Source of the DNA: Aurantibacillus circumpalustris
GTDB lineage: Bacteria > Bacteroidota > Bacteroidia > B-17B0 > Aurantibacillaceae
Reading direction: 5' to 3'
Assembly (NCBI RefSeq): GCF_029625215.1
Contig: NZ_CP121197.1
Coordinates: 806,001-870,000 of the forward strand
DNA length: 64,000 bases
Shown here: positions 1-64,000 of the stretch, piece after piece
Numbering within the stretch: the first letter of the stretch is position 1
Layout of the letters: the number at the start of each line of letters is the position of its first letter
The notes under the pieces: model-generated
Seen by the model: only the letters and a program-made list of their open reading frames with translations
Told to the model about the DNA's origin: nothing
Database searches by the model: none
Position numbers and translations under genes: made by a program

Positions 1-1012
1 ATGTAAAAATTATTTGGAGAAAGGCTGGAGTACACTTTATCCCATTGATAGCTACACAAGCTCTCTGCCTGACAACAACCGTTATGAAGAAACTTTAGGA
101 AAAGAAAAACCAATTTTCCCTTACGAATTTAAAACTCAAATAGAAAAAGCTAAATGGGGAATAATTAAAACTATACCTGCAGGAAATTCGCTTACTAAGG
201 ATCTGGCTCTTACTTGCATTTTGAGCGAGTCACTCGGAAAAGGCAGCGAAACAGATTTGCTTAGCATTAGTTTTTCAAGTACTGATTATATTGGTCACGC
301 TTTTGGCACAAGGGCGATTGAAACGGAAGATGTTTATTTACGTTTAGATAAGGATATAGAAGAGATTTTAATTACTCTGGACAAAGAACTTGGAGAAGGT
401 AATTATACAGTGTTTCTAACCGCCGATCATGGTGGTGCAGATGTGCCAAATCATTTATTAGACTATAAAATTTTAGCAGGTTACATTAACGAAAAACAAA
501 TAGTTAAAGCCGTAAAAAAATACTTTAAAACAAACTATTCGGACACTTTACTTTTCGCGAATATGAGCAACGAACAAGTTTTTTTAAATGAACAAAAAAT
601 TACTGAGCTTAAATTAAATAAGAATGATTTAGAAACTGATCTTGCTTCCTTTTTAATTACTCTCCCAGGAATTGCAGAAGCGTACACTTCTATCTCATTA
701 AAAAATACAAGTTATCCGGCTAACGATTTTAAAACTCTTTTGCAGAACGGCTACAATCATAAACTCAGTGGCAACGTTGCTATAATTTACCAACCAGCCT
801 GGATGGATCATGCCGAAAAAGGCACAACTCACGGCGCCGCTTATAATTACGACACACATGTTCCGGTTATTTTTTACGGCATGGGAATTCCTAAAGGCGA
901 TTCTTATAAGTATATAAGCATTACTCAAATTGCACCAACGGTATGCGAACTTCTTAAAATCAATCAACCTAATGGCTCAACAGCAGAGCCTTTGAATGAT
1001 TATTTTAAATGA
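1..1012 (+). CDS. PafA-type alkaline phosphatase / nucleotide pyrophosphatase, 5' end missing
   Basis: This is the C-terminal part of an alkaline-phosphatase-superfamily enzyme. The frame is open to the left edge (first whole codon at base 2), so the TTG at base 14 is an artefact of truncation and the true start lies outside the window. Metal-site motifs are visible in order: STDYIGH (bases ~270-300), TADHGG (~419-436) and TTHGAAYNYDTH (~820-860), the Asp/His ligands expected for the two-zinc site. The catalytic Thr and signal peptide would be upstream. PafA-like enzymes are periplasmic phosphomonoesterases in Bacteroidota; a type I phosphodiesterase is the alternative. It converges on the AsmA-like gene. 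Confidence 0.85.
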   Translation, partial: CKNYLEKGWSTLYPIDSYTSSLPDNNRYEETLGKEKPIFPYEFKTQIEKAKWGIIKTIPAGNSLTKDLALTCILSESLGKGSETDLLSISFSSTDYIGHAFGTRAIETEDVYLRLDKDIEEILITLDKELGEGNYTVFLTADHGGADVPNHLLDYKILAGYINEKQIVKAVKKYFKTNYSDTLLFANMSNEQVFLNEQKITELKLNKNDLETDLASFLITLPGIAEAYTSISLKNTSYPANDFKTLLQNGYNHKLSGNVAIIYQPAWMDHAEKGTTHGAAYNYDTHVPVIFYGMGIPKGDSYKYISITQIAPTVCELLKINQPNGSTAEPLNDYFK

Positions 1013-1025
1013 TTTAAGACTGAGA

Positions 1026-3416
1026 TTATTTTTTGTTGTGTTCCTTATGTCCCAAACTAATTTTCATTTTTTTGCTTGGACCATTAAAGTTCAATTTTAA
1101 ACCCTTCGTGTTCTCTGCGCTTTGCCCTGTGCTTTTTGGTACATAGTTTTTTCCCCGGCGCTTAAGGTTACTCCAAGGAACTAGAATGTTCATATTTGAG
1201 TTGCCGTTAAAGTTATAAAGTCCATCCACTACAAATAAGTTCAATACATTGGATGCAATTTCCAACTCATCGATTTGCATTTCGTAGCCTTTGAGTTTAA
1301 ATTTTTCGTTTAATTCAGAAAACGTTACGTCATTAAAATCACGGTTCCTAAAAAGGAAATTCGAGAGGTTCTGCACAGGTTCAAAGTTTATAAGGTGGCC
1401 ATTCGTTAATTTCAACTTCACGTCGCCCAGCATTGTTTCAGGTTTCAGATTCATGTTATTATCTAATTCCGTTTTAAAATTTCCATTTAAAGAAATGTTT
1501 CCTTTAAGGTTAGATGCAACAACTGCTTCTTGTCCGAAGTTTTCAAACTGCGTGAAAAGCTTGTTCACGTTTACATCCTCGATTGCAATATCTGCATCCA
1601 GTTTATTAAAATTTTTAATATTCGCTTTGCCCTTTATAGTTCCATCACAGGTATTTACTGAAAGGGATTTAACATCGAGCGAATTATCTTTGTAGAAAAG
1701 TGCAACATCTGCATTATTGGCCTCAACCTTTCTGAATAGAAGATGTTTCGCAAAAAGACTCACATCAAATTCGAACTGACTCTCACTCATTTTTTCTTTA
1801 TTATTCTTCGATTCTTTAGTTTGTGGCTTTTTAACCTCTTCGCGCGTAACAAAAAGCGGATCCAGTGTTAGCATGTCGGTACGGGCAGAAATTGTTGCTT
1901 TAAATTTTTTTGTAAAACCAAAAATATACAGCACAAACCCTTCCACTTTTCCTTTCACATTCGCATTGGCAATATCTGTTATCACACTTAAGTTATCGAA
2001 TTCCATATCTCGATTATTTAATTGTGATTGACCGTTTATGGTGTACACATAGGGTCTATCCAATTCTTTGTAACTTAAATTTTTAAACGTTAACACAGCG
2101 CCGAGATTCATTGGACTCTGCAAAAATTCTTTGCTATTCAATTTATTTGTTGGCCCGCTATAACTCAACCTAGCATTTGCAGATCCTTTTAAAACAAAGG
2201 CCTTTGATACTTCATAAGGAATTTTATTTGCCTCGATTAATAAATTCGCTTTAATATCAATATATGGTTGTACTAAGTTTGTTACACTTACCGAAGCGGT
2301 AAATGGAAAATCATACACTTTTCCTTTAATAGGCTCAAAGATCACAGAAGCATGTTCTGCATCTCCTTTTTGTTTTGTTGAATCTATGCTTCTTATTCTT
2401 CCCCTAAAATCTAATTCCGAATATGGAATCTTACTATTACCAATTAAAAGATCACAATTTTCACCAACAACTTCCGCTATGATAACAGGTTCCTCTCTTT
2501 TACCAATATTCACAACTAACAGTATTTTGGCGTCAACAGGACGTTTTACTTCAAAATTCTGAAGCATCTTTCTCATTTTTGGATTAAGCAAAGTGATTAC
2601 ACGCTCGTACTTAATTTTTTTGCTTTCGATTTGTAAGGCTAATTTCTTTTCTTCGCCAAAATTTATAAGTGATGTAACATTATATGGGTGATTCTCAATC
2701 TCAACGAAAGAAGGTGGATGAATGCAAATCGTTTTTGTTTCGAATAAATAGTTAACATCCAAATTAAGTGTCGTTCTGGTGTTTTTAAGAAACGCGCCTT
2801 TTTCCGGATTAAATAAAAGTTCCTCTACAAGCGTTTTTCCGTTCACAGTAGCCTTTAAACCTTCCGCATACTGCTTCAAACGGATATCTACGTCCATAAA
2901 GTTTATGGAGATATTTTGAGCACGCTCTTTATTTACAAATTTGAATTTTACATTTTTGATCGCAACCTTATTTAGACCAAAACTAATTGGGGAATGTTTG
3001 CTGGTATCAATAGCTTGTTTTTTAAATTCGAAGTTTTTAGTGCCGTTTTCATTTCTCACCAATAAAACTTCAGCGTCGCTAATAGAAATATATTTTACAA
3101 TAAATTCTTTATTGAGCATTTTTTTAAGGTTAAAAGACAGAGACAAAGATCCCGCTTTAAGAAGTGGTTCGTTCTTTCCGGTAAGTTCATTCGCAATAAA
3201 AACATCTTTGAGCTTAACAGAAGCCTGTGGCCAATTATCAAAAAAAGAAACACGAATATCTTTTACTTGAAGTGTAAGTCCGTAGTTCGTTTTTAAATTG
3301 TCAACTAAAAGTGCTGTTAATTCTTTTTTATAAAATGTAATGATAACAAAGACTGTTCCTCCGGCAAGAATAAGAAGTATCAAAAGTCCTATTAAAATTC
3401 GCTTGAGGTATTTCAT
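1026..3416 (-). CDS. AsmA-like inner-membrane protein
   Basis: A 796-residue protein with a single N-terminal membrane anchor (about residues 7-29) followed by a long beta-rich periplasmic region. The C-terminal ~200 residues carry the AsmA-like pattern (a G-x-V-K-L-K-L-x-N-G-H-L-I-N-F segment, then a strand-rich end). A charged Lys/Glu linker lies near residues 550-565. AsmA/TamB/YhdP-family proteins form beta-groove bridges implicated in phospholipid transport to the outer membrane. That role is inferred from the family; nothing here identifies a substrate. It is the last gene of a minus-strand run beginning at 6523, 98 bases after the methyltransferase. Confidence 0.8.
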   Translation of the reverse strand: MKYLKRILIGLLILLILAGGTVFVIITFYKKELTALLVDNLKTNYGLTLQVKDIRVSFFDNWPQASVKLKDVFIANELTGKNEPLLKAGSLSLSFNLKKMLNKEFIVKYISISDAEVLLVRNENGTKNFEFKKQAIDTSKHSPISFGLNKVAIKNVKFKFVNKERAQNISINFMDVDIRLKQYAEGLKATVNGKTLVEELLFNPEKGAFLKNTRTTLNLDVNYLFETKTICIHPPSFVEIENHPYNVTSLINFGEEKKLALQIESKKIKYERVITLLNPKMRKMLQNFEVKRPVDAKILLVVNIGKREEPVIIAEVVGENCDLLIGNSKIPYSELDFRGRIRSIDSTKQKGDAEHASVIFEPIKGKVYDFPFTASVSVTNLVQPYIDIKANLLIEANKIPYEVSKAFVLKGSANARLSYSGPTNKLNSKEFLQSPMNLGAVLTFKNLSYKELDRPYVYTINGQSQLNNRDMEFDNLSVITDIANANVKGKVEGFVLYIFGFTKKFKATISARTDMLTLDPLFVTREEVKKPQTKESKNNKEKMSESQFEFDVSLFAKHLLFRKVEANNADVALFYKDNSLDVKSLSVNTCDGTIKGKANIKNFNKLDADIAIEDVNVNKLFTQFENFGQEAVVASNLKGNISLNGNFKTELDNNMNLKPETMLGDVKLKLTNGHLINFEPVQNLSNFLFRNRDFNDVTFSELNEKFKLKGYEMQIDELEIASNVLNLFVVDGLYNFNGNSNMNILVPWSNLKRRGKNYVPKSTGQSAENTKGLKLNFNGPSKKMKISLGHKEHNKK

Positions 3417-3514
3417 GGATAAATGAAAATTGGAGTTTAACTTAATTTTCAGGCATAGCTAATGTAATAAATAATTAGTCTTAGCAATTAGCTTTTGTCT
3501 TTACTTAATTAAGA

Positions 3515-4144
3515 TTAGTCGAATTTTTTGGCAATTAAAACTAAATCCATTGTTTCGGCTTCGGGAAATGCTTTACGTTCTGTGTAAATAAGGCTGAATC
3601 CATTGTTTTGTAGCGCTTCTTGAAGATAATCAGCTTGGTGATAATGAATGAACATTTCATCTTTTCCATCACTTGATTTTTTTAATCCTGACTTTTCATA
3701 ATCGTCTTCCATGGTGCTTATATATAAAAGGCCACCCTTCTTCAAAAGCTCGGAAGAATTTCTTATAAGATCTATAGCTTCTTCTTTTGTAAGATATGGT
3801 AAACAAAAGCCGCACATGATTGCGTCAAACTTTTTGTTTAATGAATCTATGTTTCTACAATCCATTTCTTTAAACTCCGCGCTTGGATTATTTTCTTGCG
3901 CCAGTTCAAGCATTTTAAGCGCAAGGTCAATTCCTAAAATTTTAAGATCTGGCTTTTGTTTTAAAAGATACTTGGTAATGTTGCCAGGACCGCAGGCTAC
4001 GTCAAGTAACTCAGCACTATTTTTGGTTATGTGAGAACAAAACAAATCAAAAGTATCGTTGTAGAGATCAAAGTCCATAAACCTTTCTTGATAATCATTT
4101 GCTCGTCTATCAAAAATTTCTACCGCTATTTTTGTTTTATTCAT
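3515..4144 (-). CDS. Class I SAM-dependent methyltransferase
   Basis: A 209-residue Rossmann-fold methyltransferase. Motif I reads LLDVACGPGNITKYLL (residues ~42-57), the acidic end of strand beta2 is GIDLALKMLE, and a post-motif MDCRNID and GFCLPYL follow, the usual order for the Methyltransf_11/25 type. The substrate cannot be inferred: it has no extra domain, and its neighbours (KdnB-like dehydrogenase 17 bases upstream, AsmA-like gene downstream) only suggest an envelope connection. Confidence 0.85.
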   Translation of the reverse strand: MNKTKIAVEIFDRRANDYQERFMDFDLYNDTFDLFCSHITKNSAELLDVACGPGNITKYLLKQKPDLKILGIDLALKMLELAQENNPSAEFKEMDCRNIDSLNKKFDAIMCGFCLPYLTKEEAIDLIRNSSELLKKGGLLYISTMEDDYEKSGLKKSSDGKDEMFIHYHQADYLQEALQNNGFSLIYTERKAFPEAETMDLVLIAKKFD

Positions 4145-4161
4145 AGATAAAAAAATTTGTT

Positions 4162-5244
4162 CTAGAGTCTCCTAAACAAATCTTTAATATAGTCCATCGT
4201 GGCAATCTCTTTATAATTCTCGCCAAAGGCATGGTTCCACATAAAAGGTAAATTGTAACTTACGGTTGCCATCTTATCGAGCGTTTCTTCGTCCCAATCT
4301 TTGCTTAAATTTTGAGGAAGTGTGATCTCATGCTTTTTAATCATTTGCATAAACTCACTATGGCCTTGCGGGTAAATATCTGCCAGGTGCTGGAAGATCA
4401 CACAGTTTGCATAACAATGTCTGGTACCATGAATTTTTGATAAACCATAGCTCAAAGCATGGCATACACCCACTTCGCTGTAGGTTAAACTTAAGCCGCC
4501 CATTAATGATGCTACCATTAATATATCATCATTCTCAGGCGAACGGCCAGACTTTTCATTCAAATACACCTCACGACATAAATGCAAAGCCTGATCACCA
4601 TACGCTAAACTAAATGCGTTATTGCGAATACCGTTATGAGATTCGATACAATGAATGTATGTATCCATACCCGTATAAAACCACCAATCGGTTGGTACGC
4701 TAGCAATTAACTCAGGATCTAAAATAACTTGATTGAAAACCGTCCAATCACATTTTAAACCCAATTTCTTTTCAGGACCCGTAAGTACTGCTGTCATGGA
4801 CACTTCAGCACCTGTACCGGAAATTGTTGGTACGCCTAAATGGTAAATTCCAGGCTTTTTAATAAGATTCAATCCTTGGTACAAAGTAGAAGAACCTTCG
4901 TTGGTAACCATTAAGGATAAGGCTTTTGCGATGTCCATAATACTTCCACCACCAATTCCAATAATGCCACTTGGTAATCCTTTTTTAGAAAGAATTTCTT
5001 CGCGCAAACTATCAATTTGATCAGTAGTTGGCTCGTAGGAATCTACATCTACAAAAAAGACAAGGTCTTCTTGTTTATTTTGAAGTTTATTACTAAGAGG
5101 TTTTCCTTTAAAATAATTATCGACTATAAAAACAAAATACTTATTGTTTTCTTTTCTAATAGGTGCAATGGTTTCATCTAACTGTGAAAATGAACCACGG
5201 CCATAAGTAACGCGATCAATGTTTTTGAAATTTTTGTGTGTCAT
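4162..5244 (-). CDS. kdnB: Iron-containing alcohol dehydrogenase, KdnB-like (3-deoxy-manno-octulosonate 8-oxidase)
   Basis: A 360-residue group III (iron-containing) alcohol dehydrogenase. It has the NAD(P)-binding GIGGGSIMDIAKALSL (residues ~96-111), GTGAEVS (~143-149), and metal ligands at D194, H198, H262 and H276, the same spacing as lactaldehyde reductase FucO. From memory, the start (THKNFKNIDRVTYGRGSF) and the segment WFYTGMDTYIHCIES closely resemble Shewanella KdnB, which oxidises Kdo at C8 so that the aminotransferase KdnA can make 8-amino-Kdo for LPS. No kdnA-like gene is in this window, so the assignment rests on similarity alone. It starts 15 bases after the superoxide dismutase gene. 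Confidence 0.72.
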   Translation of the reverse strand: MTHKNFKNIDRVTYGRGSFSQLDETIAPIRKENNKYFVFIVDNYFKGKPLSNKLQNKQEDLVFFVDVDSYEPTTDQIDSLREEILSKKGLPSGIIGIGGGSIMDIAKALSLMVTNEGSSTLYQGLNLIKKPGIYHLGVPTISGTGAEVSMTAVLTGPEKKLGLKCDWTVFNQVILDPELIASVPTDWWFYTGMDTYIHCIESHNGIRNNAFSLAYGDQALHLCREVYLNEKSGRSPENDDILMVASLMGGLSLTYSEVGVCHALSYGLSKIHGTRHCYANCVIFQHLADIYPQGHSEFMQMIKKHEITLPQNLSKDWDEETLDKMATVSYNLPFMWNHAFGENYKEIATMDYIKDLFRRL

Positions 5245-5259
5245 GAGTGTGATTTGTCT

Positions 5260-6012
5260 TTACTTCCCAGTAAACAATTTATCTGCCATTTCCCAGTTTA
5301 TGAGGTGCCACCAATTGCTAATGTATTCAGGGCGACGATTTTGATATTTAAGATAAAAAGCGTGTTCCCAAAGATCGAGTACTAAAACCGGTCGCCCATT
5401 TTCAGGAACAACTTTCATTAAGGGATTATCTTGGTTTGAAGTGGTGACAACTTTAAGATTGTTTTTTTCATCGGCAATTAACCAGCACCAGCCACTTCCA
5501 AAAATCTTATTCGCTTTTTCAGAAAATTCTTTTTGTAGTTCTTCTGGAAATTTAAAGTCTTTTGTAATTGCTTCCGCCAACTTCCCTACTGGTCTGTTTT
5601 CTTTTCTTTCTGGATTTGGTTTTAAAAGTGTCCAGAACAAGCAGTGATTATAGTATCCGCCAAGATTATTGCGAATCAGATCTGAGGTTTTCGAATCAAC
5701 GCTCATGCATTTACCCGCATCATCGGCGTCCATATTGATGTTACTTTTTTTGCGCTCAGCATTTAGTTTGTCAATGTACCCCTGGTGGTGTTTTGTGTGA
5801 TGGATTTCCATCGTTTTCTTATCTATAAAAGGTTCCAACGCATCGTATGCGAAAGGTAATTTTGGTAAAACAAACAGTGGGTCTGAAGATGACAATTGAT
5901 TACTAACGGCTTCCAGATTGTTGATACTTTCTTTACCAATAAGTCCACCTGCTAAACCGGTCAATCCAAGCAAGGCACTCTTTTTTAAAAAACTCCTTCT
6001 GTTATCACTCAT
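5260..6012 (-). CDS. Tat-exported Fe/Mn superoxide dismutase, Mn-type signature
   Basis: A 250-residue superoxide dismutase with a twin-arginine signal (NRRSFLKKSALLGLTGL, residues 4-20), so it should fold in the cytoplasm and act in the periplasm or at the envelope. Metal ligands are H71, H123, D213 and H217, in the contexts IHHTKHHQGY, GGYYNHCLFW and VLDLWEHAFY. The active-site Gln appears in SNQDNPLM (Q194), and the residue before the second His motif is Gly, the pattern of Mn rather than Fe enzymes. Metal use needs assay, since cambialistic forms exist. The ATG lies one base after the stop of the biotin carrier gene, indicating one transcript. Confidence 0.92.
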   Translation of the reverse strand: MSDNRRSFLKKSALLGLTGLAGGLIGKESINNLEAVSNQLSSSDPLFVLPKLPFAYDALEPFIDKKTMEIHHTKHHQGYIDKLNAERKKSNINMDADDAGKCMSVDSKTSDLIRNNLGGYYNHCLFWTLLKPNPERKENRPVGKLAEAITKDFKFPEELQKEFSEKANKIFGSGWCWLIADEKNNLKVVTTSNQDNPLMKVVPENGRPVLVLDLWEHAFYLKYQNRRPEYISNWWHLINWEMADKLFTGK

Positions 6013-6013
6013 C

Positions 6014-6523
6014 CTAAAATTGTATCAGTAACTGGTTTTTTTCAACAGCAATGCCCTTAATAGCAGCAATTTTTTTAATCGTTCCGTCTGTTGGCGACTT
6101 AAGTATGTTTTCCATTTTCATGGCTTCTAATACTAATAATGCATCGCCTTTTTTAACTTCATCACCTTCATTCACTAAGATTTTTAAAACCATTCCAGGC
6201 ATTGGTGCTTTTATATCATTTACCTTTTTGGTAGCAAGATTGTCCAATCCAAGACTATGAAGCAACTCATCGTACTTATCTTTCAACTGCAAATTATATT
6301 TAACCGAATTTACTTTAAGCACAAGACTTTTTTCTTCTGCATTGATTTTCACAACATCTACTGTATAAGATTTGTTGTTGTATAAAATGTGATATTGGTA
6401 AGGACTAATTTTTAGAATATCACCATTTATCAGAGCTTCGTCAAGCTTACCATCAAAATGCGAATCATTGTGCTTTAAGTCTGTTTTAAGCACTTTCTTT
6501 CCATTAACTGTTACTGAATACAT
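6014..6523 (-). CDS. Biotin/lipoyl-binding carrier protein (BCCP-like)
   Basis: A 169-residue carrier protein. The C-terminal ~75 residues form the biotinyl domain, with the attachment sequence EAMKMEN and biotinyl-Lys at residue ~136, preceded by the typical APMPGMVLKILVNEGDEV strand pair. The N-terminal half resembles the short beta-rich region of Bacteroidota carriers of acetyl-/propionyl-CoA or pyruvate/oxaloacetate carboxylases. No carboxylase subunit is nearby, so the partner must be encoded elsewhere. It is the first gene of the minus-strand run 6523-1026. Confidence 0.88.
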   Translation of the reverse strand: MYSVTVNGKKVLKTDLKHNDSHFDGKLDEALINGDILKISPYQYHILYNNKSYTVDVVKINAEEKSLVLKVNSVKYNLQLKDKYDELLHSLGLDNLATKKVNDIKAPMPGMVLKILVNEGDEVKKGDALLVLEAMKMENILKSPTDGTIKKIAAIKGIAVEKNQLLIQF

Positions 6524-6544
6524 AGTACAAATTTAGTGTTATTA

Positions 6545-6580
6545 GCATAAAAAACCCTCTTCCAAAAAAGAAGAGGGTTT
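6545..6580 (-). terminator. Intrinsic terminator of the secreted protein gene at 6606
   Basis: A perfect 10-bp inverted repeat (6552-6561 with 6571-6580, nine-base loop) is followed on the minus strand by a T run. It lies 26 bases past the stop at 6606 and 22 bases upstream of the biotin carrier gene, separating the two transcripts. Confidence 0.85.
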
Positions 6581-6605
6581 AAACTACTTTTATCCGTAGT
6601 ACGGA

Positions 6606-7451
6606 CTATTTTTTAACGAATTCTCCCATTTTGTTATCAAAATTCAAGAAATAAGCACCTTTTGGAAGATTGCTTACATCAATTTTAGATCCAAATCCTT
6701 TTTTTACAATATTCCCGTATTGATCATAAATCTCATACATGGTTTCCATGCTCACGTCTGTTTTTCCTTTTGCAAAAAAATTGATGTCTTTGCTGGTTTT
6801 TAGTGGGGCGTAATCTATATCCTTAACGTCACTCATAAAATCGACTGCTTTACTCGTGCGAGGTAAGCCGCTATAATCGGTTTGACGAACACGTAATTGA
6901 TTTTTACCGCTGTGAGGTGCTATTTTAAAAGAATAATCATTACTGGTTGGCGTTCCAACTCCGTCAACCTCTCCAACCTTTACCCACTTGTTCCAACGGA
7001 ATTGCTCAATAATAAATGTTAATTTGCCTGTTTCAGATTTTGTTGACCACTTGAAAGTGCCGTCTTTATCCGCAGTCATGGCTATAACCTCATATGTACT
7101 CTTAGGCTTAAGAACTTCTGGATTCAACACTTTTGGTTTACAACCTTCTTTGTGAAAAATTTTAACCTCAACCTTATCGCCAATGTTTAATTTGTGAGGT
7201 TTTAAGTCAATTTCAAAGGCGCTCGAGGTCAATTCGTCTGTGGTAATATTATCGTTTACTTTTACTTCAGTTACACAAAAACCTACTCCACCTGGGCCAT
7301 AAGGATTTTGCACATACAATACCTTTCCTTGATATGTTCCTTCAAGAATTATTACATTTTGAGATTTTATAGCATTGGAGAGAACAAAAAAGCAAAAAGT
7401 ATATAGTATGAATCCCTTCATTAATTTTAAAAACCAACTGTTAACCTGCAA
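6606..7451 (-). CDS. Secreted protein with type IX-like C-terminal sorting domain
   Basis: A 281-residue exported protein of unknown function. A hydrophobic signal lies at residues ~11-28, ending around SNAIKSQ; Met11 (base 7421) is a possible better start because the first ten residues add nothing to the signal. The middle contains an Ig-like/fibronectin-like stretch (residues ~120-200). The last ~70 residues end in GNIVKKGFGSKIDVSNLPKG then AYFLNFDN, the short beta-sandwich pattern of type IX (Por) sorting domains, though the terminal basic tail is brief. It is transcribed alone and ends at the terminator at 6545-6580. Confidence 0.7.
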   Translation of the reverse strand: MQVNSWFLKLMKGFILYTFCFFVLSNAIKSQNVIILEGTYQGKVLYVQNPYGPGGVGFCVTEVKVNDNITTDELTSSAFEIDLKPHKLNIGDKVEVKIFHKEGCKPKVLNPEVLKPKSTYEVIAMTADKDGTFKWSTKSETGKLTFIIEQFRWNKWVKVGEVDGVGTPTSNDYSFKIAPHSGKNQLRVRQTDYSGLPRTSKAVDFMSDVKDIDYAPLKTSKDINFFAKGKTDVSMETMYEIYDQYGNIVKKGFGSKIDVSNLPKGAYFLNFDNKMGEFVKK

Positions 7452-7776
7452 TATTATAACCTAATTTCTGAATAACAAAATATATTTGGTCGAAAAATAC
7501 GATTTCTTTACCATATTATAAAGTAAAAAGTGGTATTTTTTCAACCCAAACTACTTCATAACGAAGTCTGAATTTATTGGCTCCTATGCCAATTTGATTT
7601 TTTATAACACTTCACATCACGCACATAACGCAATGTTTTGAGTTGAATTAAAAACGCGTCTTTTTTTACTTCTTCAACGTTATCTTTTTTAGTATTTTTA
7701 GAATCAATATGCCGAATCTGTTTAAGAAAAATGCGATTGCACACTCATGCACCCAAACAAAACTTGTAGCTCACGC
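7452..7776. other. Intergenic region between divergent genes
   Basis: This 325-base AT-rich gap separates the starts of two divergent genes for exported proteins. The only structure I see is a short hairpin, ATTGGC/GCCAAT at 7576-7581 and 7588-7593. Weak Bacteroidota -7-like stretches occur on both strands (for example TATCTTTT at 7681-7688, plus), none strong enough to call. No reading frame with coding character was seen. Confidence 0.5.
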
Positions 7777-10242
7777 ATGAAGGTTACAAAACTTGTTTAC
7801 ACCATAGCCTTGTGTGTTCTTTTTCCTCTTGTACAAAGAGCTCAGTATATCATTAGCGGAAAAGTTTTTGCGACTAGTGATAAAGAAGCTTTGCCATTTG
7901 TTTCAGTTATAATTAAAGGGACAACTATTGGTGCACAAACTGATTTTGATGGTAACTTTACAATCAATAGCCCTAAAATGGGCGATTCGTTGGTGGCAAT
8001 TTATGTTGGTTACAAACGTTTATCGCGCCCTCTTAAAAAGACCGAAAGGCAAACAGTTAATTTTCCGATGGAGAGCACAGGGTTCTCCTTAGATGAAGTA
8101 GTAATTAACGCAGGCGAAAACCCAGCCCACAGAATTATTCGCAACTGCGTGAAAAATAAATATAGAAACGATAGAAGTCAACTTGAGTCATATGAGTATG
8201 AAGTCTACAACAAACTTGAATTTGATCTTACCCGCATTTCAAAACAAATGCGTGATAGAAAAATCTTAAAACCCATTGCTTTTGTATTTGATAATGTAGA
8301 CAGCACCAACAGTGGTGAAAAGCCTTCACTTCCGTTTTTTATTGTCGAGAATCTCTCAAAGTTTTATCACAAAAGTAATCCAAGCAGAAAAAAAGAGATT
8401 GTTATTGGTAGCAAAATTACCGGTATTGAAAACTCCAGCATATCGCAAGTTTTGGGTGACATGTATCAAAATATAAACGTTTACGATAATAATATTTTGG
8501 TGTTTAATAAACAGTTTCCCAGTCCGCTTAGCGAAAACGCACTGTTCTATTACAAATTTTATTTGCAAGACAGTGCTTTTGAAAACAACCAATACATCTA
8601 TCATTTAAGCTTTAAACCCAAACGTGTGCAAGAATTAAGTTTTTCTGGTAATATCTGGATTGCAGATACCACGTGGGGTGTAAAGCGCTTGGAAATGAGT
8701 ATACCAAAAGACGCAAATATTAATTTCATAAATACCGCAAATGTTATTCAAGAATTTAATTATCGCGATAGTGCTTGGACAATGATTAAAGACCGCTTGG
8801 TCATTGATTTTGCGCCTACCAAAAAAGCAATGGGTTTTTACGGAAGGAAAACCGCTTCGTATAAAAATGTAATATTTAATCAACCAAAAGATGACAAGTT
8901 CTATGAGTTTGCCGACAAAATAATTGTGGAAGAAGGCGCAACGTCAAGATCGGACGAGTTCTGGACTGAGAACCGACATGACACGCTCACTGCGAGAGAA
9001 AAAAAGATTTTCAAAATGATAGACACCATTCAGTCTTTACCTATTTATAAAACGTGGGTCGACATTTTTTATATTTTGGTTGCCGGTCATAAAAAAATAA
9101 ACAATTTTGAAATCGGTCCTTATTTTAACTTAGTTTCATATAACGCTATTGAAGGTTTACGTCTACGCTTTGGAGGAAGAACCAGCAATCTTTTTAGTAA
9201 GTGGTATGAACTGAGTGGATACGTGGCTTATGGGCTAAAAGATGAGAAATTAAAATACGCTCTTGGTTTTAAAAGTTTCGTTTCCAAAAAACCAAGTAGG
9301 CAAATTATTGGAATGAATTACATTAGTGACAACGAAATTCTTGGCCAGAGCACGAATGGTTTTTCACAAGATAACGTCTTAGCATCTTTTTTCAGATCAA
9401 GCCCACTTAATAATTTAACGCGTGTAAATAGTGTTCAAGCTTATTATGAAAGGGAGTGGTTTCCGGGCCTAATAAGTCGTTTCAGCTTAATTGGCAGGCG
9501 GTTTACTACACTTGGATCCAATCAATATTTGTTTCAGAAAAGAGACGGGGGCATTGGAGAACGCGAAAGCATTAACAATACAGAAGCCCGAATAAATTTG
9601 CGTTTTGCCTGGAAGGAAAAATATGTCGGTGAAGGCTTTAGACGGTTATCTATTGGAACAAGGTTCCCAATACTTCAATTATATTATTCCAAATCGCTTC
9701 AAAATGCATTTAGGGGGGAGTATGATTATCACAGACTTGTAGTAAACGTAAGCGATAGAATAAGAATTACTCCCATCTTAGGATACACAGACTATGTAAT
9801 TGGCGCAGGAAAAATTTGGGGTCCAGTACCCTATCCGTTGATGGAATTGCATAGCGGCAATCAAACCTACATTTATGATTACATGGCATTTAACATGATG
9901 AGGTATTACGAATTTGCCAGTGATCAATTTTTTTCTCTAGCAGTTTATCATCATTTTGAAGGAATATTTCTAAATAAAGTACCTTTGTTGAGAAAATTAA
10001 AATGGCGGGAAGTTATTACGGCAAAAGCTGTATGGGGAACAGTAAACAATAAAAACCGAAGAACACTACTATTTCCAAACACTTTGTCTGCTCTAGATAA
10101 AGGACCTTATGTAGAAGCTAGTGCAGGTATAGAAAATATTTTTAAAATTTTTAGAATAGATGCCTTTTGGCGTTTGAGTTATCAATCACCACGCGCAATT
10201 GAAAATTTTGGAATTAAATTTGGATTTCAGTTAACTTTATAA
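7777..10242 (+). CDS. DUF5686 outer-membrane protein with carboxypeptidase-D regulatory-like domain
   Basis: An outer-membrane protein of about 821 residues. The in-frame ATG at 7747 adds ten non-hydrophobic residues; the ATG at 7777 starts directly on the signal peptide ([16 protein letters not shown], cleavage near VQRAQ), so I prefer it. Next comes a CarboxypepD_reg-like beta domain ([19 protein letters not shown], residues ~25-110), then the DUF5686 region with many amphipathic strands ending in the aromatic [10 protein letters not shown], typical of a barrel C-terminus. Many DUF5686 proteins are uncharacterised. The stop is two bases before lptB, suggesting a shared transcript and a possible link to envelope assembly. 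Confidence 0.82.
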
Positions 10243-10244
10243 AA

Positions 10245-10970
10245 ATGATTTTAAGAAGCGAAAATCTGGTGAAAAAATACAAGAGTCGAACCGTTGCCAA
10301 TATGGTTTCTGTTCAGGTGGCACAGGGTGAAATTGTTGGGCTTCTTGGGCCAAATGGTGCTGGAAAAACGACTTCGTTTTACATGATCGTTGGAATGGTA
10401 AAACCGAATAGTGGTAAAATATTTTTAGATGATTTAGATATAACCAAAGAACCCATGTACCGGAGAGCGCAATTGGGCATAGGATATTTACCACAAGAAG
10501 CCTCTGTATTTAGAAAACTCAGCATAGAAGATAATTTATACGCTATTTTGGAAATGACTAAGCTCACGAAAAAAGAGCAAATGATGAAAGCAGAAAGTTT
10601 GTTAGATGAGTTTGCATTACATCATGTTAGAAAAAATCTTGGTGATCAGTTAAGCGGTGGCGAACGCCGGAGAACAGAAATAGCAAGGGCTCTAGCTACT
10701 GATCCAAAATTTATTTTATTGGATGAGCCTTTTGCAGGAGTTGATCCTATTGCCGTAGAGGACATTCAAGAAGTTGTAAGAAAACTGAAAGAAAAAAATA
10801 TTGGTATTCTTATTACCGATCATAATGTGCATGAAACATTAAGTATCACCGATAGGGCGTATTTATTGTATTCGGGAAGTGTTATAAAAAGTGGTACGGC
10901 CGAAGACCTCGCCAATGACGAACAGGTGCGCAAAGTTTATTTGGGAGAAAATTTTGAATTAAGAAAATAG
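10245..10970 (+). CDS. lptB: LPS export ABC transporter ATP-binding protein LptB
   Basis: A 241-residue ABC ATPase powering LptFG-driven extraction of lipopolysaccharide from the inner membrane. Walker A is GPNGAGKT (residues 35-42), Q84 lies in YLPQEASVF, the signature is LSGGERRR (136-143) and Walker B FILLDEPF has catalytic E161, followed by the H-loop TDHNV. The [11 protein letters not shown] start and [12 protein letters not shown] are characteristic of LptB. It sits between the DUF5686 barrel gene and rdgB with two- and four-base gaps; lptF/lptG are not in the window. Confidence 0.93.
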
Positions 10971-10974
10971 TTTT

Positions 10975-11574
10975 ATGGAACTTCTCTTTGCTTCCTCTAA
11001 CAAAAATAAAATTAAAGAAATAGCGGCCTTATTACCGAAAGATTATGTTTTAAGTGGCTTGCAAGACGTTGGTGTTTTTGAAGAAATTCCAGAAACCGGA
11101 CAAACCATTAAAGATAATTCTTTATTAAAAGCACAGTACGTTGTAAGTTTTTTGAAAAATAAAAATACAGCAATGGCTGTATTTGCTGATGACAGTGGTT
11201 TAGAGGTAGAAGCACTTAATAATGCTCCTGGAGTATATAGTGCGCGTTACGCTGGGGTTCCAAAAAGCGATGAATCAAATAACAAAAAATTACTTACAGA
11301 ATTAAAAGGTGTTTCAAACAGAAATGCGCGATTTGTAACAGTGATTACATTAATTTTAAATGATACGATTCACTACTTTGAAGGAGAAGTAAAAGGCGCT
11401 ATCGGCCCAAAACCTTCTGGATATAACGGTTTTGGCTATGATCCTTTATTTATTCCTGAAGGTTACTCGAATACTTTTGCTGATTTAAGTCCAGAAATAA
11501 AAAACAGCATAAGCCATCGTTCAATTGCAGTAAAAAAATTAATTCGTTTTTTGGAACAACAAGCGCAACGTTAG
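10975..11574 (+). CDS. rdgB: XTP/dITP diphosphatase (RdgB/HAM1 family)
   Basis: A 199-residue non-canonical purine NTP pyrophosphatase that hydrolyses ITP, dITP and XTP to monophosphates and so keeps hypoxanthine and xanthine out of DNA and RNA. Diagnostic motifs are FASSNKNK (residues 5-12), ADDSGLEVEALNNAPGVYSA (71-90), FGYDPLF and SHRSIA near the C-terminus. The length is normal. It begins four bases after lptB and is the last gene of that plus-strand operon, converging on rsgA. Confidence 0.95.
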   Translation: MELLFASSNKNKIKEIAALLPKDYVLSGLQDVGVFEEIPETGQTIKDNSLLKAQYVVSFLKNKNTAMAVFADDSGLEVEALNNAPGVYSARYAGVPKSDESNNKKLLTELKGVSNRNARFVTVITLILNDTIHYFEGEVKGAIGPKPSGYNGFGYDPLFIPEGYSNTFADLSPEIKNSISHRSIAVKKLIRFLEQQAQR

Positions 11575-11699
11575 ACTATTCCTTAACCCTTATCATTTTA
11601 AAAGCTTAAGGTTGTTCAATTGGTTTAAATGGTTCCAAACTGCTTAAAGAAACAACAGAAAACGCAGAGCAAGAAATATAAAACCCGAAACAAGAAACA

Positions 11700-12635
11700 T
11701 TAGATCTCCCAAGCTTTCCAATCCATTTCTTCTCCACTTAAAATGCCCAGATAACTAGAGTATCTTTCTTCACTTATTTCTCCTTTCTCTACAGCTGCAA
11801 TAATAGCGCATTTAGGCTCGTTCACATGAATACAATTATTAAACTTACAGTCATTCATTCGCTCACGAATTTCAGGAAAATAATGTCCGATCTCCTCTTT
11901 TTTCATTTCTACAAGCCCAAGTTCTTTTATGCCCGGACTATCAATAATACTGCCTCCAAAATCTAGTGAATGTAATTCAGCAAAGGTAGTTGTATGCATA
12001 CCTTTTGCATGAGCAGAAGATATTTCGCCCGTTTTTAAATTCAATCCTGGTTGTAAGGCGTTTATAAATGTGGACTTTCCAACCCCCGAATGGCCCGCTA
12101 TTAGCGTTGTTTTATTCTCAAAAACTTGTTTCAGTGCTTCAATTTGTTTTAAATCATAACTGCTCACTTCAAAACATTCATATCCAATATCAGTATAAAG
12201 TTGAATTATTTCTTTTTGAGCAGTTAACGATTCCTCGTTTAATAAATCGCATTTATTAAAAATGAGTTTTGCAGGTATTCTGTAAGCTTCTGACGTAATT
12301 AAAAAACGGTCGATAAACCCTAAGCTTGTTCTTGGAGAAACAAGTGTAACAATTAAAACAGTTTGATCGAGGTTACTTGCCAGTATTTGTGACTGCTTGC
12401 TAAGGTTAATCGATTTACGAATAATATAATTTTTTCGCGGATGAATTTTTTTGATAGAAGCTTCATCATTTTCCTCAATGTCAAAATCCACAATATCTCC
12501 AACAGCAATAGGATTAGTCGTCTTTCGCCCTTCGAGACGAATTTTGCCCTTTAATACGCATTCATAAACTCTTTCCTTTGTTTTTACCAGATACCTGCTA
12601 CCAGTAGATTTTATAACAACTCCCTCCATATTCAA
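11700..12635 (-). CDS. rsgA: Ribosome small-subunit GTPase RsgA
   Basis: A 311-residue circularly permuted GTPase acting late in 30S maturation. An N-terminal OB fold (~1-85) precedes the permuted G motifs: G4 NKCD (127-130), then G1 GHSGVGKST (181-189) and G3 DSPG (232-235). The zinc knuckle is C263, C268, H270 and C276 (CKFNNCIHVNEPKC). All catalytic and zinc residues are present and the length is typical. It is monocistronic, converges on rdgB and diverges from the thiolase gene. Confidence 0.96.
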   Translation of the reverse strand: MNMEGVVIKSTGSRYLVKTKERVYECVLKGKIRLEGRKTTNPIAVGDIVDFDIEENDEASIKKIHPRKNYIIRKSINLSKQSQILASNLDQTVLIVTLVSPRTSLGFIDRFLITSEAYRIPAKLIFNKCDLLNEESLTAQKEIIQLYTDIGYECFEVSSYDLKQIEALKQVFENKTTLIAGHSGVGKSTFINALQPGLNLKTGEISSAHAKGMHTTTFAELHSLDFGGSIIDSPGIKELGLVEMKKEEIGHYFPEIRERMNDCKFNNCIHVNEPKCAIIAAVEKGEISEERYSSYLGILSGEEMDWKAWEI

Positions 12636-12811
12636 TACCCTCTTTTGAGGTTTATAAAAATAACCATTTTTGATCTAAACTCATTTCCAAACCAAACAAA
12701 TGACAAGAAAGTTTAAATTAAAAAAATATAGGGGATTTCCTTTAGAAAAAGGAATAAAATTATACTTAATTTAGGCCACTTTTTAAATCAATAAGAACTA
12801 AACACAGAATA

Positions 12812-13990
12812 ATGAAAGAAGTATATGTAGTATCGGCAGTAAGAACCGCAATTGGTTCTTTTGGTGGAACGCTAGCGGGAACGCCGGCAACAAAATTAGG
12901 TGCTGAAGCCATAAAAGCAGCCATTGAAAAGATTAAATTAGATGGCAAATTAGTAAACGAGGTGTTTATGGGATCGGTAATGCAGGCCAACTTAGGTCAG
13001 GCTCCTGCCCGTCAAGCAGCAAAATTTGCTGGGCTACCGGATAGTGTAAATTGTACAACCGTAAATAAAGTATGTGCCAGTGGCATGAAATCTATTTCAC
13101 TTGGCGCGCAAAGTATTTTATTGGGCGACAATGATATTGTTGTTGCAGGTGGAATGGAAAACATGAGCTCAGTACCCTTTTATTCTGACAGCACACGTTG
13201 GGGGAATAAATACGGTGACGCTAAGTTAATTGATGGTCTTGCAAAAGATGGTTTAACGGACGTTTACGGTAATGTGCCTATGGGAAATTGTGCTGAGCTT
13301 TGTGCTAAGGACATGAAATTTACCCGTGAAGAACAAGATGCATTCGCAATTGAATCATACAAGCGTTCAGCAGCGGCGTGGAGTGCGGGTAAATATAAAG
13401 AAGAAGTAATTCCCGTTACAGTAAAAACAAGAAAAGGTGATGTTGTGTTTTCAGAAGACGAAGAATATAAAACCGTAAACTTTGAAAAAATTCCAACTTT
13501 AAAGCCCGTGTTTCAAAAAGACGGAAGTGTAACTGCGGCTAACGCAAGTACCATGAACGATGGAGCGGCAGCTTTAGTTTTAATGAGTAAGGAAAAAGCA
13601 GATTCTTTAGGATTAAAACCTTTAGCTAAAATTATTGCTTATGCCGATGCTGAAACTGCTCCGGAATGGTTTACAACATCGCCAAGTCTGGCCGTGCCTA
13701 AAGCAGTTGAAAAAGCAGGTTTAAAAATGAGTGATATTGAATATTTTGAATTAAACGAAGCCTTTAGTGTTGTTGGTCTTGCAAACATCAAGCTAATGAA
13801 TTTAGATCCTGCAAAAGTAAATGTGAATGGCGGTGCTGTTTCTATAGGGCATCCTTTAGGAGCAAGTGGCGCACGTATAATAGTTACTTTAATCAATGTT
13901 TTAAAACAAAATAAAGCAAAATACGGCGCTGCCGGAATTTGCAACGGTGGTGGTGGTGCTACCGCTATTGTTATCGAAAACATGAACTAA
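12812..13990 (+). CDS. Acetyl-CoA C-acetyltransferase (thiolase)
   Basis: A 392-residue thiolase. The acyl-accepting Cys is C88 in NKVCASGMKS; the base triad is completed by H347 in GHPLGASGAR and C377 in GICNGGGGA, the spacing of biosynthetic thiolases (C89/H348/C378 in Zoogloea). It could serve acetoacetyl-CoA formation, the mevalonate pathway or beta-oxidation; no pathway partner is adjacent, so the direction is undecided. It is followed by a clear terminator and stands alone. Confidence 0.93.
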   Translation: MKEVYVVSAVRTAIGSFGGTLAGTPATKLGAEAIKAAIEKIKLDGKLVNEVFMGSVMQANLGQAPARQAAKFAGLPDSVNCTTVNKVCASGMKSISLGAQSILLGDNDIVVAGGMENMSSVPFYSDSTRWGNKYGDAKLIDGLAKDGLTDVYGNVPMGNCAELCAKDMKFTREEQDAFAIESYKRSAAAWSAGKYKEEVIPVTVKTRKGDVVFSEDEEYKTVNFEKIPTLKPVFQKDGSVTAANASTMNDGAAALVLMSKEKADSLGLKPLAKIIAYADAETAPEWFTTSPSLAVPKAVEKAGLKMSDIEYFELNEAFSVVGLANIKLMNLDPAKVNVNGGAVSIGHPLGASGARIIVTLINVLKQNKAKYGAAGICNGGGGATAIVIENMN

Positions 13991-14007
13991 TAAAAATCAC
14001 GTTAATT

Positions 14008-14042
14008 AAAAGCTTCTACTCAAAAAAGTGGAAGCTTTTTTT
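14008..14042 (+). terminator. Intrinsic terminator after the thiolase gene
   Basis: Stem AAAAGCTTC (14008-14016) pairs with GAAGCTTTT (14031-14039), with three further inner pairs including one G-U, and is followed by a T run. It begins 18 bases after the thiolase stop and lies before gcvT. Confidence 0.88.
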
Positions 14043-14082
14043 GTTTACTTTTATGCCTCAGTAAAAACAATAATATCATCAT

Positions 14083-15165
14083 ATGAAATCAACTGCTTTA
14101 ACCAATAAACACATTTCATTAGGAGCTAAAATGGTTCCTTTTGCAGGTTACAACATGCCTGTTTCTTACAAAGGTTTAAACGAAGAACATGCTGCTGTGC
14201 GTAATAGTGTAGGTGTGTTTGATGTAAGTCACATGGGAGAGTTTATTTTAAAGGGGCCAAATGCATTAAATCTAATTCAAAAAGTAACCAGTAACGATGC
14301 CTCTGTATTAACTGACGGTAAAGCTCAATATTCTTGTTTGCCAAATAATGATGGCGGCATAGTTGATGATCTTCTTGTTTACAAAATTGACGCTGAAACG
14401 TATATGTTGGTTGTAAACGCAAGTAACATTGAAAAAGACTGGAATTGGATAAAACAAAACGATAGTTGGAACGTAGATCTGAAAAACATTTCAGATGACA
14501 CCTCTTTATTAGCTGTTCAAGGTCCGAATGCTCTTAAAGCCTTGCAAAAACTAACTGATGTTCAACTTTCTGACATTCCTTATTATAGTTTTGTAAAAGG
14601 AAAGTTTAATGACACTGATAATATAGTTATCAGTAACACTGGATACACGGGAGCAGGCGGTTTTGAGTTGTATTTCGATAACAAATACGCTGAAAAGATG
14701 TGGGATGCTATTTTTGAGGCTGGAAAAGAATTTGATATTCGTCCTATTGGTCTAGGTGCACGTGATACTCTGCGTTTAGAAATGGGATTTTGTTTGTATG
14801 GTAACGATATTGATGATACAACTTCTCCCATTGAAGCAGGATTAGGCTGGATTACCAAGTTTACTAAAGACTTTACAAATCGCGCAAAAATTGAAGAACA
14901 AAAACAAAAGGGTGTAAGCAAAAAATTAGTTGGTTTTGAAATGATTGATCGCGGAATTCCTCGTCACGACTATCAAATAGCAGATGCAAATGGAAATGTA
15001 ATTGGAAAAGTTACCTCTGGAACTCAATCTCCAACTTTAAATAAAGCTTTAGGCTTAGGTTATGTAAATACTGCGTTTTCAAAAGCGGATACTGAAATTT
15101 ATATTCTGATTCGCGATAAAGCTATAAAAGCGAAAGTTTGTAAAATTCCTTTCTTAAAAAAGTAA
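14083..15165 (+). CDS. gcvT: Aminomethyltransferase, glycine cleavage system T protein
   Basis: A 360-residue T protein that transfers the methylene group from the aminomethyl-lipoyl H protein to tetrahydrofolate, releasing ammonia. Typical features are the start [29 protein letters not shown], the folate-site region [11 protein letters not shown], and [12 protein letters not shown], with [17 protein letters not shown] near the C-terminus. The length is normal. gcvH and gcvP are not in the window, so the system is dispersed, as is common in this phylum. Confidence 0.95.
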
Positions 15166-15285
15166 GTCCTGTGGTTTTTTGAGTCATTATTGCTCAAGAA
15201 AATTAAAATTTATCGATATTATTTAGATTTTAATCTAAAAAAACCAAACGAGTAAGATTAAAACAATTATATTTGATAGTTGATC

Positions 15286-16191
15286 ATGAAGAAATTTATA
15301 CCTGTTTTAATTCTGTTCTGTTATGTAGAACTCATGCAATCCCAAACTTGGGAGCTCTTTGGCAATGATACTATTAATAAAATTGACGCGAACGGTAAAA
15401 AGCAATCTCGATGGATCGTAATGGGCAAACACAAGCCCGGATCTTGTTACAAACCCGATCAAAAAGCAGAAGAAGGTAAATATCTCGATAATCGTAAAGC
15501 TGAAATTTGGTATGAATATTATTGTAATAGTAATATGAAAAACAAATTAACCTTCGTAAATGGTCGTCCTGATGGTTATGCGCAAATGTTTCATGAAAAT
15601 GGAAAAATAAGTGAAGAAGGAAATTGGAAAAATAACCGCTGGGTAGGCAACTACAAGCTTTATTATGATAACGGGCAGGTTCAACATGAATTTGTTTTTA
15701 GTCAAACTGGTAAACGGGAAGGTCCTCAGAAATACTTTTACGATAATGGTCAACTAGCAATCGAAGGAAATTTTTCTAACGGTAAGGAAAGTGGTATTAT
15801 TAAAGAATATTACGAAAATGGCGATCAAAAAGCAGAGAAAAATTTTGCAGACGGGAATGTAGATGTAGCTTCTATCAAGGAGTTTCAACCAAAAAAACCT
15901 ATCGCTCCTAAATCTGAAAATCCTGCCGAAAATGCTCCTGCGGTAAAAGTAAAAGATGATGAACGTCCAAATGAAGCTGCAAAAAAAGGTATTCCAGCTA
16001 AAGGGCCTATGATGTTAAACGGCCAGTATACTTTGTACAATAGAGACAAACAAATTACAAAAGATGGTGTTTTTAAAGACAATCGTTTTATGGATGGAAA
16101 AGCCTACTTCTATAACGACAATGGTATCTTAACTCGCGTGGCCGTTTATAAAAATGGTATTTACGTTGGTGATACCCAAGTAGAAAATTAA
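15286..16191 (+). CDS. Exported YwqK-like / MORN-repeat protein
   Basis: About 301 residues. The frame also contains a TTG at 15280, but the ATG at 15286 puts a signal peptide first (MKKFIPVLILFCYVELMQSQ). The body holds repeated Y-x-D-N-G-Q / E-N-G-x-x-x-x-E-G-N-F units (about residues 95-190), the MORN-like repeat of the YwqK family, then a Pro/Lys/Glu-rich linker (~200-240) and two more units at the C-terminus. In Bacteroidota such proteins are usually exported and of unknown function; the database label 'YwqK antitoxin' should not be read as a toxin-antitoxin role here, since no partner is present. Confidence 0.78.
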   Translation: MKKFIPVLILFCYVELMQSQTWELFGNDTINKIDANGKKQSRWIVMGKHKPGSCYKPDQKAEEGKYLDNRKAEIWYEYYCNSNMKNKLTFVNGRPDGYAQMFHENGKISEEGNWKNNRWVGNYKLYYDNGQVQHEFVFSQTGKREGPQKYFYDNGQLAIEGNFSNGKESGIIKEYYENGDQKAEKNFADGNVDVASIKEFQPKKPIAPKSENPAENAPAVKVKDDERPNEAAKKGIPAKGPMMLNGQYTLYNRDKQITKDGVFKDNRFMDGKAYFYNDNGILTRVAVYKNGIYVGDTQVEN

Positions 16192-16229
16192 AATCCCTTT
16201 TATTGTTTTATTATAAAAATTGAAAAGCT

Positions 16230-17126
16230 CTAAACTTTAGAACTTTTATAATGCTCTCCTACAATTACTTTTAGTGACTGGTGTTTATTTTCAAAAAACA
16301 CTTCTTTATCGGTGAATTCAGGATCACCATCAAAATGTATCGTGTCTTTTTGATCTCTAGTAATTTTTACAGTGTTTGTAGAATAAGTTTCAACATGTTT
16401 ACTTAAGTGGGCTTTATTAGAAAGTATTTTTATCATCAATCCAAAAACCTGGAAAAAATTAAACGGTTTCAAAATTGCTATGTGAAACAATCCGTCTTCA
16501 ATGTTTGCCTGTGGAGCGATATAAAAATCATTCCCATACTGTCCTGCATTGGCAACGGTGATTAAAAATGCTTTACGTTGAATTGTTTGTCCGTTAAATT
16601 CAATTGTATAATTTTTTGCCCTGTATTTAAATAGTTCTCTGAAGGTGATTTTGACATAGCCTTGCAAGCCTCTTTTTTCAAGTGATGCGAACAGATTGCC
16701 AATATGTGCATCGAAACCTATTCCGCTCGTGCAAAAAAACGGAATACCATTCACAGAGCCGCTATCAATGGTTGTAGTTTTGCCTTGTGCTATTTGTCGT
16801 ACCACTTCATCGATTTTCATTGATAAGCCAAGAGATCTGGCCAAACCATTTCCAGAACCTATTGGAACTATTCCCAATGTTATGCCTGTATTTAAAATTG
16901 TTTTTGCAACGTGATTCACAGTACCATCTCCGCCTACAGCTATTGCATCTGTGAACCCCTGCGTTTTTAGAAGCTCCGTTATTTCTTCAAAGTGATCTTT
17001 ATCTTTCCAAATAACCACTACATAATTTATTTCCTTCGGCACATTTTTTTTAATGGCGTCAATAATTTTTTCTGAAATCCGTTTTCCTGCATTAGGATTA
17101 ACAATAAACAATATTTTACGTGGCAT
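16230..17126 (-). CDS. Diacylglycerol/sphingosine kinase-family lipid kinase
   Basis: About 298 residues. The frame extends to an ATG at 17168, but that would overlap the upstream gene by 41 bases. The ATG at 17126 lies one base after that gene's stop and starts directly on the fold (MPRKILFIVNPNAGK), so I use it. The DAGK catalytic motif AVGGDGTVNHV and GSGNGLAR are intact. Family members phosphorylate diacylglycerol, ceramide or other lipids at the inner membrane. The operon context (glycosyltransferase, LpxH-like phosphoesterase) points to envelope lipid synthesis, but the substrate is unknown. Confidence 0.85.
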   Translation of the reverse strand: MPRKILFIVNPNAGKRISEKIIDAIKKNVPKEINYVVVIWKDKDHFEEITELLKTQGFTDAIAVGGDGTVNHVAKTILNTGITLGIVPIGSGNGLARSLGLSMKIDEVVRQIAQGKTTTIDSGSVNGIPFFCTSGIGFDAHIGNLFASLEKRGLQGYVKITFRELFKYRAKNYTIEFNGQTIQRKAFLITVANAGQYGNDFYIAPQANIEDGLFHIAILKPFNFFQVFGLMIKILSNKAHLSKHVETYSTNTVKITRDQKDTIHFDGDPEFTDKEVFFENKHQSLKVIVGEHYKSSKV

Positions 17127-17127
17127 T

Positions 17128-18216
17128 TTAAACGCTGATGATTTCGTTATAGATTCTGTGTTTTGCATTTGCTACCCAATTTTTAAACCAAGGATTTGAA
17201 GCGTCAAAAGTACTAGAAAAATTGGTTAATTTGCTTAAATCAAAGCTATCTGAAAAAATTCCAGCGCCTGCCTTATACGCATCGCGTGAGTTACAAAACT
17301 GTTCGTAGTGCCCTTGAATTGGAACCATCATGACCGGTTTTCCCAAATACATTGCTTCGCACACACTCTCAAATCCCGCGCTACTAGCTAGTCCTTTAGA
17401 CTTACTCATCATCTCTAAAAACAAGGTGTCGTTAATGGCGTGGACAAAAAGTTTTGTTTTGTCAAATTCATAACTAGAATTAATTTTATCGGGTCGATCC
17501 GTAAAACAGTGTAGAACAATCTCTGGATTGTTTTTGTGCCAACTTAATACTTCCTCAAAATAACCACTGTTTACAAGGTATATCAGATAAAAATCGTCTT
17601 TTCCGGTCTGTAATTCAAAAATTTCTTTTCTCAAAAGTGGTGGCACAATAACAACTTCCTCGTTGTTTGTGTGTATTTTATAAAATGAAAGCCCTAGATT
17701 TTTCGAAGAACCTGTAGAAGTTAATCGCGTAAAGAATTTTATTGCCGCCTTGTCGAGCCAATGTCCGGCTGGGAATTCAAAATCCTGATGAAAATAAATA
17801 TATTGGTGTGCTACACAAATAAGTTTCGCTTTTGGTTTATAAAACCGATAATACAGTCCAATTAACAAATCGAAAAAATTTATCACCACATCCGGTTGGT
17901 GTTCTTTCATAAGGAAGTCAATCTGTTTCAGACTATCTCTAAACGTTCTTATCTTTTTAAAATTATGCGTTACAGACCTTGTAATATTTATGCTTTTATT
18001 GTCTTTATCACAAACAAAATTTGGACTTTGCAATTGAATGATGGGGCATTTAATTTTATCAAAGAAAAACCTTGGAACATCTCTTGTGCCAGAGGATCCG
18101 AGAATAACAGCACAAACTGTATGACCAGCCTCCACTAACATATCGTACATGCTTAGTGCCTGAGTCATGTGTCCGCGGCCTTCGCCTTGAATACTTAAAA
18201 TATACTTTCTCGACAT
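17128..18216 (-). CDS. GT-B glycosyltransferase (MurG/GT28-like)
   Basis: A 362-residue GT-B protein. The N-terminus IQGEGRGHMTQAL is the glycine-rich acceptor loop seen in MurG and UGT-type enzymes. The C-terminal donor region has SSAGFESVCEAMYLGKPVMM then VPIQGHYEQ, the pattern of GT28-like transferases acting on lipid acceptors. No membrane segment is evident, so peripheral attachment is likely. It starts one base from the phosphoesterase stop and ends one base before the lipid kinase, so the three are probably co-translated. The sugar donor and acceptor are unknown. Confidence 0.8.
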   Translation of the reverse strand: MSRKYILSIQGEGRGHMTQALSMYDMLVEAGHTVCAVILGSSGTRDVPRFFFDKIKCPIIQLQSPNFVCDKDNKSINITRSVTHNFKKIRTFRDSLKQIDFLMKEHQPDVVINFFDLLIGLYYRFYKPKAKLICVAHQYIYFHQDFEFPAGHWLDKAAIKFFTRLTSTGSSKNLGLSFYKIHTNNEEVVIVPPLLRKEIFELQTGKDDFYLIYLVNSGYFEEVLSWHKNNPEIVLHCFTDRPDKINSSYEFDKTKLFVHAINDTLFLEMMSKSKGLASSAGFESVCEAMYLGKPVMMVPIQGHYEQFCNSRDAYKAGAGIFSDSFDLSKLTNFSSTFDASNPWFKNWVANAKHRIYNEIISV

Positions 18217-18217
18217 A

Positions 18218-19063
18218 TTATGGATTATTAATTGTTACGCCTTTTGGCAAAATTTCATTGATGAAGGTTGATTCGTTTTTGGATTCTTTATTTTCCTCTT
18301 TAGCCGTTTTTTGCGGAAGCATATCGAGCCATTCTTGATAATTTATTATTTTCCAATTTCCTTCAACGTCTTCCACAAGTGCGGTGAGACTTTCCACCCA
18401 ATCGCCTGAGTTGAGGTATTCAATTCCATTAATTTCCTTTATGGCAGGTTGATGAATATGACCGCAAATTATTCCATGGCATCTACGCGATTTAGCAACC
18501 TTTACTAATTCGTTTTCATAATCTGAAATAAATGAAACGGCTGACTTCACTTTTGCCTTTACTATCTGAGATAATGAATAATAAGGCATTCCACGTTTTT
18601 CTCGGTAAGAGTTATAATGACGGTTTAGCCACAATAAAAAAGTGTATCCCACATCACCGAGTTTTGCAATCCATTTAAGTTTGGAGGTAATGCTATCGAA
18701 TAAATCACCGTGCGTAACAAAATATTTTTTCTGAACGCCATAATGCACATAGTATTTTCTAATGGAAAAATTACCTATACGCAACGGCATTATTTCTTCA
18801 AGAAAATCATCATGGTTTCCACGTATGTAAATAATCTTACACTTGTTTTTAGAAGTTAAACTAATGATGTGTTTAAAAAAATTGCTGTGTTGTTTTGTCC
18901 ACTTGCCGCTTTTTCTTAATTGCCAGCCATCTATGATATCTCCGTTAAGAATAAGGGTTTCACACTTATGGTGTTTTAAGAAGTTTACAACTTCTTTAGC
19001 TTTACTGGCTTTAATTCCAAGGTGAATGTCAGAAAGAACAATAGTTTTGTAAAAGGTCTTCAT
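18218..19063 (-). CDS. UDP-2,3-diacylglucosamine diphosphatase-like metallophosphoesterase (LpxH-like)
   Basis: A 281-residue calcineurin-type phosphoesterase with all five metal blocks: SDIHLG (~12-17), GDIIDGW (~41-47), RGNHDDF, THGDLFD and CGHIHQP. LpxH removes UMP from UDP-2,3-diacylglucosamine in lipid A synthesis, and many Bacteroidota have several paralogues, so this may act on a different lipid. A charged C-terminal extension (KEENKESKNE) follows the catalytic core. It is the promoter-proximal gene of the three-gene operon that continues with the glycosyltransferase and the lipid kinase. Confidence 0.78.
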   Translation of the reverse strand: MKTFYKTIVLSDIHLGIKASKAKEVVNFLKHHKCETLILNGDIIDGWQLRKSGKWTKQHSNFFKHIISLTSKNKCKIIYIRGNHDDFLEEIMPLRIGNFSIRKYYVHYGVQKKYFVTHGDLFDSITSKLKWIAKLGDVGYTFLLWLNRHYNSYREKRGMPYYSLSQIVKAKVKSAVSFISDYENELVKVAKSRRCHGIICGHIHQPAIKEINGIEYLNSGDWVESLTALVEDVEGNWKIINYQEWLDMLPQKTAKEENKESKNESTFINEILPKGVTINNP

Positions 19064-19130
19064 TAAAAGAGTTTTACAAATTTGGTGATACTACATCACC
19101 ACAACATGAAGAGAGATTTAACTTTAAATT

Positions 19131-19162
19131 AAAAAAACCCGTGCGTATGTTACACACGGGTT
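19131..19162 (-). terminator. Intrinsic terminator of the large type IX cargo gene
   Basis: The inverted repeat AACCCGTG (19136-19143) / CACGGGTT (19155-19162) is followed on the minus strand by seven T residues. It lies 27 bases past the stop at 19189 and just upstream of the phosphoesterase operon. Confidence 0.85.
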
Positions 19163-19188
19163 AAGTAAAATAAAGGTTAGGTTTACGC

Positions 19189-22100
19189 TTATTCTACAAT
19201 TATCTTTTTAAGAACATTACCAGACTTAGAAACTATTTGAACAAAATAAACTCCTTTTGTAAGTCTATTCACATTTAAAGAAGTATTTGAGAAATAGTTT
19301 TGTTCTTCTATAACAATTTTACCTAGAGCATTTACAAGTTTAATCGCAACTGTTTTCTCATTTTCAAAAGAAATGTTTATTTCATTGATTGCAGGATTTG
19401 GATAAACTATGTAGTTCAATTCATTTGAGCTGAAATTTTGTAAAGAAGTGCATTCTGATACAGTTTGTGTTATTACTGCCTTCGCAGAACAGTTCTGAGT
19501 GTCTGTACCCGTAACCGTATAGGTCGTGTTTGTAATTGGATTAACAGCTATTGCAGGAATTGAAGCACCGGTGTTCCATAGATAAGAATTTGTTCCACTT
19601 GCAGTTAAAGTAACAGTTTCACCGGTGCATATAATGTCCTTAGAAGAATTCAAAGTAAGAACCGGTAAAGGATTAACAATTACTGTTTTTGAATTGGATG
19701 CCTTACATCCATCAACACTCGTTCCTGTTACCGTAAAACCAGTTGTGCTTGTTGGGCTAAGTGTTAGGCTTGTGGCAGAAGCTCCTGTATTCCACGAATA
19801 GGTTGCTGCTCCATTTGCACTTAATGTCGTTATTTCTCCCAGACATATAATCGTCGGTGTTGCATTTAAAGTTACAATTGGTAGCGGGTTAACAGTTATT
19901 GATTTAATTAAGCTGGTAGCGCAACTTGCTGAACTCATTGCCAACAATGTATAATTCCCTGAAGCGCTAGGTGTAAATGAAATGATTGAAGTTGAAGTGA
20001 CAGAATTGTATGAATAACTCGTGGCGCCAGAAAGCGTTTGAGTAATTGTACTACCAATACATACAGCAGTTGGCCCTACTACAGAAATTGTTGGAGTTGG
20101 GTTTACTGTCAAGCTCCTTGTAATGGATCCTGTGGCGCAATTTGTACCCCCAACAATGGCAATCGAATAATTACCACTACTGGTTACTGCAAGAGTGTTA
20201 GAATTGGCTCCACTTATTGCATTTCCATTATTACTCCACTGATAGGTAACACCCGTAGCGCTTGACACGCTCAGTATAGGAGGATTATTTGAACACGCAT
20301 TTGTTGTACTTCCCGAAATAGCTAAAGAACTTGAAAGCGGGCTCGAACAACCTGGAATTCCCCAAAAAGTTAGAGTACTGCTAACTTCATTTGCCGCAAT
20401 AACAATGTGCTGACCGTTAGGGCTTTGGAATTGCGGAATGAAAATAATCCCCTCAGAACCAAGATCAGGACCGTTTGAAGGTAAACTTCTGTTATTTACA
20501 TACGTTACAAAAAATGGAGCCAATGGATTAGTAACATCATAAACCACAACACCTCCAATACGCTCGAGAGCAATGAAAGCATAAATATTCGAACCAATAG
20601 TTCCAATTGCAACACCTTCGGGTTCTGGACCTTTATCATCGCTTCTATCTTTCTTGGTTGCATTTGTGTTGCTAGCATTAAATAAAACTGAGAAAGAATT
20701 GGTTGCGGTTATTAATTCGAAATCATCCTTACTATCATAAACCTGATTGCCAGTAGTAGCATTCCAAATTGAAAAGGAACGGGAACCATAACAATAAATA
20801 GTATCAATGTCATTATCATTGTCAATATCGCCGTTAGCGTTGGTTGCATTGAGTCTTCCTAGTACATAATTATTTTGCAACTCAGCTGAATTTGGAAATT
20901 TCGTTGGATCAAGAATTAATGTTGAAATTCTTTTTTCTTCTGAATACCCTGTATAATCTCTTGAATCGCCCTCGTTTGCACTAATAATGTAATTAACCCC
21001 ACCCACAGTATAAGAGGCAATTGCATCCGGCATGTAAAATCCTTTCACCGGAAAGTTTGAAATATTAACCCCCTTAGTAACATTTGACGCATCCAAACCG
21101 TTGTTTAATAAAGAAAAATCTTTTGTACCTAAAGCTTTAATGTAATTTATGGTGTTTGTTGTTAAATTAATTTCCACAATTGCATTGTTTTCTTGAAGAC
21201 CAACCCATGCTTTTGTATCATCTTTTGAAACGGTAATATATTCCGGTTCAAAATCTTTAGAAGCGCTTGCATTCAAACCGAAAATTCGAATACCCTGATT
21301 TCTTAAAGTACTTTCTTGTCCATTATAAACCGTAAATGTAACATGAGCAACGTTTGATTGCGTGAGAGAAGATATACCTCCGGAGATGTTTATTATACTC
21401 ACAGATCCGTCAGGATCATTGGTGTAGGCTGCATTCGGCTCTCCTTCATTCGCTGTTAATACTTTCGTACCTGCTTGATTAAAGGTTATCATATCTGGCA
21501 TCATTCCAACTTTTACCTGGTTTAGATAAACACCATTTGTGTTAAAGAAAACAACTTTACCGGAATCCTGTGGATTTGTTCCATTTTCAATTGCCGCAGC
21601 AACAATTCCGTTTCTAACGGCCACTGAATTAATATTTCCGTAAGTAGTAATAGGAACAGAATAAAGTAAAACTGGGTTTGCTGGATCTACAAAATCTACA
21701 ATATCCAACTTCGCGCCGATACTGTTTGCGATAAACAAGCGCTGCGTTCCAGGGTCATGTGCTACAATCTCAGCAGAATTAGAACCACTAACGCCATTTG
21801 AAAAACTACCAATTAAATTTAATGATAATGTGTTTGCTGGTGAAGGAATAATTTTATCATCATCGCCAATGTAAAATGCAAACTGACTGATTGTTCCCAT
21901 GTTCGCGTTTTGAGGGCTACTTAAACGCAGTATGATGTATTCTGAGCTTTCAACCAAAGCATCGTTCGTAAGATTAATTGTAATAGATGCCGTTGAATTA
22001 ACAGGCGCATTAGCGGCAAAAGTTACGGTGCTCACGCCCAGCGCATAGTCTCCTGAAGTTGCATTAGATAAGGTTGAAACGCTCACTGAAATTGCCGAAG

Positions 22101-22836
22101 ATGCAGAACTAGTTGAAGTTAGTTTTAAAAAAACTGCTGCGGATGATGCGTTCTCCATCACAGTTGTATCATTACTCAAAAAAGAAATTGTTGCAGGTGT
22201 TACCACAGGGATATTTCCTGATATTGTTACATCATCAATTTTAAAATTAGAGGCCGTTCCTGTTCTTACAAAAGTCCACTTAATGTATAGATTGGTTTGA
22301 TTCGCCGCCCCAACCGGTAATAGTAACCCAGGCCCTGAAACCAAATCCCAATTACCAGCAGCGGCTTCAGTATAAGTGATTGTATTATAGGTGGTACCAT
22401 TCGTACTCCAAGCTAAGGTGTAAGTTGCATTTGTATTGTATCCTGCAGAAGACTTACGCATTCCAAAAGAAAGTGCCACGTTAGAATAGCCAGTCGTGCT
22501 TACTAATAAGATTGCTTCTGAAGTTCCCAAAGGCGATGTTGCTTGTGGCGAACCGGAAGTGTTTGTAAAGGTTGTTGAATTTCCTTCTCCCAAACATGCA
22601 CCACCCGAAGCTCCAGCGTATCCAGAAGACGCATTATTTGTGCTTATGTTCATTCCTAAACCAAAAAAAGTCCAACCACTTGGGTTAACATTTGCTACTG
22701 TGCCGAAAGTAGTTGAATAAACTATTGTTTGTGCATTCATAATGCTTGCGGAATACAAAACGAAAAGCAATAGACAATTTTTTAATAATAAGAACTGTGC
22801 GCTTTTTGATTGAGTAAAAAGGTAAATTTTTTTCAT
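19189..22836 (-). CDS. Choice-of-anchor I family secreted protein with Calx-beta, Ig-like repeats and type IX sorting domain
   Basis: A 1215-residue secreted protein. In order: signal peptide (~1-35); a beta-sandwich adhesion-like domain (~36-210); a Calx-beta-like domain (~215-330, ENASSAAVFLKLTST and SSEYIILRLS); a long choice-of-anchor I/beta-propeller-like region (~340-850), ending DLGSEGIIFIPQF and IVIAANEVSSTLTFWGIPG; four Ser/Thr/Pro-rich Ig-like modules (~860-1130) with the repeated phrases TVNPLP and YSWNTGAS; and a C-terminal type IX sorting domain (~1140-1215, NYIVYPNPAINEINIS then KGVYFVQI). It should be exported and anchored at the cell surface. Propeller homologues include phosphatase-like proteins, but no catalytic residues can be assigned here. 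Confidence 0.85.
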   Translation of the reverse strand: MKKIYLFTQSKSAQFLLLKNCLLLFVLYSASIMNAQTIVYSTTFGTVANVNPSGWTFFGLGMNISTNNASSGYAGASGGACLGEGNSTTFTNTSGSPQATSPLGTSEAILLVSTTGYSNVALSFGMRKSSAGYNTNATYTLAWSTNGTTYNTITYTEAAAGNWDLVSGPGLLLPVGAANQTNLYIKWTFVRTGTASNFKIDDVTISGNIPVVTPATISFLSNDTTVMENASSAAVFLKLTSTSSASSAISVSVSTLSNATSGDYALGVSTVTFAANAPVNSTASITINLTNDALVESSEYIILRLSSPQNANMGTISQFAFYIGDDDKIIPSPANTLSLNLIGSFSNGVSGSNSAEIVAHDPGTQRLFIANSIGAKLDIVDFVDPANPVLLYSVPITTYGNINSVAVRNGIVAAAIENGTNPQDSGKVVFFNTNGVYLNQVKVGMMPDMITFNQAGTKVLTANEGEPNAAYTNDPDGSVSIINISGGISSLTQSNVAHVTFTVYNGQESTLRNQGIRIFGLNASASKDFEPEYITVSKDDTKAWVGLQENNAIVEINLTTNTINYIKALGTKDFSLLNNGLDASNVTKGVNISNFPVKGFYMPDAIASYTVGGVNYIISANEGDSRDYTGYSEEKRISTLILDPTKFPNSAELQNNYVLGRLNATNANGDIDNDNDIDTIYCYGSRSFSIWNATTGNQVYDSKDDFELITATNSFSVLFNASNTNATKKDRSDDKGPEPEGVAIGTIGSNIYAFIALERIGGVVVYDVTNPLAPFFVTYVNNRSLPSNGPDLGSEGIIFIPQFQSPNGQHIVIAANEVSSTLTFWGIPGCSSPLSSSLAISGSTTNACSNNPPILSVSSATGVTYQWSNNGNAISGANSNTLAVTSSGNYSIAIVGGTNCATGSITRSLTVNPTPTISVVGPTAVCIGSTITQTLSGATSYSYNSVTSTSIISFTPSASGNYTLLAMSSASCATSLIKSITVNPLPIVTLNATPTIICLGEITTLSANGAATYSWNTGASATSLTLSPTSTTGFTVTGTSVDGCKASNSKTVIVNPLPVLTLNSSKDIICTGETVTLTASGTNSYLWNTGASIPAIAVNPITNTTYTVTGTDTQNCSAKAVITQTVSECTSLQNFSSNELNYIVYPNPAINEINISFENEKTVAIKLVNALGKIVIEEQNYFSNTSLNVNRLTKGVYFVQIVSKSGNVLKKIIVE

Positions 22837-23012
22837 TTTTTTTTCGATAAGGTTAACCCCGCGAAGAAAAAAAAATTCATTTAGAGAAGTGTTTTTCTAA
22901 GATTACTGATTCATGATGTTTTTAGTCAGAAATGTTATCTCTGAGTTAGCGAAGAATAAATTTTCTTTGTGATAAATTTACATTTGTCTTTCAAAAGCCT
23001 CGAACTCACCAC

Positions 23013-23042
23013 TTTTGACTTATAAATATTTCATTATATTTA
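23013..23042 (+). promoter_or_regulatory. Candidate Bacteroidota-type promoter for the aldehyde dehydrogenase
   Basis: TTTTG (23013-23017) and TATATTTA (23035-23042) are separated by 17 bases, near the TTTG-N19-TAnnTTTG consensus but with A in place of the last G. The ATG at 23063 would follow a leader of about 15 bases. Confidence 0.4.
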
Positions 23043-23062
23043 CGACTCACAAAATTATTATT

Positions 23063-24589
23063 ATGCAAAAAACACTGAAAGCTTTAGGTCTAAAGGAAAT
23101 AAATGATGGATGTTCGACTGGTCAAAACTGGTTTGCAAATGGAGAAATTTTAGAATCCTATAGCCCCGTTGATGGAAAATTAATTGCGAAAGTAAAAACC
23201 GCTACTCAGGAAGATTATCAAAAAATAGTAAAAACAGCAGATGAGGCATTTAAATATTGGAGAACGTTGCCAGCACCTAAACGCGGAGAAATTGTACGTC
23301 AGTTTGGAGATAAATTACGTGCTAAAAAAGCAGACCTTGGTAAACTTGTTTCTTACGAAATGGGGAAATCTCTTCAAGAAGGTTTAGGCGAAGTTCAGGA
23401 AATGATTGACATATGTGATTTTGCTGTAGGACAAGCACGTATGTTATATGGAACGCAGTTTCACAGTGAACGACCTAAGCACAGAATGATGGAGCAATGG
23501 CATCCACTTGGAATTGTTGGTATTATTTCTGCTTTTAATTTTCCTGTTGCGGTATGGGCTTGGAACACCGCACTTGCATGGATTTGTGGCGACGTTTGTA
23601 TTTGGAAACCTTCCGAAAAAACTCCTTTGTGTTCTATCGCTTGCCAAAATATATGGAATGAAGTTGCAATAGAAAATGATTTACCCGAAGGCATCTCTAG
23701 CATTGTAAATGGTGATCATGTTGTTGGAGCGCTAATGACTGAAGACCCACGTCTTCCTTTAATCTCAGCAACAGGATCTACACGAATGGGTAGAATTGTT
23801 GGAACTGCGGTTGCAGAACGTTTTGGAAAAAGTATTTTAGAATTAGGTGGTAACAACGCTATTATCATTACTGAAAATGCCGACTTACACATGACAATTG
23901 TAGGTGCTGTTTTTGGAGCAGTAGGAACTGCGGGACAACGTTGCACCTCAACCCGTCGTTTAATTATTCACGAATCAGTTTATGATACTGTAAAAGAAAA
24001 CTTAATCAAAGCCTACGGGCAATTAAAAATCGGCGATCCGTTAGATGAAAAAAATCATGTTGGACCATTGATTGACAAAGAAGCAGTAAGAAATTACCAA
24101 AGTTCTATTGAAAGCATTATTGCTGAAGGTGGTAGAATAATTGTGGAAGGTGGGGTTTTAGAAGGTCGCGGATATGAAAGTGGTTGTTACGTAAAACCTG
24201 CCATTGCAGAAGCAAAAAACGATATGGCCATTGTACAACATGAAACTTTTGCACCGATATTATATTTAATAAAATACAAAACCTTAGATGAAGCTATTGA
24301 CTATCAAAATGCGGTGCCACAAGGTTTATCAAGCGCTATCATGACAACCAATATGCGTGAAGCTGAATTGTTTTTAAGCGCTATGGGTAGCGATTGCGGA
24401 ATTGCTAACGTGAACATTGGAACCAGCGGTGCAGAAATTGGCGGAGCATTTGGTGGTGAAAAAGAAACAGGTGGTGGACGTGAAAGTGGCTCTGATGCAT
24501 GGAAAGCCTATATGCGTAGACAAACAAATACATTAAACTGGGGAGACACTTTACCTTTAGCGCAAGGAATTAAATTTGATTTGGGGTAA
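23063..24589 (+). CDS. Aldehyde dehydrogenase, ALDH7-type (aminoadipate-semialdehyde / P6C dehydrogenase-like)
   Basis: About 508 residues. The upstream TTG at 23015 lies within the likely promoter, so the ATG at 23063 (MQKTLKALGLKEINDG) is chosen. NAD-binding and catalytic elements are FNFPVAVWAWNTALA, ATGSTRMGR, the general-base segment ELGGNNA and the nucleophile in GQRCTSTRR. The start and the segment YSPVDGKLIAKV resemble ALDH7A1/antiquitin rather than ALDH1/2. ALDH7 enzymes oxidise alpha-aminoadipate semialdehyde in lysine degradation, which would fit, but no other lysine-catabolic gene is adjacent. The gene is monocistronic. Confidence 0.88.
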   Translation: MQKTLKALGLKEINDGCSTGQNWFANGEILESYSPVDGKLIAKVKTATQEDYQKIVKTADEAFKYWRTLPAPKRGEIVRQFGDKLRAKKADLGKLVSYEMGKSLQEGLGEVQEMIDICDFAVGQARMLYGTQFHSERPKHRMMEQWHPLGIVGIISAFNFPVAVWAWNTALAWICGDVCIWKPSEKTPLCSIACQNIWNEVAIENDLPEGISSIVNGDHVVGALMTEDPRLPLISATGSTRMGRIVGTAVAERFGKSILELGGNNAIIITENADLHMTIVGAVFGAVGTAGQRCTSTRRLIIHESVYDTVKENLIKAYGQLKIGDPLDEKNHVGPLIDKEAVRNYQSSIESIIAEGGRIIVEGGVLEGRGYESGCYVKPAIAEAKNDMAIVQHETFAPILYLIKYKTLDEAIDYQNAVPQGLSSAIMTTNMREAELFLSAMGSDCGIANVNIGTSGAEIGGAFGGEKETGGGRESGSDAWKAYMRRQTNTLNWGDTLPLAQGIKFDLG

Positions 24590-24607
24590 GGTTATTTTCG
24601 TATAAGA

Positions 24608-25876
24608 TTAATCCTTTTGTGTTGCATTTTCTAAAACCTCTTCTTTAAAAGGGTTGCGGGGAATCCATTCTGCCGGTTGTAAAAACGAAATAAACGGCTT
24701 TTGAATGATACGTGAAATTGTGTTTTGAGGTTTTATATAACAAATCAAATCCTCAGCCTTTGCTCCTACCGTTGTCTTTATTTCCGCAGCGGTTCTCCCT
24801 AAATTAATAGTGCGTCGCTTGTTTTTAATGGCTTCATTGATTGCGCAGTAGAGCAAGTTTTGATAAAGATCATATTCGTTATTCAATGTGTAGTCAAAGC
24901 CAATGTAATGAGCCTCTACGGACCCATCCTCCATCAAAAAACTACTACCAAAAGCAACTAACTTATTTTCCAAAAAATAACCAATCACTGTGAATTTTGT
25001 TGGAAAAAGCTCTTTTACACAGCTGAAATAATCATGCGGTAATTTAATCAACTTGAACTTTGCATTTTTAAAAATCTCCTCATACAAGGCGTAAATGCGT
25101 TTTTCGTGAGCGCGAATCTCTTCGAGGTTTAATTCTTGTATTTCAATGTCAGACGTTTTCTTCAAAATGTTCTTTGCACGATTGCGGTATTTTTTTGAGA
25201 AAAGATTTATGTATTCTTCAATCGTTTTTACATCTTCAGGTATAGTTACAAGCATGTTAGGCTCAACATAGAATTGAGAATATTTATCCGAATCAAACAA
25301 TTCAGCAGGCTCTAATGGTTTCACAAAATCTTTTAGTAAAATTGCAGAAATGGTTCCGCGTAATTTTTCTTCTTTCGAAACCAGGTCTGTAATTTTTAAA
25401 AGTAGTTCGCTAGCATCATTTTGTTTAATGTGTTTGTCGAAAATAAAACCATACTCTCCACTCACCAAATTATTTCCACAGGTAAACAAGCGCAACAACA
25501 CTTCATTTTTATTTGAATCAATATAGCGTTCAAATAAGTTCATACGTTTAGATTTTATGCTTTCCACCTGCTGACTTAGTATGTCTCCAAAAATTTCTGC
25601 TTTAAAATCTATTACCTGAAAATAAATTATGCCACAGGGGGTTTTGTGTTTGTAGACAATAACGTAACGACACATTAATTTTGTGTGCTGTCCGTTCTCT
25701 ATAATTTTTAAATACTCCTTTTCTAAAAAGGTACTTTTATTTGCTGTAATCGCATCCCAATCTATGGAAGGAATCATGTCTGCTTTTTCGAACAATGAAA
25801 AAGAAAACTCTTCATTAATTTTCCGGAAAGGCAAAAAGCGTTTTTTAGAAGAAACAGGCTTGCAAAAGCTAAACAT
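24608..25876 (-). CDS. GNAT-fold acyltransferase-like protein (FemAB/BioF2-like)
   Basis: A 422-residue protein not assigned to a characterised enzyme. The C-terminal half has the layout of peptidoglycan-bridge/BioF2-type GNAT proteins: a basic helix (YRNRAKNILKK, ~238-248), then VIGYFLENKLVAFGSSFLM, AHYIGFDYTLNNEYDLYQNL and a late INLGRTAAEIKTTVGAKAE stretch (~360-378). The N-terminal half is a degenerate second GNAT-like unit. It has no signal peptide or membrane helix, so it is probably cytoplasmic. Neighbours (aldehyde dehydrogenase, deoC) are on the other strand and uninformative. Confidence 0.65.
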   Translation of the reverse strand: MFSFCKPVSSKKRFLPFRKINEEFSFSLFEKADMIPSIDWDAITANKSTFLEKEYLKIIENGQHTKLMCRYVIVYKHKTPCGIIYFQVIDFKAEIFGDILSQQVESIKSKRMNLFERYIDSNKNEVLLRLFTCGNNLVSGEYGFIFDKHIKQNDASELLLKITDLVSKEEKLRGTISAILLKDFVKPLEPAELFDSDKYSQFYVEPNMLVTIPEDVKTIEEYINLFSKKYRNRAKNILKKTSDIEIQELNLEEIRAHEKRIYALYEEIFKNAKFKLIKLPHDYFSCVKELFPTKFTVIGYFLENKLVAFGSSFLMEDGSVEAHYIGFDYTLNNEYDLYQNLLYCAINEAIKNKRRTINLGRTAAEIKTTVGAKAEDLICYIKPQNTISRIIQKPFISFLQPAEWIPRNPFKEEVLENATQKD

Positions 25877-25976
25877 AGTGGGAATAAATTTACTAATTAA
25901 AACGGTGAGATTTAGCCTGCTTCTTTCTTAATAAACGATAAATAAAACCTCAAAAAAGAAGTATATTTAAAACCAA

Positions 25977-26873
25977 ATGAATCTGGATTTAAGCCATATA
26001 AACCCCATTGATCAAGTAGGGATAGAAGAACGGGTTGCCCGTTTTAACACACGCAGTCTTAAAAAAAACACTAAGACCAATGCCTTAAAACTAGTGTTAA
26101 ACATGATTGATCTTACCACACTTGAAGGCAAAGATACAGAGGCCAAAATAAAACAGCTGTGTTATAAGGCCGAGCACTTAAGTGATGATCTTCCAGATTT
26201 ACCTAATGTTGCTGCCATTTGTGTTTATCCCAATCATGTAAAGACAGCAAAATTAGCACTGGCAGGAAGTTCGGTCAAAGTTGCGTCGGTGGCTACAGCC
26301 TTTCCAAGTGGAAACTCGACTTTAAAAATAAAACTAGAAGACACAAAATTTGCTATTGAAAACGGTGCTGATGAAATTGACATGGTGATTAGTCGCGGTG
26401 AATTTTTAAAAGGCAATTACAATTTTGTGTTTGATGAAATTTCAGCTATTAAAGAGGTTTGTGGTAAAATTACGCTTAAAGTTATTTTAGAGACAGGCGA
26501 ATTGTCTACTTTGGATAATGTGCGAAAAGCCAGTGAAATTGCGATGTATGCAGATGCCGACTTTATTAAAACCTCAACAGGAAAAATTCAACCAGCAGCA
26601 ACTATGCCAGTAACATTGGTAATGCTAGAAGCAATAAAAGAATATCATTTCAAAACCGGTAAAATAATTGGCATGAAACCTGCAGGCGGAATTTCTACTG
26701 CAAAAAACGCTCTGCAATACTTAGTGATGCTTCAGGAAACACTTGGTTCAACGTGGATGACTAACAAGTACTTTCGATTTGGTGCAAGTAGTTTGGCAAA
26801 CGATATTATTTTACAATTGGGAAAAGAGCAGCACGGTGCCTATTATAGCAAAGATTATATTAGTATTGACTAA
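25977..26873 (+). CDS. deoC: Deoxyribose-phosphate aldolase
   Basis: A 298-residue DeoC that cleaves 2-deoxyribose-5-phosphate to glyceraldehyde-3-phosphate and acetaldehyde. The Schiff-base lysine is in DADFIKTSTGK, the second active-site lysine in MKPAGGIST, and the acid/base Asp in ENGADEIDMVISRGE. It is longer at the N-terminus than the ~220-250-residue bacterial form, like other Bacteroidota and eukaryotic DeoC proteins. Its stop overlaps the convergent kinase gene by 14 bases. Confidence 0.94.
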   Translation: MNLDLSHINPIDQVGIEERVARFNTRSLKKNTKTNALKLVLNMIDLTTLEGKDTEAKIKQLCYKAEHLSDDLPDLPNVAAICVYPNHVKTAKLALAGSSVKVASVATAFPSGNSTLKIKLEDTKFAIENGADEIDMVISRGEFLKGNYNFVFDEISAIKEVCGKITLKVILETGELSTLDNVRKASEIAMYADADFIKTSTGKIQPAATMPVTLVMLEAIKEYHFKTGKIIGMKPAGGISTAKNALQYLVMLQETLGSTWMTNKYFRFGASSLANDIILQLGKEQHGAYYSKDYISID

Positions 26874-27384
26874 CCTGCTGTATCGCTTGATTTAAGCGCT
26901 TATCCTCGGCTCCTGAAATAATTGTAAAAAGCGTTCCGGTTTTTTCTACCTCAACCTTATTCATATTAAAGAGCAGTTCTCGGCTGTGTTTATTTTGCCT
27001 CTGTTCATCTTTCACCCAAGGAATTTGATTGTCCGTAATAAAATAGTGATCGTATTTAATTGTTTTTACATGCTCTTCTATAAAAACAGGTGTCGTTTGA
27101 AACTCAAGCTCTGCCCATATTTTTAAAGTAATTAATGTGGTGTCACAAAACATAAACCGAGTTGCTTTTTTTATTAAAGTTTTCTCAAGCGCGATTTGTT
27201 TTTTAGCGATTATAACAAGATCTTCCAAAGTATAATTATAAATATCAGAATCATTAAAGTATTCACGCGCATATTCAGATACCCAAACCGTTCCGTAATA
27301 TTTCGCTAATTGTTCGCACAACCAAGTCTTACCTGAGCTTTCAGCACCAACAATTCCAATTTTTATAATACTTCCTTCCGCCAT
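26860..27384 (-). CDS. NadR-type nicotinamide riboside kinase (AAA ATPase)
   Basis: About 174 residues. The frame begins at an ATG at 27444, but that overlaps pnuC by 82 bases. The ATG at 27384 (MAEGSIIKIGIVGAESSGK) gives a 22-base overlap and starts on the fold. Walker A is GAESSGKTW, and VSEYAREYF and FCDTTLITLKIWAE match the ribosylnicotinamide kinase domain of NadR. No NMN adenylyltransferase or HTH domain is fused. Overlap with pnuC makes a two-step module: import nicotinamide riboside, then trap it as NMN. Specificity is inferred from family and neighbour. Confidence 0.85.
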   Translation of the reverse strand: MAEGSIIKIGIVGAESSGKTWLCEQLAKYYGTVWVSEYAREYFNDSDIYNYTLEDLVIIAKKQIALEKTLIKKATRFMFCDTTLITLKIWAELEFQTTPVFIEEHVKTIKYDHYFITDNQIPWVKDEQRQNKHSRELLFNMNKVEVEKTGTLFTIISGAEDKRLNQAIQQVSQY

Positions 27385-27908
27385 TTTAACCAACCATAAA
27401 AGGCTATTACTGTAAAAATTAAATTTAATACTGCGAATAACCACATGTCTTTAAGTACATATAAGAGAATATATGTTGCGTCAATAAAGACCCAAATTAT
27501 CCAATTTTCCACATATTTTTTTGTCATCATGTAGGTTGTTGTTAGGCTACAAGCGGTTAAAATAGAGTCTAACAGTGGTCTATCTCCTTTATAATAAATC
27601 AGCAGGTAATAATAAACTACAGCTTGTACAACGGTAATTAAAATGTATAAAGGGATATAACGCAGATTCATTTTTTTAACCAAAAAAGTTTCGTTCATTT
27701 TTTGAGTCCAATAAATCCAACCATAAACACCGGCAAAAAAATAAAAAATTTGTAGCGCCATATCACCAAACAAACGTTCGTTATAAAATTCAATGATAGA
27801 GGTTACTACAGAAATAAGAGCAAATGGCCAACACCAAATGGTTTGTTTAATGGTTAACCAAACACCCAAGGTGCCTGTAATTAGAGCAATAATACCTAGC
27901 AGTGACAT
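27363..27908 (-). CDS. pnuC: PnuC-family nicotinamide riboside transporter
   Basis: A 181-residue membrane protein with about six or seven hydrophobic segments. The family hallmark YFFAGVYGWIYW (~55-66) and a second amphipathic W-x-x-F-x-D segment (ENWIIWVFIDATYILLY) are present. PnuC proteins are facilitators that depend on intracellular phosphorylation of the vitamin. Bacteroidota paralogues (PnuT) can carry thiamine instead. The overlapping NadR-like kinase favours nicotinamide riboside, while the ThiE/TenI-like gene directly upstream (start of one overlapping the stop of the other) leaves some doubt. No TPP riboswitch was seen. Confidence 0.88.
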   Translation of the reverse strand: MSLLGIIALITGTLGVWLTIKQTIWCWPFALISVVTSIIEFYNERLFGDMALQIFYFFAGVYGWIYWTQKMNETFLVKKMNLRYIPLYILITVVQAVVYYYLLIYYKGDRPLLDSILTACSLTTTYMMTKKYVENWIIWVFIDATYILLYVLKDMWLFAVLNLIFTVIAFYGWLKWRKEVL

Positions 27909-28540
27909 TATTCCAATTCGATATTATGTTTTTTAAACTCAGCCAATACCTTCAAAAAGTTTTCGTAAGGTAACTCAGCATTCCATATATAGGAATTAAA
28001 AGCTATGCCGTGAAAGCCATAGTTCTGTGACTTAAGAATTGTTATGGGAGCAGTTCCGCCGCGCGCAACTAATTTTTTACCGCTGTTTTTATTTGCTGCA
28101 ATAACACCGTCTTCATAAAACCCACTATATAATTCACCTGTCATATTACTATAAGTAGTTCCAATCAAATAATAGTCAAAGTTTTGTTCTTCCTCTACAT
28201 ATACTTGTTGCAATCTTGAGTAGGAGCGGCTTTTAGAAGTCTCTCCGAATTTTAATTTTAAACGTAAACGGGTAAATACATACTTCCATTTAGTAGATAA
28301 ATGGTTTTTGCTCAAATGAATCCCTTTTAAATTAAATTTTAAGGCGAGGCTATGGTGGGAATGAATAACAATGCGATTATGAAAATGTTTTGGAATTTCC
28401 TTTAGATAAGCTGCCATTTGATTTGTAGAATACCTAGGTTTTCTAAGGTGCAAGGTTTTTAGACCGCTCTCAAACATCTTTGTTACCAAGGTTTGTTCAT
28501 CTTCAACATCTTTAGACGGCGTTATGACAACTAATTTCAT
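27908..28540 (-). CDS. Thiamine-phosphate synthase-like / TenI-like protein
   Basis: About 210 residues. The frame reaches an ATG at 28582 that would overlap the upstream gene; the ATG at 28540 starts on the first strand (MKLVVITPSKDVEDE). It is a TIM-barrel protein of the ThiE/TenI family: LKTLHLRKPRYS corresponds to the pyrophosphate-binding region, followed by IVIHSHHSLALKFNLKGIHL, YLIGTTYSNM and KKLVARGGTAPITI. Conservation is loose and typical ThiE catalytic Gly/Ser positions are unclear, so an active thiamine-phosphate synthase is not assured. It may be a TenI-like or repurposed member. Confidence 0.65.
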   Translation of the reverse strand: MKLVVITPSKDVEDEQTLVTKMFESGLKTLHLRKPRYSTNQMAAYLKEIPKHFHNRIVIHSHHSLALKFNLKGIHLSKNHLSTKWKYVFTRLRLKLKFGETSKSRSYSRLQQVYVEEEQNFDYYLIGTTYSNMTGELYSGFYEDGVIAANKNSGKKLVARGGTAPITILKSQNYGFHGIAFNSYIWNAELPYENFLKVLAEFKKHNIELE

Positions 28541-28572
28541 CTTTTTACTTTTTGTAAGAATAAAGTTTTTTC

Positions 28573-29289
28573 TTAAAAACAAGAACTTAACTCTGTCAAT
28601 AAATATACATTTTTTTCTAGCGCATTTCCAATCACGACCATATTTGCACCAGCCTTTATTACTTCTTTAATTTTTTTCGAAGAATCAATGCCGCCACCTA
28701 CAATCAAAGGAATATTGATCTCTTTTTTTATGCTCTTTATTAAATCTGAAGAAATATTTTTTGCTGCGCCGCTACCAGCTTCCAAATAAATGGCTTTAAA
28801 TCCTAATTGCTCAGCGGCAACTGCAGTATTTATAATATATTCTCCTCTTAGCGGATTTAGCGGAGTCGTATTCGTTACCTGCTGTGTAACAGATGTTTTT
28901 CCGCCATCAATAAGCAAATAGGCAGTTGACAAATAGTTTAAATTCATCTTTTTAATGATTGGCGCAGCCGTTATGTGCTTTTCAATAAGATAATCAGGAT
29001 TTCTTCCTGAGAGCAAACTCAATAATAGTAGGCCGTCAGCTTGTTTGCATAATTGTGTTTCGTCACCAGGAAAAAGTACTACCGGAATTTTTGATAATTT
29101 TTTAATACTTGAAACGGTTTTACTTACATCTCCTTTTTCTAACCTACTACCACCAACCAAAAAACAGGACACTTTGTTTTTGTTAGCAAGCAAAATAAGT
29201 TCCTTGTTAAACTTATCAGGATCTACCAATACCGCCAGTAAAGGTTTCCCAGGCACTTGTATTTTTTTTATCAGACTTTTAAAGCTCAT
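28573..29289 (-). CDS. Geranylgeranylglyceryl phosphate synthase family protein (PcrB/GGGPS)
   Basis: A 238-residue TIM-barrel prenyltransferase. Landmarks are VDPDK near the N-terminus (magnesium-site Asp), FLVGGSRLEKGD, AIYLEAGSGA and the phosphate-binding VGGGIDSSKKI and VIGNALEKN. Family enzymes join a polyprenyl diphosphate to glycerol-1-phosphate, the first step of archaeal-type ether lipids. Group II bacterial members occur in Bacteroidota, where the cellular product is poorly known. An internal insertion (NTTPLNPLRGEY) is unusual. It overlaps the phosphopantetheinyl transferase gene by 11 bases. Confidence 0.85.
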   Translation of the reverse strand: MSFKSLIKKIQVPGKPLLAVLVDPDKFNKELILLANKNKVSCFLVGGSRLEKGDVSKTVSSIKKLSKIPVVLFPGDETQLCKQADGLLLLSLLSGRNPDYLIEKHITAAPIIKKMNLNYLSTAYLLIDGGKTSVTQQVTNTTPLNPLRGEYIINTAVAAEQLGFKAIYLEAGSGAAKNISSDLIKSIKKEINIPLIVGGGIDSSKKIKEVIKAGANMVVIGNALEKNVYLLTELSSCF

Positions 29290-29854
29290 GTAAAACGTAA
29301 ACCATTTTGTAACCCTCTATTTCTTCGCCAATCATTTTGTAATTCTTCTTAAAATCTTTCATTACAATTCTTCCAGTAATTTCATTTCCATTAAATGGCT
29401 CAACAACTAAATTCTTAATAAACTCAACTTCTTTTAAGCCATAAACTTTGTACATGGCTTCTTTTGCTGCCCACATGGTTATAAGCTTGCCAGGATCGTT
29501 ATTTGCAAAAGCCAACTCTTCTTCATTCAAAAATTTGGTCTGAATATTTATAACCTTATCTCTAATTTGTTCAATGTCGATTCCTGTATTCTCTTTTGTA
29601 TTCAAAATTATCACCAATTTATCGTGTGAGTGCGAAATAGAGATATGTTCTGTTCTTCCATTTAAATAGGGCTTGTTTTCATCTGTATAAGCTAAAGAAA
29701 AACCCTCGTTTTTTAACAAATTTTCTAAAAGATAGCGGGTGCCGGCTTTTTCCAAATCACGCTTGAAAACAATATTTTCTTGCACTGAAAAAGCCCTGAG
29801 ATCAAGCATTCCTATTGATATATAATCGTTTATAGTCCTTATATTCAGCACCAA
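29279..29854 (-). CDS. 4'-phosphopantetheinyl transferase (Sfp/AcpT-like)
   Basis: A 191-residue Sfp-superfamily enzyme that would attach phosphopantetheine to acyl or peptidyl carrier proteins. Magnesium/CoA motifs are GIDIEQIRD (~95-103) and WAAKEAMYKVYG (~136-147), with a histidine-containing ISISHSHDK segment before them. The length is that of the compact half-size Sfp type. It is the first gene of the minus-strand chain that continues with GGGPS, ThiE/TenI, PnuC and the NadR-like kinase. acpP is elsewhere in the window (44827). Confidence 0.88.
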   Translation of the reverse strand: MVLNIRTINDYISIGMLDLRAFSVQENIVFKRDLEKAGTRYLLENLLKNEGFSLAYTDENKPYLNGRTEHISISHSHDKLVIILNTKENTGIDIEQIRDKVINIQTKFLNEEELAFANNDPGKLITMWAAKEAMYKVYGLKEVEFIKNLVVEPFNGNEITGRIVMKDFKKNYKMIGEEIEGYKMVYVLHEL

Positions 29855-29862
29855 ATAAATAG

Positions 29863-29893
29863 TTGAGGATTACAAACTTATGACTTATCTTTG
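29863..29893 (+). promoter_or_regulatory. Candidate promoter of ahcY
   Basis: A perfect TAnnTTTG -7 box (TATCTTTG, 29886-29893) has a TTG 20 bases upstream (29863-29865) in place of TTTG. It would leave a leader of about 30 bases before the ATG at 29929. Confidence 0.6.
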
Positions 29894-29900
29894 TAATCCT
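29866..29900. promoter_or_regulatory. 11-bp perfect inverted repeat over the ahcY promoter
   Basis: AGGATTACAAA (29866-29876) and TTTGTAATCCT (29890-29900) are perfect complements with a 13-base spacer. The right arm covers the end of the -7 box. The position suggests an operator for a dimeric regulator. An RNA terminator is unlikely because no T run follows on the plus strand. It also lies just upstream of the divergent phosphopantetheinyl transferase start (29854) and could serve both. Confidence 0.6.
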
Positions 29901-29928
29901 TAAAAAAATAACGATTTAAATAAAAAAC

Positions 29929-31245
29929 ATGTCAGCAACAGCAACAAAGTACACCGCGTACAAAGTAAAAGACATCTCATTAGCAGAATGGGGTCGTAAA
30001 GAAATTAAATTAGCAGAAGAAGAAATGCCAGGATTAATGGCGCTTCGTGCTGAATATGGTGCTAGCAAGCCTTTAAAAGGTTCTCGTATTGCAGGCTGTC
30101 TTCACATGACTATTCAAACTGCCGTATTAATTGAAACGTTAACCGCTTTAGGTGCAGAAGTTACCTGGAGCTCGTGTAATATTTTCTCTACTCAAGATCA
30201 TGCAGCAGCAGCTATTGCAGCAGCTGGTATTCAGGTTTATGCTTGGAAAGGTATGACTGCTGAAGAATTTGACTGGTGTATTGAACAAACCTTATGGTTT
30301 GGCGAAGAGCGCAAGCCTTTGAATATGATTTTAGATGATGGTGGCGATTTGACCAACATGGTATTTGATCAGTTCCCAGAATTAACAAAAGGAATTAAAG
30401 GTTTATCAGAAGAAACAACTACTGGCGTTCACCGTTTATACGAGCGTATGAAAAACGGAACTTTAGTGATGCCAGCTATTAATGTAAACGATTCTGTTAC
30501 TAAATCAAAATTTGATAATAAATACGGTTGTCGCGAATCTTTAGTAGATGCAATTCGTCGTGCTACTGATATTATGTTAGCTGGTAAAGTGGCAGTTGTT
30601 GCTGGATATGGTGATGTTGGAAAAGGTTCTGCTCAATCTTTATCTTCTCAAGGTGTACGTGTTATTGTTACTGAAATTGATCCAATTTGTGCTTTACAAG
30701 CGGCAATGGACGGTTACCAAGTCCAAAAAATGGATAACGCGGTTAAACTTGCAGATATAATTGTTACAACAACTGGAAACAAAGACATCGTAGTTGGTCG
30801 TCATTTCGAATCTATGAAGCATGGCGCTATCGTTTGTAACATCGGTCACTTCGATACTGAAATCGACATGGCTTGGTTAAACAAAACCTATGGTAAAACT
30901 AAAGATGTTATTAAACCACAAGTTGATAAATATACTATCAACGGAAAAGACATTATTGTTTTAGCAGAAGGCCGTTTAGTAAACTTAGGTTGCGCGAATG
31001 GTCACCCTAGCTTTGTAATGAGTAATTCCTTTACAAATCAAACAATGGCTCAACTCGAATTATGGAATAACACTGCTGCTTATGAAAATAAAGTATATGT
31101 GTTACCAAAAATTCTTGACGAAAAAGTTGCTCGTCTTCACCTTGGTAAAATTGGTGTTGAATTAGATACTTTAAATAAAGAACAAGCTGATTATATTGGT
31201 GTAAAAGTAGAAGGTCCGTTTAAATCGGATGCTTATAGATACTAG
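29929..31245 (+). CDS. ahcY: Adenosylhomocysteinase (S-adenosylhomocysteine hydrolase)
   Basis: A 438-residue enzyme that hydrolyses S-adenosylhomocysteine to adenosine and homocysteine, relieving product inhibition of methyltransferases. Family landmarks are [28 protein letters not shown], the NAD-binding [24 protein letters not shown] and the C-terminal [10 protein letters not shown]. Codons look optimised and the length is normal. It is followed by a strong terminator, so it is monocistronic, and preceded by a palindrome over its promoter. Confidence 0.97.
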
Positions 31246-31270
31246 TCTAGTATTATATTCTAAATAATTT

Positions 31271-31300
31271 AAAAACCTCAACAAGTGTTGGGGTTTTTTT
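31271..31300 (+). terminator. Intrinsic terminator of ahcY
   Basis: A 12-bp stem (31271-31282 with 31287-31298, one T-G pair) with an AAGT loop runs into a T tract ending at 31300. It begins 26 bases after the ahcY stop. Confidence 0.92.
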
Positions 31301-31415
31301 ATGCCCTATGCGTTGATCCTAAATTTCAGCAATTGTTTCGTATGTAAGATTTATACAGAATAGGTAAGTTTTTCAAGATGGTATAAGGATAGCTTTGTTT
31401 CATAATACAAACCCT

Positions 31416-32675
31416 ATGAAAAAAGTTTATTCTAAAATAAAGGTTATGACATCTATTTGTCTACTTTTTGTGACTTATACAATGGCATCACAAAACACTG
31501 TAAAACCAATCGTTAGACTACAATTAAACACCACGAGTTTTAACGACGAAACTGTGTTTTACTTTGAACAAGGTGGCACAACTTCATTTCAATCATCATT
31601 TGACGCCTATAAACTTCTTTCAGGCAATCATCCTTACATTGGAAGTATGAGTGATTCTATTCTCACTAGTATTAGCGGTTTACCAGCGTTACCAGTTAAT
31701 TTAAACATTCGGGTTAAGGCTATCACCCCTTCAACAGGAAGTTTTACTTTTTCTTCTTTAACTGAAGATTTTCCGGAAGGTATTTGCGTGACTTTATATG
31801 ACGCGTTTACTGGATTAAGCACCAATATTCTAAGTTCAACCTATGTTTGTACTTTGTACGACACCACAAGCATGGCAAGATTTACAATGAATTTTTTCAC
31901 AACAGATCTCACTGTGAGTAGCTTTGTGAAACGTGCGGAGTGCCAATCAGCAAATGGAATGATTGTAGTTAATAGCGTTGGGATGTGTAATTTTGAATGG
32001 AAAAACAGCTCAGGGATTTTAAAAACATCGCTTAATAAAATGGTTGGTGATACTTTATCGAATCTAAATGGTGGCATTTATACCGTAAACGTTAGCGATG
32101 CTGGCGGCTGTGGAAATTTCTCTACTTCCTTTGTTATGGAACAGGTAATTACACCTACTGCCTCGTTCTCATCAGATCTTTCAACAAACGTTATCTCAAA
32201 CAATCAAGTTGTAAACTTCACAAACAGCTCCACCAATGCACATTACAGCTCATGGGATTTCGGTGATAAAAGTGGGATTTGGTATCTTACAAATCCTTCT
32301 CACAACTACCTGACACCTGGAACCTATACAGTTACCTTAATTACTGAAAGCATCCACCACTGCAAAAATCAAGCTCAAAAAGTTATTACTGTTGTTGATG
32401 GTGTTACTGGAATCAGTGAACTTTCTCAAAACACTGAAATAAAACTATTCACGCTTGGGCAAGGGCTTTATTCTATTAATTTGACGAATGATGTTTCAGA
32501 AAACTACCTTATTACTCTATCAGACCTAAATGGAAACGTGATTAAAACAAGCAAACTAGAGCAGGTAAAAGATGTGAGTGAAAGCTTTGATTTAAGCTCC
32601 CTGTCCTCAGGAATGTATTTACTTAAAGTATCTAACGATAATAACTCAGCTAAAACATTTAAAGTAATAAAGTAA
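31416..32675 (+). CDS. Secreted PKD-domain protein with type IX sorting domain
   Basis: About 419 residues. The TTG at 31395 is less likely than the ATG at 31416, which starts on a signal peptide (MKKVYSKIKVMTSICLLF, cleavage near MASQ). The N-terminal ~200 residues are a beta-rich region also seen in other surface proteins of the phylum. A PKD domain follows at ~255-335 (SSWDFGDKSG and HNYLTPGTYTVTL). The C-terminus is a type IX sorting domain (ENYLITLSDLNGNVIKTSKL and LSSGMYLLKVS). It is expected to be exported across the outer membrane; the function is unknown. Confidence 0.8.
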   Translation: MKKVYSKIKVMTSICLLFVTYTMASQNTVKPIVRLQLNTTSFNDETVFYFEQGGTTSFQSSFDAYKLLSGNHPYIGSMSDSILTSISGLPALPVNLNIRVKAITPSTGSFTFSSLTEDFPEGICVTLYDAFTGLSTNILSSTYVCTLYDTTSMARFTMNFFTTDLTVSSFVKRAECQSANGMIVVNSVGMCNFEWKNSSGILKTSLNKMVGDTLSNLNGGIYTVNVSDAGGCGNFSTSFVMEQVITPTASFSSDLSTNVISNNQVVNFTNSSTNAHYSSWDFGDKSGIWYLTNPSHNYLTPGTYTVTLITESIHHCKNQAQKVITVVDGVTGISELSQNTEIKLFTLGQGLYSINLTNDVSENYLITLSDLNGNVIKTSKLEQVKDVSESFDLSSLSSGMYLLKVSNDNNSAKTFKVIK

Positions 32676-33179
32676 TTAATTTTTCTTTAAACTCCGGATC
32701 ATTTCACCGAAGTTTTGTTTTTTATACATTGCGTTCATAATATTTACGATGCGTCCCGCTCTTGTATCAAAACCTTTTGCGGCCAACACGTAATTATGAA
32801 AATAGTTTTTATGTGACAGAGTAAACGAATTAAATTGTTGAAGCGCCACAGGATCTTCGTTCAAACAGTCCATTAATTCCTGCGATTGCAAGGCTTCTGA
32901 TTTATCTAATTCGAATTTAACGCTAATCATCGCACCTTCTTTTTTGCCTAATTTTTTGCGAAGCTCTGCATTAATAGCAATAATAAAATTACCATCTCCT
33001 ATTGGGTATGTGGCCAGACGCTCAAATTTCACATCATCCATAAGACCTTTGATGCGAAATTCTTTTTTGGTTTTTAATTTGAGTTTGGGAATAATATCCG
33101 GTGGAATGTCTACATAAGTCCAGCCCGTTTTTTCGCCTTTGTTTGCGAATTTTAAGATGATGGATTTGAAGGAAAGCAC
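32676..33179 (-). CDS. DUF1905 / YdeI-OmdA-like protein
   Basis: A 167-residue protein with two parts. The N-terminal ~95 residues are a DUF1905 beta-barrel-like domain (GWTYVDIPPDII, then IAINAELRKKLGKKEGAMIS). The C-terminal ~65 residues resemble the YdeI/OmpD-associated 'bacteriocin-protection' helical region (SHKNYFHNYVLAAKGFDTRA, then RIVNIMNAMYK). Family members are widespread and of unproven function. It has no signal peptide. Its stop abuts the stop of the convergent PKD-domain gene. Confidence 0.75.
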   Translation of the reverse strand: MLSFKSIILKFANKGEKTGWTYVDIPPDIIPKLKLKTKKEFRIKGLMDDVKFERLATYPIGDGNFIIAINAELRKKLGKKEGAMISVKFELDKSEALQSQELMDCLNEDPVALQQFNSFTLSHKNYFHNYVLAAKGFDTRAGRIVNIMNAMYKKQNFGEMIRSLKKN

Positions 33180-33190
33180 CTTTCAAATAT

Positions 33191-33261
33191 AAACACTAAT
33201 TTCACGAATTACACTAATCTGGGATTGAATTGCATTTGTGCAATCAGTGAAATTCGTGTTT
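33191..33261. repeat. Imperfect long inverted repeat (REP-like hairpin)
   Basis: AAACACTAATTTCACGAAT (33191-33209) is the imperfect complement of the segment ending CAGTGAAATTCGTGTTT at 33261. The interior can pair further (ATTGCA with TGCAAT around a four-base loop). The element fills the gap between two minus-strand genes and runs onto the stop codon of the phosphoesterase. It may act as a 3'-end RNA structure, or be a copy of a dispersed repeat. Confidence 0.6.
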
Positions 33262-34504
33262 AAACCCTCTGCAATTCAATCACCGTAATCTCAGGCCAGA
33301 TTCCAAGCCTTCCTGGATAACCCAAAAATCCTAGCCCACGGTTCACATACAAAAATTGTTCGCCGCTTTTGTAAAGCCCTGCCCAGTTTTTATAGACCCA
33401 TTTAGCAGGACTCCATTTAATTCCAGGAATTTCAATACCTAATTGCATGCCATGGGTGTGTCCACTTAAAGTTAAATCTACATCTGGATATTCTGGCTGA
33501 ACCTGCTTATCCCAATGACTTGGATCATGACTCATTAAAATTTTGTAAGGATACTCTGAAGTGTCTTTGTGCGCCAAATCCATTTTACCATATTTTGGAA
33601 AACGTAAACTACCACCCCAATTTTCAATTCCTAACAAGGCAATTTTTTGTCCGTTTTTTTCAATCGGCACATGTTCATTCATCAACAAGCGCCAACCGTA
33701 TGATGCTTGTAGTGCTTTTAACTTATCTAAATTATCTTTTTTATGTTGCGCAGACTCCCACTCTACATAATCGCCGTAATCGTGATTGCCTAATACAGAA
33801 AACACACCGTGTGGCGCTTTCAAACGTTTAAAAATATCGGCGTAACCATCTGTTTCGTTAGCAACATTGTTTACTAAATCACCAGTAAATAAAATAAGGT
33901 CGGGGTTCTGCTTTATTACAATGTCAAACGCATCGTTCAAATGACTGTTCTCCATAAAAGATCCAACATGAATATCAGAAAGCTGCACTATTTTAAAACC
34001 ATTAAATTCTTCAGGAATTTTGGTAGAAGGTACTTTAACATTGTGAACACGGTATTTATAAGCGCCTTTGACAATTCCATACAAAAAGCCGATAGCCGGA
34101 ACAACGGTAAATGTAATAGCTACCTGGCTTAAAAATTTTAAACGACTGATGCCTTCAGTTTGAACGGCTATCTCAATCGGCCGACTTTGAAACAATGAAA
34201 AGATCCATCTAAACAAACGAATGATGTCGTCGATCAATAAAAAACTAATGCCAAGAATTTTACAAATCAAAATAATAAAAACTGCGGAAGAAATAAACCG
34301 CATCGTTACATTCCACTTGGTTGGCGGATAAACTATTGCAACCAGAGCCACAGTAATACTAAAGGCAGCAAAGAGGTAGGTGGTCCACAAAAGAATTTGC
34401 TTTTTATTTTGAGAGAAATCCTGACTAAAGGTTTTTACAGCCTGTAAAAAATAAAATTCTACTGCTAAAATTAAGATAAAAAAGAGTATAAAACGTACCA
34501 TCAT
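33260..34504 (-). CDS. Membrane-anchored metallophosphoesterase (YkuE-like)
   Basis: A 414-residue protein with about four N-terminal membrane helices (residues ~1-100), a further segment near 130-150, then a calcineurin-like domain. The metal blocks are intact: QLSDIHVG (~174-181), TGDLVNN, LGNHDYGDY, MSHDPSHW and LSGHTHGMQLG. The Bacillus homologue YkuE is an envelope phosphoesterase, and others act on lipids such as UDP-diacylglucosamine. Substrate is not assignable here. It differs from the soluble LpxH-like protein at 18218 by its membrane domain and C-terminal aromatic region. Confidence 0.85.
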   Translation of the reverse strand: MMVRFILFFILILAVEFYFLQAVKTFSQDFSQNKKQILLWTTYLFAAFSITVALVAIVYPPTKWNVTMRFISSAVFIILICKILGISFLLIDDIIRLFRWIFSLFQSRPIEIAVQTEGISRLKFLSQVAITFTVVPAIGFLYGIVKGAYKYRVHNVKVPSTKIPEEFNGFKIVQLSDIHVGSFMENSHLNDAFDIVIKQNPDLILFTGDLVNNVANETDGYADIFKRLKAPHGVFSVLGNHDYGDYVEWESAQHKKDNLDKLKALQASYGWRLLMNEHVPIEKNGQKIALLGIENWGGSLRFPKYGKMDLAHKDTSEYPYKILMSHDPSHWDKQVQPEYPDVDLTLSGHTHGMQLGIEIPGIKWSPAKWVYKNWAGLYKSGEQFLYVNRGLGFLGYPGRLGIWPEITVIELQRV

Positions 34505-34638
34505 GAGGCTTCAAATGTACTATTATCAAAAGTTTGGTATTTACAAACCAATGTTAATTAATTCCAAAATCGGTCAACGGTACCTGCCCAGATTCTCTTA
34601 CTTTTGAATAATAATCACCTTTGTAGGTATATTTAACT

Positions 34639-37353
34639 ATGGCAAAAACACGTATTGGAATAATTTTTGGCGGACAAAGTAAAGAGCGTGAAATATCATT
34701 TGCCGGCGGTAGAACGGTGTATGACAATTTAAACAAATCGCTGTTTGAAGCAATTCCTGTTTTTGTTGACAGTTTTGGAAATTTTATTGAGCTGAATTGG
34801 GAGTTTATTTACAAAGGAACCATTCGTGATTTTTATCCTCCAGTTGAATTTTTACCTACTGATTCAAAGTTTCAATTATACGCGGAGAACTTAGGCGCGT
34901 TGAGCGTTCCAGAGCAAGATGCATTGGTTGAAAAAATTGGAAAAAAAATTAGTGTTAGCTCTCTTAAAGACAAAATAGATTTTGCTTTTCTCTGTCTTCA
35001 CGGTCCGTTCGGCGAAGACGGACGTATTCAAGGTTTATTTGAGTTTCATCATATTCCATATAGCGGATCGGGTATTCTTGCTTCCACTATTGGCATTGAT
35101 AAAGCGGTTCAAAAAGAAATGATGGTAAGTCGCGGATTTAATAGTCCAAATTACATTACCATAAAAAGAGACGATTGGATCAACGGAACAGCAAACAATC
35201 CACTCAAAACCGTTAAAGAAAAAATTGGGTTTCCATGTGTGGTAAAGCCTGCTAACCAAGGATCCAGCATAGGTATTAGTGTATTAAGTTCTGAAAACGA
35301 ATTAGAATTTATGAGTGCCGTTGAAAAAGCATTTTTTACAAAATGGCTGGATGCTAAAGAATGGCAGGGCTTTTCGAGTGAGCAAAAATATGCTTATATA
35401 AAAACACTGGCAGATATTCGTGAAGGAATTGGAATGCCCTTGGTGATTTCTTATCCTAAAGAATTAAACGCTCCTGTAATTTATGATCCGAACGAACTCA
35501 TTACTTTTTTAGATGCTCATTTGAAGTCCGGTCTACCAGTCGGCAAGGAAGGTGGCTTTGTACTAGAAAGTATAGACGGTGAAAGCACTGTGCTTGTTGA
35601 AGGATTTATAGAAGGAAAAGAATTCAGTTGCATTGTTTTAGAAAACGAACAAGGCAAGGCAATTGCGCTTCCTCCTACTGAAATAAGAAAAGGAAAAGAG
35701 TTGTTTGATTATCGAAGTAAATATTTACCAGGACTTTCAAGAAAAATTACACCTATTGATATTCCAGACGAGCAAATTGAATCGATTAGAAGAGATTGCG
35801 AAAAATTATTTTACGATTTACATTTTGACGTGTACGCCAGAATTGACGGCTTTTTAAGCAAAGACGGAAAAGTATTTTTGAACGACCCTAATACTACAAG
35901 TGGTATGATGCCTTCGTCTTTCTTTTTTCATCAGGCAGCAGAGATTGGATTAAACCCTTCTCAATTTTTAACTTTTATTATTCGTACTTCGCTTGCAAAA
36001 AGAATTATTCAATCGAAAGGAAACGTTAGCTATAAAAAATTGCTTATTGATTTAGATGAAGCTATTTTAAAAGATAAAAATGCATTAGATAACAAAACCC
36101 GTGTAGCTGTTGTTCTTGGCGGTTATTCGTCTGAACGACACATTTCAGTTGAAAGCGGAAGAAACGTCTTTGAAAAATTAGCATCTTCTGAAAAGTACAC
36201 GCCATTTCCGGTATTTTTAACCGGTGATAATTCTGCTCATGAACTTTATCAAATTCCAATTAATTTATTGTTGAAAGACAATGCCGATGATATTAAAGAA
36301 AAAACAGAGCATTACAAGGTTCATGCGGTTATTAATAAAATAATGAAGGAGTGTGCAGAGATCACTAACAAGTACGCCGCAGCCAACCAAACACTTTCGC
36401 CTGAAAAATTAAGTTACGCTTCTTTAAAAGAAAAAGCCGACGAAGTATTTATCGCCTTGCATGGTAGACCAGGTGAAGATGGCGCTATTCAAGAAAAACT
36501 AGATGCGATTGGTTTACCTTACAATGGCTCTAATAAAGACAGCTCTTCTATCACCATTGATAAATACCGTACCAACGAAATTCTAAAAAATAACGGTTTC
36601 CTTATTGCCGAACATCTTTTGATTTCGAAAGAAGATTGGTTAAAAGACAAAAATAAATTTATAGAGCTTTTAAACACTACCATTAAATACCCTTTCATTG
36701 CAAAGCCAGTAGATGATGGCTGCAGTAGTGCCGTGAAAAAAATAAAAACCCTAGAGGAATTCGAAGCCTTTTGCACCCTTCTTTTCAGGACTAGCGAAGA
36801 TTTTGATTTAAACGCAGCAAACATACTTCACATTAAACCAAAAGAAGAGTTTCCACAAAAACAAGTTGTGCTTGTTGAAGAACTTATTAGCAAAAGAGAC
36901 GCCGAACATTTTTTAGAAATTACTGGCGGAATGCTTACGCGCTACAACAAACAAGGCGAATTGGAATATGAAGTCTTTGAAGCATCAGAAGCTTTGGCAG
37001 ATGGAGAAATTTTAAGTTTGGAAGAAAAATTTTTAGCGGGTCAGGGTCAGAATATAACTCCAGCACGCTATGCCAAATCTACTGCAGACAGACAAAAAGT
37101 AAGTGATCAGGTTAAAGCTGCTTTAGGTGGCGCAGCAAAAGCACTGGGTGTTACAGGTTATTGTCGTATCGACGCTTTTGTGCGTGTATTTAAAGATTGT
37201 CGCGCTGAAATTATTTTTATTGAAGTGAATTCATTGCCAGGCATGACGCCAGCTACTTGTATTTTTCATCAGGCTGCAATTAATAATTACAAACCTTATG
37301 AATTTATCGACTCTATTTTGGACTTCGGTAAAAAGAGGTTAGCGGCTGTTTAA
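34639..37353 (+). CDS. Tandem-fused D-alanine--D-alanine ligase-like protein (two ATP-grasp units)
   Basis: A 904-residue protein made of two Ddl-like units. Unit 1 (~1-470) has FGGQSKEREIS, GEDGRIQGLFEFHHIPYSG, VVKPANQGSSIG, VEGFIEGKEFS, DYRSKYLPG, YARIDGF and DPNTTSGM, where Asp replaces the usual metal-site Glu. Unit 2 (~480-904) has LGGYSSERHIS, HGRPGEDGAIQ, AKPVDDGCSSA, EEKFLAGQGQ with Phe for the usual Tyr, YCRIDAF and the canonical EVNSLPGM. Ordinary Ddl is ~300-370 residues. Both units keep ATP-grasp residues but each differs at the substrate or metal site. A role in peptide ligation is likely, while D-Ala-D-Ala specificity is not certain. A TTTTG-N21-TATATTTA promoter-like pair ends at 34635, close to the ATG. 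Confidence 0.82.
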   Translation: MAKTRIGIIFGGQSKEREISFAGGRTVYDNLNKSLFEAIPVFVDSFGNFIELNWEFIYKGTIRDFYPPVEFLPTDSKFQLYAENLGALSVPEQDALVEKIGKKISVSSLKDKIDFAFLCLHGPFGEDGRIQGLFEFHHIPYSGSGILASTIGIDKAVQKEMMVSRGFNSPNYITIKRDDWINGTANNPLKTVKEKIGFPCVVKPANQGSSIGISVLSSENELEFMSAVEKAFFTKWLDAKEWQGFSSEQKYAYIKTLADIREGIGMPLVISYPKELNAPVIYDPNELITFLDAHLKSGLPVGKEGGFVLESIDGESTVLVEGFIEGKEFSCIVLENEQGKAIALPPTEIRKGKELFDYRSKYLPGLSRKITPIDIPDEQIESIRRDCEKLFYDLHFDVYARIDGFLSKDGKVFLNDPNTTSGMMPSSFFFHQAAEIGLNPSQFLTFIIRTSLAKRIIQSKGNVSYKKLLIDLDEAILKDKNALDNKTRVAVVLGGYSSERHISVESGRNVFEKLASSEKYTPFPVFLTGDNSAHELYQIPINLLLKDNADDIKEKTEHYKVHAVINKIMKECAEITNKYAAANQTLSPEKLSYASLKEKADEVFIALHGRPGEDGAIQEKLDAIGLPYNGSNKDSSSITIDKYRTNEILKNNGFLIAEHLLISKEDWLKDKNKFIELLNTTIKYPFIAKPVDDGCSSAVKKIKTLEEFEAFCTLLFRTSEDFDLNAANILHIKPKEEFPQKQVVLVEELISKRDAEHFLEITGGMLTRYNKQGELEYEVFEASEALADGEILSLEEKFLAGQGQNITPARYAKSTADRQKVSDQVKAALGGAAKALGVTGYCRIDAFVRVFKDCRAEIIFIEVNSLPGMTPATCIFHQAAINNYKPYEFIDSILDFGKKRLAAV

Positions 37354-37370
37354 GTTAGTAAAGTGCAAGT

Positions 37371-37418
37371 CTCTTCTAGTTCATTTGCCTGCCTCCTGCA
37401 AATGAGTATCGGGAAGAG
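37371..37418. repeat. Nested inverted repeat
   Basis: An inner 8-bp repeat TCATTTGC (37381-37388) / GCAAATGA (37398-37405) sits inside an outer CTCTTC (37371-37376) / GAAGAG (37413-37418). There is no T run, so it is not a standard terminator. It lies between the Ddl-like gene and the ABC permease. Confidence 0.5.
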
Positions 37419-37554
37419 AAATGACAGAGACATTTGACCGGTCTCAATACTGCTGCGGCTAAAAGTTACTATGTCCATTACTTAGCTTTGGATATTTGCA
37501 GATAAAAAAATTGTTGTCTTCTTAAGTCCGCGCCAAATCATTACTTTTACAGCA

Positions 37555-38373
37555 ATGGAGTTTGAAATAAAACCGCAAAATAAATTTAGTCTCGGCTTAA
37601 AAGAACTTTGGGAATACCGCGAGTTGTTTTATTTTTTTACACTTCGTGATATTAAAGTAAAATACAAACAAACCGTTTTGGGTTTTCTCTGGGCCATCTT
37701 ACAACCATTGATCATGGCCTTACTTTTTACTTTTGTGTTAGGAAAAGCTATCAGCACTAACTCTTCGCTCTCTATGCCATACATGGTATTTGCTTTAAGC
37801 GGACTGGTTGTGTGGGGAATTTTTTCTTCAGGCCTTAACAATGCAGGAAATAGCATGGTAACGAATGCTAACATTATTAAAAAAATCTATTTCCCGCGTT
37901 TAATTATTCCAATCTCTTCTGTACTTGTTGGTTTATTTGATTTTTTTATGGCTCTCATAGTTTTTTTAGGGTACTGTTTTTACAAGGACATTCATTTCAC
38001 ATTACACGCGCTTATCTATTTTCCGCTAGCTATATTTCTAACTTGCATTGCTACCTTTGGTGCAGGGAGTTTACTTGCAGCTTTAAATGTTAAGTACCGT
38101 GACTTTCGCTACATCATTCCTTTTCTAATTCAATTTTTATTTTTTGCTACACCCGTTGTTTATTCACCAACGATGATTACTAACAAGTACGTGATTTGGA
38201 TTTTTGCATTAAACCCAATGGCCGCGCCTATTGATATCTTTAGGGCTTCAATTGCAGGAGAATCGTTTAACCTGAATAGTGACTTAATAAGCATTGCTTC
38301 ATCACTAGTTATTTTGATAATAGGCTTGGTGTATTTTAGAAAAACCGAAGCTTATTTTGCGGATTTGGCTTAA
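37555..38373 (+). CDS. ABC-2 type polysaccharide/O-antigen export permease (Wzm/TagG-like)
   Basis: A 272-residue membrane protein with six predicted helices. The N-terminal amphipathic stretch ELWEYRELFYFFTLRDIKV then KYKQTVLGFLWAILQPL is diagnostic of the Wzm/KpsM/TagG family that exports undecaprenyl-linked polysaccharides or teichoic acids. LNVKYRDFRYIIPFLIQ and LNPMAAPIDIFRASI lie near the C-terminus as expected. The cognate ATPase (Wzt-like) normally follows directly, but here the next gene is a convergent cytochrome two bases away. The partner must be encoded elsewhere. Confidence 0.9.
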   Translation: MEFEIKPQNKFSLGLKELWEYRELFYFFTLRDIKVKYKQTVLGFLWAILQPLIMALLFTFVLGKAISTNSSLSMPYMVFALSGLVVWGIFSSGLNNAGNSMVTNANIIKKIYFPRLIIPISSVLVGLFDFFMALIVFLGYCFYKDIHFTLHALIYFPLAIFLTCIATFGAGSLLAALNVKYRDFRYIIPFLIQFLFFATPVVYSPTMITNKYVIWIFALNPMAAPIDIFRASIAGESFNLNSDLISIASSLVILIIGLVYFRKTEAYFADLA

Positions 38374-38374
38374 T

Positions 38375-39364
38375 CTATTTATTCGCCTTTAAACCCTTAT
38401 CCGTATAAAATTTTTCTATTTCGTCCCAAGGACCAAACATATGTTCCTTCTCCGAAAAACCATCCAAGTATGGTGCTTTAAAATAATCAATCGGTTTGGT
38501 TTTAATGTTTGCATAATCAACGTGTCCTGGCTTTGCTTTCGGACGTGGATGAATACTCCCATCATTAATAAAAGCTGCTACATCTAAAGCTTCCTGATCA
38601 GTTAGAACAGGTTTTTCGAGTGTGGCAATTTTATCAGGCATATTGTATTTAATAAAACTTGCAGCCTTAATAACACGGTGCATGCTTGAGCCCTCTTGGT
38701 AACTTTTTAACCCCCACAGAGGCGGATAAGTATATTTAGTGCCTTCCACATTCATTTCCCCTTGACCATCTTCTTGGTGACAGGTTTTGCATTGTTTTAA
38801 ATATACTGCTTCGCCCCTTTTCGGATCCGCTTGTAATCTTTCATAATCAACGTATTTTAACGAGTAACCTTGGTGCTTTTCTGGATCATACTTTTCTCCC
38901 ACCCATTTAATATAAGAAACAATTGCATTCATTTCTTTAGAGTCCAGCTTTAAGGGCTTACCGCTATGAGGTCTTTCAATACAATTGTTCACACGGTCTG
39001 ACATTGTCAAAATCGCATTCTCCCTCGCTCTGTATTGAGGATATGTTTTATGAGAATTAAAAAAATTTAGTCCAAATGGTTTAGTACCATTATTTAAATG
39101 ACAATTGGTGCACGTCATTTTATTTCCAAGATTTTTACTTACGATGCCTTCAGGTCCGATATAATAACTTGTATTTTCAATCAAACGTCGACCGTACTTT
39201 ACTTGCCTTCCCCATTCATCGTCCTTTAAATCGCTTGTGTCAGGAGCCTTGTAAATTTCTACTAATGGTTTTTCTAGAACTTTTGGTGCTGGCACTTTAT
39301 TGCTTCTTGTGTCACAGGAATACAAAAACAACAAGTTAATAAAAAGGATGAAGTACTGTTTCAT
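38375..39364 (-). CDS. Dihaem cytochrome c lipoprotein, thiosulfate dehydrogenase (TsdA)-like
   Basis: A 329-residue lipoprotein: the signal ends in a lipobox-like LFLYSC (Cys16). There are two haem-binding CXXCH motifs, CTNCH (residues ~94-98) and CKTCH (~192-196). Between them lies NNCIERPHSGKPLKLDSKEM, matching the TsdA segment that contains the Cys axial ligand and the NGRPLP-like turn. TsdA oxidises thiosulfate to tetrathionate or reduces tetrathionate. No sulfur-metabolism gene is adjacent, so the direction and substrate are inferred only from family. A related electron-transfer dihaem protein is the alternative. Confidence 0.78.
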   Translation of the reverse strand: MKQYFILFINLLFLYSCDTRSNKVPAPKVLEKPLVEIYKAPDTSDLKDDEWGRQVKYGRRLIENTSYYIGPEGIVSKNLGNKMTCTNCHLNNGTKPFGLNFFNSHKTYPQYRARENAILTMSDRVNNCIERPHSGKPLKLDSKEMNAIVSYIKWVGEKYDPEKHQGYSLKYVDYERLQADPKRGEAVYLKQCKTCHQEDGQGEMNVEGTKYTYPPLWGLKSYQEGSSMHRVIKAASFIKYNMPDKIATLEKPVLTDQEALDVAAFINDGSIHPRPKAKPGHVDYANIKTKPIDYFKAPYLDGFSEKEHMFGPWDEIEKFYTDKGLKANK

Positions 39365-39434
39365 AGTTAATCTTTTCTTAATACGAAGTCTGCTAAATTA
39401 AATATTTTTTAGGCTTATAAATCACCGTGTTTTA

Positions 39435-39470
39435 TAAAAAAAGCCTTTTCCGAATTCGGAAAAGGCTTTT
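39435..39470 (-). terminator. Intrinsic terminator of the rimP-nusA-infB operon
   Basis: A perfect 16-bp-per-arm palindrome (39439-39454 / 39455-39470) runs into a minus-strand T tract. It lies 17 bases beyond the infB stop at 39487 and is one of the strongest hairpins in the window. Confidence 0.92.
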
Positions 39471-39486
39471 GCATACTTAGTTAAAT

Positions 39487-42339
39487 TTATAGTTTCGCTT
39501 TAATCTCAATCATATCGTAACCTTCAATAATGTCTCCAACAACGATGTCGTTAAAGCCTTCTATGTCAAGTCCACACTCATAACCGAAAGCAACTTCTTT
39601 CACATCATCTTTAAAGCGTTTTAGTGAGCCTAAAGAACCTGTGTGAATTACAATACCATCACGAATTACGCGCACTTTTGTATTACGAGTAACTTTTCCA
39701 TCAAGCACATAACACCCTGCAATCGTACCAACACGGGTAATTTTAAATACCTCGCGCACCTCAATATTACAAACGATTTTTTCTTCGAACTCAGGAGCCA
39801 ACATACCTTCCATGGCCGCCTTAATTTCGTTAATAGCATCGTAAATAATCGAATATAAACGAATATCAATTTCTTCAACCTCAGCTAACTTACGGGCACT
39901 TGTGCTAGGACGTACCTGGAAACCAATAATAATTGCATTTGAAGCAGAAGCTAACAAAACATCACTCTCACTAATTGCTCCAACCGATTTGTGAATAATA
40001 TTAACAGCAACTTTTTCGGTTGTTAATTTTAACAACGAATCTGCTAAAGCTTCGATAGAACCGTCTACGTCACCTTTTACAATCACGTTTAATTCTTTAA
40101 AGTCACCAATCGCTAAACGTCTTCCAATCTCATCTAGGGTAATGTGTTTATGAGTTCTAATTCCTTGTTCACGCTGCAATTGTAAACGCTTATTTGCAAT
40201 ATCACGTGCCTCTCTCTCATCATTCATCACATTAAACTTATCTCCTGCCTGCGGCGCACCGCTCAATCCTAATACTTTAACTGGATGAGAAGGGCCTGCG
40301 GATTCAACTTTTACACCACGCTCATTAAACATGGCACGCACGCGTCCGCTGAAACTTCCAGCCAACATAATATCTCCAACTCTTAAAGTACCTGATTGAA
40401 CAAGTATTGTGGACACATATCCACGTCCTTCTTCCATACTCGCTTCAATTACTGAACCTACAGCGTTTCTATCAGGATTTGCCTTAAGATCCATCATGTC
40501 AGCTTCCAGCAATACTTTTTCTAAAAGTAAATCAATGTTCAAGCCTTGTTTCGCTGATACTTCCTGGCATTGATATTTACCTCCCCACTCTTCTACCAAA
40601 ATATTCATGGCTGATAAGCCTTCACGTATTTTATCAGGATTAGCTCCCGGTCTGTCAATTTTATTAATAGCAAAAATCATCGGAACAGCTGCTGCCTGAG
40701 CGTGATTAATTGCCTCTTTTGTTTGTGGCATAATGTTATCATCAGCAGCAATCACGATAATAGCTATATCTGTGATTTTTGCTCCGCGTGCACGCATCGC
40801 GGTAAACGCCTCGTGACCAGGCGTGTCAAGAAAAGTCATACTTCGCCCGTCAACCAGCTTTACATTGTATGCTCCAATATGCTGAGTAATTCCTCCTGCT
40901 TCACCAGCAACCACATTCGCTTTACGAATAAAGTCAAGTAACGACGTTTTACCATGATCTACGTGACCCATAACCGTGACAATTGGCGGTCTTTGCATTA
41001 AATCCTCTGGTGCATCTTTTTCGTCTTCTTTTATAGACTCTAATTCTTCTGCGGTGCCAAATTCTACCTTATAACCAAACTCTTCAGCTACAATAGAAAT
41101 AGTTTCAGCATCCAAACGTTGATTAATCGAAACAAATAAACCTAAAGACATACAGGTAGAAATAATCTGCGTTACCTGAACATCCATCATTTGTGCCAAT
41201 TGATTTGCGCTCACAAACTCAGCAACCGTTAGTAGCTTTTTGTCTGCTTCCGCAATTTCAGCCCTCTCAGCCATTTTATCGCGAATCTCTCCACGCTTCT
41301 CACGGCGATATTTTGATGTTTTTGACTTATTACCCTTCTCACTCAAACGCGCGAGTGTCTCTTTAATCTGTGCCTGAATTTCCTCTTCAGTTAACTCATG
41401 GCGAGGCTTACCAGGTGTTGTTGCGCCTGTAGGTTTCTTAGCCCGTGGATCTCCATATTTTTCCTTTGCTCTTTCACGAGCAATTGCAGATTGTTCTTTT
41501 CCAACCTTTTTAATTTCTTCTTGCGACAAGCCTCCTTTTCGGATCCGCTTACGTTTTTTCTTATCAGCTGCGCTAGCGGCAGTATTATTTGCAGCCTTTT
41601 TGGGCGTTTCCTTAATTACAGGCAACTCTACCCTTCCAAGAATTTTTGGTCCTTCCAGTTTTTCATACTTGGTAATTAGGAATTCTTCTTTCACTTCCGG
41701 AGCCTCTTCTTTCTTTTCTACTGGCGGCTCTTCTTCTACTTCTTCGACTATTTTCTTTTTTACTCTCTTTGTGCTTTCTGTCTCTGCTGCTGCTTCCGAT
41801 TTTGTAACCTTCTCCGCATCCTTTTCCTTTTTTGTTTTCTTATCGGGCTTGGTTTTAAGATTCATGGAATCAAGATCAACCTTACCAACAACCTTAGGGC
41901 CTTCACTAACTACAGGCTCTTTTTTTATGATAGGTGTATCAATCTTAATTTCCGTTTTTCTTTTTGGTTCAGCGATTTCCTTTTCTTCAGGGGTTGTCTT
42001 TAATGGAACTTCTTCAGCGTTTGATAAAGTAAGGTCTTTAATAACCACTTCATCTGCTTCTTCATCCTTTTGTTTCTTAGGCTTTATCTCGTCTAAAACT
42101 ATTGTTTCGCGTTTTAGCTTATTGTTGTTTTGAGCAACCGTTTCAGCTTCTTCGCGAGCTGATTTATCACTTGAGAATTCTTTCAGCAAATGGTTGTACT
42201 CCTCATCGCCAATCTTAGCGTTGGGATTACTATCCACAGGCAAACCCTTAGAGCCAAGGAATTCCACTATCTTCCCGAGAGAAAGATTGAATTCTTTAGC
42301 CACCTTGCTTAATCGAAGTGTTTTAGCTCCTTCTGACAT
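39487..42339 (-). CDS. infB: Translation initiation factor IF-2
   Basis: A 950-residue IF-2. It begins with the IF2_N motif ([20 protein letters not shown]), followed by a long Lys/Glu-rich linker (~60-330), a second IF2_N-like region, and the GTPase core from ~455: GHVDHGKTS (G1), DTPGHEAF (G3), NKID (G4). The beta-barrel and C-terminal fMet-tRNA-binding domains follow. The highly charged linker is longer than in many bacteria. It is the last gene of the minus-strand operon rimP-nusA-infB, 63 bases after nusA. Confidence 0.97.
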
Positions 42340-42402
42340 ATTTTACTTTAAATCGTTCTAAATTAATTATCCGGTTATTCAGGGAACCGCAAAACCTCCT
42401 TT

Positions 42403-43662
42403 TTAGTCTTCAAATTCGGCACTCAGAACATCTCGCACACTTTGTATTGTCTCTACACTTATACCCGTGCGGCGAATAAGCTCGTCGTCGCTCAATTCTA
42501 AAACAGATTTAGCTGTGTCGCAACCAATTGATTTAAGTTGTTCGATAATATCTGCTTCAATTTCGTCAGAAAACTCTTCCAAATCTACGTCTTCCGTCTC
42601 AACATCAATATCTGTGTCACGGAACACATCAATTTCGTAACCTGTCAATTTTCCAGCTAATTTAATATTAAATCCTCCTTTTCCAATCGCCAAGCTAATC
42701 TGATCAGGCTTTAAAAACACCTCAGCACGTTTCGTCTCTTCATCAATTTTAATAGTTGTAATCTTTGCAGGACTTAACGAACGTTGAATTAATAAAGTTG
42801 AATTATTCGTGAAATTAATAACATCAATGTTCTCGTTTTTTAATTCGCGTACAATACCATGAATTCTAGATCCCTTCATACCAACACAAGCGCCAACTGG
42901 ATCAATTCTATCATCATAACTTTCAACAGCTACTTTTGCTCTTTCACCTGGCTCGCGTACAATTTTCTTAATTGTAATTAATCCATCAAAAATTTCAGGC
43001 ACTTCTGTTTCAAACAAACGCTCTAAGAACACTGGCGATGTACGGGAAACAATAATCGATGGCGTTCCATTTTTTAAATCTACCTTAGATACAACCGCTT
43101 TAACAGTATCGCCTTTTTTGAAAAAGTCTGAGGGAATTTGTTCCGTTTTAGGCAACAACAATTCGTTTCCTTCATCGTCCATCAACATGATTTCTTTTTT
43201 CCAAACCTGGTATACTTCCGCTGTAATAACATCTCCAACTTTTTCCTTGTACTTGTTATAGATTTCGCTTTTCTCAAGTTCAAGAATTTTTTGAACTAAG
43301 TTCTGACGTACCGATAATACAGCACGACGACCAAAGTCTTCCAATTTTACTTTTTCAGAAACATCTTCTCCAATTTCAAAATCGGGTTCTATCTTTTGGG
43401 CGTCTGAAAAACTAATGTGTTTATTCTCATCGTAATCAAAAGAATCTTCTGCAAACTCATCATCAACAATTTTACGGTTTTTATAAATCTCTACGTCTCC
43501 CTTATCTGGATTAACAATGATGTCAAAATTTTTATCTGAGCCGTATTTTTTTATAAGCATGCTACGAAACACATCTTCAATAATGCTCATTAATGTCGCT
43601 CGGTCAATGTTTTTGATGTCTTTAAATTCCGAGAACGACTCTATCAGGTTTACGCCTTCCAT
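42403..43662 (-). CDS. nusA: Transcription termination/antitermination factor NusA
   Basis: A 419-residue NusA, with an N-terminal RNA-polymerase-binding domain (~1-135), an S1 domain (~140-205), and two KH domains (~205-345, including GMKGSRIHGIVREL and LAIGKGGFNIKLA). A single short HhH-like C-terminal segment (LKSIGCDTAKSVLELS, ~380-395) follows, separated by an acidic stretch (DIDVETEDVDLEEFSDEIEA). The long acidic repeats of proteobacterial NusA are absent. Position between rimP and infB is the conserved arrangement. Confidence 0.96.
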   Translation of the reverse strand: MEGVNLIESFSEFKDIKNIDRATLMSIIEDVFRSMLIKKYGSDKNFDIIVNPDKGDVEIYKNRKIVDDEFAEDSFDYDENKHISFSDAQKIEPDFEIGEDVSEKVKLEDFGRRAVLSVRQNLVQKILELEKSEIYNKYKEKVGDVITAEVYQVWKKEIMLMDDEGNELLLPKTEQIPSDFFKKGDTVKAVVSKVDLKNGTPSIIVSRTSPVFLERLFETEVPEIFDGLITIKKIVREPGERAKVAVESYDDRIDPVGACVGMKGSRIHGIVRELKNENIDVINFTNNSTLLIQRSLSPAKITTIKIDEETKRAEVFLKPDQISLAIGKGGFNIKLAGKLTGYEIDVFRDTDIDVETEDVDLEEFSDEIEADIIEQLKSIGCDTAKSVLELSDDELIRRTGISVETIQSVRDVLSAEFED

Positions 43663-43711
43663 GGTTTGTTTTGTTTATTACGAAACAGAGTTTTTTAACT
43701 GCTTCTTTTGG

Positions 43712-44188
43712 TTAATATTTAAGTTTAATTTTTGACTCTTTTATTTGATTGTGCTTTATTACGTGTTGTTTTACAACGGTAATTTTTCCCTTTCCAATTG
43801 GTTTATTTTCGCGAACGCTGTATTCCAGCTTAACTTCTTCTTCATTACATTCAACCAAGTCTCCTTCAGCCTTTGTCCCATCCTCCAGTCTAATTTCAAA
43901 AGTGCGTCCAATATGTTTTTTGTATTGTCGGGGCAATACTAACGGCGTTGTTGCGCCATGCGAACTCACATCTAAAGCATAATCTTCTTTATCTCTATCT
44001 AAACTTCCTTCAATGACTCTACTAACAGCAACACAATCTTTAATCGTTACTCCCTCATCGCCATCAATAAAAACATTAATATGGTTATCTGAGCCAATTT
44101 TAATTCCCGTAACATACATGTTAGTTTGGTTTAAATACTGGTTTGCGAGTTGAAGAATATGTTCTTTTTTAATCAAAATTTTTGTCAA
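43712..44188 (-). CDS. rimP: Ribosome maturation factor RimP
   Basis: A 158-residue RimP needed for 30S subunit maturation. The N-terminal alpha/beta domain (INVFIDGDEGVTIKDC) and the conserved DYALDVSSHGATTPLVLPR junction lead to the C-terminal SH3-like domain. It is the first gene of the rimP-nusA-infB operon. A small hairpin (44198-44213) sits ten bases upstream of the ATG. Confidence 0.95.
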   Translation of the reverse strand: MTKILIKKEHILQLANQYLNQTNMYVTGIKIGSDNHINVFIDGDEGVTIKDCVAVSRVIEGSLDRDKEDYALDVSSHGATTPLVLPRQYKKHIGRTFEIRLEDGTKAEGDLVECNEEEVKLEYSVRENKPIGKGKITVVKQHVIKHNQIKESKIKLKY

Positions 44189-44197
44189 TAAAATAGG

Positions 44198-44213
44198 GGA
44201 CTTTTGTCCCCTT
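44198..44213 (-). promoter_or_regulatory. Hairpin in the rimP leader
   Basis: GGGGAC (44198-44203) and GTCCCC (44208-44213) form a 6-bp GC-rich stem with a four-base loop, ending ten bases before the rimP start. In an AT-rich genome this is a notable structure. It could limit translation of rimP or mark the 3' end of an upstream transcript. Confidence 0.4.
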
Positions 44214-44362
44214 CCCTTTTAATCTTATTTTCAGGGCACAAATATAAGCAATATTTTATATATAAAAAAACAAAAAATATTACAAAAAAACCTTGGCCTA
44301 ACCAACCTTTTGATCAAACAATTCGTCATAGTTGTATAAAGGATCCCAAAAAAGTAAAAAGA

Positions 44363-44677
44363 ATGAAAAAAGGAACATTAAAAACGATTATAATTCTAGT
44401 GGCGTTGTTGTTTATAAACATTGAGGCGGCTCAGGCAGGGCTTGTAAACAAATTTAAGATATATATCCGTCACGAGTTTTCAGATTACCAATTATTATAC
44501 TTGGTTGCAGGAGCTTTGTTTCTGGGGTTTTTAAGCTACATTGTTTTTACACCTGTTTTTATCGGTAAACGGAAGTGGGCTTGGCTGAGCTATTATTCTT
44601 ACAATCCTAATCGCCATCATTATCAGAGTAAACGCGAAATGATTAAAAAAATATCGGGAATTCTTCAAAACAACTAA
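44363..44677 (+). CDS. Small membrane protein of unknown function
   Basis: About 104 residues from the ATG at 44363 (MKKGTLKTIIILVALLFINI); the frame is open further upstream, but those residues look non-coding. A signal peptide or first helix (~5-26) is followed by a second hydrophobic segment (LLYLVAGALFLGFLSYIVF, ~50-68) and a basic, aromatic tail (YYSYNPNRHHYQSKRE). I do not recognise a family. It is divergent from rimP and upstream of acpP. Confidence 0.6.
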   Translation: MKKGTLKTIIILVALLFINIEAAQAGLVNKFKIYIRHEFSDYQLLYLVAGALFLGFLSYIVFTPVFIGKRKWAWLSYYSYNPNRHHYQSKREMIKKISGILQNN

Positions 44678-44772
44678 GCTTCAGATCAAGTTCATTACTA
44701 AACAGTTAGACTTTTTCCTTTGTTAAATATCAAGAATTTTCGAAAAAAGATCCTCAATTGTGTAGTTAAAGT

Positions 44773-44802
44773 TTTGTTTTAGCACCGATATTTTTATTTT
44801 TG
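44773..44802 (+). promoter_or_regulatory. Bacteroidota-type promoter of acpP-fabF
   Basis: TTTG (44773-44776) and TATTTTTG (44795-44802) with an 18-base spacer fit the TTTG / TAnnTTTG consensus exactly. The acpP ATG is 25 bases downstream. Confidence 0.72.
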
Positions 44803-44826
44803 TGGCAAAATTTTAAATCTAAAATA

Positions 44827-45066
44827 ATGTCTGACATTGCAAACAAAGTAAAATCAATCATCGTAGATAAATTAGGTGTTGATGAAAAAGAAGTAACTCC
44901 AACAGCTAGCTTTACAAATGATTTAGGCGCTGATTCACTGGATACAGTTGAGTTAATCATGGAATTTGAAAAAGAATTTAACATCGCGATTCCTGATGAG
45001 CAAGCTGAAAAAATTGGAACCGTGGGTGATGCTATCTCTTACATTGAGGCTAACGCAAAAAACTAA
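44827..45066 (+). CDS. acpP: Acyl carrier protein
   Basis: A 79-residue acyl carrier protein starting at the ATG at 44827 ([12 protein letters not shown]); earlier in-frame codons lie in the promoter. The phosphopantetheine site is Ser37 in [13 protein letters not shown], with the usual acidic four-helix sequence. It carries acyl chains in fatty-acid synthesis and is activated by a holo-ACP synthase; the Sfp-type transferase at 29279 is a candidate. fabF follows nine bases later, the conserved arrangement. Confidence 0.97.
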
Positions 45067-45075
45067 TTCTACCAT

Positions 45076-46329
45076 ATGCAACTAAAACGTGTAGTAGTTA
45101 CAGGTCTGGGCGCTGTCACCCCATTGGGCAATAGTGTTAACGACTATTGGAACAACCTTATAAATGGAGTTAGCGGAGCTGCACCTATTACACGTTTTGA
45201 TGCATCTAAATTTAAAACCCGTTTTGCCTGTGAGGTTAAAGGGTTCAATCCAGAAGATTATTTCGACAAAAAAGAAGCCAGAAAACTTGATGCTTATTCT
45301 TGGTACGGTATTGCTGCAAGTGCGCAAGCTGTTGAAGATAGCGGTTTGATGGCTGAAAATATTGATAAAAACGAGATTGGGGTTATTTGGGGTAGTGGTA
45401 TTGGTGGTTTAGATACTTTCCAAACAGAAACCTTCGCTTTTGCAAAAGGTGATGGCACACCTCGTTTTAATCCTTTTTTTATTCCAAAAATGATTGCTGA
45501 TATATGTAGCGGTCATATTTCTATGCGTTTTGGGTTTAGAGGACCGAATTTCACAACCGTTTCGGCTTGTGCCTCATCAACGAACGCTATGATTGATGCA
45601 TTTAACTACATTCGTCTTGGAAAAGCCAACGCAATTGTTACTGGTGGTAGTGAAGCCGCTATTAATGAAAGTGGCATGGGCGGTTTTAACGCCTGTCAAG
45701 CAATGAGCACGCGGAATGAAGACGCATCTAAAGCCTCCCGTCCTTATGACAAAGATCGTGATGGTTTTGTATTGGGTGAAGGCGGTGGAGCAATTATTCT
45801 TGAAGAGTTAGAACATGCACTGGCACGTGGTGCTAAAATTTATGCCGAGATTATTGGCGGCGGAATGAGTGCTGACGCGCATCACATTACTGCCCCGCAT
45901 CCTGAAGGCTTAGGTGCTACCTTAGTTATGAAACGTGCGCTTAAAGACGCTGGTTTAGCCGGAACTGAAGTAGACTACATCAATACACACGGTACAAGTA
46001 CTCCGCTCGGTGATACAGCTGAATTAAAGGCTATTGTAAACGTTTTTGGCGAACATGCTTACAAACTAAACATTAGTTCCACAAAAAGCATGACGGGCCA
46101 TTTATTAGGCGCTGCAGGTGCGATTGAAGCCATGGCTGCTATTCTTGCAGTTAAAAACGGCATTATCCCTCCTACAATTAACCACACAACTCCAGATCCT
46201 GAAATAGATCCTAAACTTAACTTAACACTTAACACCATGCAGAAACGTAATGTTGACGTGGCAATAAGTAATACTTTTGGTTTTGGCGGACACAACGCAG
46301 CCGTTGTGATTAGAAAATTTAATCCATAA
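45076..46329 (+). CDS. fabF: 3-oxoacyl-ACP synthase II (KAS II)
   Basis: A 417-residue condensing enzyme elongating acyl-ACP with malonyl-ACP. The nucleophilic Cys is in VSACASSTNA (~165), the two His residues are in NTHGTSTPLGD (~305) and MTGHLLGAAGA (~341), and the C-terminal loop is NTFGFGGHNA. The length is normal. It sits between acpP (nine bases) and rnc (four bases), the common acpP-fabF-rnc operon. Confidence 0.97.
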   Translation: MQLKRVVVTGLGAVTPLGNSVNDYWNNLINGVSGAAPITRFDASKFKTRFACEVKGFNPEDYFDKKEARKLDAYSWYGIAASAQAVEDSGLMAENIDKNEIGVIWGSGIGGLDTFQTETFAFAKGDGTPRFNPFFIPKMIADICSGHISMRFGFRGPNFTTVSACASSTNAMIDAFNYIRLGKANAIVTGGSEAAINESGMGGFNACQAMSTRNEDASKASRPYDKDRDGFVLGEGGGAIILEELEHALARGAKIYAEIIGGGMSADAHHITAPHPEGLGATLVMKRALKDAGLAGTEVDYINTHGTSTPLGDTAELKAIVNVFGEHAYKLNISSTKSMTGHLLGAAGAIEAMAAILAVKNGIIPPTINHTTPDPEIDPKLNLTLNTMQKRNVDVAISNTFGFGGHNAAVVIRKFNP

Positions 46330-46333
46330 AATT

Positions 46334-47074
46334 TTGGCTCTAAAAAGACTATTATCGCTATTAAATCCAAAGGATATCAAAAGCGATAAGGGTTTTAAAA
46401 ACTGGATCAAATCAACAACTGGATATTCTCCAAAAAACATTTCATTATATCAGCAGGCATTTTTTCATAGCAGCATTTCTGTGAAGAGAAGCGGCACAAC
46501 AGTAAGCAACGAAAGATTAGAATTTCTTGGCGATGCCTTGCTTGGCGCAATTGTTGCAGATTATCTTTTTAAAATGTATCCTTACAAGGACGAGGGTTTT
46601 CTTACACAACTCCGTAGTAAAATTGTAAACGGTCAAAGCTTAAGAGATCTTGCATTAAAATTTGGATTCAATCATTTTCTCAAGGCTAGCCTTACAAAAG
46701 ACGAAAAAACAAAATCAAGTGCGTATGGCGATGCCTTCGAGGCCCTTATTGGTGCCGTTTATCTCGATATGGGTTACAACAAAACCAAAACTTTCGTTAT
46801 TTCTCGTATTCTTAAAATTCATATTGACATTGATAGTCTTGCTAAAACTAACGAAGATTACAAAAGTCAATTGCAAATTTTTTGTCAAAAAAATAAATAC
46901 TTACTCGAGTATAAATTATTAAGCGAGGAAAGAATTGGTGCTAATAAAATGTATGTTATTGAAGTGTATGTGAATCACAACGCCTATACAAAGTTTGAAA
47001 GTTATAGTAAACGCACCGCTGAACAAAAAGCGGCACAGCTTACTTTAGAACTATTAAATAAAGAACGTGGCTAA
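46334..47074 (+). CDS. rnc: Ribonuclease III
   Basis: A 246-residue double-strand-specific RNase III. The signature ERLEFLGDALL (residues 60-70) and second acidic cluster GDAFEALIGAVYLD (~133-146) are intact, and a dsRBD fills the last ~70 residues (KSQLQIFCQKNKY to TAEQKAAQLTLELL). No ATG lies near the N-terminus, so TTG at 46334, four bases after fabF, is the likely start. The end overlaps the next gene by eight bases. Confidence 0.94.
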   Translation: MALKRLLSLLNPKDIKSDKGFKNWIKSTTGYSPKNISLYQQAFFHSSISVKRSGTTVSNERLEFLGDALLGAIVADYLFKMYPYKDEGFLTQLRSKIVNGQSLRDLALKFGFNHFLKASLTKDEKTKSSAYGDAFEALIGAVYLDMGYNKTKTFVISRILKIHIDIDSLAKTNEDYKSQLQIFCQKNKYLLEYKLLSEERIGANKMYVIEVYVNHNAYTKFESYSKRTAEQKAAQLTLELLNKERG

Positions 47075-47564
47075 ATATGTTTTAAATACGAGCGATGACG
47101 ATCTTGATTTTGCTTTAATCGGTCTGACGTGTCTCGAAAATCAATACACTGTTTCAGCGCTTATTGATGATGCTCTTAAAATAAATCTGTTTCTCAGTGG
47201 TTACATACCTTTCAATCTTAAAGACAGTCGCGTTTTTAAATTTTCGCTTTATAATTTTCTCGATGAAGAACTTGGATTGGAGTATTTCCTAATTCCAAAT
47301 AACAGCAATCTTGAAGAACCGAATCCCAATGGCCCTGCAGATAGCTCAAACGCTTACAATCTTTTTGCCGGAATAGAAGTGGACGAAAGCGTTAAGCTTA
47401 TCAAGGAACTATCCAAAACAGATTATTTATTAATCTTAAAAGGCGAAGATCTTCATAATTACCAATTTAAAATTATTGAAAAACTAAAAAATCTCCCTGA
47501 AATCATTCAGATACAAGCTATAGAACCTCAGGACTTGCCGAGTAGGAGAAATTTAATCTTTTAA
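47067..47564 (+). CDS. IPExxxVDY-family protein
   Basis: A 165-residue protein of a Bacteroidota-restricted family. The GTG start at 47067 overlaps the end of rnc by eight bases, indicating translational coupling. Recognisable are DDDLDFALIGLTCLENQYTV, FSLYNFLDEELGLEYFLIPN and AGIEVDESVKLIKELSKTDY. The function is unknown, but the link to rnc in the acpP-fabF-rnc operon is a recurrent neighbourhood as I recall it. There is no signal or membrane helix. Confidence 0.8.
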   Translation: MAKYVLNTSDDDLDFALIGLTCLENQYTVSALIDDALKINLFLSGYIPFNLKDSRVFKFSLYNFLDEELGLEYFLIPNNSNLEEPNPNGPADSSNAYNLFAGIEVDESVKLIKELSKTDYLLILKGEDLHNYQFKIIEKLKNLPEIIQIQAIEPQDLPSRRNLIF

Positions 47565-47599
47565 CCTCTGTCATTCATTTTTCTAAATATCTTTACAAA

Positions 47600-48250
47600 A
47601 TGGATGAGCTTAAAAACCATATTACCAAACTCAGAGAAGATTTTACAAAGGGAACACTAAGCGAAGCCGATGTGTCAACAGATCCCTTCTTACAATTTAC
47701 TTACTGGTTGCAACAAGCCGTCGACTCAAAAATTCCAGAAGTGCAGGCGGCAAACCTTGCCACTGTGTCTTCAGAAGGCAAGCCTTCTTCACGGATTGTT
47801 TATTTGCGCGAGTTTGAAAAAAATAATTTCTCTTTTTATACGAATTACAATTCCAGAAAAGCGAAAGATCTGGAACAAAATCCACATACCTGCTTAACTT
47901 TTTTTTGGCCAGAGTTAGAAAGGCAAGTCCGCATTGAAGGAAAGGTTGAAAAAACAAGTGCCGCGCAAAGTGATGCTTATTTCAATGCGCGTCCTTATGA
48001 TTCGAAAGTTGGAGCTTGGTCTAGTGAGCAAAGTAACCTGCTTTTTTCTCGTGGTGAATTAGAAATAAAAATTGAAGAAATAAAAAAATTATATAACCCT
48101 GAAACCATTAAAAGACCAGACTTCTGGGGAGGATATATTTTAAAAGCCAACTATTATGAATTTTGGCAGGGCCGTAAAAGTAGACTACACGATAGAATTT
48201 CTTACAGATTACAAAATAACAATTGGTTAATTTCAAGATTATCTCCATAA
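47600..48250 (+). CDS. pdxH: Pyridoxamine 5'-phosphate oxidase
   Basis: A 216-residue FMN oxidase making pyridoxal 5'-phosphate from PNP or PMP. Landmarks are NLATVSSEGKPSSRIVYLRE, FYTNYNSRKAKDLEQNPHTC, FFWPELERQVRIEGKVEK and the C-terminal EFWQGRKSRLHDR. The length is typical. It follows the IPExxxVDY gene by 35 bases and precedes the agmatinase-family gene by six. A -7-like TATCTTTA at 47588-47595 sits very near the ATG. Confidence 0.96.
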   Translation: MDELKNHITKLREDFTKGTLSEADVSTDPFLQFTYWLQQAVDSKIPEVQAANLATVSSEGKPSSRIVYLREFEKNNFSFYTNYNSRKAKDLEQNPHTCLTFFWPELERQVRIEGKVEKTSAAQSDAYFNARPYDSKVGAWSSEQSNLLFSRGELEIKIEEIKKLYNPETIKRPDFWGGYILKANYYEFWQGRKSRLHDRISYRLQNNNWLISRLSP

Positions 48251-48256
48251 ACTATT

Positions 48257-49309
48257 ATGACAAAAGAAGAAAAAATAAAAAACTTTGACGCTAACGGAAT
48301 CGGACAATTAAACGATGGTATGTTTGGCTTACCTTTTACCCTTGAAGAATGTGAAACCGTACTAATTCCTGTGCCCTGGGAAGTAACAGTTAGTTACGGT
48401 GGTGGAACAGCAGATGGTCCGCAAGCCATATTAGACGCTAGTTACCAGGTTGACCTTTATGATCCGCTCGTAAAAGATGCCTGGAAAAAAGGAATTTGCA
48501 TGGATGAAATTAACGGTGAAGTGCGCTCTAAAAGTAATGCCTTACGATCTAAAGCTGAAAGTTATATTGAAGCCTTAGCAAGTGGCGAAAAAGAAAACGA
48601 TCCAAAACTAAAAGCTGTTTCCGATAGTATAAAAAAAGAATGTTTATGGTTAAACACTTGGGTTAAAAATCGGGTGTTGTATTTTATAAACCAAAATAAA
48701 TGTGTAGGTCTCATTGGTGGAGATCACTCTACACCTCTTGGAATGATGCAAGCCTTATCAGAGAAGTATGAAAATTTTGCTGTTCTTCAAATCGACGCAC
48801 ATGCAGATTTACGTGATGCCTACGAAGGTTTTGAGTTTTCTCATGCTTCCATTATGTTTAATGCTTTAAAAATTAAACAAGTTGAGAAATTAGTGCAAGT
48901 TGGAATCAGAGATTACTGTGAAGACGAATTAAACATCATTAACGAAAGTAATGGAAGAATAAAAACTTTTTTTGATCGCGACATAAAGTATGCTCAGTTT
49001 AATGGCGACAGCTGGGATAGAATTTGCAACCGCATAATAAACGAATTGCCTCAAAATGTTTATTTGAGCTTTGATATTGATGGCCTTGATCCAAAATTAT
49101 GTCCGAACACCGGAACTCCAGTTGCTGGCGGGTTTGAGACGGATCAAATTTTATTTCTACTTGAAAAACTGGTAAACAGCGGCAGAAAAATTATTGCCTT
49201 TGATTTAAATGAAGTTAGTCCGGCCGAAGATAACGATTGGGATGCCAACGTTGCAGCTCGTATTGTATACCGTATTGCTAACATGACCGCGCAGAGTCAA
49301 GGCCGTTAA
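48257..49309 (+). CDS. Agmatinase/arginase-family ureohydrolase
   Basis: A 350-residue ureohydrolase. The two-manganese site motifs are present: GGDHSTPLG, DAHADLRDAYEG and SFDIDGLDP. The family hydrolyses agmatine, arginine or formimino-glutamate. It is longer than E. coli SpeB because of an insertion at ~85-125 (SKAESYIEALASGEK), as in the large agmatinase group of Bacteroidota. No arginine decarboxylase is adjacent, so the exact substrate is open. Confidence 0.87.
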   Translation: MTKEEKIKNFDANGIGQLNDGMFGLPFTLEECETVLIPVPWEVTVSYGGGTADGPQAILDASYQVDLYDPLVKDAWKKGICMDEINGEVRSKSNALRSKAESYIEALASGEKENDPKLKAVSDSIKKECLWLNTWVKNRVLYFINQNKCVGLIGGDHSTPLGMMQALSEKYENFAVLQIDAHADLRDAYEGFEFSHASIMFNALKIKQVEKLVQVGIRDYCEDELNIINESNGRIKTFFDRDIKYAQFNGDSWDRICNRIINELPQNVYLSFDIDGLDPKLCPNTGTPVAGGFETDQILFLLEKLVNSGRKIIAFDLNEVSPAEDNDWDANVAARIVYRIANMTAQSQGR

Positions 49310-49321
49310 ATAAATGATTAA

Positions 49322-50551
49322 GTGAGATTTCTGCCATTATACTTGTTAAGTTTTATGCTCCTTAGTTCTACTTTATATTCTAAGAAACTGAAGGAAGGGA
49401 ACTATCGTGGGGTGCTTTTTCTTAATGAAGAGGCAGGAATTGAACTACCGTTTAATTTCACAGTCATTTACAAAAACAAAAAACCAATAATTGAAATACG
49501 CAATGCAGATGAGCGTATTACGATAGATGAAATAACAATCATAGGCGACTCTGTTAATTTCAAAATGCCGATTTTTGACACAGAATTTAAAACGGTACTG
49601 GCAGGTCGCGATTTAGAAGGCGTTTGGATAAATAATTACAAGACTCAAAAAAATAAAATAAAATTCAAAGCTACTTTCGGAGAAACAAAACGCTTTTTAT
49701 TTACTCCCGAAGAACCAAATCCGCTATTTGAAGGTAAATGGGAAGTAACTTTTTCTCCTAACGAAAAAGAAAGTTCCAAAGCAATTGGAATATTTAAGCA
49801 CCTTGAACAAACAGATTATATTACAGGAACCTTTTTGACAGAAACTGGCGATTACCGTTATCTTGAAGGAATTAAGAATGGCAATCAACTATTTTTATCG
49901 GCATTCGATGGAAGTCATGCTTTTTTATTTACAGCAGAATATTCCAATGAAACCTTAAGCGGAACTTTTTATTCTGGTTCAAGTTGGCAAGAGTCTTGGA
50001 TAGGAAAACGAAATCCTACATTCAAACTTAGAGATGCGGAAGAAATAAGTTTTGCAAAAAACAAAGACGAAAAATTAAATTTTAGTTTTCCGAACCTTGA
50101 GGGAAAACAAATTTCTTTATCAGACAAGCGGTATGAAAACAAACCGGTAGTTGTGCAGATAATGGGAAGTTGGTGTCCAAATTGTATGGACGAAAGTGCT
50201 TATTTTTCTACGATATATAAGCTTTATAAAGATCAGGGTCTTGAAATAATCGCCCTTGCTTTTGAAAAAACTACAGATTTTGAAAAAGCAAAAAAACAAG
50301 TCGCCCGTTTAAAAACACGGTTAAATATTGATTACGAGATTTTAATTACGCAACAAACTGGAAAAGATAAAGCCAGTGAAACGCTTACTGCTCTTAACAA
50401 AATAACAGCATTTCCCACCACACTTTTTTTAAATAAAGAACATAAAGTGGTTAAAGTACATACTGGATTTAATGGTCCTGCTACAGGAAATGAATACGTG
50501 ATCTTTAAACAAAGAACTGAAAATCTTATTAAAAATTTATTAAAAAAATAA
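49322..50551 (+). CDS. Exported TlpA-like thioredoxin-domain protein
   Basis: A 409-residue protein. The GTG at 49322 starts a signal peptide (MRFLPLYLLSFMLLSSTLYS). The first ~240 mature residues are a beta-rich, DUF4369-like region found in many Bacteroidota TlpA relatives. The C-terminal ~150 residues are a thioredoxin fold with active site GSWCPNCMDE (CPNC), a cis-Pro in AFPTTLFL and a helix after it. It probably acts as a periplasmic disulfide reductase, for example in cytochrome maturation, but its client is unknown. Confidence 0.84.
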   Translation: MRFLPLYLLSFMLLSSTLYSKKLKEGNYRGVLFLNEEAGIELPFNFTVIYKNKKPIIEIRNADERITIDEITIIGDSVNFKMPIFDTEFKTVLAGRDLEGVWINNYKTQKNKIKFKATFGETKRFLFTPEEPNPLFEGKWEVTFSPNEKESSKAIGIFKHLEQTDYITGTFLTETGDYRYLEGIKNGNQLFLSAFDGSHAFLFTAEYSNETLSGTFYSGSSWQESWIGKRNPTFKLRDAEEISFAKNKDEKLNFSFPNLEGKQISLSDKRYENKPVVVQIMGSWCPNCMDESAYFSTIYKLYKDQGLEIIALAFEKTTDFEKAKKQVARLKTRLNIDYEILITQQTGKDKASETLTALNKITAFPTTLFLNKEHKVVKVHTGFNGPATGNEYVIFKQRTENLIKNLLKK

Positions 50552-50555
50552 AAGC

Positions 50556-51143
50556 ATGTTTACAGGAATTATTGAAACACTTGCAAAAGTTGAAAAAATA
50601 GAAAAAGAAAATTCCAATGTGCATTTTACTTTTTCGAGTGCAATTACTAACGAATTAAAAATTGATCAAAGCATTGCGCATAATGGCGTTTGCTTGACTG
50701 TTGTTCGAATTGAAGGAGATAACTATACTGTTACCGCCATTGATGAAACTTTAAAAAGAACCAATCTCAGTGATTTAAATTTGGGTTCACTTGTAAACCT
50801 TGAACGCTGCATGCCCGCTAATGGTCGCTTCGACGGACATATAGTGCAAGGACATGTTGACGCAACCGGAATTTGCAAGGAAGTGAAAAATCTAAATGGC
50901 AGCTGGGAGTTTGTTTTTGAGCACGAAAAAAATAAAACCAACATCACTGTTGAAAAAGGAAGTATTACAATTAACGGAGTTAGTTTAACCGTTGTAAAAT
51001 CAACAGAAACTACTTTTTCTGTGCACATTATCCCCTATACATTTGAGAATACTAATTTTAATACCTTTAAACCTGGTTCAAAAATAAATTTAGAATTTGA
51101 TGTGATTGGAAAATATGTCGCAAAACTGCTTGGTAAAAATTAA
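50556..51143 (+). CDS. ribE: Riboflavin synthase, alpha subunit
   Basis: A 195-residue riboflavin synthase that dismutates two lumazines to riboflavin. It starts with the conserved MFTGIIE, and the two homologous lumazine-binding halves are visible (IAHNGVCLTV and GSITINGVSLTV). GHIVQGHVDATG marks the first-half active site. The length is normal. It follows the TlpA-like gene by four bases and converges on a small minus-strand gene. No FMN riboswitch was seen upstream. Confidence 0.96.
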   Translation: MFTGIIETLAKVEKIEKENSNVHFTFSSAITNELKIDQSIAHNGVCLTVVRIEGDNYTVTAIDETLKRTNLSDLNLGSLVNLERCMPANGRFDGHIVQGHVDATGICKEVKNLNGSWEFVFEHEKNKTNITVEKGSITINGVSLTVVKSTETTFSVHIIPYTFENTNFNTFKPGSKINLEFDVIGKYVAKLLGKN

Positions 51144-51146
51144 ATC

Positions 51147-51359
51147 CTAGTTGCTTTTTAGCATTCCGAAAATTTGCAGAATTCCCCACAGAAACAGCGC
51201 AAGTAACACAAGAAAAAACAAACCCTTTAGTTTTGCTTTAAAACCATTAGAGGGGCTAGAGGGGCTTATTTGCTCTTCATTATCAATCTCTTCAGTCGAC
51301 TCAAGGCCTCTTTCTTTTCTAAGTCGAGAAAGAAATTCTTCTTTGGTTTCCTCTTGCAT
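51147..51359 (-). CDS. Small membrane protein, 70 residues
   Basis: A short protein with an acidic N-terminus (MQEETKEEFLSRLRKERGLE), a Ser/Pro linker and one C-terminal membrane helix (LKGLFFLVLLALFLWGILQI, ~44-63). I do not recognise a family. The layout is plausible for a single-pass tail-anchored protein. It converges on ribE three bases from its stop and marks the edge of the decay zone. Confidence 0.55.
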   Translation of the reverse strand: MQEETKEEFLSRLRKERGLESTEEIDNEEQISPSSPSNGFKAKLKGLFFLVLLALFLWGILQIFGMLKSN

Positions 51360-51417
51360 ACTTAACTTGCTTACAAGTTAATACACTTAAAATTAAGAGT
51401 GGTTCAGTCCTTTTAAA

Positions 51418-51561
51418 TTAATTTAATACTAATGGACAGTTATTGTTTTTATTCACGAACAATTTTTTTGTGCTGCTCACTCTGTTATAAATAATTTTCA
51501 CAAAATAAAGTCCTTTGCTTTGCAAACTTAGGTCGAAAATTGCCTTAATTACGCAAGTCTC
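51418..51561 (-). pseudogene. C-terminal fragment of a type IX secretion cargo gene
   Basis: A 47-codon open stretch, closed upstream by a stop at 51562-51564, reads IFDLSLQSKGLYFVKII and SSTKKLFVNKNN before its stop. This is the end of a type IX (Por) sorting domain: the KGLYFVKI strand and a final basic beta strand. No start codon, signal peptide or upstream coding region remains, so the rest of the gene has been lost. Confidence 0.6.
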
Positions 51562-51586
51562 TTAAGGAACTGACAGGGTCAAAAAG

Positions 51587-51615
51587 AAAAAGGGAACCAA
51601 ATTGGTTCCCTTTTT
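51587..51615. terminator. Bidirectional hairpin terminator
   Basis: AAAAAGGGAACCAA (51587-51600) and TTGGTTCCCTTTTT (51602-51615) form a near-perfect palindrome with T runs on both strands. On the minus strand it precedes the type IX fragment; on the plus strand it lies upstream of the promoter of the broken nuclease-like gene. Confidence 0.65.
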
Positions 51616-51642
51616 AATTAATTCATTGTCAGTATTTTGTAT

Positions 51643-51672
51643 TTTGATTACCCTCTTTTTCAAGTATCTTTA
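51643..51672 (+). promoter_or_regulatory. Candidate promoter of the broken nuclease-like gene
   Basis: TTTG (51643-51646) and TATCTTTA (51665-51672) are separated by 18 bases, close to the phylum consensus. The ATG at 51711 follows by 38 bases. A preserved promoter suggests recent inactivation. Confidence 0.45.
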
Positions 51673-51710
51673 TGATGACGGATTAATCATAGAACGGAAT
51701 CTGTATTTTA

Positions 51711-52911
51711 ATGAATGCATTACCTATCCTAACTTTTAAGGATGTTTTTCCGAATGAAGAAGTGCCAAACTTGGAAGAATTACTTAAGCAAGCTGGCTCT
51801 GAACGAGTGCTAGACTGTCTGTGTTATATAGTCGCCCAGCTTCATTTGAATCCTTACGATCAAAGGCAATAAAAGTTCATTTTGGGATATCTCTGCAACC
51901 TTCAGCCATCAGAGTTTAAATTAAAAATTGGAGCTGGCCTAGATAAAACGTTTGGACCCGATAGAGATACTGATAGCAACCCGAACCAAAGACAAATATT
52001 AGCGTTTTCTACTCATTCGGTGCTCACCATGATAACCATTCTACTTAGAAACAAAATTATACATCTTATTCAGAAAGAAGCGACAAAGGAAGAACAATTC
52101 TTGTCTCTAGCAGAAAAGCGTATGGTTCTCACTGCTAACCTGATCGCTAAAGAATACGTGAATAAAACTCCTGCGATTCCAGACGGTCTCACTAATTACA
52201 CGGAACTAGTCTGTGCTCATTTCTGGCCAAATCTTATAAACACTCATGAACTACTGACAAGGATGTAAGGGTAATTGACGAATCTGAAAAGAAAAACCAG
52301 GACTTCTATGTAAGTAGAAATAACAAAATCATCCTTATTGAATTTAAAGATGCCCCGATGCGGAAGTTTGATACTTATAAAGAGATAAAGAATCAAATTG
52401 ATAGTAAGTTGAATCAGGTAAACAAGGGGACTGGACAACTAAAGAGTTTGATAAACTAGAAACTAACATTAACATCTTTGAGTCGGCTGATTCAAAACTA
52501 AATCCTGCTGACATTGTTGTTTATCCAATGATTGTAGTGACAGAGCCATTATTTGCTGTTTCTGGTGCTGTTCAGCACCTCAATAAAGAACTTATTAAAC
52601 GAATAGGAAATATCAAGTATTCCTTTGCCGTTAAACCTTTAGTTTTGGTGGACCAAGATTTTTTCTTGGGTACTCATGACCTTTTCAAATTTGGAAAAGC
52701 TGATTTATTTGACTGTATCGAATATTATTATGAAAAGGATGCGCAAGCAAATAGCTCGCCACATAACCCAACTAGTTATGACTTCAGCTTTTTAAACGGT
52801 TTTCCTCAACATTTAAGTCACATATTTCCTGAATTTGATAGTTCAGCATTCAGCACATCAGGGACTTTAGCAAATATTGTATCCACAAAATTAACCCTCC
52901 AAAAGAAATAA
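51711..52911 (+). pseudogene. Broken ~400-codon gene with PD-(D/E)XK nuclease-like core
   Basis: Three reading frames join into one protein. Segment 1 (51711-52265) begins MNALPILTFKDVFPNEEVP; an in-frame TAA at 51870 (CAA to TAA is the simplest change) separates LNPYDQRQ from KFILGYLCNLQPS. Near 52250 the frame shifts, and the text resumes as TDKDVRVIDESEKKNQ. Near 52426 (a GGGG run) it shifts again into DWTTKEFDKLE and continues to 52911. Segment 2 contains DFYVSRNNKIILIEFKDA, a D-x12-E-x-K pattern flanked by beta strands, as in PD-(D/E)XK nucleases. The family is not one I recognise. Short ORFs at 51882-52268 and 52528-52911 are pieces of it, not separate genes. Confidence 0.7.
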
Positions 52912-52912
52912 G

Positions 52913-53014
52913 ATGGATTCTACTAGAGTTGAAATAAGCAGTAAATCGCTTGATGCACTAATCAAGGGGATTGTCGATAAGAGTGCAACAAATCTATTCA
53001 TAGCAGCAAAGTAA
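52913..53014 (+). pseudogene. 33-codon stub after the broken nuclease-like gene
   Basis: An ATG two bases after the previous stop opens a 33-codon frame (MDSTRVEISSKSLDALIKG, ending NLFIAAK). The composition is coding-like, and the tight spacing resembles the second gene of an operon. It stops too early to be a recognisable domain. It may be the N-terminal remnant of a partner gene, or simply a small peptide. Confidence 0.4.
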
Positions 53015-53135
53015 ATGATAATTTACCATGATTTTTAAAACTATACATTTTAACTTTAATTTCTTTAAGCAGTTTGCCAGCGGTAACTTTGAGTTTGTGA
53101 GAAGTGAATTTCAGTTTATCTTCAATTTTTTTTAA

Positions 53136-53633
53136 CTAAAAAAGTCTTTTCTTCAGTACACTTTTTAAGACTTCTGTTATTTTCAACACCGCTGGACAAA
53201 CCAAAGTGTTTCTATAAGTAATGTCTAAAATCTGATGCATTTTTTTTCTATTGGTATGCGGGTATTCGCGACAAGCTGTTGGACGACTTTCGTATATAGA
53301 ACAATAGTTTTCTTTATCTAAAAAAGGACAAGGGGCTTTTTGTAAAACAAAATCTCCCTCTTCGTCCATAAAAAGATAGGTTTGAATAAAGTTGCCAGGT
53401 TTAATTTTGAGTGCCTCTGCAGCGCGCTCTATATCGCGTTGATAAAATATAGGTGAAGTTGTTTTACAACAATTAGCACAGGCTAAACAATTTGTATTTT
53501 GAAATACCTCTTCGTGGGCTTTGTGAAAAATTTTATCTAAATTTTTCGGAGGCTTACCTTTGAGTTTTTTAAAATAGGTTTGATTGCTTTTTTTCTGTTG
53601 CTCAGCCTTTTTATTAAAATCCTCAAGATTCAT
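53136..53633 (-). CDS. YkgJ-family cysteine cluster protein
   Basis: A 165-residue protein with the Fe/Zn-type cysteine cluster of the YkgJ (CxxCxxCC) family: CLACANCCK at ~49-57, then CPFLDKENYCSIYESRP and TACREYP, and a late C in TLVCPAV. Function of the family is unproven; metal-dependent roles are proposed. There is no signal peptide. It is the gene before bTHX in the same direction, 45 bases apart. Confidence 0.88.
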   Translation of the reverse strand: MNLEDFNKKAEQQKKSNQTYFKKLKGKPPKNLDKIFHKAHEEVFQNTNCLACANCCKTTSPIFYQRDIERAAEALKIKPGNFIQTYLFMDEEGDFVLQKAPCPFLDKENYCSIYESRPTACREYPHTNRKKMHQILDITYRNTLVCPAVLKITEVLKSVLKKRLF

Positions 53634-53678
53634 TTTGTTAATTAAAAACCCCGACTAAATGCCAGGGCTAATTTTAAT

Positions 53679-53855
53679 TTATTCTGCTTTTCTAGCGGCT
53701 TTCTTCGCTGCTTTTTTTGGAGCTGCTTTTTTTGGAGCTGCTTTTTTATCTGCAGTGCTTGCTTTTGTAGTAGTTTTTTTCTTTTTTGGACGTGTTACTC
53801 CTGTTGATCCAATGTGAATTTTACCACGTTTAGTTCTTTTATCTCCTTTTCCCAT
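53679..53855 (-). CDS. Small-subunit ribosomal protein bTHX
   Basis: A 58-residue basic protein starting MGKGDKRTKRGKIHIGSTGV then TRPKKKK, matching bTHX (Thx), a small peptide that stabilises the 30S head. The ~30-residue core is followed by an Ala/Lys/Pro tail built from tandem AAPKK units (KKAAPKKAAPKKAAKKAARK). It is too short for standard ORF cut-offs. A promoter-like pair on the minus strand lies at 53876-53908. Confidence 0.88.
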   Translation of the reverse strand: MGKGDKRTKRGKIHIGSTGVTRPKKKKTTTKASTADKKAAPKKAAPKKAAKKAARKAE

Positions 53856-53875
53856 AATATTAGTTTAGTTTTATG

Positions 53876-53908
53876 TAAAAGTAAAAAATTATCTTTACCA
53901 AACAAAAA
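53876..53908 (-). promoter_or_regulatory. Candidate promoter of bTHX
   Basis: On the minus strand, TTTTTG (53908-53903) and TACTTTTA (53883-53876) are 19 bases apart, close to the TTTG-TAnnTTTG consensus. The bTHX ATG lies 20 bases beyond. Confidence 0.45.
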
Positions 53909-53951
53909 TTAGAATTAGCCTCAAGGCAATAATCACCTTAATAAAAACAGT

Positions 53952-54335
53952 ATTAAAAACACCTTTCATAAACAAGAGCGCTTGTGCAGCAAAAAACAAA
54001 TGGAAGTACTTTTTAGTAAGGGCAGCGGTATTACTGCGTATCCTATTAAAGTAATGTTCTGTGAAACTCCTGTCGATCTTGTCTTTCCGGCACAGGCAAT
54101 GTTTGTTGCTCCAAAACGTAATTTCAAACGCGCTCACGATAGAAACAAACTTAAACGTAGAATGCGTGAAGCCTACCGTTTGAACAAAAACACTTTTTAC
54201 TATAACTTAAAACTAAACGACAAAAAAAATCTTCTGGCTTTTATTTACATAGGTAAAAAGGAGGAGAGTTATGATCTAATCCAAAAATCAATTCTAAAAT
54301 TAATTTTAGGAGTTCTAAATCACAAAATCAAATAA
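53952..54335 (+). CDS. rnpA: Ribonuclease P protein component, probable ATT start
   Basis: RnpA assists the RNase P RNA in tRNA 5' maturation. The signature region AFVAPKRNFKRAHDRNKLKRRMREAYR-type is present (key residues K-R-x-x-x-R-A-x-x-R-N-x-x-K-R) and the C-terminus is normal. The first ATG or TTG (53982) would remove the conserved N-terminus. Reading upstream in frame gives ATT-AAA-AAC-ACC-TTT, that is (M)KNTFHKQERLCSKK, matching the usual MKNTFxKxERLxSKK. The protein therefore probably starts at the ATT at 53952 (127 residues), or an ATG has mutated. The stop codon abuts the stop of the convergent hemD. Confidence 0.88.
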   Translation: MKNTFHKQERLCSKKQMEVLFSKGSGITAYPIKVMFCETPVDLVFPAQAMFVAPKRNFKRAHDRNKLKRRMREAYRLNKNTFYYNLKLNDKKNLLAFIYIGKKEESYDLIQKSILKLILGVLNHKIK

Positions 54336-55433
54336 CTATTTTTTACTTGCCTCTTTTAGATAAGAATCTAAGGCGCCCGTCATGCTTGGGTTTTTCGGAT
54401 TTGGTGCAAAAACATCTAATCTGTACCCGAGGGTTTTAACCATTAAGGCTGTAGCGTGACCAAAAGCCGCTATACGAATATTTCCTTGCTTAAGATTAGG
54501 GAAATTATGTTTTAGCGATTTAATTCCTGCTGGTGTAAAAAACACAAGCATATCAAAATCAGCTAACGACTTAATGTCTTTTAAATCGGCGCTAACCGTT
54601 TTATAAAAAATTGCTTTTGTAAATGTTATTTTCACCTCATCAAGAAAATCAACAATTTGTTCTTTATGAGCGTCGCTTGAAGGGAGCAGAAACTTTTCGG
54701 CTTTGTTCTTACGAATAACATCAACTAGATCTATAATGGTTCCATGACCGAAAAAGATTTTACGTTTACGGTACTGAATGTATTTTTGTAAATAATAGGC
54801 TGTTTGTTCATTGATGCAAAAATACTTCATGCTTTCTGGAACCGTAATGCGCATCTCCTGACAGATCCTGAAATAATGATCTACAGCTAATTTACTTGTT
54901 AATATGACAGCTCCGTGTTCTAAAATATCAATACGTTGAGCCCTAAACTCTTGCGCATTTAGTCCTTCTACCCTAATAAACTGTCTAAACGTTAAATCAA
55001 TATGATATTTTTTTGCGAGATCATGGTATGGGTTTTTCTCCGTTTCAACCGGCTTTGGCTGCGAAACAAGGATTTGTCTCACCTTAATTTTAGGAAAATT
55101 ACTTAGTTCGATATTTGGAGGCGGGGGTAGTGCTATAACCTGTTTTTTAGAAGACTTTCGAACGCGTTTAATAACATGAGCCTTCTCGATACTCTCTTTG
55201 TATTCAGAATTAGTAATCACCTTTTTTTCCTTAACGGCCTTAACTACAGTTACAAGAGGTTTTTTTGAAACTGCTTTCACAGTAGACGGCTTAGTAAGGC
55301 CTTTCGTGATTTTGACAGGAACTTTGAACGATTTTTTCTTTTTAGGTGCGGCAGCCTTTTTAAGGTTTTGCAACGACTTTTTAACTTTCTTTTTTGCGAC
55401 CTTTTTTTTGATCACGCTTTTCTGTGCTGACAT
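54336..55433 (-). CDS. hemD: Uroporphyrinogen-III synthase-family protein with long basic N-terminal tail
   Basis: A 365-residue protein. Residues ~118-365 are the HemD fold (two alpha/beta lobes; VILTSKLAVDHYF, FLLPSSDAHKEQIVDFL, and MLVFFTPAGIKSLKHNFP for the second lobe). HemD closes hydroxymethylbilane to uroporphyrinogen III. Residues ~1-110 are an unusual Lys/Ala/Val/Pro-rich tail (SVIKKKVAKKKVKKS, AAAPKKKKSFK) ending in PPPP, absent from typical ~250-residue HemD. It starts 14 bases after the DUF4271 gene. The active-site sequence of HemD is poorly conserved, so activity is inferred. Confidence 0.82.
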   Translation of the reverse strand: MSAQKSVIKKKVAKKKVKKSLQNLKKAAAPKKKKSFKVPVKITKGLTKPSTVKAVSKKPLVTVVKAVKEKKVITNSEYKESIEKAHVIKRVRKSSKKQVIALPPPPNIELSNFPKIKVRQILVSQPKPVETEKNPYHDLAKKYHIDLTFRQFIRVEGLNAQEFRAQRIDILEHGAVILTSKLAVDHYFRICQEMRITVPESMKYFCINEQTAYYLQKYIQYRKRKIFFGHGTIIDLVDVIRKNKAEKFLLPSSDAHKEQIVDFLDEVKITFTKAIFYKTVSADLKDIKSLADFDMLVFFTPAGIKSLKHNFPNLKQGNIRIAAFGHATALMVKTLGYRLDVFAPNPKNPSMTGALDSYLKEASKK

Positions 55434-55447
55434 TAATTGCCCTTGGT

Positions 55448-56209
55448 TTAAAAAGTTTCAATTATATATTTTACGAGTACAAAAACAGGTAAAATTTCCA
55501 AAGCGCAAAAGTAGGAAAAAATTTGCAATAAACCTATTCTTTCAACCACCAAACTCATTAAAACTCCCCTGTACCATTTAAGCAAAACAGCAGTGCCTAA
55601 AACCAATGAAGCGCACCAGATAAATATAAGAGGATTAAATTTACTAAACTCCATAAGCACTATTAACGGGAAAAGAAAAAGCCCAAAACTTTGATTCACC
55701 AGCATAGAACTTATACCGTACTCAGTGATTACTTTCCTTTGATTTGTAAAAACAACCAAAGATCGATTTACAATCCCTTTAAATGAAAAAACGATAAGTA
55801 CCAATACGAAGAAAAAACAAAATTGAATTAAGTGTCCCGTTTCTAATAAAACAAATCTGTTTACAACATTTATCTTATATATTAAGAACGAAACATTCAA
55901 AATAAACAAGAGATTCAGAGCTAGAGAATAAAACTTAAACGGGTTAGACTCTTCTCTTTCTAACTGTTGTAATATCTGCTTGCTAAAAGTGGACTGAATG
56001 ATTCTAATAACGGTAGAAAAAGATCCGATTTTTATAAGAACTAATAAAAACAGACAAATAAACAAAAACACCGAAGGCCAAATAAGATCGTGGGTTATTT
56101 TAACTATTGGAACAAGGTTTTGCTTTTGTAAAAGATGTTTGTAAAAAATATGTTGCGTTTCAAGTGATATCACATTACAATGCAAATGTCCGTGAAATGC
56201 AGAAGCCAA
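55448..56209 (-). CDS. DUF4271 membrane protein
   Basis: A 253-residue integral membrane protein with about six helices. The ATG at 56209 overlaps the upstream gene by 35 bases; a GTG at 56173, one base after that gene's stop, is an alternative start giving 241 residues. DUF4271 proteins are restricted to Bacteroidota and usually sit next to hemD, as here, but their role is unknown. The conserved region near ITEYGISSMLVNQSFGLFLF lies in a cytoplasmic loop and following helix. Confidence 0.82.
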   Translation of the reverse strand: MASAFHGHLHCNVISLETQHIFYKHLLQKQNLVPIVKITHDLIWPSVFLFICLFLLVLIKIGSFSTVIRIIQSTFSKQILQQLEREESNPFKFYSLALNLLFILNVSFLIYKINVVNRFVLLETGHLIQFCFFFVLVLIVFSFKGIVNRSLVVFTNQRKVITEYGISSMLVNQSFGLFLFPLIVLMEFSKFNPLIFIWCASLVLGTAVLLKWYRGVLMSLVVERIGLLQIFSYFCALEILPVFVLVKYIIETF

Positions 56210-57128
56210 ATTTTACCTGTCCTTTAGACCAAGTATCTGTAGTATAGGGGATAAAATTATTCTCAGTTAACCCACTTGCGTTGGTATAAAATAGACTAAA
56301 CACGTGTCCTCCGGTTTCAATTTCAAAACCTAGCGATAAAGGATTAAACACTTTACTATTACCCTGGTAAAATGCTGCTGCATTGTAAAAATAATCCCCA
56401 ATAAAACTTAATCTTTTTGTAAGCTTAATTCTACCTCCAATTCCCATGCTAAAAAATCCATTTACATCCTGGGCATTTCCATTATCTGTGTTTATATTTT
56501 CTTTAATAAAATTCCGGTGCATATAGCTTGGTAATAATTCAAGCGACAACCATTCGGTTAATTTACTGGCAATAATCAATTGACTAAAATAATTAAATCG
56601 GTGCGCTTCATTTGTTTTAAAGTCCTTAACAACGCCTGCGTAAATAGCTGAAGTTGGTGCGTGTGAATAACCAACACTTGTAAAAAAAGCCAAAGATATT
56701 GGCATACTGAAATTTGTAGTTTGTTGAAGGATTTTCCATTTCAAACTTGCATCAGCTAATTTATTAAGTTTACTTCTGCCTATTCCTACTGTTAGGTTAT
56801 CCAATAGTCCATAATCAAAACTTATGCGTATATCTGACGCATTATCAAATCCCAAAAAAGTTTGAAAGGTCTCATTTATAGGATTCTTAAGATTAGAATC
56901 ATAAATATTTCCAAAACGGTGGCTAATCCTAAAATCAAGGTGCTTTTTCTTTACAGTTTCGATGGTTTGGGCATTTCCGATTCTAACTGTTTTAAATGTT
57001 GCATAAACCTTTTTAGGCCCCTCTTCTTTATTGTCATCTATTAGGCTTAAGAGGTCCTCTTGGGACAATAAAGAACTGATTGGTAAGACACAGGCGAAAA
57101 TTAAAATCGTTTTTTTAAGTATACTCAT
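56175..57128 (-). CDS. DUF5777-family outer-membrane beta-barrel protein
   Basis: A 317-residue protein with a signal peptide (MSILKKTILIFACVLPISSL) and an acidic linker (LSLIDDNKEEG). Alternating amphipathic strands follow, ending with an aromatic strand and terminal hydrophobic residue (VKFGFCISRTFAL), consistent with a barrel of about 12 strands. Landmarks of DUF5777 are DFRISHRFGNI, FDNASDIRISFDYGL and LTVGIGRSKLNKL. The function is unknown. It lies between the YceI-like gene (11 bases) and DUF4271. Confidence 0.82.
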   Translation of the reverse strand: MSILKKTILIFACVLPISSLLSQEDLLSLIDDNKEEGPKKVYATFKTVRIGNAQTIETVKKKHLDFRISHRFGNIYDSNLKNPINETFQTFLGFDNASDIRISFDYGLLDNLTVGIGRSKLNKLADASLKWKILQQTTNFSMPISLAFFTSVGYSHAPTSAIYAGVVKDFKTNEAHRFNYFSQLIIASKLTEWLSLELLPSYMHRNFIKENINTDNGNAQDVNGFFSMGIGGRIKLTKRLSFIGDYFYNAAAFYQGNSKVFNPLSLGFEIETGGHVFSLFYTNASGLTENNFIPYTTDTWSKGQVKFGFCISRTFAL

Positions 57129-57139
57129 AATTAATGGGG

Positions 57140-57691
57140 TTATTTTTTTTGGTAAGGCTCTAAAACTACATTAAACATTACATCCACAACTTCTGCAATG
57201 TTTTTTACGTACATAGATGGTACTTTAATATTATAATCTGATACTTTGACTTTAAATTTTGAATATAATTTCAGATCATTTCCGGTTTTTGAAACTGTTC
57301 CATCAATTGTAACATCCTTGGTAACTCCATGTAATTCCATTTTTCCTGTAATGGTAACTTTTTGCTCCCCATCTTTTGTGTAATCAACCGTTTCGTTTAT
57401 TTTGCCTTTAAATACACATTTCGGAAACTTTGTTGTTTCCATGTAATTTTCATTAAAATGTTCTTCCATTAATGCATTCTTAAATTTAAAATTTTGAACA
57501 CTTATACTCATTTGAATATCATTTGTAGTTGTTTTAAAAACGACAGACGCGCTTTTATTCACAGCCTCAATGTTCTCTAATGGAGCTTCAGAGAAAAAAC
57601 TAATAGAAGTTTCTCCCGATTTAGCGGTAAATATTTGTGCTTTTACACCAACACTGAATACTAAGGCAATAAGAATAATTGTTTTTTTCAT
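57140..57691 (-). CDS. YceI-family periplasmic lipid-binding protein
   Basis: About 183 residues from the ATG at 57691 (MKKTIILIALVFSVGVKAQ), which starts on the signal peptide; the ATG at 57736 would add a basic, non-hydrophobic stretch and overlap mutY. The body is the YceI lipocalin-like barrel (GETSISFFSEAP, FKNALMEEHFNENYMET, FKGKINE, GKMELHGVTKDV). YceI-type proteins bind isoprenoids or amphiphiles in the periplasm. It follows mutY closely and heads the DUF5777-DUF4271-hemD run. Confidence 0.87.
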   Translation of the reverse strand: MKKTIILIALVFSVGVKAQIFTAKSGETSISFFSEAPLENIEAVNKSASVVFKTTTNDIQMSISVQNFKFKNALMEEHFNENYMETTKFPKCVFKGKINETVDYTKDGEQKVTITGKMELHGVTKDVTIDGTVSKTGNDLKLYSKFKVKVSDYNIKVPSMYVKNIAEVVDVMFNVVLEPYQKK

Positions 57692-57711
57692 AGCTTTAAT
57701 TTTAACCAAAT

Positions 57712-58800
57712 TTATAATATTTCTTTTAAATCGCAATCTTCTAAAAATTTTCCCGTCAATCTTGGGAAAGCAAAGGCTTTTAGCTGTTTCAAGTTGATTG
57801 GCGTAAATTGATTTGTGTCAAGTTTTGGTTTATTGCTTTTGGTGAATTTTTTACTTACGCTAATTACATAAAATTTAGCAAATAAATGTTGGTGGCTCAA
57901 TATATGTTTGTATTGTTTAGATACATATTTCAAGCCAAACTTTGATGTGACGATTGATTTAAACTCTGCGGATTCAAATAACTGTTCCTGCGAAGTCTCC
58001 ATTTCCGATTCTTGAAGTTTAAACTCATAGAGGCCTTGCCATATATCACCAGCCTGGCGTTTACGTATGAGTACATCTTTGTTTTTATCAGCTAGTACAA
58101 GGTAATTAAAATAGCGTTTTCTGATTTTTGCTTTTTTTGTTTTTATTGGCAACTCTGAAACTATTTTTGTTTTGAAAGCAAAACAACGACTATTCAGAAT
58201 ACAGGCATTGCAATCTGGATTATTTGGCTTACAAAATTGAGAACCAAATTCCATTATAGCCTGGTTGTGTATCGCCGGGTTCTTTTTATCCAATAATTGA
58301 TCCGCTAAGTCTTGAAACTTTGATTTTGCCGCAGATGAATCGATAGGCGTTTTAATTCCAAAAACACGACTTAATACTCTATATACGTTACCATCAACAA
58401 CTGCATGAGGCAAATCATACGCGAAACTTGCAATTGCTGCCGCGGTATATGTTCCAACGCCTTTTAGGTTTTTTATTTCAGAGTGTTTCTGCGGGAAAAC
58501 CCCGGCATAAGTATTCAATATCATCTTAGCCGAAGCATGCAGATTTCTAGCTCGCGAATAATAACCTAAGCCCTGCCAAAGCTTTAAAACTTCATCTTCG
58601 GGGGCTTTGGCCAAATGCTTTATAGAGGGGTATTTGTTTACAAACTTTAAATAATAGCTAAGTCCCTGAGCTACCTGAGTTTGTTGTAAAATAATCTCAG
58701 AAAGCCAGATTTTGTAAGCGTCTTTTTCATGTCTCCAAGGTAAATCGCGTTTATTTTCTTGGTACCACGTAATTATTGCTTTACTAAACCATTTTTCCAT
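57712..58800 (-). CDS. mutY: A/G-specific adenine glycosylase
   Basis: A 362-residue MutY that removes adenine mispaired with 8-oxoguanine. The catalytic Glu is E35 in SEIILQQTQV and the catalytic Asp D136 in VVDGNVYRV, after the helix-hairpin-helix LKGVGTYTAAAI. The [4Fe-4S] ligands are C190, C197, C200 and C206 (C-x6-C-x2-C-x5-C). The C-terminal NUDIX-like 8-oxoG-reading domain is present (~225-362). It diverges from the HU gene. Confidence 0.96.
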   Translation of the reverse strand: MEKWFSKAIITWYQENKRDLPWRHEKDAYKIWLSEIILQQTQVAQGLSYYLKFVNKYPSIKHLAKAPEDEVLKLWQGLGYYSRARNLHASAKMILNTYAGVFPQKHSEIKNLKGVGTYTAAAIASFAYDLPHAVVDGNVYRVLSRVFGIKTPIDSSAAKSKFQDLADQLLDKKNPAIHNQAIMEFGSQFCKPNNPDCNACILNSRCFAFKTKIVSELPIKTKKAKIRKRYFNYLVLADKNKDVLIRKRQAGDIWQGLYEFKLQESEMETSQEQLFESAEFKSIVTSKFGLKYVSKQYKHILSHQHLFAKFYVISVSKKFTKSNKPKLDTNQFTPINLKQLKAFAFPRLTGKFLEDCDLKEIL

Positions 58801-58863
58801 TTCTGGTTTAAAAATACTTTATATCCATGGTTTTTGCAGGAAATCTTTAAAATTCAAAAAAAA

Positions 58864-58894
58864 TTTTCAAATGACAATAATAGTAGTATCTTTG
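58864..58894 (+). promoter_or_regulatory. Promoter of the HU gene
   Basis: A perfect -7 TATCTTTG (58887-58894) lies 18 bases after TTTTC (58864-58868), one mismatch from TTTTG. The HU ATG is 47 bases downstream. Confidence 0.6.
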
Positions 58895-58941
58895 CTGCCC
58901 GTTTTAAAATACAATTAATTGATTTTAAATAGTTTGTAAAA

Positions 58942-59256
58942 ATGACCAAGGCAGATATAGTTAACGAAATTTCAGAAAAAACCGGCATAGAAAAAATGGC
59001 TGTGCAGGCTACCGTTGAAGCGTTCATGAAGACGATTCGTAATTCGATGGTAGAAGGTAAAAATGTTTATTTAAGAGGGTTTGGAACCTTTGTAGTAAAA
59101 AAACGTGCAGAAAAAATTGGACGTAATATTTCTAAAAACACTACAGTAGTTATTCCAGCGCATTATATACCGGCTTTTAAAGCCGCAAAAACTTTTTCAG
59201 ACAGGGTGAAGCGCAATGTAAAAACCGCCGAACCAATGCCTAAAAACATTGATTGA
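58942..59256 (+). CDS. HU/IHF-family DNA-binding protein
   Basis: A 104-residue nucleoid protein. It starts MTKADIVNEISEKTGIEKMA; the DNA-intercalating arm is GRNISKNTTVVIPAHYIPAF (Pro near the arm tip), and VYLRGFGTFVVKKRAEK is typical of HU. A short basic C-terminal extension (RVKRNVKTAEPMPKNID) goes beyond the ~90-residue core. It bends DNA non-specifically. It is first in a plus-strand cluster HU-TPR protein-basic peptide-rng. Confidence 0.95.
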   Translation: MTKADIVNEISEKTGIEKMAVQATVEAFMKTIRNSMVEGKNVYLRGFGTFVVKKRAEKIGRNISKNTTVVIPAHYIPAFKAAKTFSDRVKRNVKTAEPMPKNID

Positions 59257-59264
59257 TAAACAGC

Positions 59265-60092
59265 ATGGGCTCCAAAAAAAAGCAGTTACTACTTGTCCTT
59301 GGCGCTCTTGTTCTTTTCGTTCTTTTATTTATTGCTCCGAAACTCGCACCTAAAAATTCAGAAAAAACTGGTCTAGACCAAAATTCTGAAAAAGCAAAAG
59401 TTTCTACAGATGGAAATCTAAGTGTTTACTTAAATCTAGCTACAAAAAATGTGAGTTTAGATCAAAAAGGAAACATAGATAAGCTTCTTGCTGAAAAAAA
59501 CTACGATAGTTTAGCTTTCACCTGGACCAAATTAAAAAGGCCCGATTTAGCTGCCCATTATGCAGAAGAGTTAGCTAAAGTTAAAAACACTTCCGATACT
59601 TGGTTTAACGCTGGAAATAGGTATTACTATTCCGTTCAGTTCATTCAAGATAAATCAGAGGTTCCGGTTTTGTACCAATGTGCAATGCGTTGTTATAACA
59701 ACGGATTAAAACTTGATCCAAAAAACACAGATGCTAAAATTATGTTAGCTTCTTGTTATGTTGAAGGAACGCAAAACCCAATGGAAGGTGTAAGCAGACT
59801 GAAAGAAATTGAAAAAACAGACAGTAACAACGTAAAACTGCAGCTTACCTTTGCTTTTTTTTCTGTAAAAAGTCAGCAATTGGATAAAGCCATAAATCGC
59901 TTTAAAAAGATTTTGCAAATAGACAGCACTTATATTGAAGCATACTTACATCTAGCAGATGCATACGAGCAACGTGGTGAAACAGAAAACACAATTCTTG
60001 TTCTTGAGAAATATTCTTCAAAAACAAACGATGTAACGGCGCAAATTGAAATAAACAAATACATTAAACAATTAAAAGAAAATAAACATTAA
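59265..60092 (+). CDS. Membrane-anchored TPR protein
   Basis: About 275 residues from the ATG at 59265; a TTG at 59253 overlaps the HU stop and is less likely. A short basic start and one membrane helix (QLLLVLGALVLFVLLFIAPK, ~6-25) are followed by a periplasmic or cytoplasmic helical domain with TPR-like units (YNNGLKLDPKNTDAKIMLAS, then QQLDKAINRFKKILQIDSTY and EAYLHLADAYEQRGETEN). It would serve as a scaffold. Its position between HU and rng is a neighbourhood I have seen in Bacteroidota; no partner is established. Confidence 0.82.
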   Translation: MGSKKKQLLLVLGALVLFVLLFIAPKLAPKNSEKTGLDQNSEKAKVSTDGNLSVYLNLATKNVSLDQKGNIDKLLAEKNYDSLAFTWTKLKRPDLAAHYAEELAKVKNTSDTWFNAGNRYYYSVQFIQDKSEVPVLYQCAMRCYNNGLKLDPKNTDAKIMLASCYVEGTQNPMEGVSRLKEIEKTDSNNVKLQLTFAFFSVKSQQLDKAINRFKKILQIDSTYIEAYLHLADAYEQRGETENTILVLEKYSSKTNDVTAQIEINKYIKQLKENKH

Positions 60093-60110
60093 CAATTAAA
60101 AATTAGCATT

Positions 60111-60200
60111 ATGCCAAGCGGAAAGAAAAGAAAAAGACATAAAATGGCAACTCACAAACGCAAAAAACGTTTGAGGAAGAATCGCCATAAGAAAAAATAA
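60111..60200 (+). CDS. AURKAIP1/COX24-type 29-residue basic protein
   Basis: A 29-residue, strongly basic peptide (MPSGKKRKRHKMATHKRKKR, then LRKNRHKKK). It matches the short Bacteroidota proteins annotated as AURKAIP1/COX24-domain, related to mitoribosomal mS38. As I recall, a protein of this type has been observed on Bacteroidota ribosomes. It is too short for most ORF filters, but it has a clean ATG and stop and lies 18 bases after the TPR gene. Confidence 0.8.
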   Translation: MPSGKKRKRHKMATHKRKKRLRKNRHKKK

Positions 60201-60396
60201 TCAGTTTTAGCTGATTTTTAAACGTAACTTATTGCTGCGGAAGAATCGTATTGACTTTTCCGTTGCAGTAACTTATAATTTTCAACAGATTTTATTAGGA
60301 CTGTTTTGGGCATTTCCTGAAACGATTTAGCTTTTGCTAGTTTAAATCATTTATCTGTTTTCGGCTTTTAAAATATAAATTAAAAATATTAAGCGC

Positions 60397-61953
60397 GTGA
60401 ATCAAGAATTAATAATTAATTCCACGCCTAACGAGGTTGTTATAGCACTGCTGCACGATAAACGTCTGGTAGAGCTTCACCGCGAGAAAAATAATTCCAA
60501 ATTTTCGGTAGGCGATATTTATTTAGGAAGGGCAAAAAAGGTCATGACCGGCCTTAATGCAGCTTTTGTGGATGTTGGATATGAAAAGGATGCATTTTTG
60601 CATTATCTAGATCTGGGGCCCCAGGCAAATTCTCTCATTAAGTACGTTGAAACAACTCAAAACGGAAAACAAAACGTGAGTAATCTCATGTACTTTAAAA
60701 ATGAGTCTGAGATAAAAAAAGACGGAAAAATTAATGAAATAATTAAATCGGGTCAGAATTTGTTAGTGCAGGTAGCAAAAGAACCTATCAGTGCTAAAGG
60801 ACCTCGTATTACCACTGAGATAAGTCTTGCCGGACGTTACCTGGTTTTGATTCCTTTTTCTGATAAAATCTCTGTTTCTTCTAAACTTAGAAATTATGAG
60901 GAAAAAGCGCGATTAAAAGATTTAATGCAAAAAATTAAACCAAAGAATTTTGGAGTAATTGTGCGCACGGTTGCTGAGGGTAAATCTGTTTCTGATCTTG
61001 AAGGTGATTTAAATGATCTTATTAAACGTTGGGAAGAATGTTATCAAGCTATCAAAACCTCACAGCCTCCAATGAGGGTGTTAGGAGAGGTTGATAGAAG
61101 TAATGCAATTCTTCGCGATTTTTTAAACGCTTCTTTTAATGCAATCCATGTAAACGATGCAACTGTTTTTGAAGATCTTAAAGCTTATATAAAAACCATT
61201 TCACCTGATAAAGTTGACATACTAAAATTATATACCGGTAAACTTCCAATTTTTGATGGTTTAGGTGTTGAGAAACAAATTAAAAGCTTGTTTGGTAAAA
61301 CCGTTCACATGAAAAGTGGTGCTTATCTTGTTATTGAACATACAGAAGCGCTTCACGTTTTTGATGTAAATAGCGGTAACCGTGCCAAAAGCGATAACAC
61401 ACAAGAACAAAACGCACTCGAAGTAAATTTGGAAGCAGCTGTAGAGGTTGCGCGCCAACTCAAAGTGCGTGATATGGGTGGTATTATTGTAGTTGATTTT
61501 ATCGACATGCACGGCGCAGAAAATCGCAAATTACTCTTTGATAAATTAAAAGAGGAAATGAAAAGCGATCGTGCAAAGCATAATATTTTACCTCCAAGCA
61601 AATTTGGTTTGATTCAAATTACCCGTCAACGCTTACGTCCCGAGGTAAATATTGAAGTCATCGAAACTTGCCCTAGTTGCGGTGGCACAGGTACAGTACA
61701 ACCAAGCATTTTATTTGTTGACCAAATCGAGAACACCCTTCGTTTTATTATGAAGGAGCAAAATCAAAAGAACATTACTTTACACATTCACCCATACGTT
61801 GAAGCATTCATTAAAAAAGACGGTTTTTTAAGAAGCCGTCAATGGAAATGGTATTTCGAACACAAGCAATGGGTTAAAGTAGAAGGAATGGCCAGTCAAG
61901 GAATTTTAGAATACAAATTCTTTAACAAGGACATGGATGAAATAGCTGTTTAG
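60397..61953 (+). CDS. rng: Ribonuclease E/G family protein (RNase G)
   Basis: A 518-residue RNase G. The GTG at 60397 starts MNQELIINSTPNEVVIALL. An S1 domain occupies ~35-125 (VGDIYLGRAKKVMTGLNAAF), the catalytic DNase-I-like region holds FDVNSGNR (~322) and IIVVDFIDMH (~366), and the zinc-link motif is CPSCGGTG (~424). The long C-terminal scaffold of RNase E is absent, so this is the G form, acting in rRNA 5' processing and mRNA decay. A 196-base leader separates it from the basic peptide gene. It ends at a strong terminator. Confidence 0.94.
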   Translation: MNQELIINSTPNEVVIALLHDKRLVELHREKNNSKFSVGDIYLGRAKKVMTGLNAAFVDVGYEKDAFLHYLDLGPQANSLIKYVETTQNGKQNVSNLMYFKNESEIKKDGKINEIIKSGQNLLVQVAKEPISAKGPRITTEISLAGRYLVLIPFSDKISVSSKLRNYEEKARLKDLMQKIKPKNFGVIVRTVAEGKSVSDLEGDLNDLIKRWEECYQAIKTSQPPMRVLGEVDRSNAILRDFLNASFNAIHVNDATVFEDLKAYIKTISPDKVDILKLYTGKLPIFDGLGVEKQIKSLFGKTVHMKSGAYLVIEHTEALHVFDVNSGNRAKSDNTQEQNALEVNLEAAVEVARQLKVRDMGGIIVVDFIDMHGAENRKLLFDKLKEEMKSDRAKHNILPPSKFGLIQITRQRLRPEVNIEVIETCPSCGGTGTVQPSILFVDQIENTLRFIMKEQNQKNITLHIHPYVEAFIKKDGFLRSRQWKWYFEHKQWVKVEGMASQGILEYKFFNKDMDEIAV

Positions 61954-61972
61954 CTATTAAACCTAAAATTTT

Positions 61973-62001
61973 AAAAGCCTCTTTATTGAGGCTTTTTTGT
62001 T
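61973..62001 (+). terminator. Intrinsic terminator of rng
   Basis: AAAAGCCTC (61973-61981) pairs with GAGGCTTTT (61988-61996), with a six-base loop and a following T-rich stretch, 19 bases after the rng stop. Confidence 0.93.
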
Positions 62002-62024
62002 TTTAAACCTTAGGAGAAATGTAG

Positions 62025-62118
62025 AACCAACTGGGTATGTCTTCCTAAACGGCGAAAAACAGGCTGTTGTTCAACTTTTGAAAATTGCTTTTCAAGGTGC
62101 ATCACAATTCTCTGTGCA
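62025..62118 (-). repeat. Repeat copy 1 (degenerate coding relic)
   Basis: This 94-base segment aligns without gaps to 63329-63422: 77 of 94 bases match, including the last 24. Read on the minus strand it encodes AQRIVMHLEKQFSKVE, then a QPVFRRLGRHTQLVL segment nearly identical to copy 2, with mostly conservative changes, so the minus strand was the coding one. Upstream on that strand, an insertion of about 22 bases breaks the frame, so this copy is a relic. Confidence 0.75.
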
Positions 62119-62348
62119 ACCCCCGTTAGGCACAGCGTCTCGCTACGTCTTTTTAAACAAGGCTTCTAGCCTTAACAGGAACGGTAAGTGAATATATGAA
62201 AAGAAAATAATAGAATCGTCTTACCTTCCCCCAATAAACCTTTTACTAACGGTACCAAACTTGTCGCTTATAGCATTTGTATCTTAGTCTAAAACTTAAG
62301 AGCAATTGAGATTGTAGATGACAAAATAAAATCAAAAAAGCCTATCCA

Positions 62349-62786
62349 TTATAGAACAACCTGTAATTCTTTAGGAGTATTCATCATTCCCTCGTCTTTA
62401 TGGCCTTTATTAGCTGCAGACACTATGGGGTACGGCCTGTTAAACGTTTCCTGAGAAATCTTAAAATATTCAGAAAGTTTGCGAATTATGTTTTTTGAAA
62501 GTCCTTTTTTATAACTTAAAATTTTACTCAAAGTACCTTTAGAAATTTCGAGAATCTTCATCATTTGTTCCCTTTTTAAGTTATGATTCTCCATCAGAAA
62601 TTTAATTAATTCAACCGGGTCGCTTTCTTCGTTTTTCAGATTTTCTCTTTCCCAGGTTTCAATTAAAACTTCAAGAAGCTCTCTATCATCTTCGTACTTA
62701 TCTGATGGCTCTTCGCACAAGTCTATAAGCTTAGCGGTATATTCTTTATACTGTTCTTTGCTTTTTATAACCTTAAACTTATTCAT
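62349..62786 (-). CDS. higA: HigA-like antitoxin / XRE-family regulator
   Basis: A 145-residue protein with a C-terminal XRE helix-turn-helix (NLKREQMMKILEISKGTLSK then ILSYKKGLSKNIIRKLSEYF, ~74-115) and an N-terminal acidic helical region that would contact the toxin. In the HigBA order the toxin precedes the antitoxin, as here: the ancestral toxin stop is 12 bases before this ATG. The frame is intact although the toxin is broken, so it may persist as a repressor or by chance. Confidence 0.82.
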   Translation of the reverse strand: MNKFKVIKSKEQYKEYTAKLIDLCEEPSDKYEDDRELLEVLIETWERENLKNEESDPVELIKFLMENHNLKREQMMKILEISKGTLSKILSYKKGLSKNIIRKLSEYFKISQETFNRPYPIVSAANKGHKDEGMMNTPKELQVVL

Positions 62787-62798
62787 TTTATCTGCGTT

Positions 62799-63155
62799 TT
62801 AATATGTACTAATAATTAATTTCTGCACTTCTGTAAGTCTATTGTATTCTTCATGTGTTCCAATCTAATTCACATATAAATGTATTTTATAGGTCTCACT
62901 TTTTTAATAATAAAATCAAAATTTATAAGAACATATTATTCTAAAAGCATTCGAACTATTTCCACCTAAATCAAAAACCACTCTGTTTGAACCATTAGAC
63001 AATAAATTTCCTTTTACGGTTTTAGTTATATCTATTGGTTCTTCCCACTCAGCATTTTTAATTGCAGTTAACCACGCGACAAATAGTTTTCTTCCATTGG
63101 AATGATTGTCCGCGAAGTCCTCTATTGTTTCCTGAAGAAATAGTCTAACCTTCAT
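62799..63155 (-). pseudogene. higB: higB toxin gene with three in-frame stops
   Basis: The open part (63155-62916) encodes 79 residues of a RelE/HigB-type mRNA interferase: MKVRLFLQETIEDFADNHSN, LFVAWLTAIKNAEWEEP, NRVVFDLGGN and FRIICSYKF. It ends at TGA (62916-62918). In the same frame the text continues past a TAA (62904-62906) and a TAG (62865-62867) to KIHLYVN-stop-IGTHEEYNRL and ends at 62799, twelve bases before higA. HigB toxins usually read WIGTHxEY at that site, so TAG probably replaced TGG. The C-terminal strand and His are needed for activity in the family, so the toxin is probably dead. Confidence 0.75.
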
Positions 63156-63178
63156 ATAAATATACGTATAAAAACCAA

Positions 63179-63205
63179 AAAAAGTTTCACAAAAGGAAAC
63201 TTTTT
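63179..63205. promoter_or_regulatory. 10-bp perfect inverted repeat upstream of higB
   Basis: AAAAAGTTTC (63179-63188) and GAAACTTTTT (63196-63205) pair perfectly around a seven-base loop, 24 bases upstream of the higB ATG. It could be the HigA operator, or a terminator of the 74-residue ORF upstream, since T runs flank it on both strands. Confidence 0.5.
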
Positions 63206-63313
63206 AATTTTATATTGTTTTTCGCAGGCAAATGTCTTATAATCAAATAAATGCGCTTATTTTTGGTGCGTTAAAAGGTTATTCTCGTTACCGGAGAGGC
63301 TTTTTTCTACTTT

Positions 63314-63538
63314 TTAAGAAAAAGTCAAAACCAACTGTGTATGCTTTCCAAGGCGACGAAAGATTGGTTGTGTCTCAACTTTCGAAAATTGTTTTTCGAG
63401 GTGCATCACAATTCTCTGTGCAGACTCTGCCTTTTTTAATAAAGGTGTGTGTTGATCTTTATTGCCATTTAATACATTCAAAAAACTAGCCCACTCTTGA
63501 AGAGTAGAAGAATTAGAAGATGCGACTTGTGCGTTCAT
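63314..63538 (-). CDS. 74-residue ORF containing repeat copy 2
   Basis: A complete ATG-to-stop frame on the minus strand (MNAQVASSNSSTLQEWASFL, ending LGKHTQLVLTFS). Its C-terminal half is the repeated AQRIVMHLEKQFSKVE / FRRLGKHTQLVL module shared with 62025-62118. No known domain is recognised. The N-terminal part may be a native start or the junction of a truncated longer protein. The substitution pattern against copy 1 supports real coding history on this strand; the overlapping plus-strand frame is a shadow. Confidence 0.5.
   Translation of the reverse strand: MNAQVASSNSSTLQEWASFLNVLNGNKDQHTPLLKKAESAQRIVMHLEKQFSKVETQPIFRRLGKHTQLVLTFS
63329..63422 (-). repeat. Repeat copy 2
   Basis: Partner of 62025-62118: same orientation, 94 bases, 82% identity without gaps. 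The pair forms direct repeats about 1.2 kb apart, with the higBA locus between them. Confidence 0.75.
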
Positions 63539-63741
63539 TTTACGTTGTATTAGTTGTTGAGAACAAAACTACTACGTTTAGTAGTATTATGTTGCTATGT
63601 TTTATAGTAAGTTTGGTATAATAGCTTTCTATGAGGTTTTTTAACACCAAAACCAAAGTGCTAATGGCAATTTCTTTAGAATTCCTAATTTGATTTCTTC
63701 TAATTAATCCAGTAATTTGAAGGGTTTAATACAATTTTATT

Positions 63742-64000
63742 ATGGCTAATATTTTTGAATTTAATGGGTACAAGCCGGTAATTGATCGAAGCGCGTTCAT
63801 TCACCCCAATGCAACGGTAACAGGAAATGTCATTATCGGGAAAAACGTGTATGTGGGTCCAGGTGCAGCAATTCGTGGCGATTGGGGTCAAATTATAATT
63901 GAAGATGATTGCAATGTGCAAGAAAATTGCACCATACATATGTTTCCTGGAACAACAGTTCTGCTTAAAGAATCGGCACACGTAGGTCATGGCGCTATTA
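63742..64000 (+). CDS. PaaY / gamma-carbonic-anhydrase-like hexapeptide protein, 3' end missing
   Basis: The first 86 codons of a left-handed beta-helix protein cut off by the window edge. It starts MANIFEFNGYKPVIDRSAFI; hexapeptide turns follow (NATVTGNVIIGKNVYVGPGA), then IRGDWGQIIIEDDCNVQENC and the metal-site region HMFPG and ESAHVGHGA, whose two His residues are the ligands in PaaY and gamma-CA proteins. PaaY is a thioesterase and the gamma-CA relatives are carbonic anhydrases; the visible part does not decide between them. A -7-like TAATTTG at 63713-63719 lies 22 bases upstream. Confidence 0.9.
   Translation, partial: MANIFEFNGYKPVIDRSAFIHPNATVTGNVIIGKNVYVGPGAAIRGDWGQIIIEDDCNVQENCTIHMFPGTTVLLKESAHVGHGAI

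Follow-up and report, generated by a model that had tools for sequence, protein, structure and literature searches.

The window analysed here is a stretch of 64,000 nucleotides from Aurantibacillus circumpalustris, which carries at positions 51711-52911 of the forward strand three pieces of one broken gene, each in a different reading frame (Table 1). The pieces are collinear on a single family profile made from 45 full-length relatives. Piece A, in frame 1, starts with the ATG at 51711 and remains open up to 52268 apart from an internal TAA; piece B, in frame 3, carries the peptide TDKDVRVIDE and the codon of an invariant glutamine (52436-52438); piece C, in frame 2, carries the peptide FDKLE and ends at the TAA at 52909-52911. 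The first 47 amino acids of piece A can be aligned securely with an intact protein from the same genus (score 87, as against 36 ± 5 for shuffled sequences), while beyond residue 47 the alignment depends on how piece A as a whole matches the profile. A whole-genome search revealed no second copy of the nuclease gene in the closed 4.6-Mb genome to which the window belongs.

Table 1 Features of the broken gene and its surroundings (positions within the window)
Feature	Positions	Strand	Basis or remark
Left conserved flank: riboflavin synthase alpha chain, ribE	50556-51143	+	Lum_binding 1.5e-47; synteny
Variable content of the ribE-ykgJ gap	51220-53170		Without DNA similarity to the interval in relatives
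Strong inverted repeat ahead of the gene, its tail terminator-like	51587-51615	-	
Possible Bacteroidetes-type promoter, TTTG-N18-TATCTTTA	51643-51672	+	Not above chance
Piece A: N-terminal part, all-helical domain	51711-52268	+	Profile positions 8-170, E 5e-10
In-frame TAA stop, codon 54	51870-51872	+	
Deletion scar, which also shifts the frame	52250-52268	+	Profile positions 171-355 missing between A and B; two open frames overlap
Piece B: start of nuclease domain, D-x12-E-x-K and invariant Q	52250-52456	+	Profile positions 356-410, E 5e-9
Region of second frame change	52439-52459	+	Q and next L still in frame 3; homology in frame 2 starts after it
Piece C: remaining nuclease domain and C-terminus	52460-52911	+	Profile positions 433-525, E 3e-17
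Right conserved flank: CxxCxxCC (YkgJ-type) protein	53136-53633	-	PF03692 7.9e-15; in 39 of 40 same-genus genomes

A reading of the sequence alone had described a gene of about 400 codons, split by one stop and two frameshifts, with flanking text that joins cleanly. The TAA and the two changes of frame were found as described, but the first of these changes is better regarded as the scar of a deletion of about 185 codons than as a small frameshift, because profile positions 171-355 are missing from the remnant and the open frames of pieces A and B overlap at 52250-52268 only. As compared to the full-length relatives some 555 bp are absent at this junction, where the text therefore has no clean join, and the missing stretch includes residues that are conserved in 39-44 of the 45 proteins (D269, P277, F304 and F-S-E at 332). 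The deletion took away the latter half of the helical domain together with the lead-in to the nuclease, about one third of the gene. Judging by the lengths of the relatives, the original gene would have had about 550-600 codons instead of 400. The most likely place of the second frame change is about 52439-52459, since frame 3 still encodes the invariant glutamine and the next conserved leucine; this placement is derived from few residues and is less certain than that of the first. The GGGG run at 52426-52429, at which a read error had been suspected, lies upstream of this region and is probably not the lesion. The locus is a well-supported true pseudogene of a gene of about 570 codons and, because of the stop, the frameshift and the deletion of about 555 bp taken together, no active enzyme can be formed in this genome. 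The case also illustrates that a large deletion can be mistaken for a small frameshift if no relative is at hand for comparison.

The good promoter that was thought to be still in place ahead of the gene is weakly supported: it comes down to one match to the Bacteroidetes-type pattern, of which the window contains 16 copies where 11.8 are expected, which is no commoner than chance, and a sigma-70-like site was not found on the + strand ahead of the broken gene.

The gene occupies a site between ribE and ykgJ where DNA similarity to relatives ends at about 51176-51218 and returns at about 53171. Both flanks were located in ten same-genus genomes, in which ribE and the CxxCxxCC gene are separated by anything between about 16 bp and about 4.6 kb, with different genes in the gap. 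Genome G030 has kept the CxxCxxCC gene and a gene for a 70-aa protein, and here ORFs of 494, 267 and 502 amino acids lie between the two. Among the same-genus genomes compared, the nuclease is present at this site in the window genome only. The comparison supports the view that the gap is a site at which content is likely exchanged, and the earlier term replacement hotspot seems a fair one. No integrase or repeat that would show how the content is exchanged was found at the site. The 70-aa protein, which has a hydrophobic C-terminal stretch, is encoded beside ribE in the window as well (51147-51359, - strand), and it occurs in 3 of 40 same-genus genomes. An ORF for a lipoprotein-like protein of about 142 amino acids adjoins the CxxCxxCC gene in six relatives (L095, L096, L097, L099, L100 and L103); in the window genome it is absent from the gap and a 43% identical copy is found elsewhere. 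A 33-aa ORF directly downstream of the pseudogene (52913-53014) was considered as a possible remnant of a partner gene: its best matches are located inside two ATPase-like proteins, with E values of 0.02-0.04 per genome in 297 genomes, which is within chance.

Peptide-pattern scans with the remnant alone gave no match in genome contigs or viral contigs. A whole-genome search revealed one intact homologue of 575 amino acids in the same genus, which is the protein nearest to the remnant (35% identity over the nuclease part), and by way of this protein a relative was found in another genus of the same taxonomic family. The search for intact homologues, which had been proposed as a check, in the end yielded 45 distinct full-length relatives of 516-623 amino acids, all in Bacteroidota. 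Their distribution is patchy: relatives occur in 15 of 395 Bacteroidota genomes, the window's own counted, and in 2 of 40 genomes of the same genus. The genome collection contributed 31 contigs with relatives. Matches on plasmids were restricted to Hymenobacter, where the copies are annotated as hypothetical proteins, and none of the phage records searched encodes a relative. The plasmid copy of Hymenobacter sp. BRD67 (L005, 3000-4660; L055) is split into two ORFs and is another decayed or split member.

When 33 members were scanned singly, any given family of Pfam, NCBIfam, PADLOC or PHROGs was matched by two of them at most. With PADLOC 2.0, neither the remnant nor the intact relative matched any family, and among the 33 members there were two weak single-member matches. 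Sequence searches of the PDB gave no match for the family, and literature searches yielded no paper that names it. Thus, as had been surmised, the intact family can be regarded as undescribed in the curated libraries that were searched. Although the remnant itself is dead, at least 45 full-length relatives came to light through it, and these have no match in any of the curated libraries tested.

The D-x12-E-x-K core from which a nuclease had been proposed is borne out by the relatives, which share the motif P-D-x-Y-x-R-x(n)-E-x-K-D. In the numbering of the 575-aa homologue, D365, E378, K380, Q410 and P442 are invariant in all 45, and all five are kept in the remnant, which deviates elsewhere, for instance at the well conserved R369 and N457. 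The alignment thus displays, in apparently catalytic positions, the conserved D...(D/E)-x-K signature of the PD-(D/E)XK superfamily. The fold was predicted with AlphaFold, and confident models were obtained both for the intact homologue (pLDDT 82.5, pTM 0.83) and for its last 264 residues (pLDDT 84.7, pTM 0.81). In these models the N-terminal part is helical and is followed by a core of strands and helices. The core contains a hairpin (strands 366-370 and 373-380) with the aspartate ahead of the first strand and E-x-K at the end of the second, and as predicted it has the alpha-beta-beta-beta-alpha-beta order of the superfamily.

With these models no Foldseek match reached E 0.001 and a viral fold search gave none below E 0.4. 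In a VIA-align comparison of the domain alone, the first 14 rows of solved structures were FokI/BspD6I-type enzymes, Upx, HindIII, McrC, Cdn1 and Avs4, with Z values of 6-9 that are modest and barely above the level of models without a clear match. Weak profile matches of single members lead in this direction too (NERD 4e-4, L_protein_N 3e-4, and SduA_C 0.009 for the window protein). The PD-(D/E)XK fold is supported, because the identity of the top rows is consistent and the motif is invariant, even though Z itself is modest. The models agree with the proposed nuclease core, and they support the description of the family as predicted PD-(D/E)XK nucleases with a helical N-terminal domain.

Intact copies, the neighbours of which the sequence-only reading had advised to inspect, often reside in surroundings rich in defence genes and mobile elements. 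At E 1e-8, the 75 genes beside 30 intact copies gave matches to 300 PADLOC families, as compared to 62 for 75 control genes taken from elsewhere, mostly in the same genomes. What is counted here is families and not genes, and a single protein can be described by several of them, so that the difference should be read as an indication rather than as a statistic. The leading PADLOC matches were models for type I restriction-modification methyltransferases and specificity subunits, pAgo and SIR2-Ago, and Pfam matches among the neighbours included integrases, resolvases, RadC and AbiE. At single loci a SIR2, ABC-3C or AbiE gene adjoins: a SIR2-domain gene precedes the same-genus homologue, and an ABC-3C gene is located near another relative. 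Many Hymenobacter copies adjoin copper-handling genes instead of defence genes. The intact protein probably acts alone, because no partner gene recurs among the 30 loci outside the Aequorivita group. In that group (L052, L054, L058, L059 and L060; 6944-7738) a 264-aa gene that starts ...CFIDILGF... follows within 14 bp after the nuclease; it is a possible partner, and its representative has no Pfam match. Directly upstream of the homologue from the other genus (L033) a 397-aa protein without Pfam match is encoded (3686-4876).

On balance, the locus is quite probably a decayed copy of a stand-alone, horizontally spread PD-(D/E)XK effector with a helical N-terminal domain that acted against phages or plasmids. 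In the intact protein an all-helical N-terminal domain of about 300 residues would be followed by the nuclease domain; the helical part may sense an infection cue or a partner, after which the nuclease part, whose metal site would consist of Asp, Glu and Lys, would cleave nucleic acid, DNA being the most likely substrate. The sensing role and DNA as substrate are suggested by the architecture and the neighbours, and the neighbourhoods of the intact relatives make it reasonable to infer that a defence function was lost from this genome. For the intact proteins, an RNA substrate or a role in the upkeep of plasmids or transposons may also be envisaged.

Other explanations of the same observations were weighed. 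If the lesions were due to errors in sequencing or assembly, the gene could still be intact in the cell, and single-base frame changes are indeed typical of long-read errors, the genome being one closed contig. However, the loss of about 185 codons relative to 45 proteins cannot be produced by base errors, the stop and the other frame change are lesions independent of it, the genes around it in the window are undamaged, and there is no second copy in the genome, so that the read error against which re-sequencing had been advised is extremely improbable. It is rather unlikely that the gene encoded a FokI/BspD6I-like restriction endonuclease devoid of its methyltransferase, instead of an effector that is triggered by infection: even though the closest folds are the cleavage domains of FokI and BspD6I and type I restriction-modification genes are found beside some relatives, no methyltransferase consistently adjoins in the 30 loci, and the N-terminal part is all helical and gave no match to a DNA-recognition domain.

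The Hymenobacter plasmid copies lie near the conjugation genes traM and traN, and integrases lie near other copies, as could be expected if the protein were a maintenance or toxin-like nuclease of plasmids or integrative elements and not a host defence gene. A consistent antitoxin-like partner is lacking across the relatives, however, and defence-type neighbours dominate elsewhere, which makes such a function improbable.

A comparison of the intact proteins with known nuclease systems shows to what extent they resemble any of these. A linked cognate methyltransferase, as in type II and IIS restriction systems, does not recur, and restriction-modification genes occur at few loci only. The best structural matches are the cleavage domains of FokI, Nt.BspD6I and R.BspD6I2 (Z 8.7-9.3 over 149-184 residues, rmsd 3.4-4.7); the family differs from these by an identity of only 7-13%, by the helical nature of the rest of the protein and by the absence of a constant methyltransferase partner. 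McrC, Can2/Card1, Avs4, HamA and LmuA contain PD-(D/E)XK-type domains of defence proteins that resemble the nuclease domain with Z values of 4.6-6.4, whereas they have no profile match in common with the family in Pfam, NCBIfam or PADLOC.

Shedu SduA (PF14082) has a C-terminal PD-(D/E)XK domain in a single-gene architecture. The family shares this arrangement, and SduA compares to the nuclease domain with a Z of 5.2-5.6, which is below several other families of the fold. Membership was rejected: the remnant scores 16.6 bits against a cut-off of 27 for SduA_C (PF14082), and none of the 33 relatives scores.

The likeness that extends over both parts of the protein is that to Upx (PDB 9wuf), where residues 6-489 of the model, with helical and nuclease parts, superimpose weakly on residues 735-1268 of the chain (Z 6.8, rmsd 8.7); the nuclease domain alone gives a Z of 6.6 with 16% identity. 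Upx differs in that it has more than 1200 residues and no sequence-profile match to the family. It is quite possible, if somewhat less likely than not, that the intact proteins constitute an undescribed single-gene anti-phage system of Bacteroidota in which a helical sensor domain is fused to a PD-(D/E)XK nuclease, perhaps distantly akin to Upx in architecture. Should the relatives prove to be a defence system, it would be a short one, encoded by a single gene and open to direct testing in a laboratory strain.
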